A stretch of DNA of 41,285 bases, taken from Rhodothermia bacterium. Its GTDB lineage: Bacteria; Bacteroidota; Rhodothermia; Rhodothermales; JAAAOL01. The position numbers and the translations under genes were made by a program. Of the stretch, positions 1-41,285 are shown one piece after another; the stretch's first letter is position 1, and every line of letters starts with the position of its first letter. A model generated the notes under the pieces. It was not told where the DNA came from. It saw nothing but the letters and a program-made list of their open reading frames with translations, and did not search any database. Where the stretch lies: the NCBI GenBank assembly GCA_030428385.1, contig JAUIDY010000051.1, forward strand, positions 1-41,285, in the 5' to 3' direction.

Positions 1-49
1 GCAATTGACGCACGACAATAAAACATTCGGAAAGCAAGGCGAAGAGTCA

Positions 50-230
50 TTGTCATCTCGACGACTAAAAGGAGGAGAGATCTCCCACGCTGAGGGTTTG
101 CATGACGCTTGATTGAGATCGCTGTGCTAGTTCAAATCATGGGGGATTTACTTACGTCAGTCGGTTTATTGACATCAGTCGGGCTACGCCCTCGTGTCGC
201 CTCGTGTCTCACATTCGTTCGAGATGACAA
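50..230. repeat. REP/MITE-like inverted repeat element
   Basis: The outer ends are inverted copies of each other: TTGTCATCTCGACGA at 50-64 and TCGTTCGAGATGACAA at 215-230, differing by one base insertion. Inside lie a GGAGAGATCTCC palindrome near 74-86 and two copies of TCAGTCGG (157-164 and 175-182). Intergenic elements beginning GTCATCTCGA and containing GAGATCTC are common in Bacteroidota genomes, so this is probably a dispersed non-coding repeat. No gene is visible in 1-246. Confidence 0.55.
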
Positions 231-246
231 AGTACGGGCGTAACAG

Positions 247-1956
247 CTACAAATTGCCCCGCCTCATTTCCTCGGCGGCGTAGTGGGCGGCGCGGGCGGT
301 GAGGGCCATGTAGGTGAGGCTGGGATTGAGACACGAGTTGCTGGTCATACACGCCCCGTCGGTGATGAACAGGTTGGGCACGTCCCACGCCTGGTTGTGG
401 GCGTTGAGCACACTGGTATTGGGGTCGCGGCCCATGCGGGCCGTGCCCATTTCGTGGACGCTGAAGCCCGGCGGCGCATCGTCGTTATAGGTGCGCACAT
501 TGGTGCACCCGGCGGCTTCCAGCATCTCAGCGGCCTGTGTCATGGCGTCTTCGCGCATGGCCCGCTCGTTGTCGCTCCACGAACAATGGATACGCAGCAG
601 CGGCAAGCCCCACTGGTCAGTGCGTTCGGGGTCGAGTTCCACGTAGTTGTCGTAGCGCGGCAGGCATTCGCCGTATCCCTGGAAGTACAGGGTCCATGGC
701 CCAGGCTCGCGCAGGCGGGCCTTGAGGTCGTCGCCCACGCCCGGCTGCCACGCGCCGCGCCCCCAGCCTTCGCGCCCGGCGTTCCCCTGATAGCCATAGC
801 CGCGCAAGAATCCAACACGCTCGCTGTTGGGGCCGAGGTTGCGGAAGCGCGGAATGTAGATCTGCGTGGGGCGGCGTCCGTAGTAATACCGGTCCTCAAA
901 GCCGGGCATCGTGCCGCGCGCGCCTGCCTTCGAGATGTGGTCCATCAGGTAGTGCCCCAGCGTCCCGCTGCTGTTGGCAAGGCCGTTCGGGAAGCGGTTG
1001 GTCTTCGAATGGAGCAGGATCTGCGCGGTGCCGAGCGTGGAGGCGCACATAAACACGACCCGGCTGCGGTAATCGCGGCGCTCGCCTGAATGTACATCGA
1101 TCACCTGCACGCCGGTGGCGCGGTCGTTGGTTTCGTCGTACAGCACCTGCGCCACGATGGCGTCGGTAACAATGGTGAGGTTGCCCGTCTGCTGCGCCGC
1201 AGGAAGTGTGGCGCTGAGGGCGCTGAAATACGCGCCATACGAGCAGCCCCGGTGACACTGGTTGCGCGCCTGGCAGGCACCGCGCCCGTTGTGCGAGCGC
1301 GTCAGGTTGGCCACACGGCACATGATCACCGGTCGGTTGGGATAGGCATCGGCGATGCGCTGATGAAAGGCTTCTTCGGCGCAGTTCATCTCCCATGGCG
1401 GCAAAAAGTCGCCATCGGGCACGTGCGCCACGCCGTCGCGGTGACCGCTCACCCCAATGAACTGCTCCACTTTGTCGTACCAGGGCGCGAGGTCGGCGTA
1501 GCGGATGGGCCAATCGACGCCGTGGCCGTCTTTGGCGTTGGCCTCGAAGTCGAGATCGCCCCAGCGCCACGAGACGCGGCCCCACATAATAGACCGTCCG
1601 CCGAGGTGGTAGCCGCGAATCCATCGGAACGGCTTGTCGGGCGGTGTGAGGTAGGGATGCTCCGTGTCTTTGACGAAGAAGTGCTTCGTCGCCTCGCTGA
1701 AGGCGTAGTTGTTGTGCTGGATCGGGTAATCGTCTTCGAAGTGCGTTGGGTCTTGGCCCCGCAGCGGGAAGTCCCACGGTTGCATCCACTCCGTCGGGTA
1801 CTGCCCGTGTTCGATGTGCCGCCCGCGTTCCACCACCAGCACTTTCAGGCCCTGCTCACACAGTTCCTTGGCAGCCCACCCCCCCGTCATGCCACTTCCC
1901 ACAACGATTACGTCATAGGGTTCTTCGGGGCGGGCGATGTTCGGGGCATCTTGCAT
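247..1956 (-). CDS. GMC-family FAD-dependent oxidoreductase
   Basis: The 569-aa product is a glucose-methanol-choline family flavoenzyme that oxidises an alcohol or sugar with FAD as cofactor. The Rossmann FAD-binding motif GSGMTGG lies at residues 20-26, with the adenine-binding acidic residue in VVERG (about 41-45). The family C-terminal signature is complete: His501 in VHEMGTARMG and Asn544 in NPSLT form the usual catalytic pair. There is no signal peptide. The gene lies 27 bp downstream of a subunit-3-like gene carrying a Tat signal, the typical arrangement of membrane-associated gluconate- or sorbitol-type dehydrogenases, where the flavoprotein is co-exported with its partner (family knowledge). 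I chose ATG at 1956 over an in-frame TTG two codons upstream; neither has a clear Shine-Dalgarno. The substrate cannot be told from sequence. Confidence 0.93.
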   Translation of the reverse strand: MQDAPNIARPEEPYDVIVVGSGMTGGWAAKELCEQGLKVLVVERGRHIEHGQYPTEWMQPWDFPLRGQDPTHFEDDYPIQHNNYAFSEATKHFFVKDTEHPYLTPPDKPFRWIRGYHLGGRSIMWGRVSWRWGDLDFEANAKDGHGVDWPIRYADLAPWYDKVEQFIGVSGHRDGVAHVPDGDFLPPWEMNCAEEAFHQRIADAYPNRPVIMCRVANLTRSHNGRGACQARNQCHRGCSYGAYFSALSATLPAAQQTGNLTIVTDAIVAQVLYDETNDRATGVQVIDVHSGERRDYRSRVVFMCASTLGTAQILLHSKTNRFPNGLANSSGTLGHYLMDHISKAGARGTMPGFEDRYYYGRRPTQIYIPRFRNLGPNSERVGFLRGYGYQGNAGREGWGRGAWQPGVGDDLKARLREPGPWTLYFQGYGECLPRYDNYVELDPERTDQWGLPLLRIHCSWSDNERAMREDAMTQAAEMLEAAGCTNVRTYNDDAPPGFSVHEMGTARMGRDPNTSVLNAHNQAWDVPNLFITDGACMTSNSCLNPSLTYMALTARAAHYAAEEMRRGNL

Positions 1957-1983
1957 GAACAATGGGGTTGTTATTCAAAAAAA

Positions 1984-2649
1984 TCAGGCCCAGGTACGAC
2001 CCACCTCCGCAAACGGAATACAGCCATCGTAGCGCCCCGGCACGGCTTCGTAGCGTAACTCTTCGGTGGCACCGGGCTCCGACGAATAGTAGCCCAGCAG
2101 CGTGAGGCGCTTCAGCGTGCGCCAGAACGGTGGCGGTGGACCCGTATCGGCGGGCTCGCCCCATACCCATTCGGTGGAATCGGGCGCGGCGATTTGGGGG
2201 GTTGCTGGTGTTGACGGCGCAGGCGAGGGCTGAAACGCCGCCGCATCAAGTTGCACCACGAGCGCCTGTTGTTGGGCAGGCGTACACGCCAGGAAGGGCT
2301 GCTGATGGTCTTCCTGCGCCTGTGCGTCGACGGTTGCCAGTCCCGCCAGAAATTGCTGCTGACCGGCCTCGGAGAAACATGCTTCCCACACGGCTTCGAT
2401 AAATTCGGGCACACCAACAGCGCTGGCACCGGGTGTATCTGTGGGCGGGAGGATGTGGTCCACGACGGCGGCGAGCAGTTCGCGTTGTGCGGTTGAAAAC
2501 GTGGATGCTACCGTACTGTTGTCCGAACTGCATCCCACCATTGCCCCACCAAATACAGGCGTTGCGAAGAGCCCGCCTGCTGCCCACGCCATGCGTAGCA
2601 GTGCCTCGCGGCGAGAGAGCGTTGTGGATTCGGGAGGTTCGGGTTTCAT
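1984..2649 (-). CDS. Gluconate 2-dehydrogenase subunit 3-like Tat lipoprotein
   Basis: The 221-aa product belongs to the small-subunit family that accompanies GMC dehydrogenases. The N-terminus has a twin-arginine motif (SRREALL, Arg13-Arg14), a hydrophobic stretch at about 20-38 and a lipobox-like MVGC with Cys40, so it is predicted to be Tat-exported and possibly lipid-anchored. The family-type segment LLAAVVDHILPPTDTPGA follows at about 55-75. A Pro/Ala-rich linker lies near residues 145-160. The open frame continues upstream to 3075, but that part overlaps the divergent GH5 gene and precedes the export signal, so the start is placed at 2649. It is the first gene of a two-gene operon with the GMC oxidoreductase and probably carries the folded flavoprotein through the Tat pore. 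Confidence 0.85.
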   Translation of the reverse strand: MKPEPPESTTLSRREALLRMAWAAGGLFATPVFGGAMVGCSSDNSTVASTFSTAQRELLAAVVDHILPPTDTPGASAVGVPEFIEAVWEACFSEAGQQQFLAGLATVDAQAQEDHQQPFLACTPAQQQALVVQLDAAAFQPSPAPSTPATPQIAAPDSTEWVWGEPADTGPPPPFWRTLKRLTLLGYYSSEPGATEELRYEAVPGRYDGCIPFAEVGRTWA

Positions 2650-2810
2650 GGCAGGGCGTTGGTCATCTGCAAACAGCCCGGGCAACATAGCAAGCACACC
2701 GCACGCACACAAGCCGAAAAAACGCGGGCAGAGGTCGGACTTTTGCTTATTTTGCGCCCCCGCTACATGATGACATAACCCCTCTCGATCCCCTAAACCA
2801 CCCCGATTGT

Positions 2811-3818
2811 ATGCTGCGTCTGTCTTTCCTTTTCGCCTTCCTGCTTGTTGCCGCCGTGCCTGCGTGGGCACAAGAAAGTGAACACCCGCTGCCGTTTCTC
2901 CGCGTGGAGGGCAACCAGTTTGTAAATGAGGACGGCGAGACTGTGGTCCTGCGCGGCGTGTCGTTCTCCGACCCTGACAAGCTTGAGCGCGAGGGACATT
3001 GGAACAAGGAATACTTCGAAGCCGCCAAAGCGTGGAACGCCAACGTGGTGCGGTTCCCCGTGCATCCGAGCGCATGGCGGAACCGGGGCCAGCAGGACTA
3101 CCTGGCCTTGCTCGACCAGGGCATTCAATGGGCAGGCGAACTGGAGATGTATGTCATCATCGACTGGCACTCCATCGGCAACCTGCGCACGGAGCTTTTT
3201 CAGCATCCGATGTACCACACCACCAAGACCGAGACGTTTCGGTTCTGGCAAACCATCGCCACGCGCTATCGCAACAACCCCGTCGCGGCGTTCTACGAAC
3301 TCTTCAACGAGCCGACGCGCTACAACGGCACGCTGGGACGCATCACGTGGGAGCAGCACAAAGAACTGATGGAGGAGATCATCGGCATCATCTACGCACA
3401 CGACCGCAGCGTCATCCCGCTTGTGGGCGGCTTCAACTGGGCGTATGACCTCACCGATGTGCGCTACAATCCCATTGCCTTCCCCGGCGTGGCGTATGTG
3501 GCGCACCCGTATCCGCAGAAGCGCGAGCAGCCGTGGGAAGAAAAGTGGGAGGCCGACTGGGGCTTCGTGGCCGACACGTATCCGCTCATCGCCACCGAGT
3601 TCGGCTTCATGAGCGCCGACGGGCGCGGCGCGCACATCCCCGTCATCGGCGACGAAACCTATGGCGAGGCCATCATCAGCTACTTCGAGCAAAAAGGCAT
3701 CTCGTGGACCGCGTGGGTGTTCGATCCCGTCTGGTCGCCACAACTCATTGACAACTGGGACTTCGAACCCACACGCCAGGGGCAGTTTTTCCGGGATAAG
3801 ATGATGGAATTGAATTGA
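2811..3818 (+). CDS. Secreted glycoside hydrolase family 5 (cellulase-like)
   Basis: The 335-aa product has a clean Sec signal peptide (hydrophobic core 3-17, likely cleavage after AWA at 18-20) followed by a GH5 (beta/alpha)8 barrel. The catalytic acid/base is Glu167 in FNEP (165-168) and the nucleophile is Glu263 in ATEFG (261-265). Other GH5 active-site features are visible: DWH (118-120) and AHPY (231-234). These enzymes cleave beta-1,4-glucan, mannan or related glycans with retention of configuration; the subfamily and substrate are not decidable here. Its length is normal for a single-domain GH5, and no carbohydrate-binding module or T9SS tail follows. It is transcribed divergently from the GMC operon across a 161-bp gap. 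Confidence 0.93.
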   Translation: MLRLSFLFAFLLVAAVPAWAQESEHPLPFLRVEGNQFVNEDGETVVLRGVSFSDPDKLEREGHWNKEYFEAAKAWNANVVRFPVHPSAWRNRGQQDYLALLDQGIQWAGELEMYVIIDWHSIGNLRTELFQHPMYHTTKTETFRFWQTIATRYRNNPVAAFYELFNEPTRYNGTLGRITWEQHKELMEEIIGIIYAHDRSVIPLVGGFNWAYDLTDVRYNPIAFPGVAYVAHPYPQKREQPWEEKWEADWGFVADTYPLIATEFGFMSADGRGAHIPVIGDETYGEAIISYFEQKGISWTAWVFDPVWSPQLIDNWDFEPTRQGQFFRDKMMELN

Positions 3819-4127
3819 GGGCGTTTGGAGAGAGGAGGAAAGGGTGAGAGGGAGAAGGGGCGCGTGGGAATATGGCCATCGATGACGCTGGTGTAGCCAG
3901 AAAATGACGCGGAAGAAGTCCGCCTATGACGCAAGCGGAGCTTGCAACTGACCATCGATGACGCAGGCCCCGCCTGCCGATGACCCCAATGCCCGTGCGC
4001 TCACGCAATCTATACTAACGGGCCACCCGGCGTCGTTTGTGATACAATTGTGACCAAACGGGCCGAAACGTCGGCTTTCCTGGCTGCGTACCTATGTTGA
4101 TTCAGCTTGATGTTCGGAGGCTTCCCG
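3819..4127. other. Gene-free intergenic region holding hairpin array A
   Basis: No coding potential is apparent in these 309 bp between the GH5 gene and the T9SS-exported protein. The first 60 bp are purine-rich. The middle (3882-3985) is the 22-bp-period hairpin array described separately. The last 100 bp probably hold the promoter of the next gene, including a GATACAAT stretch near 4040, but no convincing -35 partner is visible. Confidence 0.6.
3882..3985. repeat. 22-bp-period hairpin array A
   Basis: ATGACG/CTGACC/ATGACC boundaries begin at 3882, 3904, 3926, 3948, 3958 and 3980. The spacing is 22, 22, 22, 10 and 22 bp. The interval between boundaries is different in every unit but self-complementary: CTGG/CCAG (3888-3900), GCGGA/TCCGC (3909-3923), GCAAGC/GCTTGC (3931-3945) and GCAGGC/GCCTGC (3963-3977), with loops of 3-5 nt. 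The 10-bp offset contains TGACCATCGATGACG (3949-3963), which recurs nearly unchanged in array B. It is not a CRISPR: there is no long conserved repeat with unrelated spacers. Confidence 0.75.
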
Positions 4128-4787
4128 ATGAAGCGACTGATACTCCCTCTTTTGATCTTTTGTGGCACCCTGCTCCCCGCATCCCGCGCCGAGGCACATG
4201 TCGCGCTGCACCATCCGGTGGGGCAGGAAACGTTCGCGCCCGGCCTTCAGGTCACCATCGAATGGGAGGTGATCATTCCGCATAACCAGATCGACTGGGA
4301 TTTGTACCTGTCGACGGATGGAGGCACTACGTGGGAGGTCCTCGCCGAAGGACTTCCGCTTGAGCAACTTACGTATGTGTGGACGGTGCCCGACCTCAAC
4401 ACCGACGCCGCACAGATCCGCATCGTGCAGGACAACACGGACGTCGACTACGAAGACCGCAGCGGCAACTTCACCATTGGCGACCGCCTCACGACAGTGG
4501 AAACGCCCGACGACACGCTGCCCCAGGCCATCTCGCTGTTCACGAGCTACCCCAACCCCTTCACCGACGCCACCACGCTCGAATTTACCCTGGCGCGCCC
4601 GGCCACGGTCACCCTCGAAGTCTTTAACCTCCTCGGCGAGCGCGTCGCTGAACTCGCCAACGCCACGCTACCGGCTGGCACCCACCGTATTGCCTGGAAC
4701 ATCGACGGCGAGCCGAGCGGCGTCTACCTCGTCCGCATCCAATCTGGCACCCACATCGAGACCCGCAAGGTATTACGGATGGAATAG
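4128..4787 (+). CDS. Exported protein with type IX secretion sorting domain
   Basis: The 219-aa product has a signal peptide (hydrophobic 4-20, cleavage probably after the AEA preceding HVALHH). An Ig-like beta domain follows, containing a BNR-like stretch (LSTDGGTTWEVL). The last ~80 residues form a Por-secretion (type A) sorting domain: TSYPNPF start, LEVFNLLGERV in the middle and SGVYLVRIQSG near the end. Such domains direct outer-membrane passage through T9SS and surface anchoring (family knowledge). The start at 4128 is supported by GGAGG at 4116-4120 with a 7-nt spacer; a TTG seven codons upstream is rejected because it adds a hydrophilic leader. The biochemical function of the N-terminal domain is unknown. 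Confidence 0.85.
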   Translation: MKRLILPLLIFCGTLLPASRAEAHVALHHPVGQETFAPGLQVTIEWEVIIPHNQIDWDLYLSTDGGTTWEVLAEGLPLEQLTYVWTVPDLNTDAAQIRIVQDNTDVDYEDRSGNFTIGDRLTTVETPDDTLPQAISLFTSYPNPFTDATTLEFTLARPATVTLEVFNLLGERVAELANATLPAGTHRIAWNIDGEPSGVYLVRIQSGTHIETRKVLRME

Positions 4788-4812
4788 TATCTGGCGCTTC
4801 GGAGGCCTACCT

Positions 4813-5322
4813 TTGCCAACGCGGTGGAGGACTGTCCATCGGCTAGTTTGTCTCACCTTTTCCATCCCCGTTGTGCGCCTTCTTTTTCTACTCCTCATCG
4901 GCTCCCTTGCGGTGGGCTGCATCCGTCCGGCCTATGCACAAACCGCGCCGTCCTCTGGTTTCAAGGCCACGGTGGAACGTCACCTCCACGCCGTTCAAGC
5001 GCGTGACTTGGAGACGTTAAAAACCACGCTGACCACGGGAGACACCCTCACGCTCATCCTTCCCAACGGCGCAGTGATCGAAGACCCACAAACCTTCGCA
5101 ACCTTGCATGAGGAATGGTTTGCGGATACGACGTGGTCCATTGCCTTTGAGCCGCTTCGGTTCATCGAGACGGAGGCGTTGGGCACGGCGTTTTTGCGTA
5201 CCACCATCGAAGACGACACCCCGGCCAGCGGCAGGCAAGCGTATCTCACCTTGATTTTTGCAAAAGAAGAAGCGGGTTGGCGGCTGGTGTTCGACCAAAA
5301 CACCCGTATTTCTCAGGAATAG
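4813..5322 (+). CDS. Exported SnoaL-like (DUF4440-type) protein
   Basis: The 169-aa product is an NTF2-fold protein of the DUF4440/SnoaL type. The N-terminus is a membrane-spanning signal (RLLFLLLIGSLAVG). The fold region begins VERHLHAVQARDLETL and ends with the typical GWRLVFDQNTRI strand. Two starts are possible. TTG at 4813 has GGAGG at 4801-4805 with a 7-nt spacer, and its leader resembles that of the preceding gene (TTCGGAGGC in both). GTG at 4873 gives a shorter, more standard signal peptide. I list the first because of the ribosome site. The gene follows the T9SS protein by 25 bp and is probably cotranscribed. NTF2-fold proteins bind small ligands or act as enzymes; none is implied here. 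Confidence 0.78.
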   Translation: MPTRWRTVHRLVCLTFSIPVVRLLFLLLIGSLAVGCIRPAYAQTAPSSGFKATVERHLHAVQARDLETLKTTLTTGDTLTLILPNGAVIEDPQTFATLHEEWFADTTWSIAFEPLRFIETEALGTAFLRTTIEDDTPASGRQAYLTLIFAKEEAGWRLVFDQNTRISQE

Positions 5323-5364
5323 CGAACGCTCCTGCATACGCTTCCCTCAACCCCCTTCCCCCAC

Positions 5365-6231
5365 CTAATACTGGTGGAACGCCTGCGAGACGAACGCTAG
5401 CACCACCGGGAGCGACTCGCGCCAGTACGTCCATGTGTGCCCCCCCTGCCGGACGCGGTATTCGTGCGGAATCTCGGCCTTGCGCATGGCGATGTGGATG
5501 AGCGCGTTGCCTTCGTACAGGAAGTCGTCGTCGCCGCAGTCGATAAACCAGCGTACGGCATTCTTCTGGTCGTCGGGCATGTTCTGCACGAGGGCGAGGG
5601 CGCTTTGCTGGTTAAAATACGCCTCGGCTTCTTCGTCCGTTACGTCGTCGTAGCCCCGGCTCAGCCATTCTTTGGCGGCCTCCACACTCAGCGGCCCCGT
5701 GCTGGCACTCAGCGGCGCGGCGGAGGAGAACAGGTCGGGGCGGTGCAGGGCGTACATAAACGATCCGCCGCCGCCCATCGAGAGTCCTGCCACCGCACGG
5801 TAGCGTTTTTCGCCCTTGATGCGGTAGGTCGATTCCACATGGGGCATAAACTCCTCGAAGAAAAAGTCTTCGTAGCGCCACTCGCCGCGCAGGCTGTTGA
5901 AATAACCCCGGCGGCCCGTGTTGGCATCCGGCATCACGATGATCATGGGCGTGGCGTTGCCTTCGCGGATGGCCTTGTCGGCGATATGCAGCACCTCGCC
6001 GAACTGCACCCAGCCCGTCTGGTCGTCGCCGCCGCCGTGGAGCAGGTACAGCACCGGGTAGCTTCGCTGGGAGGTGTCGTAGTCGGGCGGCAAGTAGATG
6101 GCATATTTGCGCTCCATGTCCAGGATGTCGCTGGTCATCGACAGGTCATCGAACACAGTTCCACTCTGGGCCGTAGCTGTCAAGGGAAGGGCCATCAGCA
6201 GCGCTGCCGCGAGGAAGAGGAGCTTGTTCAT
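5365..6231 (-). CDS. Secreted esterase D-like alpha/beta hydrolase
   Basis: The 288-aa product has a Sec signal peptide (hydrophobic 4-18, cleavage after TATA/Q22) and an esterase-D/CE1-type alpha/beta-hydrolase fold. The oxyanion segment LYLLHGGGDD is at 61-70, the nucleophile elbow GLSMGG at 149-154 with Ser151, the acid probably Asp235 or Asp236 in CGDDDF, and the base His265 in GGHTW. Family members deacylate carbohydrate esters (feruloyl or acetyl esterases), S-formylglutathione or siderophores. Secretion and a GH5 nearby favour a polysaccharide esterase, which is inference. The frame is open upstream to 6477, but the signal peptide fixes the start at 6231. It converges on the SnoaL-like gene with a 42-bp gap. 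Confidence 0.88.
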   Translation of the reverse strand: MNKLLFLAAALLMALPLTATAQSGTVFDDLSMTSDILDMERKYAIYLPPDYDTSQRSYPVLYLLHGGGDDQTGWVQFGEVLHIADKAIREGNATPMIIVMPDANTGRRGYFNSLRGEWRYEDFFFEEFMPHVESTYRIKGEKRYRAVAGLSMGGGGSFMYALHRPDLFSSAAPLSASTGPLSVEAAKEWLSRGYDDVTDEEAEAYFNQQSALALVQNMPDDQKNAVRWFIDCGDDDFLYEGNALIHIAMRKAEIPHEYRVRQGGHTWTYWRESLPVVLAFVSQAFHQY

Positions 6232-6475
6232 GGGAATACAGGTAGGTGAGGAAGGAACGAAGCGTGGCGGCAGACGAAGGACAAGATCCATCCTGACAAA
6301 CAAGGAGTCAACCGGGTACCTGGCCGCGTCTGGACGAAGAATTTCATGAAACCCCTGCCGCACTGTTACTTTACCACTGGAGACAGCGGCTTTTGCAGGC
6401 ACACAAGGTTGACACCGGTGCCCTTGTGCCTTTCTCGACTGCACTTCTCGAACATGCTGACCTGGAGGCGTTATC

Positions 6476-7264
6476 ATGACTACGCGCTACTTTCCCCTCG
6501 CCCTTTGCATCACCCTGCTTAGTTTTACTCTGGTGGGTTGCGACCTGACTTCGGACGATGATACACCGCCCGAACTGATTCCCGAAGCCGCCTTTACCCT
6601 GCAAACGGACCTTTTCCAGAACGACGGCAACAAAACCGAGACCCGCGCCCACTTCACCGCTGGCGCGTTGCGCGTGTGGCCAGTCTCAACAATCATCAGC
6701 GTGCACCTCATTACGCCCGTCGCCGTGACCGTGGCGGCCTTGCAAGACGACCAGCCCGAATTCCGCAATGGCGTGTGGGAATGGTCTACCTCTACCATCA
6801 TCAACGGGCAGGACGTGGAATTTACCCTGCGCGGCGACCCCGAGGGCTCGCGGGTGGACTGGAGCATGTTCATCACCGCCAGCAACCTGCTCGGCGTCAC
6901 CTACGATGAGTTTGAACTGTACACGGCGCAGACCGACGTAAGTGCGCAGACGGGCTCGTGGCAGCTTTTCTACCGCCTCAACGGCACCCGCACCAACGTG
7001 CTGAATGCCGACTTTGCAATTAACGGGGACAACGCCAAGGAAATCACCTACAGCATCCCCAGCGCCCAGCCGCATGGCGGCACGGCGGTGACCTATGAAA
7101 CCGACGGCGACGACCGCAGCTTCTTCTGGGATCAGGTCACCGAAGGCTTCCTGCATGACGTGGCATGGGACGCCGCCACGCAGGCCGGTTCCATCACCGC
7201 CACCAACTACAACGGCGGCGAACAAGGCTGCTGGGACGAAAACCTGGACGACGTGGACTGCTAA
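6476..7264 (+). CDS. Hypothetical lipoprotein
   Basis: I do not recognise this 262-aa protein. It has a lipoprotein signal with lipobox LVGC (Cys22) followed by an acidic linker (DLTSDDDTPPEL), so it is predicted to be anchored to the inner or outer membrane. The mature part looks beta-rich with alternating Thr/Val segments and ends in an acidic tail with two Cys (about 253 and 262) that could form a disulfide. The start is well supported: GGAGG at 6464-6468, 7 nt before ATG. The gene stands alone, with its own terminator at 7293-7327. Confidence 0.75.
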   Translation: MTTRYFPLALCITLLSFTLVGCDLTSDDDTPPELIPEAAFTLQTDLFQNDGNKTETRAHFTAGALRVWPVSTIISVHLITPVAVTVAALQDDQPEFRNGVWEWSTSTIINGQDVEFTLRGDPEGSRVDWSMFITASNLLGVTYDEFELYTAQTDVSAQTGSWQLFYRLNGTRTNVLNADFAINGDNAKEITYSIPSAQPHGGTAVTYETDGDDRSFFWDQVTEGFLHDVAWDAATQAGSITATNYNGGEQGCWDENLDDVDC

Positions 7265-7292
7265 ATTCCATTGTTGCTGCCACACACCCTCG

Positions 7293-7327
7293 AAGGGGAT
7301 GTACGCGCGCCGTGCATCCCCTTTTTT
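7293..7327. terminator. Rho-independent terminator, possibly bidirectional
   Basis: A stem of about 13 bp runs from AAGGGGATGTACG (7293-7305) to CGTGCATCCCCTT (7311-7323), with one T-G wobble and a 5-nt loop. It continues directly into a run of T ending at 7327. It ends transcription of the lipoprotein gene (stop at 7264). The A residues at its other edge may help it serve the convergent LytTR gene ending at 7338. Confidence 0.88.
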
Positions 7328-7337
7328 GTTTGTCCAC

Positions 7338-8120
7338 TTACAACCGCTGATTCAGCCGCGCCTCCAGTACCGGCCGGTAGGTGCGCGAAAGCTTCAGGCG
7401 GGTGCCATTGTGGAGGACAACGGCATATTCGCCATGCGCATCCGGCACCAGCGATGCGATGGCCCGCACCTGCACCATCGCCGAGCGGTGGATGCGGATG
7501 AAGTGCCGGGGATCAAGCTGGCGCTCCAGTTCGCCGAGCAGCGCCCGGTACAAGAACGACGTTTCCGCCGTGTGTAGCGTCACATACCCACCCGCCGCTT
7601 CGATCCACCGGATGTCCTCCACAGGGAGCAGCGTCACGCGGGCATGCTGCTTCAGCACGAGGTGGTCGAGGTAATCAGGCGTTTCCGCTGCTGCGAGGTG
7701 GTCGAGCATCTGCTGCATGCGGTTGAACAGCCCGGCAGGCCCCGTCGCAAGGAACCGCCGCGCCCGCTCCAGCGCCACCTCAAACCGGGCGTCGCCGTAG
7801 GGCTTGAGCAGATAGTCTACCGCATGCGCCTCAAACGCCGCGAGGGCGTGCTGGTCGTAGGCGGTGATGAAAATGGTGACGGGCCGGGTCTCCGTTGGCA
7901 GCGCCCGCAGCACTTCGAAGCCGTTTAACTCGGGCATCTGGATGTCGAGAAGCAAGAGGTCGGGCTGTGTTTGCTGAATGAGCGCGACCGCCGCCTTCCC
8001 ACCGTCTGCCTCACCCACCAGTTCGACGTCGGGTTCACGGGCCAGTAGGTTGATTACGTGTTGCCGTGCTGGGCGTTCGTCATCCACCACCGCTGTACGG
8101 ATGCGCCGGGAATTGTTCAT
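7338..8120 (-). CDS. LytTR-family response regulator
   Basis: The 260-aa product has a receiver domain (8-125) and a LytTR DNA-binding domain (about 150-255). Receiver residues are all present: acidic pair Asp13-Asp14, phosphoacceptor Asp59 in LLLLDIQMP, Thr86 in ITAYD and Lys106 in LKPYG. The LytTR domain shows the expected VEDIRWIEAAGGYVTLH and FIRIHRSAMVQ segments. It is cotranscribed with and translationally coupled to the upstream kinase: the ATG at 8120 overlaps the kinase TGA (ATGA). Together they form a LytS/LytR-type two-component system. The target genes are unknown; no adjacent gene is an obvious candidate. The open frame extends to 8300, but the overlap fixes the start. Confidence 0.94.
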   Translation of the reverse strand: MNNSRRIRTAVVDDERPARQHVINLLAREPDVELVGEADGGKAAVALIQQTQPDLLLLDIQMPELNGFEVLRALPTETRPVTIFITAYDQHALAAFEAHAVDYLLKPYGDARFEVALERARRFLATGPAGLFNRMQQMLDHLAAAETPDYLDHLVLKQHARVTLLPVEDIRWIEAAGGYVTLHTAETSFLYRALLGELERQLDPRHFIRIHRSAMVQVRAIASLVPDAHGEYAVVLHNGTRLKLSRTYRPVLEARLNQRL

Positions 8121-9178
8121 GTCAGCACCTCCTCGGGTTGAGGCATGGCCTTCGGACGACGCAGCGGCAGGCGTAGTTGCACCCGTGTGCCGCCGTCCGG
8201 ACGCGGTTCCAGGTCGAACAAAAACGCATCGCCATACAATTCGCGGAGCCGGGCCTCGGTGTTTTGCAGGCCAAGTCCGGCATGAGGCTCGTGCTGCCAT
8301 CCTGGCGGCAAGCCCACGCCGTCGTCGGCGATGCTGAGTACGAGGTGGCCGCCTTCACACGCAGCGGTGATGGCGACGTGCCCCGGCTGTGTGCGCGAGA
8401 TGATGCCGTGCTGAATGGCGTTTTCGACGAGGGGCTGCAAGAGAAAGGGCGGCACCAGCACGTCTTCGGCGTCGGGCGCAAGGGTGTATGTCACGGTGAG
8501 TTTTCCCTCGAAGCGCGTCTGCATGAGGTCGGTATAGATCCGCAGGTGCGCCATTTCCTCAGCGAGTGGGATCTCGGGGCGATCCGACGCCTCCAACGAA
8601 AACCGCAGCATCGTACCGAGGTCTTCCATGATGGCGCGGGCACGACGCGGGTTCGTCTCGATGAACGACGAGATGGTATTCAGGGTGTTGAACAAGAAGT
8701 GCGGATTGATCTGTGCCCGGAGAACCTGAAGCCGTGCTTCCGAAAGGTTCTGGGCCAGCCGCGCTGCCTCCAGTTCGCGCCGCCGCGCCTCGATATAATA
8801 GGCATGCCCGATGGAATAGCCCAGGATGAGCAGGCTAATCAGGAAATGCCACGGTGCGAAGCGCACGAAGCCGCTGAGCGGCACCTGAATCAGCAGCCCC
8901 AGAAAAACAACGATGAAGCCGCTCGTCCACACCGCGCCCAGGACGAGGCGACTCGCCAGCCGACGAACCAGCGGCGTGCGCCAAGGCAGGTGGCGGTCCA
9001 GCCAGATCAGGCACGGCGCGGACAGGCCCCACAGGTACCACATCAGGAAGGGTTGTTGCATCGCCTGCCACAGCGTCACATCGGGCAACAGCAGCAGATA
9101 TTGCTGGGCCGTAAACAGCAGCGCCACCGCCGTCCACAGCAGCCATGCCAACCCAAATGTTTTCCATCGTGTGTGCAT
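8117..9178 (-). CDS. LytS/YehU-type sensor histidine kinase
   Basis: The 353-aa product has about four transmembrane segments in the first 130 residues (roughly 8-30, 40-60, 75-98 and 108-128) and no extracellular sensor domain of note. A short coiled linker leads to a His_kinase (PF06580-type) domain with QINPHFLFNTLN; the phosphorylated His is His160. The ATPase part shows LVENAIQHG (N box), IADDGVGLP (G1) and GLGLQNTEARL (G2). It phosphorylates the LytTR regulator encoded immediately downstream with a 4-nt overlap. The signal is probably a membrane-related or small hydrophobic cue, which is inference. Confidence 0.94.
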   Translation of the reverse strand: MHTRWKTFGLAWLLWTAVALLFTAQQYLLLLPDVTLWQAMQQPFLMWYLWGLSAPCLIWLDRHLPWRTPLVRRLASRLVLGAVWTSGFIVVFLGLLIQVPLSGFVRFAPWHFLISLLILGYSIGHAYYIEARRRELEAARLAQNLSEARLQVLRAQINPHFLFNTLNTISSFIETNPRRARAIMEDLGTMLRFSLEASDRPEIPLAEEMAHLRIYTDLMQTRFEGKLTVTYTLAPDAEDVLVPPFLLQPLVENAIQHGIISRTQPGHVAITAACEGGHLVLSIADDGVGLPPGWQHEPHAGLGLQNTEARLRELYGDAFLFDLEPRPDGGTRVQLRLPLRRPKAMPQPEEVLT

Positions 9179-9418
9179 CGTAGAGTCTTCTGTTTTGCTG
9201 CCGCTTACCGGATGCTTTCCGGGTTTGTTGCTCCTCGCGGTCGCCTGGATCGTGCGAAACGGCGGCCTGGAGCGGTTTTGGGAGCGTGTGTGCTCCCATT
9301 CATTTCCTGTGGACGCGCTTCATCACGCCGTGACGGTGTTCGTGGCTTTCGCCGCATCCTCATGCCGCAAACCCCGCAAAACACCCCGATTGATCTTGTT
9401 TTCCCACCCGGTACACCT

Positions 9419-10126
9419 ATGCGTTTGGTCGTTCTTGTTTTCCTGCTTCTGCTGTTTGTTTCCACCCATCCATCCGTGGCTCAATCCGACGATGCGGGGC
9501 TGCGGTATTACACCGCCACCACGCTGCGCGTCACCGATGAGGCCGCGTATGCCGCCTACCGGCACGCCGCCGCACCGCTGTTGGCCGAATATGGCTGCGT
9601 CGTCGAGCGCGAGATCCTGCTCAACGGACCACCCCAGGGCACCCTCGACATCGGCACACCCACGCGGCTGATTATTTCGTACTGTACGACGCGCACGGCG
9701 CTGCACCGCCTCGGCAACGACCCACGCTACGCCGAACTTAAACCCCAACACGAAGCCGCCACCGCCGAGGTGCAGCGTTTTGCCGGGGTCAATGTGTTCT
9801 TTGGCAGCGCCTCCGACAGCCCGGTGGCGGAACGCCTGTATATCGCCAAGCTCACCCGCTACAAGCCGCTCGACTTCGAGCCGGAACTCAACCGCATCAA
9901 CGGGACCCTTGCACCGTTTGGCTATCAGCGCGAGCGCCTCCTTCTTTTGCATGACGCGCCCCTCGACGCGCCCCTCGACGCGCCGGTGACGCTGGGCGTG
10001 TCGTTTTACGAACGCGCCGAACAGCAAGCCGAGCTGCTGCGCAACCAGGAACTGATGGGCGCCGTTACGACCTTCAACCAGACCTATACCGACGGCTTCG
10101 TCTACCTTGTAGGCACCGCGCATTGA
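9419..10126 (+). CDS. Exported DUF1330-like protein
   Basis: The 235-aa product carries a signal peptide (MRLVVLVFLLLLFVS..., cleavage after SVA near 21). Residues about 29-110 resemble DUF1330-type ferredoxin-like domains: an initial YYTATTLRV strand, YAAYRHAAAPLLAEYGC, and PTRLIISYCTTRTALHRL before a DPRYAELK helix. The second half (about 140-230) looks like a second, diverged copy of the same fold. A DAPLDAPLDAPV linker is encoded by 12-bp tandem repeats (9953-9984). Function is unknown. A large upstream extension of this frame overlaps the kinase gene and is rejected. It probably starts a unit with the propeller gene 47 bp downstream. Confidence 0.72.
   Translation: MRLVVLVFLLLLFVSTHPSVAQSDDAGLRYYTATTLRVTDEAAYAAYRHAAAPLLAEYGCVVEREILLNGPPQGTLDIGTPTRLIISYCTTRTALHRLGNDPRYAELKPQHEAATAEVQRFAGVNVFFGSASDSPVAERLYIAKLTRYKPLDFEPELNRINGTLAPFGYQRERLLLLHDAPLDAPLDAPVTLGVSFYERAEQQAELLRNQELMGAVTTFNQTYTDGFVYLVGTAH
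9953..9984. repeat. 12-bp in-frame tandem repeat
   Basis: GACGCGCCCCTC occurs twice (9953-9964, 9965-9976), followed by a partial third copy GACGCGCC (9977-9984). It encodes the DAPL repeat in the DUF1330-like protein. Copy number may vary between strains without shifting the frame. Confidence 0.8.
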
Positions 10127-10173
10127 CGCGCTTTTTTCTCCTGTCCTGACTTCATCTCCTTCGCCTGCCTTTT

Positions 10174-11112
10174 ATGCGCTTCGCTCTTGTCTACCTGTTC
10201 CTGTTGGCCGGTCTTGCCTGTCAGCCATCCACCCCGGAACCAACGCCGGAGGTTAGCACCGCAGTGGTTGAAGAATCCATCGTCCAACGTCACCATGCCT
10301 CGGTATCGCCCGATGGGGCGCACATCGTGTATCACGCGCATCGCCCCAATGGGCGGGTGGGCCTTTATCTGGCCGACGCCGACGGGTCGAACGAGCGCCC
10401 GCTGTTCACGCCCGGCGATGCCCATGCCCAGGAGCCGCGCTGGTCGCCCACGGGGGACTGGATCGCGTTTGTGGGCGGTCCTGACCGTGAGCCCGGCAGC
10501 TTTGCTTTGCAGGTGATTCGCCCGGATGGCACCGGGCAGCGCGTGGTGGCCCGCAGCGCTGATGCTCAGATCAAAAGTCCGTCGTGGCACCCCGATGGCT
10601 CGGCGCTGGCCTTCGAGGTACGACGGCGCGAGGCAGGGTCGTCGCACGTCCATCTGATTCGGCTCGACGGCACCGGCGAGCGCTCGGTGACGGACGGGCA
10701 TGAAGGCATGAATCAGATGCCCCGTTGGAGCCCTGATGGCCGCGGCGTGCTGGTGGCCTGGCGCGACGCCGCCTACACGCAGGGCGATTTGTACCTGCTG
10801 CCGTTGGTGGATGACGCTTTTGTCCCCGGCGAAAAACGCTGGATCACACAAAATCCGGTGATCGAAAACATGCCCGCGTGGACACCCGATGGGCAAGCCA
10901 TCCTATACGTGGCTCCACCCACCGACGACGCCCTCAACGAGGTGTTTGCGGTGGACATCGCTACGGGAGCCGTGCAACAACTGACAAACACGCCTGCGCT
11001 CGACGAGTTTTTTCCCGCTGCCTCGCCTGATGGACGCTGGCTCTACATGGACGCCTTCACCGATGCGGATGGCACCAACCGCTCCTCGATTGTCCGCCTT
11101 CCGCTGGAATAA
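10174..11112 (+). CDS. TolB-like PD40 beta-propeller lipoprotein
   Basis: The 312-aa product has a short lipoprotein signal with lipobox AGLAC (Cys16) and then five or six WD40-like (PD40) blades of the TolB type. The blade signature recurs as SPDGAHIVY, SPTGDWIAF, HPDGSALAF, SPDGRGVLV, TPDGQAILY and SPDGRWLYM. It is likely a periplasmic scaffold or a sugar/peptide-binding propeller; it lacks the N-terminal TolB domain, so it is not TolB itself. It follows the DUF1330-like gene with a 47-bp gap. A DUF5050/DPP-like assignment is also possible. Confidence 0.85.
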   Translation: MRFALVYLFLLAGLACQPSTPEPTPEVSTAVVEESIVQRHHASVSPDGAHIVYHAHRPNGRVGLYLADADGSNERPLFTPGDAHAQEPRWSPTGDWIAFVGGPDREPGSFALQVIRPDGTGQRVVARSADAQIKSPSWHPDGSALAFEVRRREAGSSHVHLIRLDGTGERSVTDGHEGMNQMPRWSPDGRGVLVAWRDAAYTQGDLYLLPLVDDAFVPGEKRWITQNPVIENMPAWTPDGQAILYVAPPTDDALNEVFAVDIATGAVQQLTNTPALDEFFPAASPDGRWLYMDAFTDADGTNRSSIVRLPLE

Positions 11113-11126
11113 GCAAATATATAACG

Positions 11127-11180
11127 CTGTAGGAATTTACCTTACAGCAACGGGTATAATCACCCCACTTTTGTTTGGGG
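11127..11180 (+). promoter_or_regulatory. Candidate promoter/operator region of the sulfur locus
   Basis: Upstream of the SQR gene, CTGTAGG (11127-11133) and CCTTACAG (11140-11147) form an interrupted inverted repeat. A perfect TATAAT follows at 11155-11160. Next is a CCCCA/TGGGG hairpin (about 11163-11180), which could be the terminator of the upstream propeller gene. No good -35 hexamer is found 17 bp upstream of TATAAT, so the promoter call is weak and the operator reading is inference. Confidence 0.35.
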
Positions 11181-11267
11181 AAGAATACCGTGTTTTAGAT
11201 GCGGCCCGAAATTTTATGTTGCGATCAGTTTCCTACAGGCGCATACACAAACGGCAGCGGGGACACG

Positions 11268-12515
11268 ATGAAAAACCTGCTTATCCTAGGTGCGGGCACA
11301 GCGGGCACAATGATGCTCAACAAGTTGGCGCGTACCCTCGACCCCTCGGAATGGCATCTCACCATCGTCGATAAAGACGAAAACCACTACTACCAGCCGG
11401 GCTTCCTCTTTATCCCGTTCGGCATCTACGAAAAAGAGCGGGTGGTACGCCCGAAACGCGACTTTTTCCCCGACGGGGTCGAGGCCATTTTTGCGGAGGT
11501 CGAACGCATCGAGCCCGCTGACAACACGGTGGTCCTCACGGATGGCCGCCATCTGCCCTATGATGTATTGATTGTGGCAACAGGCACCACGCCGCGCCCG
11601 GAAGAAACACCGGGGTTAAAAGGGCCGCTGTGGTATCAAGACATCTTCGACTTCTACACCTACGAAGGCGCAAGCGCCCTCGCCGACAAGCTGGCGACGT
11701 GGGAAGGCGGGCGGCTGGTGATTAACCTCGCCGAGACGATCTTTAAATGTCCCATCGCCCCGCTGGAATTTGCGTTCCTCGCCGACTCGTTCTTCACCGA
11801 AAAAGGCATCCGCGACAAGGTGGAGATCCTGTACGTCACGCCGCTGTCAGGCGCGTTTACCAAACCCAAAGCCAGCGCTATTCTGGGCGACCTGATGGAA
11901 GAAAAACGCATCCACGTGGTGTCTGACTTCTACCTGATGGAGGTGGACAACGACGAGAAGAAGCTGATTTCGTACGACGGCCACGAGGTGCGCTTTGATC
12001 TGCTGGTGTCCATCCCGGTCAACATGGGCGCGGATATGGTGGAAAACAGCGAGATGGGCGATGACGACGACCTGAACTTTATCCCCACCGACAAGCACAC
12101 GCTGCAAGCACGGGATTACGACAACATCTTCGTCATCGGCGACGCGACCAACGTGCCCACCTCCAAGGCAGGCTCCGTGGCGCACTTCGAGGGCGACATC
12201 CTGCTGAAAAACATCCTGCACCACATCCACGGCGAGCCGTTGACAGCAGAATTCGACGGCCATGCCAACTGCTTCATCGAGACCGGCTTTGGCAAGGCGG
12301 CGCTTATCGACTTCAACTACGACGTGGAGCCGTTGCCCGGCAAATTCCCGTATCCGGTTGTCGGCCCGATGAGCCTGCTCAAAGAAACGCGGGCGAACCA
12401 CCTCGGCAAGCTCGCCTTCGAGTGGGCGTACTGGCACATGCTGCTGACCGGCAAACACATCCCGGTCTCCACCGAACTCTCGATGCGCGGCAAAGAAGTG
12501 GATCCCGTCGCCTGA
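11268..12515 (+). CDS. Sulfide:quinone oxidoreductase family flavoprotein
   Basis: The 415-aa product is an FAD-dependent disulfide-type reductase of the SQR family, which oxidises sulfide to polysulfide or persulfide and passes electrons to quinone at the membrane. The FAD motif LGAGTAG is at 7-13, the second dinucleotide motif region is VATGTTPRPEETPG (103-116), and FVIGDATNVPTSKAG (288-302) closes the FAD site. It has only two cysteines: Cys161 in KCPIAPLEF and Cys335 in HANCF. These match the positions of the redox-active pair in SQRs. ATG at 11268 starts directly at the FAD motif. TusE- and DsrE-like genes follow in the same direction, supporting a role in sulfide oxidation. A flavocytochrome-c-like or NADH:quinone role is less likely. 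Confidence 0.88.
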   Translation: MKNLLILGAGTAGTMMLNKLARTLDPSEWHLTIVDKDENHYYQPGFLFIPFGIYEKERVVRPKRDFFPDGVEAIFAEVERIEPADNTVVLTDGRHLPYDVLIVATGTTPRPEETPGLKGPLWYQDIFDFYTYEGASALADKLATWEGGRLVINLAETIFKCPIAPLEFAFLADSFFTEKGIRDKVEILYVTPLSGAFTKPKASAILGDLMEEKRIHVVSDFYLMEVDNDEKKLISYDGHEVRFDLLVSIPVNMGADMVENSEMGDDDDLNFIPTDKHTLQARDYDNIFVIGDATNVPTSKAGSVAHFEGDILLKNILHHIHGEPLTAEFDGHANCFIETGFGKAALIDFNYDVEPLPGKFPYPVVGPMSLLKETRANHLGKLAFEWAYWHMLLTGKHIPVSTELSMRGKEVDPVA

Positions 12516-12567
12516 GCCAACCTCTGGCCTTTTTTACGCCAACACGAACCCTAAACCCTTTACCGAT

Positions 12568-12879
12568 ATGGCAACCCTGACCTATGACCTCCACACCGTC
12601 GACGTAAACGACGAAGGCTACCTCACCGACCCGCACCAGTGGTCGCTGGAGTTGGCCCACGAGATGGCCCGCGAGATGGGCATCGAACTCACCGACACGC
12701 ACATCGCCGTGCTGAACTTCCTGCGGGAACGCTATCTGGCAGAGCAGCCGCTCACCATCCGGCGCATCGGCAAGTCTGGGATTGTCACCATCAAGGAGTT
12801 CTATGGCCTTTTTCCCGGCGGCCCGCTGAAGGTGTCGAGCAAAATCGCAGGCATTCCCAAACCAGCAAGCTGCGTGTGA
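12568..12879 (+). CDS. TusE/DsrC-family sulfur carrier protein
   Basis: The 103-aa product is a complete DsrC/TusE-family protein. It ends KIAGIPKPASCV, with the invariant penultimate Cys102 that carries persulfide sulfur. The position 11 residues earlier, which is the second cysteine in true dissimilatory DsrC, is Ser91. This protein therefore cannot form the intramolecular disulfide of DsrC and is TusE-like or DsrC-like. It lies 52 bp after the SQR gene. A weak GCCA/TGGC hairpin followed by six T (12516-12535) sits between them and may attenuate. Its probable role is to accept sulfur from SQR-derived persulfide or a DsrE-type donor. Confidence 0.9.
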   Translation: MATLTYDLHTVDVNDEGYLTDPHQWSLELAHEMAREMGIELTDTHIAVLNFLRERYLAEQPLTIRRIGKSGIVTIKEFYGLFPGGPLKVSSKIAGIPKPASCV

Positions 12880-12887
12880 TGGCTGCG

Positions 12888-13065
12888 CGTCATGAAGGGG
12901 CAGAGCCCCTGTCACGGGCAGACGATGTCTGCGTCAGGTGCGGCCTGCGGCCTCATCAGTAGCTCGCTTCGCTCGCGTCATTTCTTGCGTCAAGCGCTGG
13001 TGATGACCAATGACCGCCCCACAGGGGCAAAATGACGCCCGAAGGGCACCTGACCATCAATGACC
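12888..13065. repeat. 22-bp-period hairpin array B
   Basis: CGTCA-type boundaries begin at 12888, 12910, 12932, 12954 and 12976, every interval exactly 22 bp. The orientation then inverts, and ATGACC/ATGACG boundaries follow at 13003, 13010, 13032, 13050 (CTGACC) and 13060. Unit interiors differ but pair with themselves: AGGGGC/GCCCCT (12896-12910), GCAGAC/GTCTGC (12918-12932), GGCC/GGCC (12942-12952), CTTG/CAAG (12984-12994), GCCCC/GGGGC (13016-13028) and GCCC/GGGC (13037-13047). The unit 12960-12975 pairs poorly. TGACCATCAATGACC (13051-13065) matches the junction of array A. The array fills the gap between the TusE-like and DsrE-like genes. Confidence 0.8.
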
Positions 13066-13082
13066 TTTAAACCCTCACAACC

Positions 13083-13598
13083 ATGGAAGCCACAACCCTA
13101 ACCCAACCGACACCTGCGGTGGCAGAAAAGCATCTGGTGAAAAAGGTGCTCATCATCTGCGCACGCGGCACCCTTGAGGATGTGTACGCCGCCCTCGTGA
13201 TGGCCAACGGCGCGCTGATGGAAGGCATGGAAGCCAAAATGTTCTTCACGTTCTTCGGCCTCGACGCCATCCGCAAGGAAAAACAAGACCACCTCCACAC
13301 CGCCACGGTGGGTAATCCAGCGATCCCGATTCCCACCATGGTGGGTGGTCTTCCCGGCATGGAAGCCCTCGCCTCAGCGATGATGCGCAAGGAGATGGAC
13401 AAGCTCGACATCCCGCCCGTCTCCGAGTTTATGGAGATGATTGTGGCGGGCGGCGGCGAGATCTACGCCTGCAAACTCGCGGCGGACATGTTTAAGCTGG
13501 AACGCGAAGACCTCATCGACGACCTCGTTGATATCATCACCGTCGGCGACATGTATGCGCTGGCCGAAGGCGATGGCACCCAGATAATCTTTATCTGA
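13083..13598 (+). CDS. DsrE2-like (DsrE/F/H superfamily) sulfur-transfer protein
   Basis: The 171-aa product is a DsrE/DsrF/DrsH-like protein of the DsrE2 type. It has the N-terminal strand KKVLIICARGTLEDVYAAL and the FFTFFGLDAIRK segment typical of the family. The conserved sulfur-binding cysteine is Cys130 in EIYACKLAADMF; a second, Cys26, lies in the first strand. A moderately hydrophobic region (GNPAIPIPTMVGGLPGMEALASAM) may be the membrane-interacting part seen in DsrE2 proteins. It is the third member of the SQR-TusE locus, 203 bp downstream of the TusE-like gene across the hairpin array, and probably passes persulfide sulfur to or from the TusE-like carrier. No clear ribosome-binding site precedes the ATG. 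Confidence 0.87.
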   Translation: MEATTLTQPTPAVAEKHLVKKVLIICARGTLEDVYAALVMANGALMEGMEAKMFFTFFGLDAIRKEKQDHLHTATVGNPAIPIPTMVGGLPGMEALASAMMRKEMDKLDIPPVSEFMEMIVAGGGEIYACKLAADMFKLEREDLIDDLVDIITVGDMYALAEGDGTQIIFI

Positions 13599-13677
13599 CA
13601 CAGCCCTGAACGGCGTGGGAGGGGGGGCAGTCAGCATCAACCTCTCCGATTCCATTTCCACATACGTTCCAATGAAA

Positions 13678-13709
13678 TCTGTCTCTCCTATGTCTTTAGG
13701 AGAGACAGA
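13678..13709. other. Perfect 13-bp hairpin
   Basis: TCTGTCTCTCCTA (13678-13690) pairs perfectly with TAGGAGAGACAGA (13697-13709) around a 6-nt loop. No T-run follows, so it is not a standard terminator. It lies 80 bp after the DsrE-like stop and may protect or process the 3' end of that transcript. Confidence 0.7.
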
Positions 13710-13808
13710 CAACAAAGCGAGCGGAGGCGAAGCCGGATCGAGCGTGTTGTCAGAGAGGAAAGTAAAAGGGGCTGCATCATTACTTTGACGAAAACGAGGT
13801 TCGATGAG

Positions 13809-13857
13809 CAACACGCCCCTGCACCGGAAGAAATGCCGCCGGTGCAGGGGCGTGTTG
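13809..13857 (+). terminator. Perfect 19-bp hairpin, possible terminator
   Basis: The left arm 13809-13827 (CAACACGCCCCTGCACCGG) is an exact reverse complement of 13839-13857, with an 11-nt loop. TTTG follows on the plus strand, so it could stop transcription arriving from the sulfur locus about 210 bp upstream. The long GC-rich perfect stem also fits a recently amplified intergenic palindrome. Confidence 0.6.
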
Positions 13858-13916
13858 TTTGATACGGTCTGATAATCGAAACGCCTCCGGACAAGCAAAA
13901 CCGATGACGTGACGTT

Positions 13917-13939
13917 CCCTCTCCCTTGATGGGAGAGGG
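13917..13939. repeat. CCCTCTCCC/GGGAGAGGG palindrome
   Basis: CCCTCTCCC (13917-13925) and GGGAGAGGG (13931-13939) form a perfect 9-bp stem with loop TTGAT, followed by CTAGGGTCAGGGGG. This wording matches a palindromic intergenic repeat found in many unrelated bacterial genomes (from memory). It is non-coding. Confidence 0.6.
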
Positions 13940-14231
13940 CTAGGGTCAGGGGGATTCGTTATACCGAGCCAAGCGCTTTTGTTGGCATATTTCCCCTCAC
14001 GCTGACTCGCTCCCACCGGGGGAAGAGAACATATGATCTGGGCGATGCCTTTTCCCTCTACCGTCTAGCTTTCTCTTTCATATTGCGGGACACAGCTCTT
14101 GTCCACAACGCCAATCTCCCTACTCAACCCGCCCGGTTTCCCACTCGCAACAGCCGCCCGTATCCTTTTCGGAAACGCCCGTACCTAGGGACTTGTCGCC
14201 CCTTCCTGTTGACTGGCACCGCTGCATCCGC

Positions 14232-16463
14232 ATGAACCGCGCCCTTCTTCTGCTTCTGGTGGTCACCCTGGCCACGCCGCTCCTGACCGTTGCTCAACCC
14301 GCACCGCCGGACAACCCGCCCGTGCCGCCGCCCACCGCCAACGAAGTCACCGCCGTGTTTGTGGACGACGCTCCGCGCATCGACGGGCGGCTGGACGACG
14401 CCGTATGGCAAACCATTGCGCCGATCCAGAACTTCATCCAGGTGTGGCCCGAAGACGGCAGCACGGCCACGGAGCCCTCGGAGGTGCGTATCGCCTACGA
14501 CCGCGACCACCTGTATTTCGCGTTCCGCTTCTACGACGCCGACGCCCACCTCATCCGTGCCAAAAATCTGGAGCGCGGCGGCCGCAACGACCGCGACGAC
14601 CACGCCTACATCGGCCTCGACACGTACCAGGACAAGCGCAACGCCTACCTGTTCGAGATGAACGCGCTGGGCACCCAGGACGACGCCACCATCACCGACG
14701 AAGGGCTCACCATCGACAGCTTCTCGTGGGACGCCGTCTTCCGCAGCGAGACCCAAATCACCGACGACGGCTGGACGATGGAAGTGGCGATTCCCTTCCG
14801 GCAGCTTCGTTTTCCCGACGGCGACGAGTTGGAGTTTGGGCTGATGCTCTCGCGCATGATCAACCGCAAGAACGAGCGGGTGATGTGGCCCCGCATCGGG
14901 CTGGAATACGGCGGCAGCTTCGGGGCGCTCGCGGCGGTGTCGCAGTACGGCACGTTAAAAGGGCTCAAAAACATTCGGCGCGGCAAAAACATCGAGATCA
15001 AGCCGTACATCATCACCGGGGCGCAGCAGGTGCGGCCCGACCTCGCCGTGGAAGACACCGACTCGGAGTTCACCCGCGACATTGGCGTCGATTTTAAGTA
15101 CGGCATCACCTCCAACCTCACGCTCGACCTCACCGTCAACACCGACTTCGCGCAGGTGGAGGCTGACAACGTGCAGCTCAACCTGACGCGCTTCAACCTG
15201 TTCTTTCCCGAAAAGCGCGAGTTCTTTTTGGAGCGCTCGGGCTTGTTTCAGCACGGCAATCCGCAATCAACGCAGACGTTTTTCTCGCGCCGTATCGGCC
15301 TGAGCAACCAGATTTTGGCGGGGGCGCGGATGACGGGGCAGATTGGGCGGTTCTCGGTGGGTGTGCTCAACATCGAGACCGGCGAGGAGATGAAGGAGTT
15401 TTTAGGCAGCCAGTCCATGAACAACACCGTGGCGCGGGTGCGGACCAGTCTGTTTCCGCGTGCCACCGCCGGGGCCATCTTCACCAACCTGCAACAGGGC
15501 GATGCCTACAACCGCGCCGTGGGCGTGGATGCGCAGTACCGCTTCTGGAGCGCGAGCCAGTTTAACGCGTGGTTTACGCAGGTAGATGACAGCGACGATG
15601 CGCGGGACGATGCCGCCGGGCACGCGAGCCTGCAACTGCAAAACGACCGCTACGGCACCCGCGCCACCTTCACGAGCGTCGGCGAAAACTACAATCCCGC
15701 CCTCGGCTTTGTGCGCCGCCGTGACATGCGGGCCTACACCGGGCGGCTGCTCTTCACCCCGGTGGTGCAAATCGACGCGCTGCCGTTTATCCGCCGGTTC
15801 TATATGCAGGGTGACGCGATTTATATCGAGGGGCAGGATGGCGAGAAACAAACCACCGAGGTGCAAGGCGTCTTCCGCACCGAGTTCAACCGCCGCGACA
15901 ATGTGCAGTTGATCTATGAACGCCAGTTCGAGCGGCTCGACGGGTCCTTTTTTATCCGCCCGGACGCCGAAATTGTGGCAGGGGATTACAGCTTCGGGCG
16001 CTTCCGGTTGAGTGGCAGCACGGACTCCAGCCGCCGCCTCTACGGCTCGGCCTATACCGCCCTGGGCGATTTTTTCCATGGCACCCGCACCGATGTGGGC
16101 GGCACGGTGGGCTTCCGCCAGTCGCAGCACCTGTCGTTGGAGACCAGCGTGAACCGTTCTGCCATCGACTTGCCCATCGACAACGGGGCGTTTGATGCGA
16201 CGACGCTGTCGGTATCGGTGCTGGGTGCGGTGAGCCGCAAGCTGTTTGCGAAGGCGCTGATTCAGTACGACAACTTCTCGCGCGATGTGCAGGCCAACAT
16301 CCGCGTGGACTGGATCCATACGCCCGGCAGCGACCTGTTTTTTGTGTTCAACACGTCGTACCATTTCGCCGACGACAACGACATCCTGTTCGATCCGCAC
16401 CGCGACGTACTCCTGAACGACCGCGTGGGCGTGGCGAAGCTGACGTACCTGATTCTGCTGTAA
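14232..16463 (+). CDS. DUF5916 outer-membrane protein with CBM9-like N-terminal domain
   Basis: The 743-aa product has a signal peptide (cleavage after TVAQ near 22). A carbohydrate-binding-family-9-like domain spans about 35-220: DDAPRIDGRLDDAVWQ, then IAYDRDHLYFAFRFYD and the IGLDTYQDKRNAYLFEMN strand. The remaining ~500 residues are a DUF5916 region with the hallmark FFPEKREFFLERSGLF and alternating amphipathic strands to the C-terminus, consistent with an outer-membrane beta barrel. Members are widespread in Bacteroidota; transport or surface glycan contact is suspected but unproven. The start at 14232 gives the signal peptide, although the frame is open from 14193. The gene stands alone. 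Confidence 0.9.
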   Translation: MNRALLLLLVVTLATPLLTVAQPAPPDNPPVPPPTANEVTAVFVDDAPRIDGRLDDAVWQTIAPIQNFIQVWPEDGSTATEPSEVRIAYDRDHLYFAFRFYDADAHLIRAKNLERGGRNDRDDHAYIGLDTYQDKRNAYLFEMNALGTQDDATITDEGLTIDSFSWDAVFRSETQITDDGWTMEVAIPFRQLRFPDGDELEFGLMLSRMINRKNERVMWPRIGLEYGGSFGALAAVSQYGTLKGLKNIRRGKNIEIKPYIITGAQQVRPDLAVEDTDSEFTRDIGVDFKYGITSNLTLDLTVNTDFAQVEADNVQLNLTRFNLFFPEKREFFLERSGLFQHGNPQSTQTFFSRRIGLSNQILAGARMTGQIGRFSVGVLNIETGEEMKEFLGSQSMNNTVARVRTSLFPRATAGAIFTNLQQGDAYNRAVGVDAQYRFWSASQFNAWFTQVDDSDDARDDAAGHASLQLQNDRYGTRATFTSVGENYNPALGFVRRRDMRAYTGRLLFTPVVQIDALPFIRRFYMQGDAIYIEGQDGEKQTTEVQGVFRTEFNRRDNVQLIYERQFERLDGSFFIRPDAEIVAGDYSFGRFRLSGSTDSSRRLYGSAYTALGDFFHGTRTDVGGTVGFRQSQHLSLETSVNRSAIDLPIDNGAFDATTLSVSVLGAVSRKLFAKALIQYDNFSRDVQANIRVDWIHTPGSDLFFVFNTSYHFADDNDILFDPHRDVLLNDRVGVAKLTYLILL

Positions 16464-16486
16464 CCACGGGTTATCGCTTTCTCAAC

Positions 16487-16592
16487 GTCATCGCGAGGAG
16501 CCAAAGGCGACGTGGCGATCTCACCCCGGCTGGGGTGCTGTTATTTAGCGGGATGAGATCACCACATCCCGCGCGGCGGAATTCGTGATGAC
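16487..16592. repeat. REP-like inverted repeat (GTCATCGCGAGGAG type)
   Basis: Two arms of about 37-39 bp face each other: 16487-16523 begins GTCATCGCGAGGAGCCAAAG and ends GTGGCGATCTCA; the reverse complement of 16554-16592 begins GTCATCACGAATTCCGCCGC and ends GTGGTGATCTCATC. A small CCCC/GGGG hairpin lies in the spacer. The wording matches the widespread GTCATTGCGAGGAGCGAAGC-type intergenic repeat of several phyla. It occupies the gap between the DUF5916 and histidine-phosphatase genes and could act as a transcript-end stem. Confidence 0.7.
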
Positions 16593-16618
16593 CTGAAATA
16601 AACCCTCCTTGCTTCCCC

Positions 16619-17137
16619 ATGCGCTTCTTGTTATTCCTCCTCGCGCTGGCGCTCGTGCCCATGATGGCGCACGCCCAGTCCGAAACCGTTATTTACCTGC
16701 TGCGCCACGCCGAAACCACGGGGCCGCCCTACGAAGACAACCCGCCGAACCCGCACCTCAGCGAAGACGGCAAGGCCCGCGCCGCCCATCTAGCGTATCT
16801 CCTCGAACACGCAGGCATCACCCACATCTACAGTACCAACTACCGCCGCACGATGCAGACGGCTCAGCCCCTCTCCGAAGCGACGGGATTACCCATCACA
16901 CCCTACGACCCACGCGCCCTCGATGACTTTGCGGCGCAACTCAAACAAACACCGGGGCGGCATGTGGTAGCCGGGCACAGCAACACCACGCCTGCGCTCG
17001 TCCATGCCCTCGGCGGCGACGCAGGCACCCCGATTGACGACGCCAGCGAATACGACCGCCTCTACATCCTCGTCGTCCAGCCCGGTGGCGAGGTGGTGAC
17101 GCTGCAACAGCGGTATGGGGTGGCGGGGGACAGATAA
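16619..17137 (+). CDS. Secreted histidine phosphatase (SixA/PGM-like)
   Basis: The 172-aa product has a signal peptide (hydrophobic 3-15, cleavage after AHA/Q20) followed by a histidine-phosphatase domain. The phosphorylated residue is His30 in YLLRHAET (Arg29-His30). STNYRRTMQTAQPL (72-85) supplies the second conserved Arg region, and VVAGHSN (116-122, His120) gives the second catalytic His. It probably removes phosphate from a small molecule or protein in the periplasm; the substrate is not predictable. The length fits a minimal SixA-like domain. It is the only gene on this strand between the DUF5916 gene and the minus-strand block. Confidence 0.88.
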   Translation: MRFLLFLLALALVPMMAHAQSETVIYLLRHAETTGPPYEDNPPNPHLSEDGKARAAHLAYLLEHAGITHIYSTNYRRTMQTAQPLSEATGLPITPYDPRALDDFAAQLKQTPGRHVVAGHSNTTPALVHALGGDAGTPIDDASEYDRLYILVVQPGGEVVTLQQRYGVAGDR

Positions 17138-17205
17138 TGGTTAAACCAGCGCGCTTTGATTGGCTTACGTGAATAGTTATGTAGCGTCCTTGTACGTATA
17201 TCAAA

Positions 17206-18204
17206 TTATAAAAAAGGAGAGCGTGCACTTTTGTGAATGTGATTGAGTTTGTGATGATATGGTAGTTCTTGAACCTGTTCTTTTTTCGACCTGCCGATGC
17301 CTATAAACTGAACGGTTGTGTTTTTAAAGTAAAGCATCAGTTCGCCTAATCGAGACCAACCACGCTCTTGAAGGTTATTCACAAGAGCACGTCGAAAAGT
17401 GGTTGCCAGAATATCAGCCAATTGAATACCACAATTATCTCTGGAGTCTACAAAAGTCAGACTCTCTTTGAATATCCTCGTTGCATCGAGATGTGATTGC
17501 TGGGTATCTAGGTCTGGAACATGTTCGAGGAGGTAATCAGGTACTGGTCGATAATACTTCTTGAAGGCGGAATAATCGCCTTCATCTAGCATAATAAAGG
17601 GATCTTGGATTGACATCGTCTGCGTGAAAGCGGCTATCACAGTTAGCCAATATTCTTCATAGGCAATTCGGTCCCGGTCCTTTGCATCTACAATCCAATT
17701 GAAATTCTCAAGCTCATTCGGAATTCTCTGGCAGAAGTAGATTGTGGAAGTCTGAACAGCACGCCATATCACTTGGACAACAAGCCATGACTGTACGTAT
17801 AGCGGATTTGATATCCCTTTCAATTTTTCCTGCAAGAGACGGGTGTTTTCAGCCAGAATGGGAGATCTTTGAGGGTCTATATGTTCAGATAGTTTATCTG
17901 CCTGAATATGCTTGTGCGCTGTAATGTTGTCATCTACAGACAGTCCCAGGTCAACTACAGCGAGTTCTAGGATCACATCAAAACTTGTGAGTAGCTTGAT
18001 TACCGCTGAAACCTGATCTTCATCAAGTTTGCTTCCTTTAACTTCTTGTTCCGGTGTTCCCCATGACTCTTTGAGATCTTGGAAACCAGCCTCAAGTGCA
18101 ACTAGCTGTGTCTCCGGTACTACAAGAGCTGCAACCGTAGATATTGTATGCTTCCTATTTTGTGGGTTAGCGAAAGTACCAGATTCGTCGATGTAGATAT
18201 TCAT
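17206..18204 (-). CDS. DUF3800 domain protein, probably acquired
   Basis: The 332-aa product opens with MNIYIDESGTFANPQ, the DUF3800 signature (Asp6-Glu7-Ser8), and has the C-terminal partner motif GIQLADILATTFRRA (Asp264). Further acidic residues (Asp173 in IVDAKDRDR) could complete a metal site. DUF3800 proteins are thought to have an RNase-H-like nuclease fold and are often found on mobile or defence islands (family knowledge; activity not shown). The gene is clearly more AT-rich than its neighbours, with many AAT, TTT and GAT codons. That suggests horizontal transfer, although no transposase, tRNA or repeat borders it. ATG at 18204 is chosen because the motif begins there; another in-frame ATG lies at 18249. 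Confidence 0.82.
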   Translation of the reverse strand: MNIYIDESGTFANPQNRKHTISTVAALVVPETQLVALEAGFQDLKESWGTPEQEVKGSKLDEDQVSAVIKLLTSFDVILELAVVDLGLSVDDNITAHKHIQADKLSEHIDPQRSPILAENTRLLQEKLKGISNPLYVQSWLVVQVIWRAVQTSTIYFCQRIPNELENFNWIVDAKDRDRIAYEEYWLTVIAAFTQTMSIQDPFIMLDEGDYSAFKKYYRPVPDYLLEHVPDLDTQQSHLDATRIFKESLTFVDSRDNCGIQLADILATTFRRALVNNLQERGWSRLGELMLYFKNTTVQFIGIGRSKKEQVQELPYHHKLNHIHKSARSPFL

Positions 18205-18279
18205 CGTACTTGCGATACATAACGAGACTCCTACTGACCCCGTCGGCATAACAGGCGGCGCGAGGCTTAATATACGTAA

Positions 18280-19641
18280 TTACACACGGGGAGCGGTTGC
18301 CGTTACATTCACGGGCAGCCGGACGATAAACGCCGTGCCCTCTCCGTCCGCACGCTCCACCGAAAGCGTCCCGCCGTGGCCCTGCGTGATGATGTCGTAG
18401 CTTAAGCTCAGGCCCAACCCCGTGCCCGACCCCGTGGGCTTGGTCGTGAAAAACGGCTCGAAGACCTTGGCACGGATCACTTCCGGGATGCCGGGGCCGT
18501 TGTCCTCCACGCGGATCTCCACCGCCTCCTCCACCTGCCGCGTCCGCACGGTGACGACTGGCTGGTACGGCGCGCCTTCCCGCGCCGCCCGTTCGCCAAC
18601 CGCATCGAAGGCGTTGCTCATCAGGTTGAGCACCACCCGCCCGATTTCCTGCGGCACCACCGCTAGTTGCCCCACCGCCCCGAGTTCTTTCGTGACCTGG
18701 GCGTCGAACCCTTCCGTGCGGGCCCGCTTGCCGTGCCACGCCATATCCACATGCTCCGTCACCAGCGCATTCAGGTCGACGGTACGCCGCTCGCGGCTGC
18801 CACTACGTGCGTGTTCAAGCATCGCGTGGACGATGTTGTCCGCCCGCCGCCCATGCGCTTCGATTTTCTCGGCGTTCAACGTGAGGTCGGCCAGAATCGC
18901 CTGGACCGCTTCGGGGTTGGTCCCGGCCTCCAACTCCTGCACAAGTTCCTCCACCAGCTCGCGAGAGAGGGAGGCAAAGTTATTGACGAAGTTGAGCGGG
19001 TTTTTGATCTCATGCGCCACCCCGGCGGTGAGGGTGCCCAGCGACGCCATCTTCTCCTGCTGGACGAGCTGCGCCTGCGTGGCCTTGAGTTCGGCAAGCG
19101 ACCGTTCGAGTGCGGCGGTTCGGCGGATGACTTCCTGTTCCAGCTCGCGGTTGCGGGTCTTGAAGAGTTCCAACAGCGAATCGCCCTCTTTCTGCAAGGC
19201 ATTGGGGAGGGAGAAGTGAAAATGGAGCAGGATCCACCGCCTATCGCGGTACTCAAACAGGAGCGAAACGCGAGGATGCAGCACCTGCTTCTCCGGCTCC
19301 ATGTGGACCTCCACCTGAAATTCGCCCTCGGCCAGGGCCAGCGTGGGGCTCAGCAGGCGCACCTGCATCCACGGTGCGGCGAACGTGATCGCGTAGGGTA
19401 GTTGTTCATGCTCGTGCACCGTATGGGCGCGGAGCGTGGCACGGTCTGGATAGTGTTCGCACTGCCCAGTACCAAAGCCTCGGAAATCCTCAGCAACATA
19501 CGCGAGGAAGCCGTCAACGGCTGCTTCGCCGCGCTGCTCCCAGTAGCGCATGAGCGTCTCGATCGTGCGCAGCACCTCCGCTTCCATATCCAGCGGCAAG
19601 AGCACATCGGTTGGAGATGGGCGGGGAGACAGGGCGTTCAT
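18280..19641 (-). CDS. Histidine kinase with N-terminal NTF2/SnoaL-like domain
   Basis: The 453-aa product has no membrane segment. Residues about 20-145 look like an NTF2/SnoaL-type ligand-binding domain: helix EVLRTIETLMRYWEQRGE, the YVAEDFRGFGTG strand, and final RDRRWILLHFHFSLP. A coiled coil (about 155-195) leads to a HisKA domain, His210 in VAHEIKNPLNFVNNF, and a HATPase domain with NLMSNAFDAV (N box), DNGPGIP (G1), FEPFFTTKPTG (F box) and GTGLGLSLSYDI (G2). The kinase core is very similar to that of the 7TMR-DISM kinase at 28574-30757. The upstream DUF2938 gene ends one base before this ATG (TAAATG), so the two are coupled. No response regulator is adjacent. The domain order suggests a soluble small-molecule sensor. 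Confidence 0.9.
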   Translation of the reverse strand: MNALSPRPSPTDVLLPLDMEAEVLRTIETLMRYWEQRGEAAVDGFLAYVAEDFRGFGTGQCEHYPDRATLRAHTVHEHEQLPYAITFAAPWMQVRLLSPTLALAEGEFQVEVHMEPEKQVLHPRVSLLFEYRDRRWILLHFHFSLPNALQKEGDSLLELFKTRNRELEQEVIRRTAALERSLAELKATQAQLVQQEKMASLGTLTAGVAHEIKNPLNFVNNFASLSRELVEELVQELEAGTNPEAVQAILADLTLNAEKIEAHGRRADNIVHAMLEHARSGSRERRTVDLNALVTEHVDMAWHGKRARTEGFDAQVTKELGAVGQLAVVPQEIGRVVLNLMSNAFDAVGERAAREGAPYQPVVTVRTRQVEEAVEIRVEDNGPGIPEVIRAKVFEPFFTTKPTGSGTGLGLSLSYDIITQGHGGTLSVERADGEGTAFIVRLPVNVTATAPRV

Positions 19642-20145
19642 TTATGGCCGGAAGATGAGGGTCAGGAGCAAGGCCATGCCATACAAGCCGATCCCGTAGA
19701 TGGTGTGGGAGGCGAGGCTTTTCAGGCGGGCCACATTCGGTTTCGCCGTTTTCGAGGCGGCGATCCCCAGGCCCATGCTGGGCTGCATGATGAAAAAAGG
19801 AGCCGCCACCGTGACAAGGCCAACGACCAGCGCTGGCAGCGGGGTCGGATGACGCGCCCAGTCGAGGCCCGCCATGCCCAGCAGCAGCGCGGCAAAGGTG
19901 ATGCCGATGAGATAGTGCGCGCTCCACCCGATGATCCGTTCCCCACGGACGGGCGTGGCCTGGGCCATGTTGGCATGCACGAAGCGCCCTTGTGGGAAGT
20001 GCCCGATCCAGCGGCCCAGCAGGCCCACGTTCAACGATGGAATCCCATAAAACCGCCGCAGAGATTCGTTCCAGAGGTCAAGACCAACCGTAGCTCCGAC
20101 CCCCATCAGGACGGTGCGTAAAAGGATTTCCCATCCCTCACTCAT
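19642..20145 (-). CDS. DUF2938 family membrane protein
   Basis: The 167-aa product has four predicted membrane segments (about 7-22, 75-95, 104-122 and 145-165). It matches the DUF2938 pattern: GVGATVGLDLWNE near the N-terminus, GRWIGHFPQGRFVH, GWSAHYLIGITFA, and PFFIMQPSMGLGIAASKT. Its function is unknown. A good ribosome site, AGGAG, lies 9 nt before ATG. The stop codon abuts the start of the downstream NTF2-kinase, so this integral membrane protein may present or transport the cue sensed by that soluble kinase; this is inference from coupling only. Confidence 0.82.
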   Translation of the reverse strand: MSEGWEILLRTVLMGVGATVGLDLWNESLRRFYGIPSLNVGLLGRWIGHFPQGRFVHANMAQATPVRGERIIGWSAHYLIGITFAALLLGMAGLDWARHPTPLPALVVGLVTVAAPFFIMQPSMGLGIAASKTAKPNVARLKSLASHTIYGIGLYGMALLLTLIFRP

Positions 20146-20399
20146 GGTTGTCTATCTCCTCATACAACATCTTTTTATGCCTTGGCCTCCAGGCTTCGCT
20201 CAAGCGATTCAGGGCGTGGTCTCCTGTGATGTTTGGGGTAACGTCAGGAATGGCCGGATATAGAAATGAAAAGTACTTCAGCGGTTTGGATCTTCAAACA
20301 TTTACAGGTAGCGATGCACCAATTTCATAATTCGCCGCTTGGGCAAGAGACGCAGCAAGCTCGCTCGCGCAAGCCGAAATCATAATTCTCAACAAGCTC

Positions 20400-21293
20400 T
20401 TAAACCTCAATATTGCCTTCGGTCACCATCTGGCAGGTCCCGGCCACCCAAACCCCTGTAACTACCCCTGCCTGCTTCTCGGTTCGCGCATCCAGCACGC
20501 TGGGACGTTTCATCTCCACGCCCTGCGCGATATGCCAACGAAACGCGCCGTCCTGTTCGGGTTTGTAGTGGCTGAGCAGGGCAACCAGCGCCCCATTGGC
20601 GCTGCCCGTGGCGGGGTCCTCCGGAACGCCATCCAACGGCGCAAACATGCGGGCACGCAAATCGAAGCCGTCCTGGCTCTGGGTATAAACATGAAGGTCT
20701 GGCATGACCCCTTGCCTGTAAATTTCCTCGATGGCCGGTAGATAGGTGTGGCAGTTTTCCAAGACCGTTTGGTTTTTGATTTCCACCATGATAAAGGGCA
20801 AGCCTACCGAGGCCACTTGAGGCGGATGGGTCCGTGTTACGATGTCTTGGGGCGACAAGGAAAGAGCCGCCGCAATCAATTCCACCGAAAGGGTTGGGCC
20901 GATGGACAACGGTTCGGGTGCCTTCAGTTCGCACCATAGGTTTTCGCCTGTTTTGCGAATCGTGATCGGGACCAAACCGGCCTTTTCCTCAAAGACGATG
21001 TGGGTTTCATCGTCTAGGCTTCCGAGTTCTCCGATCCGTGCCAACGTGAAGGCCGTCCCGATATTGGGGTGCCCGGCAAAGGGGACTTCCTGGGTGGGCG
21101 TGAAGATGCGGACCTGGCGGGTATGTCCGTTTTCGCTCGGCAACACAAAGGTGCTCTCCGAATAGTTAAACTCCCGGGCGATTTGTTGCATCTGCTTGCT
21201 GGAAAGACCCTCTGCATGGGGCAACACGGCCAGCGGGTTGCCACCAAAACGGGTGTCGGTGAAGACATCACACGTGTAAAAGCGGTACTTCAT
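20400..21293 (-). CDS. PhzF-family isomerase/epimerase
   Basis: The 297-aa product is a full-length PhzF-like protein with the diaminopimelate-epimerase-type double fold. Family motifs: FGGNPLAV (16-23), the catalytic Glu46 in NYSESTFV, PFAGHPNIGTA (71-81) and EDPATGSANG (225-234). Characterised members isomerise trans-2,3-dihydro-3-hydroxyanthranilate in phenazine synthesis, but most homologues have no known substrate and no phenazine genes are present here, so that activity should not be assumed. It lies 21 bp downstream of the four-TM gene and could be the last gene of the STING unit. Confidence 0.92.
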   Translation of the reverse strand: MKYRFYTCDVFTDTRFGGNPLAVLPHAEGLSSKQMQQIAREFNYSESTFVLPSENGHTRQVRIFTPTQEVPFAGHPNIGTAFTLARIGELGSLDDETHIVFEEKAGLVPITIRKTGENLWCELKAPEPLSIGPTLSVELIAAALSLSPQDIVTRTHPPQVASVGLPFIMVEIKNQTVLENCHTYLPAIEEIYRQGVMPDLHVYTQSQDGFDLRARMFAPLDGVPEDPATGSANGALVALLSHYKPEQDGAFRWHIAQGVEMKRPSVLDARTEKQAGVVTGVWVAGTCQMVTEGNIEV

Positions 21294-21314
21294 TTGTAAA
21301 CAACTAAATGCATC

Positions 21315-21704
21315 CTACGCCGCAGCATCAGCCTTCAGGGCGCGGTGGTGCAGCACGGTCCAAACCGCGGTCACCAAAAACGGCATGGTGGAACCCGCCA
21401 CTTTGAGGTTGAGGCTCATCAGGCCGATGACAAACATAAACAGAAGCAACACCCCGATGCCCGCCATCCCCAGAAACGTGAGCCACCGGCTGGGACGCTG
21501 CTGAAACAGCGTTGCCACCAGCAGCAGTTGCCCGACCAGCGGCAGCAACGTAAACGGATGCAGCGCCGAAGAGGGGTTGGTGAACAGCTTCACGATGATA
21601 TCGAATTCTCCCTGCACCAGAAACATCGCGTTGCCGCCGCCCCACTCCAGGTATCCCACTAGCGACGTGAGGATCAGTGCCAGGTTGAGGAGTTTGGTTT
21701 TCAT
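21315..21704 (-). CDS. Small four-TM membrane protein
   Basis: I do not recognise this 129-aa protein. It has four hydrophobic segments (about 5-22, 43-60, 68-90 and 97-118). The first loop is distinctive: EWGGGNAMFLVQGEFDII. Start choice: ATG at 21704 follows a GGGGG run by 3 nt and begins the first membrane helix; an in-frame ATG at 21764 would add 20 polar residues. It lies 69 bp downstream of the STING gene and 21 bp upstream of PhzF, all on the same strand. As a small polytopic protein beside a STING it is a possible effector or partner, but similar small membrane proteins are common housekeeping genes and nothing in its sequence shows toxicity. Confidence 0.65.
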   Translation of the reverse strand: MKTKLLNLALILTSLVGYLEWGGGNAMFLVQGEFDIIVKLFTNPSSALHPFTLLPLVGQLLLVATLFQQRPSRWLTFLGMAGIGVLLLFMFVIGLMSLNLKVAGSTMPFLVTAVWTVLHHRALKADAAA

Positions 21705-21773
21705 TTCCCCCTGTTTTTTGCTGTGCAAGGAAGCGCCGAAGGACACGAAGCCCACCACGGGCATTGACGCCCG

Positions 21774-22529
21774 TTATGTTTCCGCCTTCAGGGCGGGCTC
21801 CCCATCGCCGCGAAAAGAAACCTCGCCTTCCACCAGCCTGATGTTGCTGCGTACTGCCTTAAACCGGTCGGGGGCGAGCATGGCGGTCAGGTGGTCCTTA
21901 AACTCGCGAATGTAGGTCCGCTCCATCTCCTCGCGTTCCGCCTCCCAGAACGCGTCTTCCTGCGTCTTTAGCTTGTATTCGATCACTTTTTCCAGCACCA
22001 GCAGCGTGGTGGGGAAATCGAAATACTTGATGGCGGTTGCGTCTTCCGCCATCTTTCGCGCCGTCCTGAAATCGCGGTGGCGCTTCTGGTCAGGGAAATC
22101 GAGCGCGACGGTTTCTATGTCGTACGCCTGATGCTTCAGTTCGACGATCTGCTCATCGATGGCCTCGCGGTGTAGCTCGGCCAACGACGTAGGCAGGAAG
22201 ACAAAAAAGGTAAGCTGGGACGGGTCCGCCACGCCTTTGCGCAGCCGCCGCACCACGGGCACAAGGTAGTTGTGCAGATAACCGTAGGCGAGCGCATAAG
22301 CAATCGTCAAACGCTCGTGCTTCAAATCCCGGTTGAGTTTGTTTATCAGCCACCGCCCGAGTAACGGCACGGCGGCATAAACCAGCCCCAGCAGGACGAG
22401 GTACGGCTCCAGGTTTAACGCGTCGGGAAAGACAATCCAGAAAACCGCCATCGCCAGGCTGGCGAGCAGAATGACAAGGCTGGCCCACCGAAAAGCCGCC
22501 TCAAGTCGTCTGGTTCGTTTGTCTTTCAT
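21774..22529 (-). CDS. Prokaryotic STING homologue with two N-terminal TM helices
   Basis: The 251-aa product has two membrane helices (about 13-34 and 42-62) followed by a cytosolic domain at about 73-235 that reads as a STING cyclic-dinucleotide-binding domain. TIAYALAYGYLHNYL (75-89) aligns with human STING VAHGLAWSYYIGYL, keeping the Ala, Leu-Ala, Tyr and Tyr-Leu positions. FFVFLP (108-113) matches the YILLPL strand. KYFDFPTTLLVLEKVIE (168-184) followed by the EREEMERTYIREFKDHL helix (198-214) matches the LEYATPLQTLF and EDRLEQAKLFCRTLEDIL segments. Arg155 and Asp171 are candidates for the guanine-reading Arg/Asp pair of bacterial STING. Known bacterial STINGs bind c-di-GMP and act in CBASS as TIR-STING or TM-STING; this is the TM type. 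No CD-NTase is recognisable in the window. The assignment comes from my own reading, without a profile search. Confidence 0.82.
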   Translation of the reverse strand: MKDKRTRRLEAAFRWASLVILLASLAMAVFWIVFPDALNLEPYLVLLGLVYAAVPLLGRWLINKLNRDLKHERLTIAYALAYGYLHNYLVPVVRRLRKGVADPSQLTFFVFLPTSLAELHREAIDEQIVELKHQAYDIETVALDFPDQKRHRDFRTARKMAEDATAIKYFDFPTTLLVLEKVIEYKLKTQEDAFWEAEREEMERTYIREFKDHLTAMLAPDRFKAVRSNIRLVEGEVSFRGDGEPALKAET

Positions 22530-22672
22530 CGTTGATTCCCAAAGATCTATCCGCAGAGTGTAACGCGCCGGAGTCAGGTTCGAGAGGCCGCATCGACGGA
22601 TGCCGTTAATATACCGAATCTAGGCAGAGGAAGGCCTCAAATATCCACGGATTGCCTACCTGTCCTGTGCGC

Positions 22673-23335
22673 CTACACGCCCGGCAAGCGCCGATGCAAC
22701 AAGGTTTGGTCCCACTCCGCCCCGTACTCCGACATAAAAACCATGTCCCACGCCATCACACACGCCGGGTGCGTCACGCCCAGCCCGGTGACAGCGATGG
22801 CTACGTCATGCCGGGCCACATTAGCCACCTGCGCCACCATATACTCGACGCAGCACAGGTAGTCAAACAGCGACACCAGATGGCCCGGACTGGGACCGGC
22901 TGCCGTGCCGTACACGGTTACGTCGAGGTCTGCCTCCACGGAATAGGAGGGCTTCCACGGGAGTTGGTTTGTGAGCACCAGGCGGGCGGGGAAGTCGGAC
23001 GCCCACACGTTTTGCGGAAACCCTTCGTTTTCGCTGTAGGCGACATACGAGAAGGAGACACCGAGGGCATCAAATACGTGCCCCACCCATTGGTCATAGC
23101 GAATAAACGACCCGCCATCCAGGTACGCCTCAATCCAGTCCTTCTCGCCGACATACACAAAGCCGTGTTCGGCCTCCAGGCCTTCCAGTTCGGCTCGCCG
23201 CTTTTGGATACGCTCTGTGGGTTCATCCGACAGATAGCTGCCCGTGAGCGTCCTGGATTGCTGCGCGGCCACAAGGCGTTCAAAAGCCTCAAAAGGAAGC
23301 GCCTTCCTTCTCGAAAGACCAAACGGGTCGTGCAT
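22673..23335 (-). CDS. Hypothetical protein upstream of STING
   Basis: I do not recognise this 220-aa soluble protein. It has no signal peptide or membrane helix. An N-terminal charged helix (about 30-60, with KRRAELEGLEAEHG) is followed by an alpha/beta region containing GSFIRYDQWVGHVFDALG, TNQLPWKPSYSVEADLDV and a Cys-Cys pair in YLCCVEYM. I looked for CD-NTase features (GS motif followed by a DxD metal triad) and did not find them; the LTGSYLSDE and DLDV stretches lie in the wrong order and context. It precedes the STING gene by 143 bp on the same strand, so it may share its transcript or be independent. The start at 23335 follows GGAAGG closely; an in-frame ATG at 23353 is the alternative. 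Confidence 0.65.
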   Translation of the reverse strand: MHDPFGLSRRKALPFEAFERLVAAQQSRTLTGSYLSDEPTERIQKRRAELEGLEAEHGFVYVGEKDWIEAYLDGGSFIRYDQWVGHVFDALGVSFSYVAYSENEGFPQNVWASDFPARLVLTNQLPWKPSYSVEADLDVTVYGTAAGPSPGHLVSLFDYLCCVEYMVAQVANVARHDVAIAVTGLGVTHPACVMAWDMVFMSEYGAEWDQTLLHRRLPGV

Positions 23336-23460
23336 ACGCCTTCCTTTTATCATGGATGTTTTTTGTGTTGGAAGATAGCATACGCCCGGAGTAGGTACTA
23401 ATCCGCGCCTCTCCGCGTTTTCCTTCGTAGGCATCACCCGTTCTTGAAGGTATATGGTGT

Positions 23461-24399
23461 ATGAAATCCTGGCTTCGTACGACGCTGAAGGTAAGTGGCA
23501 TCGTCCTCGTTGTGCTGATCGTGCCCCTTTGGGGGCTCAAATATCTGCTTTTCGACAAGGCACCCGCTATCCCCGAGACCACCCAAACGGCCTTCGACCT
23601 GGAGGAGGTGCGGGCCCTTGCCCGGTCGATGGATGGTCCGTTGCCCCTGCGGTTGAACCTGTTGGAAATCGCCGACGTGCCCTTTTTGCGTACGGCTGTT
23701 TTTGCGGGCGGCGGCTTCGGCGAACACCGGCTGCATTTTTCTAGCCTGCAACTGGTCTACGAAACCTACACCGTCATCATTGATCCGGTCCATAGCACGC
23801 AGGTTCAGGATCTGGTCTTTCCCGGTGGCACCTATGACCCCGCGGCGTATGAGACGTTGCAAGACGCGATGCGCAAGGCGCGGCTGATCCTCGCCACCCA
23901 TGAGCATATTGATCATGTTGGCGGCATCGGGGAGTCGCCGTATGTAGAAGAGATCCAACCGGCGGTGCGCCTGACGCAGGAGCAGATCGATGCCTTAAAA
24001 GCCGACGAGGAAGTGCGCCCCGTTTTCCCGCTTGCCTTGCTGGAAGGGTTTGCACCACTTGTATATGAACAGTATCACGCCATCGCGCCGGGCGTGGTCC
24101 TGGTCAAGGCTCCGGGGCATACGCCGGGCACGCAAATGATTTATGTGCGGCTGCAAAACCAGGAGGAGTGGCTGCTGGTGGGCGATATTGTGTGGCACAT
24201 GGACAATGTACGGCACCTGACGGGGCGGCCCTGGATCACCAATCTTGTTGGCGGCGAAGACCGAACGGCGCTGGCGCATCAGTTGCGTCTGTTGTACGAC
24301 CTGGACACACGGGGCGACCTGCACCTACTGGTGGCCCATGACAAGCAGCAACAGGCGGACTATATCGCCCAGGGCTTGCTCAACGCTGGATTTGAGTAG
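23461..24399 (+). CDS. Membrane-anchored metallo-beta-lactamase-fold hydrolase
   Basis: The 312-aa product begins with a signal-anchor helix (about 11-30) and carries an MBL-fold domain. The zinc-binding motif ATHEHIDHVGG (145-155; His147, His149, Asp151, His152) is intact. A second metal ligand lies in APGHTPGTQ, and LVGDIVWHM supplies the bridging Asp. The substrate class is unclear: such proteins include lactonases, glyoxalase-II-like thioesterases and phosphodiesterases. It is divergent from the hypothetical gene upstream of STING and converges on the propeller gene with only 9 bp between stops. Confidence 0.88.
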   Translation: MKSWLRTTLKVSGIVLVVLIVPLWGLKYLLFDKAPAIPETTQTAFDLEEVRALARSMDGPLPLRLNLLEIADVPFLRTAVFAGGGFGEHRLHFSSLQLVYETYTVIIDPVHSTQVQDLVFPGGTYDPAAYETLQDAMRKARLILATHEHIDHVGGIGESPYVEEIQPAVRLTQEQIDALKADEEVRPVFPLALLEGFAPLVYEQYHAIAPGVVLVKAPGHTPGTQMIYVRLQNQEEWLLVGDIVWHMDNVRHLTGRPWITNLVGGEDRTALAHQLRLLYDLDTRGDLHLLVAHDKQQQADYIAQGLLNAGFE

Positions 24400-24408
24400 T
24401 CGCTGACC

Positions 24409-26634
24409 TCAGCGGACCAACACCATCGTGCGCACCTTGGTGTGGCGGCCCGCTTGCAGGCGGTAGGCGTAGACGCCACCAGGCATCGCCGAAGCGTCCC
24501 AGATCACGGTATAGGTTCCTGCCGGGCGAGTGGCGTCGAGGAGTGTAGCGCGGTGCCGTCCCAGCACGTCGAAGACATCAAGGCGGACATGCGCGGGTTG
24601 GGCGAGGGTGAAGGGAATCGTGGTCTGTGGATTAAACGGGTTGGGATAGTTTTGTGCAAGGGTGAACCCGGTAGCAACTTCAGGGGCGGGTGCTCGCGCC
24701 GTGTCGGTGTCGTCTGTGAGGCGGAGGATGGTGCCGCCTGTACCCACCACCCAGCCGCTGTCGGGGCGCACCATGTCGATGCCCCAAAGATAATTCGTCG
24801 TGCCGCTTGGCTCCCGTTTCCACGTCGCGCCGCCGTCCGTTGTGTGCAGGATCACACCACTTTCGCCCACCACCCAGCCGTTTGCGGCGTCCGTAAACTC
24901 CATGTCGTTGAGGGCGACAAACGTGCCGCTCTGTTGCCGCGTCCAGGTTTGGCCGCCATCCGTGGTTTGAACGATCTGCCCGCCGTCGCCCACGGCCCAG
25001 CCGGTCTGTGCATCAACAAACTGAACCGTGTTGAGCGTGCCCTGAAGACCGCTACCTTGCCGCGTCCAGGTTGCGCCGCCGTCCGAGGTGTGCAACACCG
25101 TGCCGTCCTCGCCAACCGCCCAGCCCTGTGCTTCATCAACAAATGAGGCATCATTTAGCGTAGCCGTGACGCCGCTGTGCTGCGGAGTCCAGGTCTGAAA
25201 CGCATCGGCAGAGTGAAGAATGGTGCCGTTTGCTCCGACGATCCAGGCGGTGTTGGCATCAGCCACAAAGCCACCCGACAAGGCTTCCGACGTGCCGAAA
25301 TCAATCGGAGCGAGGGTGAGTTCTACAACACGGGATTTAAGTCGCGAGGTGTTGTCGCCTGCCTCGACATGGGCAGTAAACCCCGGTGTTCGGCACGCAT
25401 CCATGATGATGATGCCAAACTGGAAACGATTCTCTTCGGCAATTTCTTTTTCTTCTGCTTCAATTGCCTCTTTCGTATAGCACGTTACATAAGATGTGGG
25501 CGTCTTGTTTGCATCCAGCGGATGACTGGTCCAGTTCATGCCGCCATCTTCGGTTAGGTAGACCCGGTCGCCGGGCCCTACCGTGAGGCCCAGCCGGGGA
25601 TTGATGAACATCACGTCCAGAAAAGGATCTCGGGGGCCACGGGTCTGTGCCGTCCAGGTTTGGCCGCCATCAGTGGTCTGCATGATTTCGCCGCTGAACC
25701 CCACCACCGAGCCGTTCATGGCGTCGGTAAAAAACACACCGGAGAGGTCGCCCAGTGCGCCGGTCGGCTGGGCCGCCCAGGTGACACCGCCGTCGCTTGT
25801 GTGGAACACCCACGTCCCGTCCACGGACTGCCGGTTCGTCGTTACCCAGCCGTGGTTGGCGTCCGCGAAATGAACATCGGTGAAGTTACCCATGCCTACG
25901 CCGTCGGCCCATTGTGTCCAGGTGGTGCCGCCATCGGTGGTGCGGATGCTTACGCCGCTGAAGCCTACGGCCCAGCCCGTCTGGGCATCGACGAAATGCA
26001 CCGCCTGGAGCGACCGGCTTGGGTCTGACACCTGGCTATCCTGCAGATGCCACGTCTGCCCGCCATCGGTGGTGTGATAGATGGTGGCGTTGTTTCCCAC
26101 GGCCCATCCCGTCTCCGCGTCGATGAAGAAGAGGTCGTTACACGCAAAACCGTCGGCAAGCGCCCCCTCGTTCCATGTTTGCCCACCGTCGGTGGTGCGG
26201 ACGACGGTGTTTTCGAAGGCAAGCCAGCCGTGGTTGGCGTCGGTGAAATGCACGGCATTCCAGAATTCCTCCCGGCCCACGTCTACCGCCGTCCACGTTG
26301 TGCCGGCATCGGTGGTGCGGAGCAGGATGCCGTTGAAAAAGAAGTCGCCCTGATCGCGGCTCACCGCCCAGCCGTGCTGTGCATCGACGAAATGCACATC
26401 GGTGAGGGTGCCCCGTGTACCACTGTCCTGCACCCGCCAGCTTGCGCCTCCGTCTGCTGTATATACGATGGTGCCTGCGCTGCCGACGGCCCAGCCGTGC
26501 TGCGCATCGGCGAAGTGGACGGCTTCGAGGGGGTTGCCCTGGGGCAGCGGGTTCTGCCAGTCGATGTGCTGGGCCGCGGAGGCGTGCAAGCCGCTCCAGA
26601 GAGGTAAAATCAGTAAGAGGCAGGCTGTTTTCAT
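24409..26634 (-). CDS. T9SS-exported BNR/YCF48-like beta-propeller
   Basis: The 741-aa product has a signal peptide (cleavage near 21) and about twelve repeats of a YCF48/BNR type. Each repeat pairs a WAVG-type strand (for example DAQHGWAVG at 43-51) with TTDGGQTW-type Asp-box turns (62-66, 149-154, 190-195, 233-239 and later). An insert at about 371-450 breaks the series; it holds an acidic helix (IEAEEKEIAEEN) and two Cys (385 and 414), and has no repeat character. The C-terminal 83 residues (659-741) are a type A T9SS sorting domain: QNYPNPFNPQTT, LDVFDVLGRH, GGVYAYRLQAGRH. It is predicted to be on or released from the cell surface. The name photosystem assembly factor, often given to such repeats, does not imply photosynthesis. 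Confidence 0.9.
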   Translation of the reverse strand: MKTACLLLILPLWSGLHASAAQHIDWQNPLPQGNPLEAVHFADAQHGWAVGSAGTIVYTADGGASWRVQDSGTRGTLTDVHFVDAQHGWAVSRDQGDFFFNGILLRTTDAGTTWTAVDVGREEFWNAVHFTDANHGWLAFENTVVRTTDGGQTWNEGALADGFACNDLFFIDAETGWAVGNNATIYHTTDGGQTWHLQDSQVSDPSRSLQAVHFVDAQTGWAVGFSGVSIRTTDGGTTWTQWADGVGMGNFTDVHFADANHGWVTTNRQSVDGTWVFHTSDGGVTWAAQPTGALGDLSGVFFTDAMNGSVVGFSGEIMQTTDGGQTWTAQTRGPRDPFLDVMFINPRLGLTVGPGDRVYLTEDGGMNWTSHPLDANKTPTSYVTCYTKEAIEAEEKEIAEENRFQFGIIIMDACRTPGFTAHVEAGDNTSRLKSRVVELTLAPIDFGTSEALSGGFVADANTAWIVGANGTILHSADAFQTWTPQHSGVTATLNDASFVDEAQGWAVGEDGTVLHTSDGGATWTRQGSGLQGTLNTVQFVDAQTGWAVGDGGQIVQTTDGGQTWTRQQSGTFVALNDMEFTDAANGWVVGESGVILHTTDGGATWKREPSGTTNYLWGIDMVRPDSGWVVGTGGTILRLTDDTDTARAPAPEVATGFTLAQNYPNPFNPQTTIPFTLAQPAHVRLDVFDVLGRHRATLLDATRPAGTYTVIWDASAMPGGVYAYRLQAGRHTKVRTMVLVR

Positions 26635-26773
26635 AGAAGGGGCCTCTTCTGGGTAAAGAACGGGATTACACCAAGAACGGAGGTATCCGGTAGCGGGTCA
26701 ACTTATTTTTAGAGGCGTACCCAGAAAAGGGACCGTATCACCACCGGGCAGGTCGTGGGCATGAAGCCAAGGG

Positions 26774-27484
26774 TTAGGTGGCTACGCTGGAGACACGCCT
26801 TGAAAACCAGGCATGGATCAGTCCCGCTTGGTAGAAGGGCACCGGCTCGTCAAAGCCGCCTGCCTGGATGATCGCCGCCACCTGTGCGGGAGGCAGGATC
26901 GCCACGTCACGGGCATAAGCAGCACGCATGGACGCCAACCCTGACACCGGGATACCTGCTCTCACCATCATGTTCAGCCAGGTCTGGAGCAGGGCCTCGT
27001 ACGCGGGCGAACCGACGTCCGAGGCGAGGTCGGAGCTTGCCAGCAACCCCCCGGGCCGAAGCCGGGCAGCGATGGATTGGAAAAAGGCAACGCGCGCCTC
27101 TTGTTCAAGCATAAACTGCGATACCAGAAAACACGTCGCGGCATCAAACGGGGCCTGGGCGGGCAGCGACTCCAGGTATCCCTCATAAAAACGACAGCGC
27201 GAGACGTACCCGCCTTGCTCCGCCTTATGGCGGCACACCGCAAGCATGGCCCCCGATGGATCTACGGCGGTAAACGTCCATTGCGGGAAGCGCTGGGCAA
27301 GGTACGCCATTTCCTCGCCGGTACCGACACCGACGCAGAGCAGGCGCGCCTGGGCAGGCAGTTCGGCAAAGACTGCCTCCAGCAGGAAGTGCAAGGCATC
27401 CCGGATGGGTGCTGTTTTTGCCCAGCGCTCGTCATAATGCGATGCCTGTTGATCGAAGACGGTCTTGAGTTCGTCGCTGCGCAT
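26774..27484 (-). CDS. Class I SAM-dependent methyltransferase
   Basis: The 236-aa product has a class I methyltransferase fold. Motif I is LLCVGVGTGEE (48-58), followed by the acidic residue of motif II in TAVDPSGAML, and a ubiE-like ATCFLVSQFML and LRPGGLLASSDL. No substrate-specific domain is visible. The start ATG at 27484 lies 31 bp downstream of the SgcJ-like remnant. Natural substrates of this group range from quinones to small metabolites. Confidence 0.85.
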   Translation of the reverse strand: MRSDELKTVFDQQASHYDERWAKTAPIRDALHFLLEAVFAELPAQARLLCVGVGTGEEMAYLAQRFPQWTFTAVDPSGAMLAVCRHKAEQGGYVSRCRFYEGYLESLPAQAPFDAATCFLVSQFMLEQEARVAFFQSIAARLRPGGLLASSDLASDVGSPAYEALLQTWLNMMVRAGIPVSGLASMRAAYARDVAILPPAQVAAIIQAGGFDEPVPFYQAGLIHAWFSRRVSSVAT

Positions 27485-27515
27485 GGTGGTTGCCTATGGG
27501 TGTGGCCTAGGTGCG

Positions 27516-27827
27516 CTATCGGGGCGCAGGGGTAGCAGAGATGCGGGCAACGCGGCTGCTCCGAATCTTCCACCCTCCTTCGTTCTTCTGCACTATCGCA
27601 AACATCGATTCTCGAACAAGTCCGGTGCGTGCATGTCCGAAGGTCATTACCACATCTACCTGGGCCAGATTCTGGCTGAGTAGCTTCATCGCATCGATGA
27701 TCAGTTGCCGCGCCTCTGCACTATCGCGTCCTTGAAGGCCAACAGTCCATACCTGCTGGATCTGAGCCGGTCCCTGGTAGAGGCGTCGTGACCCAATCCG
27801 TTCACGATGGCATCTTGCTCGCTCCAA
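27516..27827 (-). pseudogene. Truncated SgcJ/EcaC-like (NTF2-fold) remnant
   Basis: The readable frame encodes the C-terminal part of an NTF2-fold protein of the SgcJ/EcaC type: RLYQGPAQIQQVW (the usual G-x-x-x-I helix), the VDVVMTFGHARTG strand, and FAIVQKNEGGWKIRSSRVARI, which resembles the family's closing strand pair. The N-terminal helix and first strands are missing. The frame continues without a good start into the end of the 2TM-domain gene, so the deletion probably removed the 5' half. A short functional protein of about 100 residues cannot be excluded. Confidence 0.55.
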
Positions 27828-27847
27828 GCTGATAAACCAACCGGTTT

Positions 27848-28414
27848 CTACCGCACCCGCCGGGCCAGTCGGGCAGCTTGTTGCTCGGCGTCAGGTGCTT
27901 CCGGCTCCTCCGCACCGAGGTCGAGGGGTGGGGAAGGGGTGTCATCCGGTTGCGCAACACCCGCAATCGTATCCCAGTCTTGGCTCGTCACGATGGCTTC
28001 CAGGTGTTCCAAGCGCGTTTGCATACGCTCCCATTCATCGGGATGGTGCTCGCGGTGGAGTTCTTCGCGCAAGAGTTTACGCACCCCGTCGGCACTGAGG
28101 CCCCGTTGCTGCTGCAACAGCAACTCCTGCACCTTGCGGTCTTCCCAGCTTTTGCTGCCGATGCCAAAGGGCAAGGGCACCATGCCTCCCGCGATGGCAA
28201 CCAGCGCCAGGGTCGTACCGAAGCCTAACAGCGGCCAAATGGCCCAAAACGTACCGGGCGAGGTGAGCAGGTTGATCACAACCACCAAGGCGGACAGGAC
28301 ACTGAAGATACCGAGGACGGTGTAGAAGTCTTTGAGCTTCTTGACCCGTTTCCTGATCTCCGGCTCGATGTCGTTGGGGTCGTGTTCTTCCAGGCCGAGG
28401 TCTTGCTTTGTCAT
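27848..28414 (-). CDS. 2TM-domain protein
   Basis: The 188-aa product matches the short 2TM-domain architecture. An N-terminal cytosolic helix (EPEIRKRVKKLKDFY) leads into two membrane helices (about 31-50 and 55-78). A cytosolic tail carries VQELLLQQQRGLSADGVRKLLREE and a coiled segment (WERMQTRLEHLEAIV). The last 40 residues are acidic and Pro-rich. 2TM domains are often found with LytTR or histidine-kinase genes; a 7TMR-DISM kinase lies 159 bp upstream on the same strand, so a signalling accessory role is plausible. ATG at 28414 is chosen over a TTG at 28447. Confidence 0.72.
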   Translation of the reverse strand: MTKQDLGLEEHDPNDIEPEIRKRVKKLKDFYTVLGIFSVLSALVVVINLLTSPGTFWAIWPLLGFGTTLALVAIAGGMVPLPFGIGSKSWEDRKVQELLLQQQRGLSADGVRKLLREELHREHHPDEWERMQTRLEHLEAIVTSQDWDTIAGVAQPDDTPSPPLDLGAEEPEAPDAEQQAARLARRVR

Positions 28415-28573
28415 GGCATCGTTCACGCGGTTCTTAGAAGTGGGCAAGTGGAATCTTGAGCAGGAAACGTACGGATGGGGTTTCCACCGTGAAGGAGGCG
28501 TCAGTGCCCCTGCGCAACAAGGTAAACGGAGCAGTAAAACGAGGCAAGTCGGACTTCTTATGGTCCAGGGGGC

Positions 28574-30757
28574 TTATGCCTTGGGGACGGCTTCCATTTG
28601 GGTGGTGGGCAACGTAAGGAGGAACGTTGCGCCGTTGCCTTCCTCACTCTCAACCGCCAGCATCCCGCCATATCCCTGCGTCACAATGTCGTAGCTCAGG
28701 CTCAGCCCTAGCCCCGTCCCGGTGCCTGTGGGTTTGGTCGTAAAAAACGGCTCGAAGATTTTGTCCTGAATCGCTGGCGGAATGCCTGTGCCGTTATCAC
28801 GGACTTGGATTGTCACCGCGCCATTAACCTGGCGTGTGGTTACCCAGACCGTTGGTATATACGCCCCGTTATCGTGTTGTACCCGCTCGTACACCGCCTC
28901 AAAGGCGTTCTTCAACAGGTTCTGGAAGACGCGCCCTATCTCCTGAGGCACGAGTTCCACCGTACTTATGGCCTCGTCGTAGTTTCGTTTGATGTCACAC
29001 CGGAAGTCTTCGTTCTGAGCGCACATGCCGTGGAAAGCCAAGTTGACGTAGTCGTCCAGCAGGGCATTGAGGTCGGTGGCAACACGTTCGCCGAGCGTGC
29101 TGCGTGCGTGCGCAAGCATACTCTGGATGATGCCGTCGGCACGCCTGCCATGTTCGTTGATCTTGAACGCGTTTTGCTTGAGATCGGCGAGGATGTCGGC
29201 GAGGTCGCCGCGGATTTCAGCCACGCTCTTGTCGGTGTTGACATCAAGCTCTTCGGCGAGTTCATCGGCGAGTTCGGCCGAGAGTTCGGCGAAGTTGTTG
29301 ACGAAATTGAGCGGGTTTTTGATTTCGTGCGCGATCCCGGCGGTTAGCTGGCCCAGGGACGCCATTTTCTCCGACTGGATGAGTTGTGCCTGCGACGCAC
29401 GCAGCTTGGCTGTGCGCTCCTCCACCCGTTCCTCCAACGTGCGGTTGGCCTCATCCAGGTTTTGATTGGCCTCGGTGAGTTCCTGGTTGGCCTGGGCAAG
29501 GTTGCGGTTGGCATCGGCGAAGCGCATGCCCACATAGATGGCCAACGACGCCGACAAGGCAAAGACACCGATCATGCCCGACTCGAATGCGGTATCGGCC
29601 CACGGTGCCACCAGCCAGCCGAGTTCATTTGACATTTCGATCAAGCCGATCACAATGATGGGAAGAAAGCCGAGCCCCACCACCCAGGCCCAGCGTTTTC
29701 GTTGCCAGAGCGCCACCACCACAATGCGAAAGACCTCCACAAAGAAGGGAATAAAAAAAAGGGAGATATAGGGCGTGTTTTCGAAGCGAAAGACGACCAG
29801 GCTGATGGTCACGAGGCCGCCGATGAGATACGCATAAAACATCTTCGGCAGCGTCGAATAGAAGAACGCATAGAGCAGACGAAGCAGGGCCAGCGATCCC
29901 CCAACTACCAACATGCTCCAGAATCCCCAAAGCGGCATCAGAAACGCCGATCCATGCATAAACGGGACTTCGCTGATGATGAGCACGGCTGGTGCCCAGC
30001 ATGCATTCCACAAGGCGCTATAGAGGAAGAGCCGTTCTTCGCGGTAGAGCACGAAGAGTAATCCGAAAAGCACAGAGAAGGCCAGGAAAAACCCAACATA
30101 GAGGCCCTCATTCAGGCGCGTGACGGTTTGATGGTGCTGCATGGTTGTACGGTTGCCCCAGTAGATCCTGAAGCCCGACCCTCCGAGCCAGCGGGTAAGT
30201 GCTGTGTCGAAAGTGTGGACGTTGGAATAGCGGACAGCCACCAGATGCGTTTGTCCCGGTTGGAGCGGGAGCATGAAAGGAGTCACATCCAGCGCGGGCT
30301 CTTCTTGGTCTGGCGTCGCGCCTACCGTTCCGCTCTGGAAGACGCGCGTCCCATCGAGATATACCTCGATGGCACCCCGGTGATAGATGGTAAAACCAAG
30401 CGATTCGCCTTGGAGCGGCGCATCGATACGCACCCAAAAGCGAAACCAGCCAATTCCCGGCCAGCCTTGCTGGGGCAGGCTTTGGGTAGGCAGCCAGGAA
30501 TCGACGCCCGTTTCCCAGCTTCCATCGTCGAAGGCGGGGTCTGCCCAATCCGGGTTGTCGCCGGCATGGTAGCGTGTCTCGAGAGGCAGCAGCTGTGCCC
30601 CGTAGGGTTTCTGGAAGGTATCGGTTCCAACACCAACGTCATCGTAAGAAAGCACGACCGGGGATTCCTGCGTCTGGGCGCGGACAAGGGCGGGAGAGAA
30701 GAGGACCCCAGCAAGGATAAGCAGAAAAAGTCGGCAGGTACGCTGCATACACATCAT
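28574..30757 (-). CDS. 7TMR-DISM-type sensor histidine kinase
   Basis: The 727-aa product has a signal peptide (to about 28). An extracytoplasmic beta-sandwich of the DISM/galactose-binding kind spans about 55-200 (DPAFDDGSWE, GWFRFWVRI, AIEVYLDGTRVF). Seven membrane helices lie between about 217 and 412. A coiled coil of near-repeats (LAQANQELTEANQNLDEAN, about 420-450) connects to a HisKA domain (His477 in IAHEIKNPLNFVNNF) and a HATPase with NLLKNAFEAV, DNGTGIP, FEPFFTTKPTG and GTGLGLSLSYDI. It likely senses a carbohydrate or other periplasmic ligand. No response regulator is adjacent. The kinase core is strikingly close to that of the NTF2-domain kinase at 18280-19641. Several ATGs cluster at the start (30757, 30748). 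Confidence 0.92.
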   Translation of the reverse strand: MMCMQRTCRLFLLILAGVLFSPALVRAQTQESPVVLSYDDVGVGTDTFQKPYGAQLLPLETRYHAGDNPDWADPAFDDGSWETGVDSWLPTQSLPQQGWPGIGWFRFWVRIDAPLQGESLGFTIYHRGAIEVYLDGTRVFQSGTVGATPDQEEPALDVTPFMLPLQPGQTHLVAVRYSNVHTFDTALTRWLGGSGFRIYWGNRTTMQHHQTVTRLNEGLYVGFFLAFSVLFGLLFVLYREERLFLYSALWNACWAPAVLIISEVPFMHGSAFLMPLWGFWSMLVVGGSLALLRLLYAFFYSTLPKMFYAYLIGGLVTISLVVFRFENTPYISLFFIPFFVEVFRIVVVALWQRKRWAWVVGLGFLPIIVIGLIEMSNELGWLVAPWADTAFESGMIGVFALSASLAIYVGMRFADANRNLAQANQELTEANQNLDEANRTLEERVEERTAKLRASQAQLIQSEKMASLGQLTAGIAHEIKNPLNFVNNFAELSAELADELAEELDVNTDKSVAEIRGDLADILADLKQNAFKINEHGRRADGIIQSMLAHARSTLGERVATDLNALLDDYVNLAFHGMCAQNEDFRCDIKRNYDEAISTVELVPQEIGRVFQNLLKNAFEAVYERVQHDNGAYIPTVWVTTRQVNGAVTIQVRDNGTGIPPAIQDKIFEPFFTTKPTGTGTGLGLSLSYDIVTQGYGGMLAVESEEGNGATFLLTLPTTQMEAVPKA

Positions 30758-31066
30758 TTCCCGGTCTGATCATGCGTTGGATTCCGTCATTATGCGTTCC
30801 CGCAAGGGGGAAAGGTAGGCATTGGGGAGATGGAGACCAAGGTGTCAGATAGGGCCGGTAATGTCGCGTGGATTAGTCCTCTGGTATCTCCATTCTGTGA
30901 TCGTAATCCCATTGATTGGAAATCGGTGGTACGGATTGCAGGTAGTGCCAAATGGCGCGGATCTCCGTTGAGTCGAAAGAGCGGCGTACAGCGTTGCATT
31001 TGCGCGGTGCCCACGATGTCCGCAGCAAGCGCTTGGTTTACCACCAGCCGCTTCCGTGCGCCGCAC
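30758..31066. other. Intergenic region without a recognised feature
   Basis: These 309 bp separate two minus-strand genes. Open frames on both strands have no start context or family likeness and run into the 3' end of the neighbouring gene. I see no clear hairpin terminator. The promoter of the 7TMR-DISM kinase should lie near 30760-30850 but is not recognisable. Confidence 0.5.
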
Positions 31067-31705
31067 TCAGTCGCAACGTTCGGCGGGAGTCTCTCTCGTG
31101 TCGAGCGTGAGCGCCAACTCGTCAATCTCGCGGTCCCGTGAGTTGAAGCGACCAGACATAACCGAGTAGCTCTCGCAGGAGGCACTGCCCACCCCGCCGG
31201 GCCGCTCTGGATCGTTAACACTGTACGTGATGGCGAAGGTCGTCTTTGTAGGGTTGCGGAGCAGCAGGCTGCCAAAGGGCCCCACATCAATCCGGACAAG
31301 TTCCACGCCCGACTCGAACGTCTGGAGTAGTTGCGGCTCTAGCCCCAGGCGGTCCTTTACCAAATCGAATCCCTCAATGCTGACGTCGGCGGCGTTGTGG
31401 AGCTGGCCCACGACCCGGGTAACGGCTTCAAAGGACCGTACTTCCCGGGACAAGTCCCGCAGTCGGTCAAGCTCTTCCTCCGACAAGGCGTCGCGGTTGT
31501 CCCGGCGGTGTTGCCGGATGCGGTCGTACAACGTGTCGGCCTCTTCCATGAGCGCCTCGGCCTCGGCGGCATCGCCGAGGGAACCGGCGAACGCGCTGAT
31601 GAGCCCTTTGAACTCGGCATTGAAGTCCTGGGCTGCCGCACCGCCGGTGAGAAGAAGGGCGAGGACGACGGGAAACAAGGTAAGGGAAAGACGACGTGTG
31701 ACCAT
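31067..31705 (-). CDS. Exported hypothetical protein
   Basis: I do not recognise this 212-aa protein. It has a signal peptide (hydrophobic 9-22, cleavage after AAA/Q26) and then a helical, charged part (about 30-105, with EALMEEADTLYDRIRQHRRD and EEELDRLRDLSREVRSF) likely to form a coiled coil. The last 80 residues are beta-type, with Cys at about 178 and 211 that may form a disulfide. It is divergent from the lipoprotein gene at 31991 across 285 bp. Confidence 0.7.
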   Translation of the reverse strand: MVTRRLSLTLFPVVLALLLTGGAAAQDFNAEFKGLISAFAGSLGDAAEAEALMEEADTLYDRIRQHRRDNRDALSEEELDRLRDLSREVRSFEAVTRVVGQLHNAADVSIEGFDLVKDRLGLEPQLLQTFESGVELVRIDVGPFGSLLLRNPTKTTFAITYSVNDPERPGGVGSASCESYSVMSGRFNSRDREIDELALTLDTRETPAERCD

Positions 31706-31990
31706 GGCGAGCCTGAGAGCGGTTTTGATTTTCAGTCTGGTGTAAGCAAGATACTACCGTAGATGGATTTGGTCACGTCAGTACCACGTCTGTGTCGTTG
31801 CAAACAGGCAAAACCATCGAACCCACGGCCGGCGACAGCGGAGGTACGGGCCTTTGTACATGGCGTGTTAACGCTTCCGTACCCTCCGTCGTTGTAGAAG
31901 AGATGGGGTGCTGATCCAATCGCGCCCCCTAGAACCTATGGTGGTTCTGGAAAAAGCCACGGCTAGAACCGCTTCTAACCCAAAAGACGT
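31706..31990. promoter_or_regulatory. Divergent intergenic region with inverted repeats
   Basis: Two exported-protein genes diverge from this 285-bp gap, so it must hold two promoters, though no hexamers are convincing. Visible structure: GGAGGTACGG near 31840 faces CCGTACCCTCC near 31880 with one bulged base, and AGAACC/GGTTCT (about 31931-31948) flanks a 6-nt loop just upstream of the plus-strand gene. Either could be an operator or a transcript hairpin; this is inference. Confidence 0.35.
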
Positions 31991-32416
31991 ATGCGACGCG
32001 AATTATCCCTTGCCTTCCTAAGCATTTTGCTCCCCGCTAGCATTGTGTGGGGCGGTTGCTCATCCACCTCGAACATAAACACCAACATACCCACGCCGGT
32101 CGGCCTATGGACGTACGTTATCCCGAGTACGCCTCAGGGGGAGGCCTACGGCACACTCATGGTGGCCGCACAAGGCGAGGGCTACAGCGGAGAGATGTAC
32201 ATCGACCTATTCGACCAGACCGTTCCGATAGAAGAGGTTGCTTTTACCGACAACACGTTGATGTTCAAGGCCACCCTCGACGCAGGCGGCCAACTCATGG
32301 GCACTGCTGCACATATGACCCTCAGCGGCGACACAATGAACGGCACCGTGGCGGTTGAGGGCGTCGGCGATCTAGAAATCACGGCGACCCGCAGCGTGAC
32401 GGACGAAGGATTGTGA
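31991..32416 (+). CDS. Small hypothetical lipoprotein
   Basis: The 141-aa product has a lipoprotein signal with lipobox VWGGC (Cys23), then a Ser/Thr/Asn-rich linker and one beta-barrel-like domain with repeated Gly-rich strands (PVGLWTYVIP, YGTLMVAAQGEGYSG, GTAAHMTLSGDTMNG, DLEITATRS). Its strand pattern resembles small lipocalin-like extracellular domains; no family is assigned. The stop overlaps a GTG that could start the next gene (GTGA), so the two are probably cotranscribed. Confidence 0.7.
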   Translation: MRRELSLAFLSILLPASIVWGGCSSTSNINTNIPTPVGLWTYVIPSTPQGEAYGTLMVAAQGEGYSGEMYIDLFDQTVPIEEVAFTDNTLMFKATLDAGGQLMGTAAHMTLSGDTMNGTVAVEGVGDLEITATRSVTDEGL

Positions 32417-32451
32417 GAAAGGGAGGTTGTGTCAGTCTCAAAGGTTGTGTG

Positions 32452-34191
32452 ATGTCGACAAGCAAACAATGGCCCGCGTTATTGGGTCTCCTTGCCGTGC
32501 TGGCCGCGCCCGGCAGCCTGTTTCCGGACGCAACGGAGGTGGTTGCGCCGGGGGGTGGAGAGCGGGTGGATGCCTTTTTCACCCGGTTTGAGGCCTTCGG
32601 TTTTCACGGGGTCGTGCTGGTAGCCACCGGGGACAGCGTGGTGCTACGCAAAGGATATGGCTTTGCCGACCGCGCACGCGGCCTGCGCAACGCACCGGAA
32701 ACGGCGTTCGGTATTGCTTCGCTGGACAAACAGTTTACGGGAGCCGCCATTCTGGTCTTGGAACAGGAAGGTAAGCTGAAGACGACGGACCCGATTTCGA
32801 ACTACCTGGACCATGTGCCGGACGACAAGAAGGCGATAACGATCGCTCATCTGCTCAATCATCGCTCTGGACTGCCAAACACCTACCGCGACGCGTACAC
32901 CGATCTGTTGTTTGACGAGTTCGTCGGCGAGATTCTCCGCACCGAACTGGCTGCTCCGATTGGCTCACGGCGCATGTATTCCAATTCGGGGTACAACCTC
33001 TTGGAGTTTATCATCGAACAGGTTTCGGGACAGGACTATGAATCCTTCCTAGCGGAACACCTGTTCCAACCGGCGGGCATGCATACGACAGGGCACCATC
33101 TGGTTAAGTTTGACGAAGACAAGATGGCCAGGTACAGCGTGCCGCAGAGCCAACTCAAGCTGTTGCAACGGGAGCCTAAACGTCCGGATGCTTTTCTCTC
33201 GTTTCGGACAACCGTGGACGACTTCTACCGCTGGCACCTGGCCCTGCAAGGCGATCATGTATTGTCGCCAGAAGTCAAAGCTAAATTGTTTCAGCCCGCT
33301 GTAGACAACTATGCCAACGGGTGGTACGTCGGGCGCACCGTGCGCGATACGCCGGTGCAGTATCACGGGGGCTATGGCACGGCAACGGATTTGTTTGCCA
33401 TGATGTATCGCTATCCTGCCGAAGACGCCGTGGTCATCGTGTTTGCCAATACGACGATGAACCGCACCCTGAACCGCACGCACCTGTCGGTGATCGTCGA
33501 GCGGTTGATCTTTGGTGGAACAGTGATGATGCCGCCGCCACCAGCCACGATACCCGATGCGGAAGTGCAGGCTTTTGAAGGTACCTACCGTTTCGACGCG
33601 GGGGGCCTGTTCGAAATCCGTCGTGACGAGGCCGGACTGACGCTTGAGGCGTCCGACAAGCAAGCGGTGCTGGCCCTGCAGTACCCGGACGCTGCCAGCG
33701 AAAACGACGCGTACGTGTTAGACACGCAGCTGTCGGCGGTGTTTTTTGGTTTTGAAAGGGGAGACTTCGGGCCCTTGCAAGCTGTCACGAAAGAGGCTTC
33801 GTTTGAAGGCGTCGAGGAACGGTGGCGCAAACGATGGGAACTGTATCGGCGCTTCCACGGATCGTTGCAGTCGGTTCGGGTTCTTCATCGCCTGGAGACC
33901 GAGTACGGAGGGGCTCCGGAAATACAAACCCATCTGCTGCTTGCGTTCGAAAAAGGAACCCGTTTGGTCCGGGCGCTTGCCGATGCCGAGGGCCACTACC
34001 TGTTTGACCTGATCAGTTTGCCGCAACAACTAGAGATGCGACTTGTGCCCTTGTCAGAGACGGAATTGGCGGGGTGGGATCTACGGCTGCAAATGGGACC
34101 GACATTGGCGCTGGGCGACCCTGAGGGGAATACGCTGAAGGTGCACGGAAAGGCGGGATGGGTGACAGCCACCCGTGACTCCCACAATTGA
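32452..34191 (+). CDS. Class C beta-lactamase-type serine hydrolase
   Basis: The 579-aa product has a signal peptide (hydrophobic 8-20) and a beta-lactamase/DD-peptidase-type catalytic domain to about residue 360. The active-site motif SLDK is at 90-93 (Ser90, Lys93), the YSN motif at 176-178, and HGG in the strand YHGGYGT replaces the KTG triad, as in many esterase-like members. The ~200 residues after it form one or two lipocalin-like beta domains (EVQAFEGTYRFDAGGLFEI onward), commonly seen in peptidases of this group. It may act on D-amino-acid peptides or esters in the periplasm. ATG at 32452 is listed; GTG at 32413 overlaps the upstream stop and adds 13 residues including two Cys, so the start is uncertain. 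Confidence 0.85.
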   Translation: MSTSKQWPALLGLLAVLAAPGSLFPDATEVVAPGGGERVDAFFTRFEAFGFHGVVLVATGDSVVLRKGYGFADRARGLRNAPETAFGIASLDKQFTGAAILVLEQEGKLKTTDPISNYLDHVPDDKKAITIAHLLNHRSGLPNTYRDAYTDLLFDEFVGEILRTELAAPIGSRRMYSNSGYNLLEFIIEQVSGQDYESFLAEHLFQPAGMHTTGHHLVKFDEDKMARYSVPQSQLKLLQREPKRPDAFLSFRTTVDDFYRWHLALQGDHVLSPEVKAKLFQPAVDNYANGWYVGRTVRDTPVQYHGGYGTATDLFAMMYRYPAEDAVVIVFANTTMNRTLNRTHLSVIVERLIFGGTVMMPPPPATIPDAEVQAFEGTYRFDAGGLFEIRRDEAGLTLEASDKQAVLALQYPDAASENDAYVLDTQLSAVFFGFERGDFGPLQAVTKEASFEGVEERWRKRWELYRRFHGSLQSVRVLHRLETEYGGAPEIQTHLLLAFEKGTRLVRALADAEGHYLFDLISLPQQLEMRLVPLSETELAGWDLRLQMGPTLALGDPEGNTLKVHGKAGWVTATRDSHN

Positions 34192-34226
34192 TTCCCTGCT
34201 GCCGAAAGTAATAGTTTGCGTAGGGT

Positions 34227-34248
34227 CAGCAGGCGCGTAAACCTGCTG
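34227..34248. other. CAGCAGG/CCTGCTG hairpin
   Basis: CAGCAGG (34227-34233) and CCTGCTG (34242-34248) form a perfect 7-bp stem with an 8-nt loop in the gap between the serine hydrolase and the sigma-factor cluster. No T-run follows. It could be a weak terminator or an operator for the sigma cluster. Confidence 0.4.
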
Positions 34249-34286
34249 CGGAGCGATCACGAAGCCACATAAAAGTCGACCAGATT

Positions 34287-34766
34287 ATGACAGCCGCTGC
34301 CATGTTGGAGACCATTCAATTCGTCGCGCTTCTGGTGTTGGGGGCATGGCTGCTGTGGTTGTCTGGAAGGCGGTCGGCAGAGAAGCGGGCGGATGAATTG
34401 GACCGGCTGCGGCTCTTGCTAGACCGTATCGATCCCGAAGAAATGAGCGCGTTTCTAAAGACGGACTCCGGCCGGGACTTTTTAATGAAACTGGTTGCCC
34501 AGGCTACCCCCCCTGAAGTCATCGAAGCCAACGCGATCCAGCGGGCGGTCGTGCTCGGCTTCATCGGGATAGGCTGTCTCGTGGTGTTTGCGGTGATTCT
34601 GTTCATGACGGCGGGTGGCCTCTCTCCACACATAGGAGGCATACCCGCAGAACTAATCATGGGAGCAACGGGCGGCGTGCTGGTCTTCACAGCCGGCGGC
34701 ATTCTGCTGAGCATCCGCATAAATAATCGGAGATCGTCGTCCAGGAGTCAGCGTGCGTCCCGGTGA
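34287..34766 (+). CDS. Membrane protein preceding ECF sigma factor
   Basis: The 159-aa product has an N-terminal membrane helix (about 9-26), a charged cytosolic segment (about 28-82, with SAEKRADELDRLRLLLDRIDPEE), and two further helices (about 87-108 and 122-144). The tail is Arg/Ser-rich. Its TGA overlaps the GTG start of the sigma-factor gene, so expression is coupled. I do not recognise the family. Position and topology fit a membrane regulator of the sigma factor, but no zinc-binding HxxxCxxC anti-sigma motif is present. Confidence 0.7.
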   Translation: MTAAAMLETIQFVALLVLGAWLLWLSGRRSAEKRADELDRLRLLLDRIDPEEMSAFLKTDSGRDFLMKLVAQATPPEVIEANAIQRAVVLGFIGIGCLVVFAVILFMTAGGLSPHIGGIPAELIMGATGGVLVFTAGGILLSIRINNRRSSSRSQRASR

Positions 34767-35290
34767 GTAACCGACCACAGGATCCCACAAAAAGAGCCGC
34801 CCCGCCGGACTTCGAGCAGGTTTTTGCCGAGGTAGCAGCGCCGCTTCGGGCCTATTTACGCAGATCCACGACCGTGCACGATGCCGATGACCTCCTGCAG
34901 GAAACCCTGATCCGCTTTCTGGAATCGCCACGCTCGGAGACCCTCGATCTGCGCGCCTGTCGGAAGTATATTTTCCGCATCGCATCAAACCTGCTGCGCG
35001 ATCATTGGCGGGCGAAAAAGAGGGCACGCGCCTTTGAAAGCAGACTCCGTATGCAGGAGGCAGAGGCCATCGATGCTGAAACGGAGCTAGCGATACACAT
35101 CGAACTGGATCGTGCCCTGGATATGCTCTCCGAACGCGAACGAGCCATGTTGTGGCTCGCGCATGCAGAGAATTACACGCACCGTGAGATCGCATCCGCG
35201 CTTGGTCTTCGTGCGGGGAGCGTGCGCGTTCTTTTGTTTCGAGCACGACGCAAGGTGGCCGCCGCCATCGGGCCCAAAGAGGAATCGTAA
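34763..35290 (+). CDS. ECF-type RNA polymerase sigma factor
   Basis: The 175-aa product contains sigma region 2 (about 15-85: DADDLLQETLIRFLES and the YIFRIASNLLRDHWR helix) and region 4 (about 116-166: MLSERERAMLWLAHAENY, then the helix-turn-helix HREIASALGLRAGSVRVLLFRARRKV). There is no region 1 or 3, as expected of ECF sigma factors. It starts at GTG in a GTGA overlap with the preceding membrane protein and is followed after 19 bp by another small membrane protein, so the three genes form a unit. It probably directs transcription in response to an envelope signal; the regulon and its own promoter are not visible. Confidence 0.92.
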   Translation: MSNRPQDPTKRAAPPDFEQVFAEVAAPLRAYLRRSTTVHDADDLLQETLIRFLESPRSETLDLRACRKYIFRIASNLLRDHWRAKKRARAFESRLRMQEAEAIDAETELAIHIELDRALDMLSERERAMLWLAHAENYTHREIASALGLRAGSVRVLLFRARRKVAAAIGPKEES

Positions 35291-35309
35291 ACGGTAACCG
35301 GGAACGTAT

Positions 35310-35633
35310 ATGCAAACCAAGGACACCCTCGATGAACTGCTGAAACAACAGTTTCAACACGACACGGAACGTGCTTCCGTAGATCTGCCAAGCTCCCACA
35401 TGGTCATGCTGCGCTCGAAGATTAGCGCGATGGTTGGGGTGGTGGCGGGGAAGCAACGCGAGACCACCCGATCAGCGCACGTCATCGTGCTGGTCGCCCA
35501 ATGGGTGCTCCTCTTTATGTTTTTATTCGCTATGGCCTCGTTTATCCCCTCGCTGGGCGGCGGCACGAGTACAGCCAAAATTATTGCCCTTGGAAGTATT
35601 GTTGTCGCCTGGCTTATGGACCGGTTTGAGTAG
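35310..35633 (+). CDS. Small membrane protein, candidate anti-sigma partner
   Basis: The 107-aa product has a polar N-terminal part (about 1-52, with KDTLDELLKQQFQHDTERASVDLP) and two membrane helices (about 57-78 and 86-103). An N-terminal cytosolic segment of about 50 residues followed by a membrane helix is the usual layout of small anti-sigma proteins; the classical zinc motif is absent. It is the last gene of the sigma-factor unit. Function is inferred from position alone. Confidence 0.65.
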   Translation: MQTKDTLDELLKQQFQHDTERASVDLPSSHMVMLRSKISAMVGVVAGKQRETTRSAHVIVLVAQWVLLFMFLFAMASFIPSLGGGTSTAKIIALGSIVVAWLMDRFE

Positions 35634-35786
35634 GACCGTTTGCGGGGTGCTATGCCTCGCCCCCAGGCGACACGCTATCTGGCTCAGCAAGGGCTATCCT
35701 GCTTCAATTATTTCTGTGTTTTTAATAGCTACCTGACCCGTGAGAGTGCGCATCACCATCCCATGACAAACAACCAGCACCTTGTC

Positions 35787-36053
35787 TTATACATCATACT
35801 TACGCAACGTCCGGGTCATTCTTTCGCGCATCATGTCAAACGATTCCCATTGCTCCGGTCTATCCCCAGAATGAATCCCCCCTTTTGTATTAAAGTCCCG
35901 TTCGATCCGTTGCACATCGCGGAGTCCTTGCCAGTCAAAAGCCAGGTCAGGAACCCATTCATGAAGGTCAAACTCAACATGGAATGGAAGGCGAAGTTGT
36001 TTGACTAGATGCATTGCCGTCTCCATCGTCCGGATCGTTGGCGAGCAGATCAA
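35787..36053 (-). pseudogene. Histidine-phosphatase remnant (N-terminus missing)
   Basis: The frame encodes the middle and end of a histidine-phosphatase (PGM-like) domain: ICSPTIRTMETAMHL carries the conserved post-core Arg region, then HEWVPDL. It reads open upstream through EGFLESRYNRDVL, but the catalytic RHG motif that should come first is absent. That place is taken by the C-terminus of the next gene. The second catalytic His region is also missing at the short C-terminus. It therefore looks like a deletion remnant; translation from the TTG at 36053 as an 88-aa protein is possible but would be catalytically dead. Confidence 0.55.
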
Positions 36054-36087
36054 AACGTCTCGGTTGTACCGGCTCTCAAGAAAACCC

Positions 36088-36579
36088 TCATGCCTTCCGG
36101 GTGCGCCTTGCCCGCAGCAGCGCCGATGCCCCAGACAGCGCCAGTGCTCCTAGGAGACCGAAGAAAACAAGACCGGGCCACACCGGAAGTAACGGTATAA
36201 AGGTGGCCTGCCCCGCCTCGGTATCGCCCGCCACAAAAACGGCCCCGTGGGCGTCTACGCCTGCCGGATTCGTGCGGATGAACCCCCGGACGACGGTGAA
36301 CGGAAAGCCGACTTTGAGCACCTGCTCGCTATAGGGAGCCTCCTTTTCTCCCTTCATGAAGGCGCGCCGATAGAGGTTCCGGTGGGTGATGCCCCCTGCG
36401 GTTTCGGTCCACGGACCAGGGCTCGCTGCGGCCGTTGGGAAGGCGTAGTCAAGGGCAAAGGTCACGGCATCATCGGACGCAGTCTGTTCATATCGGAGGG
36501 GCACGAAGCGGCCACCGACCGCAAAGCAGAGAAAGGCGAGCAGGGCGGAGAGGAAAAAGTGAGTGATAAAACGTTGCAC
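36088..36579 (-). CDS. Hypothetical protein with two TM helices
   Basis: The 163-aa product has an N-terminal membrane helix (about 6-23), an extracytoplasmic beta-rich domain (about 25-130, with VTFALDYAFPTA and VGFPFTVVRGFIRTN) and a C-terminal helix (about 132-153) followed by a basic tail (LRARRTRK). Both ends are thus anchored. It starts at GTG. I do not recognise the family. It reads toward the phosphatase remnant and is divergent from the ATP-grasp gene. Confidence 0.65.
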   Translation of the reverse strand: MQRFITHFFLSALLAFLCFAVGGRFVPLRYEQTASDDAVTFALDYAFPTAAASPGPWTETAGGITHRNLYRRAFMKGEKEAPYSEQVLKVGFPFTVVRGFIRTNPAGVDAHGAVFVAGDTEAGQATFIPLLPVWPGLVFFGLLGALALSGASALLRARRTRKA

Positions 36580-36753
36580 AGCCTATAGAAAAAAGGTGTT
36601 GGAAAGCGTCATTTAACGGTTGCGCGAAGCCACGGATCGAAGGGGAGTGGGCTTGCGCGATTTGCCAGTTGCACTTGGGTTCGTTGGGGCATACCATTCG
36701 ACCAGCAAAACCGCATGCACACGGGTGAACCTAGCGTATCCATGGAGGCTTGA

Positions 36754-38058
36754 TTGAACAGCGTGGCTAATTTTCTGTTCGTGTCTTTGGATGTCAGCCT
36801 GATTGCCGACATCGCGTGGCGTGTATCCGAAGAAGGTCACCACGTCCGGTATTTCATCGGTGCCGAGACAGACAAAACTATCGGCGACGGTTTCGTGGAG
36901 AAGTCCGCGGATTGGCGGGCCGACATCGATTGGGCCGATGTGATCGTTTTCGACGACATCTGGGATGGGGACCACATCGGCGTCGGAAAAATCGCCGATG
37001 AGCTGCGGGCGCAAGGCAAAGCCGTGGTGGCCGGTACCCCCGCCACCGACCTGCTGGAGGATGACCGTGGCTTTGCCATGACAGTGCTCGAAAACCACGG
37101 CGTAAAAACAACGCGCCACAAGACGTTCACCGACTTCGACGAAGCCATCGCCCAGGTCGAGAAAGACCGCTGCGCGTATGTCATCAAGCCGCTCGGCGAG
37201 GTGCAGAACATCAAGCGGCTCTTGTATGTGGGTCACCGCCCCGACGGAGGCGACGTCATCGACGTCCTGCGCGCCTACAAGAAAGCCTGGGGCCATCGGA
37301 TGAAGGGGTTCCAGCTTCAGAAGAAGGTGCACGGAGTAGAGGTGGCCGTGTGCGGCTTCTTCAATGGCAAGAAGTTCATCGAACCCATCAACATCAACTT
37401 CGAGCACAAGAAGCTCTTCGACGGCAACATTGGCCCCAGTACGGGTGAAATGGGCACCAGCATGTTTTGGAGCAAACGAAATCGCCTGTTCAACGAGACG
37501 TTGGGCAGGCTCGAAGGCTGGTTGGCCGACACGGGTTACGTGGGCAGTATCGACATCAACTGCATCGTTAATGGCACCGGCATTTACCCCCTCGAATTCA
37601 CGCCCCGCTTCGGCTACCCGACGATCATGTTGCAGGCCGCCAGCATGAAGACGCCCATCGGCAACTTTCTGGCTGGGTTGGCACGCGGCGAGGATGTTGC
37701 GCTTCGCATCAACAAGGGGTTCCAGGTCGGCGTGCGTATTTGTTTGCCCCCGTTTCCGTTCAACGATCCCAAGACTTTTGAAGAGAACAGCAGCAACGCC
37801 GCTATTGTCTTTCAGAATGGAAAAACGGACGGGGTTCACATCCAGGACGCCAAGCGCGTGGACGGCCAATGGCGCGCTGGTGGGCGCGTCGTGCTCTTTG
37901 TGACGGGCCAGGGCATCACCATGCAGGAAGCCCGTCAACAAGCATACCGGCGTGTCAAAAACATCATTATTCCCAACATGTACTACCGCACGGACATCGG
38001 CCAGCGCTGGATCGAGGGTGACGGGGACCGGCTGCTCGCCTGGGGATACCTCACGTAG
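36754..38058 (+). CDS. PurD-like ATP-grasp ligase
   Basis: The 434-aa product resembles phosphoribosylamine-glycine ligase (GAR synthetase) in length and motifs. It has an N-terminal Rossmann-like part (about 5-95), then ATP-grasp core motifs YVIKPLG (142-148), GPSTGEMG (227-234, cf. GPNTGGMG in PurD) and EFTPRFGYP (281-289, cf. EFNVRFGDP in PurD). The C-terminal part (about 300-434) follows the PurD plan. Divergence in the glycine/PRA-binding parts and no other purine gene nearby leave open that it ligates a different amine. The start is TTG at 36754, supported by GGAGG at 36744-36748 with a 5-nt spacer; GTG at 36763 is too far from it. Confidence 0.85.
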   Translation: MNSVANFLFVSLDVSLIADIAWRVSEEGHHVRYFIGAETDKTIGDGFVEKSADWRADIDWADVIVFDDIWDGDHIGVGKIADELRAQGKAVVAGTPATDLLEDDRGFAMTVLENHGVKTTRHKTFTDFDEAIAQVEKDRCAYVIKPLGEVQNIKRLLYVGHRPDGGDVIDVLRAYKKAWGHRMKGFQLQKKVHGVEVAVCGFFNGKKFIEPININFEHKKLFDGNIGPSTGEMGTSMFWSKRNRLFNETLGRLEGWLADTGYVGSIDINCIVNGTGIYPLEFTPRFGYPTIMLQAASMKTPIGNFLAGLARGEDVALRINKGFQVGVRICLPPFPFNDPKTFEENSSNAAIVFQNGKTDGVHIQDAKRVDGQWRAGGRVVLFVTGQGITMQEARQQAYRRVKNIIIPNMYYRTDIGQRWIEGDGDRLLAWGYLT

Positions 38059-38104
38059 ACCCCCTGCCGCTTCATGTCGGCGGGGATGCTTCGATGGGGA
38101 AATA

Positions 38105-38120
38105 GGGGCGCAACCGCCCC
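38105..38120 (+). terminator. GGGGCG/CGCCCC hairpin after ATP-grasp gene
   Basis: GGGGCG (38105-38110) and CGCCCC (38115-38120) form a perfect 6-bp stem with loop CAAC, 47 bp after the stop, followed by TTGG. It is a candidate terminator without a real T-run. A second weaker stem (CCGC/GGCG near 38065-38085) precedes it. Confidence 0.4.
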
Positions 38121-38316
38121 TTGGTCCGCCCTCCCACCAACGCGCCGAATCTGTCCTCGAAGCTGGACCGCGGCGTCGATCGAAGAGGCCACCGCGCCAA
38201 GCGATGCATGGCCCATATGCCCTGGCAACCGAAGATCCTGCACCTCGGGCCACGGCGGCATGTTTCTTGTCAGCCACGTAGCCAGCTCTTGGTCTCCACC
38301 ACTCGAAAGCGATCTT

Positions 38317-38790
38317 ATGAACGCCCGCTTCCTGTTGCCTTCGCTTGTCGTCGCCTTTTTGCTGCAAGCTCCTATTTTTGCTGTTGCGCAGGTGCTGCCG
38401 CCCGAGCGAACGGCAGCCCAGTGGGACACTGTGGCGGAGCAGGCCGAGGCACGCGCACGCCGTGCCAAGCGGGCCCAACAAGCCTCCAAGCGGGAAGCCG
38501 CCCGCCATCGTCGCGCCGCCCGCGCGGCAGAGAGTGAAGCAAGGCGCGCAGATACGTCCATGCGGCGTTCGATGGCACGGAACCGGGCGCGGTCAGCGGA
38601 GAGCGCCGCGCGCCGCGCTGATCACCGAGCAAACAGAGAGGCGCGGAAGGCGCGGGTTGCACGGAGAGACGCCGGGGAAGCGCGTGCGGCGAGTCGACGC
38701 CTACGGGCTGCGCAAACCGACAGTGTGGACGTATCAATTCATCCACCAGACTCCACTTCGGTGAACGTTCGGCCGCACCACGTACCGTAG
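38317..38790 (+). CDS. Exported Ala/Arg-rich basic protein
   Basis: The 157-aa product has a clear signal peptide (MNARFLLPSLVVAFLLQAP, cleavage after AVA/Q25). The mature part from about 38 to 132 is almost entirely Ala, Arg, Glu, Lys and Ser in a helical pattern (AEARARRAKRAQQASKRE, SAESAARRADHRANRE) and is strongly basic. The C-terminal 20 residues are polar and non-helical. It may form a long helix or coiled coil that binds acidic envelope polymers or nucleic acid outside the cytoplasm; this is inference. It could be an artefact of GC-rich sequence, but the signal peptide directly after the ATG argues that it is a gene. Confidence 0.65.
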   Translation: MNARFLLPSLVVAFLLQAPIFAVAQVLPPERTAAQWDTVAEQAEARARRAKRAQQASKREAARHRRAARAAESEARRADTSMRRSMARNRARSAESAARRADHRANREARKARVARRDAGEARAASRRLRAAQTDSVDVSIHPPDSTSVNVRPHHVP

Positions 38791-38848
38791 ACCTTGAGCA
38801 ATCTCCTTTTTTTCCGCGCACCGTGCATCCTTTCGCGGTGCATGAGCG

Positions 38849-39328
38849 CTAAAACACGCCGTTGTTATTTCGTATACGCCCGCCGGTCAACAGGGCGTAG
38901 AGCCGCATGAAGGTATCCAGGGGCTGGACGGCATCCCAATGTTCCACGATGTCGCCCTCCTTGAGTCGCCACGTGTCGATGATGTTTAATCCCTTCTTGT
39001 CATTCCCCCGGTGCTGCTTGTTGATGGTGGCGTGGGAGTGGAACGTCACGTAGTCCCCATCGGCAAGGATGCGTTTGACGTCATACGTGTAGTCAGGAAA
39101 TCGTTTGGCGAACGCCTGGACGTAGCCGATCAAGGCGGCGATGCCGTCCGGGATATTGCGGTTATGCTGCACATAATGTGCGTTGCCATACGTCTTCTGC
39201 ACATACTCAAAATCATGGTCGTTCATCAGGTGCTGAACAAAATCGGTGATCCGTTCAGCGTTGCTTCGTTCCTGGCTCGACCAGTGCGCTTGCTGCAGCG
39301 CGTCGAAATCGATGGTTAGATTCGCCAT
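38849..39328 (-). CDS. SnoaL-like protein (COG4922-type)
   Basis: The 159-aa cytosolic product is a nuclear-transport-factor-2-fold protein of the predicted SnoaL-like aldol-condensation type. Key stretches: FVQHLMNDHDFEYVQKTYG, YVQHNRNIPDGIAALIGYV, FPDYTYDVKRILADGDYVTFHSHA and NIIDTWRLKEGDIVEHWDAVQPL. These are family-typical and the conserved His/Asp residues of the pocket are present. The substrate is unknown. ATG at 39328 begins the domain; the frame is open to 39391. Confidence 0.85.
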   Translation of the reverse strand: MANLTIDFDALQQAHWSSQERSNAERITDFVQHLMNDHDFEYVQKTYGNAHYVQHNRNIPDGIAALIGYVQAFAKRFPDYTYDVKRILADGDYVTFHSHATINKQHRGNDKKGLNIIDTWRLKEGDIVEHWDAVQPLDTFMRLYALLTGGRIRNNNGVF

Positions 39329-39555
39329 GGTTTGCTCTTGGTGTTCAAGCGGTCGTCCTTGATGCCGGGGTAACACGCTTTTTTGATACACACAAGCGAC
39401 TTACGTTACGGTTTTCCTGTTTGGGTCACGTGCTATGTGGATTCTCACGGTCGAAGCCAAGCTACAAAAGCAGCAACCCATGGCTAAGTAGGCAATAGAC
39501 ACCGCCGTTGGTAAACACCCGGAACCGTCTAGCATTTGGGCAGCCACAGCGGGCG

Positions 39556-40275
39556 TTAGGCCGTGCTTGGGTCCCGGTCAGGGTTTACCCTTTTTGAAGT
39601 CCGATGACGGTGCACCAGATACCAACTCACGCTGAGGATCATCAGGAGCGGCAGTCCGATACCTAAAACGGTACCACCCAACCCGGTGGGTTCAATCGCC
39701 TCCACACCCTCAGGGGGAGTCAGCATCGCAGCACCCAGCGGACCCGTCGAAAAAACAAGGTAGGAAACCAGGTTCCAGCCCAGGTGGAGACCGATAGGGG
39801 CCGCAATGGACCCTGTCTTGGCGAACGAGAGCGCGAGCATGAGCCCAAAGGCACCCGTGAACAGGAAGACAAAGGCCATCATCACGGGGTTGCCAAAGAC
39901 GCCATAGGAGAACCAGTGGTAGACGCCAAAGGCTGCCGCGCCCAGGAGCACCCCACGCCGCTCTCCCAACCATCGAATTGCCTGATAGAGGAGGTAGCCC
40001 CGGAAGAGGAGTTCCTCGAAGAGGACCGAATTTGTGTTCCACCGCAGGTGCTCGAAGAGCTTGGCCGCATCAAACGAGGCGTTAACTTGCCAGGCGACGC
40101 CAACCATCCAAGCGCGTCCTAGTTGCTGAAACGCTGCCACGGCACCTGCGATGAGGAAGCCCACCGCGAATTGACGAAGCCGCGCTTGCGGTGCGTTAAA
40201 CCCGATGGCACCGAGCCCCTTTCCCTCGATTTTTAGCAGGACCCACGATACGGCGACGAGGATAGGGCCAATCAT
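39556..40275 (-). CDS. CPBP family intramembrane glutamic protease
   Basis: The 239-aa product has about six to seven membrane helices and the three CPBP motifs: FEELLFRGYLL (86-96; Glu87, Glu88, Arg92), FGVYHWFSYG (116-125; His120), and GLHLGWN (His and Asn in the last catalytic helix). Members cleave CAAX-type or bacterial membrane peptides; in bacteria many protect against or mature small peptides. The substrate is unknown. The gene stands alone, flanked by 227 and 204 bp of gene-free DNA. Confidence 0.92.
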   Translation of the reverse strand: MIGPILVAVSWVLLKIEGKGLGAIGFNAPQARLRQFAVGFLIAGAVAAFQQLGRAWMVGVAWQVNASFDAAKLFEHLRWNTNSVLFEELLFRGYLLYQAIRWLGERRGVLLGAAAFGVYHWFSYGVFGNPVMMAFVFLFTGAFGLMLALSFAKTGSIAAPIGLHLGWNLVSYLVFSTGPLGAAMLTPPEGVEAIEPTGLGGTVLGIGLPLLMILSVSWYLVHRHRTSKRVNPDRDPSTA

Positions 40276-40479
40276 TAAGAACTAGAGAATCAGAATATGT
40301 TTGGAAAAGGAAAGCGCCTTCCCGTACGTCAGGTCGGGTCGGTGGTTACGTGCGTGGCATACCCGGTGGCGTCCCGGCGCAATGGGCCCAGGAGATAACA
40401 TGTACACGAAGCAGCACCGACACCGCCGATGGAAAGAGGCAAGACCTGCTGATCAAACAGCCGTTCGCCGGATGCTAGC

Positions 40480-41285
40480 CTACAAGGGCCTGCCGTTTTT
40501 AACGATTTCGTTGGATAACACCTGTTGATAATCGGCGGGTAGGGTACCCGCGGCCTCATAGGTTTTTCCTTTCTCGTCTAAGATGAACCAGAAAGTTCTG
40601 CCGTCTGGCCCTCCCGGCTGGAAGTTTACATCAGCCCCGTTATTGATGAGCAGATCGCAAATGGCCCATCGTTCATAGTGGGCCGCCCATACCACGGGCG
40701 AATAGTTCAGCTGGTAGGGCTGTGCCGTCCCGAACGCCAGGTTGGGGTCTAACCCATGCTCTAAGAGAAGGGCGACTTTTTCATCGACATCCTGTCCTCC
40801 GCGTTCGATTAAGGTGTAGAGCAGCGGGACCGCATGTTCGCCCCGAACATTGGGGTCGGCTCCTGCCTCCAGCAGGGCTCTGAATAGCGACGTGTCACTA
40901 TATACGCCATACCGCACCAGTGGTGCGTACCTGCTGGGATGGTATACGTTTGGATCGCCTCCGTTTTGTAGGACCAGGCGGACAATTTCATGTGCTTCGG
41001 GGGTATCGTGGCCCGATGCATTTTGTACCGCAATGCCCAGGATGGTCCGTTGGTTCGTCGTCCCGACCTGATTGATCTGGCTGTTGTCTTCTGCAAGCAG
41101 GGAGTCCATGGCGTGTACATCCGTATCTCCCATGGCCCGCATCATCGCGTTCAGGTGCGGATCTTTGAATTGCGCGTTTTCATGGGCCAGTCGCGCATAT
41201 TCTGCTTGCGATTGTCGGGATGACAGGGCACGGCCTGCATACATCAACAGCGGCGTGCCGCCCAAAAGCAGCACCAGGATGCGTA
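40480..41285 (-). CDS. Ankyrin-repeat protein, cut by window end
   Basis: The frame is open to the edge of the window, so the true start may lie beyond it; GTG at 41274 is the last candidate inside and gives 264 aa. The visible N-terminus is a hydrophobic signal or anchor (LVLLLGGTPLLMYAG). Ankyrin-type repeats follow, recognisable by their ends: NGGDPNVY, AGADPNVR, HGLDPNLA and NGADVNFQP, each preceded by a helix pair such as TSLFRALLE. It is probably a periplasmic or membrane-anchored protein-binding module. Confidence 0.82.
   Translation of the reverse strand, partial: RILVLLLGGTPLLMYAGRALSSRQSQAEYARLAHENAQFKDPHLNAMMRAMGDTDVHAMDSLLAEDNSQINQVGTTNQRTILGIAVQNASGHDTPEAHEIVRLVLQNGGDPNVYHPSRYAPLVRYGVYSDTSLFRALLEAGADPNVRGEHAVPLLYTLIERGGQDVDEKVALLLEHGLDPNLAFGTAQPYQLNYSPVVWAAHYERWAICDLLINNGADVNFQPGGPDGRTFWFILDEKGKTYEAAGTLPADYQQVLSNEIVKNGRPL

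Follow-up and report, generated by a model that had tools for sequence, protein, structure and literature searches.

We found that the gap between a DsrC-like gene and a DsrE-family gene of a Rhodothermia bacterium is filled with an array of small hairpin units, each headed by the tetranucleotide GTCA, and that arrays of this kind recur throughout the genome and in distant phyla. Pairing is conserved in these units and stem sequence is not, and whole units act as interchangeable modules. The tag and the geometry are fixed, the stem is free as long as it pairs, and whole units are exchanged; the best explanation for this combination is that a folded single strand is recognised together with the tetranucleotide. 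That the arrays are REP-like mobile DNA repeats, handled by an enzyme that acts in trans and reads single-stranded DNA hairpins (a step that we infer), is a reading to which we give even chances. The window, which is the whole stretch of 41,285 nucleotides analysed here, corresponds to contig C8 in a draft genome of 6.19 Mb, where we counted at least 31 array places and 66 complete units. The features of the window are as follows.

12568 to 12879, plus strand: DsrC-like (TusE) gene, upstream flank (Pfam DsrC, E = 7.5e-25)
12889 to 12910, plus strand: unit 1, GTCA-TGA-AGGGGC-AGA-GCCCCT, 6 of 6 pairs
12911 to 12932, plus strand: unit 2, GTCA-CGG-GCAGAC-GAT-GTCTGC, 6 of 6 pairs
12933 to 12954, plus strand: unit 3, GTCA-GGT-GCGGCC-TGC-GGCCTC, 5 of 6 pairs
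12955 to 12976, plus strand: unit 4, head ATCA followed by GTA-GCTCGC-TTC-GCTCGC, 4 pairs
12977 to 13014, no strand: turn-over, with a 12-bp unit GTCATTTCTTGC, the last GTCA at 12989 and the inverted TGAC at 13004 and then at 13011
13015 to 13036, minus strand: inverted 22-bp unit, CGCCCC-ACA-GGGGCA-AAA-TGAC
13037 to 13054, minus strand: inverted 18-bp unit, GCCC-GAA-GGGC-ACC-TGAC, with a 4-bp stem
13055 to 13064, minus strand: inverted 10-bp unit, stemless, CATCAATGAC
13083 to 13598, plus strand: DsrE-family gene, downstream flank (Pfam DrsE_2, E = 7.1e-30)
3883 to 3984, minus strand: second array in the window, a single arm of four 22-bp units and one 10-bp unit

The gap comprises positions 12880 to 13082 of the window (203 bp), and the array fills 12889 to 13064. 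A complete unit of 22 bp consists of GTCA, a 3-nt linker and a 6-bp stem closed by a 3-nt loop, and variants of 18, 12 and 10 bp are present. A first-pass annotation of this DNA had described five boundaries 22 bp apart, and this spacing is exact, with GTCA at 12889, 12911, 12933 and 12977 and ATCA at 12955; the interval between the tetranucleotides is 18 bp, not the 16 bp given there. Its statement that most interiors pair with themselves around a 3-nt loop agrees with our register (GTCA+3+6+3+6), in which units 1 to 4 form 6, 6, 5 and 4 of 6 Watson-Crick pairs. The stem of unit 4 carries a tandem T.C mismatch of a type that is common in other hosts. The orientation inverts where it had been placed, near 12990 to 13003: the GTCA arm turns into an inverted TGAC arm (turn-over proper, 12989 to 13007), and minus-strand units of 22, 18 and 10 bp continue the array to its end. 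Both flanking genes are members of a sulfur operon, and the C-terminus of the DsrC-like protein is intact, its stop codon lying 10 bp ahead of the array. The second array is flanked by a gene for a cellulase-like protein and one for a secreted protein. Elsewhere in the window, a 123-bp direct repeat in two diverged copies (24934 to 25176) lies within a called gene.

The first-pass annotation had named beforehand two outcomes that would speak against it, namely the lack of further copies in the genome and an equal number of phased hairpins in shuffled sequence; neither came true. The pattern GTCA-N18-GTCA-N18-GTCA has 26 matches genome-wide and the reversed control pattern has none, and among 5000 dinucleotide shuffles one hairpin unit arose in a single shuffle and two units never, against four observed. 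GTCA pairs at 22-bp spacing number 61, while two control tetranucleotides give 6 and 2, and the spacings of GTCA peak again at 18 bp; these statistics cover 807 kb of contigs picked partly for having matches, and the densities hold for those contigs. At least five of six pairs form in the fixed register at 45 of the 61 GTCAs with 22-bp spacing, compared with 31 of the 5003 GTCAs without another GTCA at that distance and 0 of 37 controls. For units selected on spacing alone, 82% of stem positions are paired versus 44% when the 3' arms are permuted (z = 18 in the own genome); the corresponding excess is z = 19.5 in other hosts, a pool of loci of our own choosing from which Prevotella matches were set aside by eye. 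The earlier proposal that pairing and not sequence is kept is borne out by both values.

The best register places the 6-bp stem 3 nt after GTCA. Pair 1 is mostly G-C or A-T, pair 2 is mostly C-G, the 3-nt loop, read on the GTCA strand, is usually TGC or TTC, and the next GTCA directly abuts the stem end, with no tail. The conserved boundary described earlier thus narrows to the tetranucleotide: the preceding base, which had been counted as part of it, shows no preference ahead of the outermost GTCA at array edges (T6 G5 C4 A1), and in inner units it is the final base of the previous unit's stem. Units are as a rule joined head to tail, and in many arrays two whole arms face each other. Stem types that recur in the own genome are GCGGAC, GCAGGC, ACGGGC and GCGAGC. 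In other hosts, a fixed tandem mismatch is frequent in the stems, with T.C and C.T at GTCA-strand positions 3 and 4 (114 cells, and a single one of the mirror type). Viewed from the TGAC strand, the tandem T.C mismatch is a tandem G.A with a GNA loop, and tandem sheared G.A pairs and GNA loops are known features of DNA hairpins. We rejected this mismatch as proof that the TGAC strand folds, since the GTCA strand could just as well carry it as a conserved irregularity comparable to the bulge in E. coli REPs; the recognised strand could be either one.

A scan of named genomes placed arrays, among the matches listed, in Omnitrophota, Kiritimatiellae, Aminicenantes, Desulfobacterales, Marinilabiliaceae and other Bacteroidota MAGs. 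Units like these also stand at other sites of G006, a genome from the same order, and a related pattern with 17 matches in the own genome had one match, probably by chance, across 246 other genomes of the phylum. Such a spread over phyla suggests that the elements, or else the enzyme acting on them, were transferred more than once. A phage origin was rejected, as 2.9 million viral contigs gave 3 matches, few enough for chance by a rough estimate. Identical hairpins are reused in different arrays, next to different neighbours. In the Omnitrophota genome G041, about 40 units form a library from which the arrays can be composed like words, and the differences between arrays are whole units.

Several further repeats were observed in these genomes. 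On contig C177 of G041 (L292, L294; also L170, L176), two-arm arrays separate most genes, which encode small secreted-looking proteins, and several arrays of this small-protein cluster have a common distal word of units. In the hosts G045 and G050, the loci L312, L316, L325, L332, L333 and L335 contain tandem stemless 11-bp GTCA units (GTCATACAATG, GTCATAAGGTG), which are half as long as the hairpin units and at times share an array with them. At L324 (4390 to 4575), 7-bp units (TGACTGC/TGACCGC) lie directly behind an 11-bp GTCA array, a layout that recalls the TAACTGA heptamers. A near-identical 22-bp tandem repeat, GTCARGGCTCGCTTYGCTYGCG, is found at two contig ends (L098 and L111) of G036, a genome of the same order. 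Rumen Prevotella loci (L117, L119, L135, L181, L186 and others) carry intergenic tandem near-identical 22-mers, present in many MAGs, whose hairpin stands in another register (e.g. CAGAGA-TGG-TCTCTG); this is possibly a parallel element.

The DsrC and DsrE genes are likewise neighbours in seven relatives, and in six of these, within the reach of the loci, an SQR-like gene lies upstream. None of the seven has an array in the gap, which measures roughly 8 to 90 bp there versus 203 bp here. From this absence and the shorter gaps, in relatives too distant to show insertion junctions, the array was probably gained in this genome.

In the reading that we prefer, the substrate would be a unit in which a short linker joins the GTCA tetranucleotide to a small hairpin, set in head-to-tail arms that often stand face to face, like the two halves of a REPIN. 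Each unit would fold when the DNA is single-stranded, most likely in replication. An endonuclease supplied in trans would read the tetranucleotide and the hairpin shape, cut and join at GTCA, and so copy units, singly or a few at once, into existing arrays or intergenic gaps. Recognition of the tag and the folded shape would leave the stems free to vary as long as they stay paired. The mode would be comparable to that of TnpA-REP (RAYT) on GTAG REPs, an enzyme that reads a tetranucleotide plus the hairpin loop or mismatches (PMC8266576). A benefit to the host would be unnecessary, and effects on the mRNA in the DsrC-DsrE gap, if there are any, would be secondary. A point against such an enzyme is that no array-flanked Y1 (RAYT) gene was found in the host loci examined (0 of 29 loci in 11 host genomes, all incomplete drafts, searched mostly within 1.5 kb), and none of any kind was found in the host genome G046. 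The sole Y1 find in the own genome is a minus-strand fragment truncated by a contig end (L096, 17817 to 18107), with the motif YIHNNP and an in-frame repeat on its 5' side. A repeat of the GGCAACC...GGTTGCC type adjoins this fragment.

The main rival dispenses with an enzyme: replication errors, that is, slippage or template switching at GTCA-flanked hairpins, would delete and duplicate units and copy them between arrays. The same tetranucleotide does stand on both sides of every hairpin, no linked enzyme was found in the host loci examined, and G045 and G050 contain runs of near-identical 11-bp units with like neighbours. As an argument against copying in trans, slippage between GTCA repeats could also be the source of whole-unit loss. 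However, none of the 59 within-array unit pairs of the own genome shares a stem, where 3.9 are expected (P about 0.01), unlike the outcome of tandem duplication; this avoidance of like stems is limited to the own genome, and G045 has like neighbours. Moreover, tag and geometry are identical across several phyla, and new intergenic sites such as the DsrC-DsrE gap are left without a ready reason. We consider this explanation possible, if doubtful. It is unlikely that a dedicated, horizontally spread array builder is at work, in which the folded single strands of a library of GTCA-headed hairpin modules would be cut and joined by an enzyme unrelated to RAYT. If true, this would be a further way of assembling ordered bacterial DNA arrays, beside integrons and CRISPR.

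We also investigated the position of the arrays relative to genes, which were called with a simple purpose-written codon-usage model in place of a standard gene finder. Nineteen of the 21 confident arrays (at least two units) are intergenic, and nearly all lie in gaps of a transcribed type: 17 are in co-directional gaps, 2 in convergent ones and none in divergent ones, which make up 84 of all 429 gaps. Many arrays start 4 to 25 bp 3' of a stop codon, and the single arms of the own genome are TGAC-sense by 9 to 1 (a hand count from tables). These observations would fit selected intercistronic mRNA elements that tune the downstream gene through processing, stability or a protein reading GUCA/UGAC. 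However, the bias is the opposite in G045 (GTCA-sense by 8 to 2, also counted by hand from tables), so that a conserved RNA-sense orientation was rejected. The GTCA strand of the own genome has 12 G.T and 15 A.C mismatches, showing no wobble asymmetry where an RNA hairpin should favour G.U, and the predicted stability is equal for both strands. Furthermore, orthologous operons manage without an array, and no Rfam family matches it. The opposite arm orientation in two hosts and the absence of G.T enrichment on one strand weaken an RNA role and point to DNA and not to RNA. A small-RNA role is not indicated by the evidence, and we judge an RNA function in general to be quite unlikely.

The unit lengths bear on another alternative, in which GTCA would be the half-site of a protein bound on one helix face and the hairpins would aid extrusion or spacing. 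Lengths of 11 and 22 bp, that is, one and two helix turns, dominate in G045 and G050, where stemless 11-bp GTCA units form runs and stand next to 22-bp units. However, units of 10, 14 and 18 bp are also common in the own genome, without helical phasing, and binding of this kind leaves the conserved pairing and the shared stem libraries unexplained, which makes it very unlikely. The least probable explanation, and one that we consider highly improbable, is a builder resembling integrons or CRISPR that adds modules unit by unit at one end: arrays of G041 have the distal word 'd e P f' in common but not their proximal ends, and most genes of one G041 contig are separated by arrays, but the interiors are palindromes from a small library with no captured foreign DNA, viral contigs are nearly array-free, and the genes between the arrays of the own contig C141 are ordinary co-directional genes and not cassettes, a gene content that gave integron-like cassettes no support.

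Short palindromic repeats are widespread in bacteria. To our knowledge, no enzyme is known for the CGTC-tagged group. In the GTCA units, a fixed tag and geometry, a free stem and the exchange of units make gain and loss readable base by base, and allow a direct test of whether the tag, the shape or the sequence is recognised.

The first-pass annotation knew of no named element with this layout. The nearest described kinds are the CGTC- and GTAG-tagged REPs; these tetranucleotide-tagged repeats, with the BIMEs and REPINs that they form, are similar, although some of their defining features are missing here. As short extragenic palindromes in many copies per genome, the arrays of the own genome fall under the broad definition of REPs. 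CGTC REPs are short palindromes with an unpaired GTC-containing tag at one end and heterogeneous stems; they occur in several phyla including Bacteroidetes, are intergenic and mostly downstream of genes, and have no associated transposase (Di Nocera et al. 2013; PMC3733652). The GTCA arrays resemble them in the GTC of the tag, the range of phyla, the intergenic position mostly behind genes, the facing arms, the variety of stems and the absence of a transposase gene alongside at the loci examined. However, the tag of CGTC REP families 1 to 4 is CGTC (or TGTC, CCTC) and is GTCA here; their stems of 8-9 bp start from paired A-T, T-A, whereas ours have 4-6 bp and start 3 nt from the tag; their loops have 4-5 nt and ours 3 nt; and they end in the 3-nt tail CCA, where GTCA directly follows the stem in our units. 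CGTC REPs also form few clusters, in which facing (HH) pairs predominate and head-to-tail arrangements are negligible (PMC3733652), in contrast to the head-to-tail runs found here.

GTAG REPs carry GTAG/GTGG 5' of a hairpin, two facing units make a REPIN, and mosaic clusters occur; those of S. maltophilia are 23 nt long with a 3-nt loop, and the tandem REPIN clusters of Pseudomonas consist of near-identical repeats, flanks included (PMC8266576, PMC3116915). The tetranucleotide ahead of a hairpin, the facing units and the mosaic clusters are shared among GTAG REPs, REPINs, BIMEs and the GTCA arrays, and unit size and loop length are like those of the S. maltophilia REPs. However, the tag GTAG/GTGG lies 0-2 nt from the stem and GTCA lies 3 nt from it, neighbouring units here differ, unlike those of the Pseudomonas clusters, and a REPtron has its RAYT (TnpA-REP) gene flanked by repeats, unlike any of the 29 Y1 loci in the 11 incomplete drafts. 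Atypical hairpins that lack GT[AG]G are said to flank TnpA-REP subclass 2.6 (Bacteroidetes), and their further copies include weaker structures (PMC6006769). The Y1 fragment of the own genome has the YIHNNP motif of this subclass, which is a lead to a possible match between those hairpins and the GTCA units.

TAACTGA heptamers are 7-mers of identical sequence that for the most part lie shortly ahead of start codons, and they were proposed to be regulator binding sites (MacGregor 2015, PMC4679880). Like the GTCA arrays, they are intergenic tandem repeats in distant phyla whose mechanism of spread is not known. CRISPR arrays have identical repeats and non-palindromic spacers, whereas only 4 bp are repeated here and the interiors are palindromic and reused. 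Integron cassettes have attC sites (RYYYAAC / GTTRRRY) beside an integrase gene; our units begin with GTCA, and ordinary genes stand between the arrays of C141. A search of the open-access literature gave no description of similar elements, and we regard the GTCA arrays as a REP-like class, not found described, that is related to the tetranucleotide-tagged REPs.
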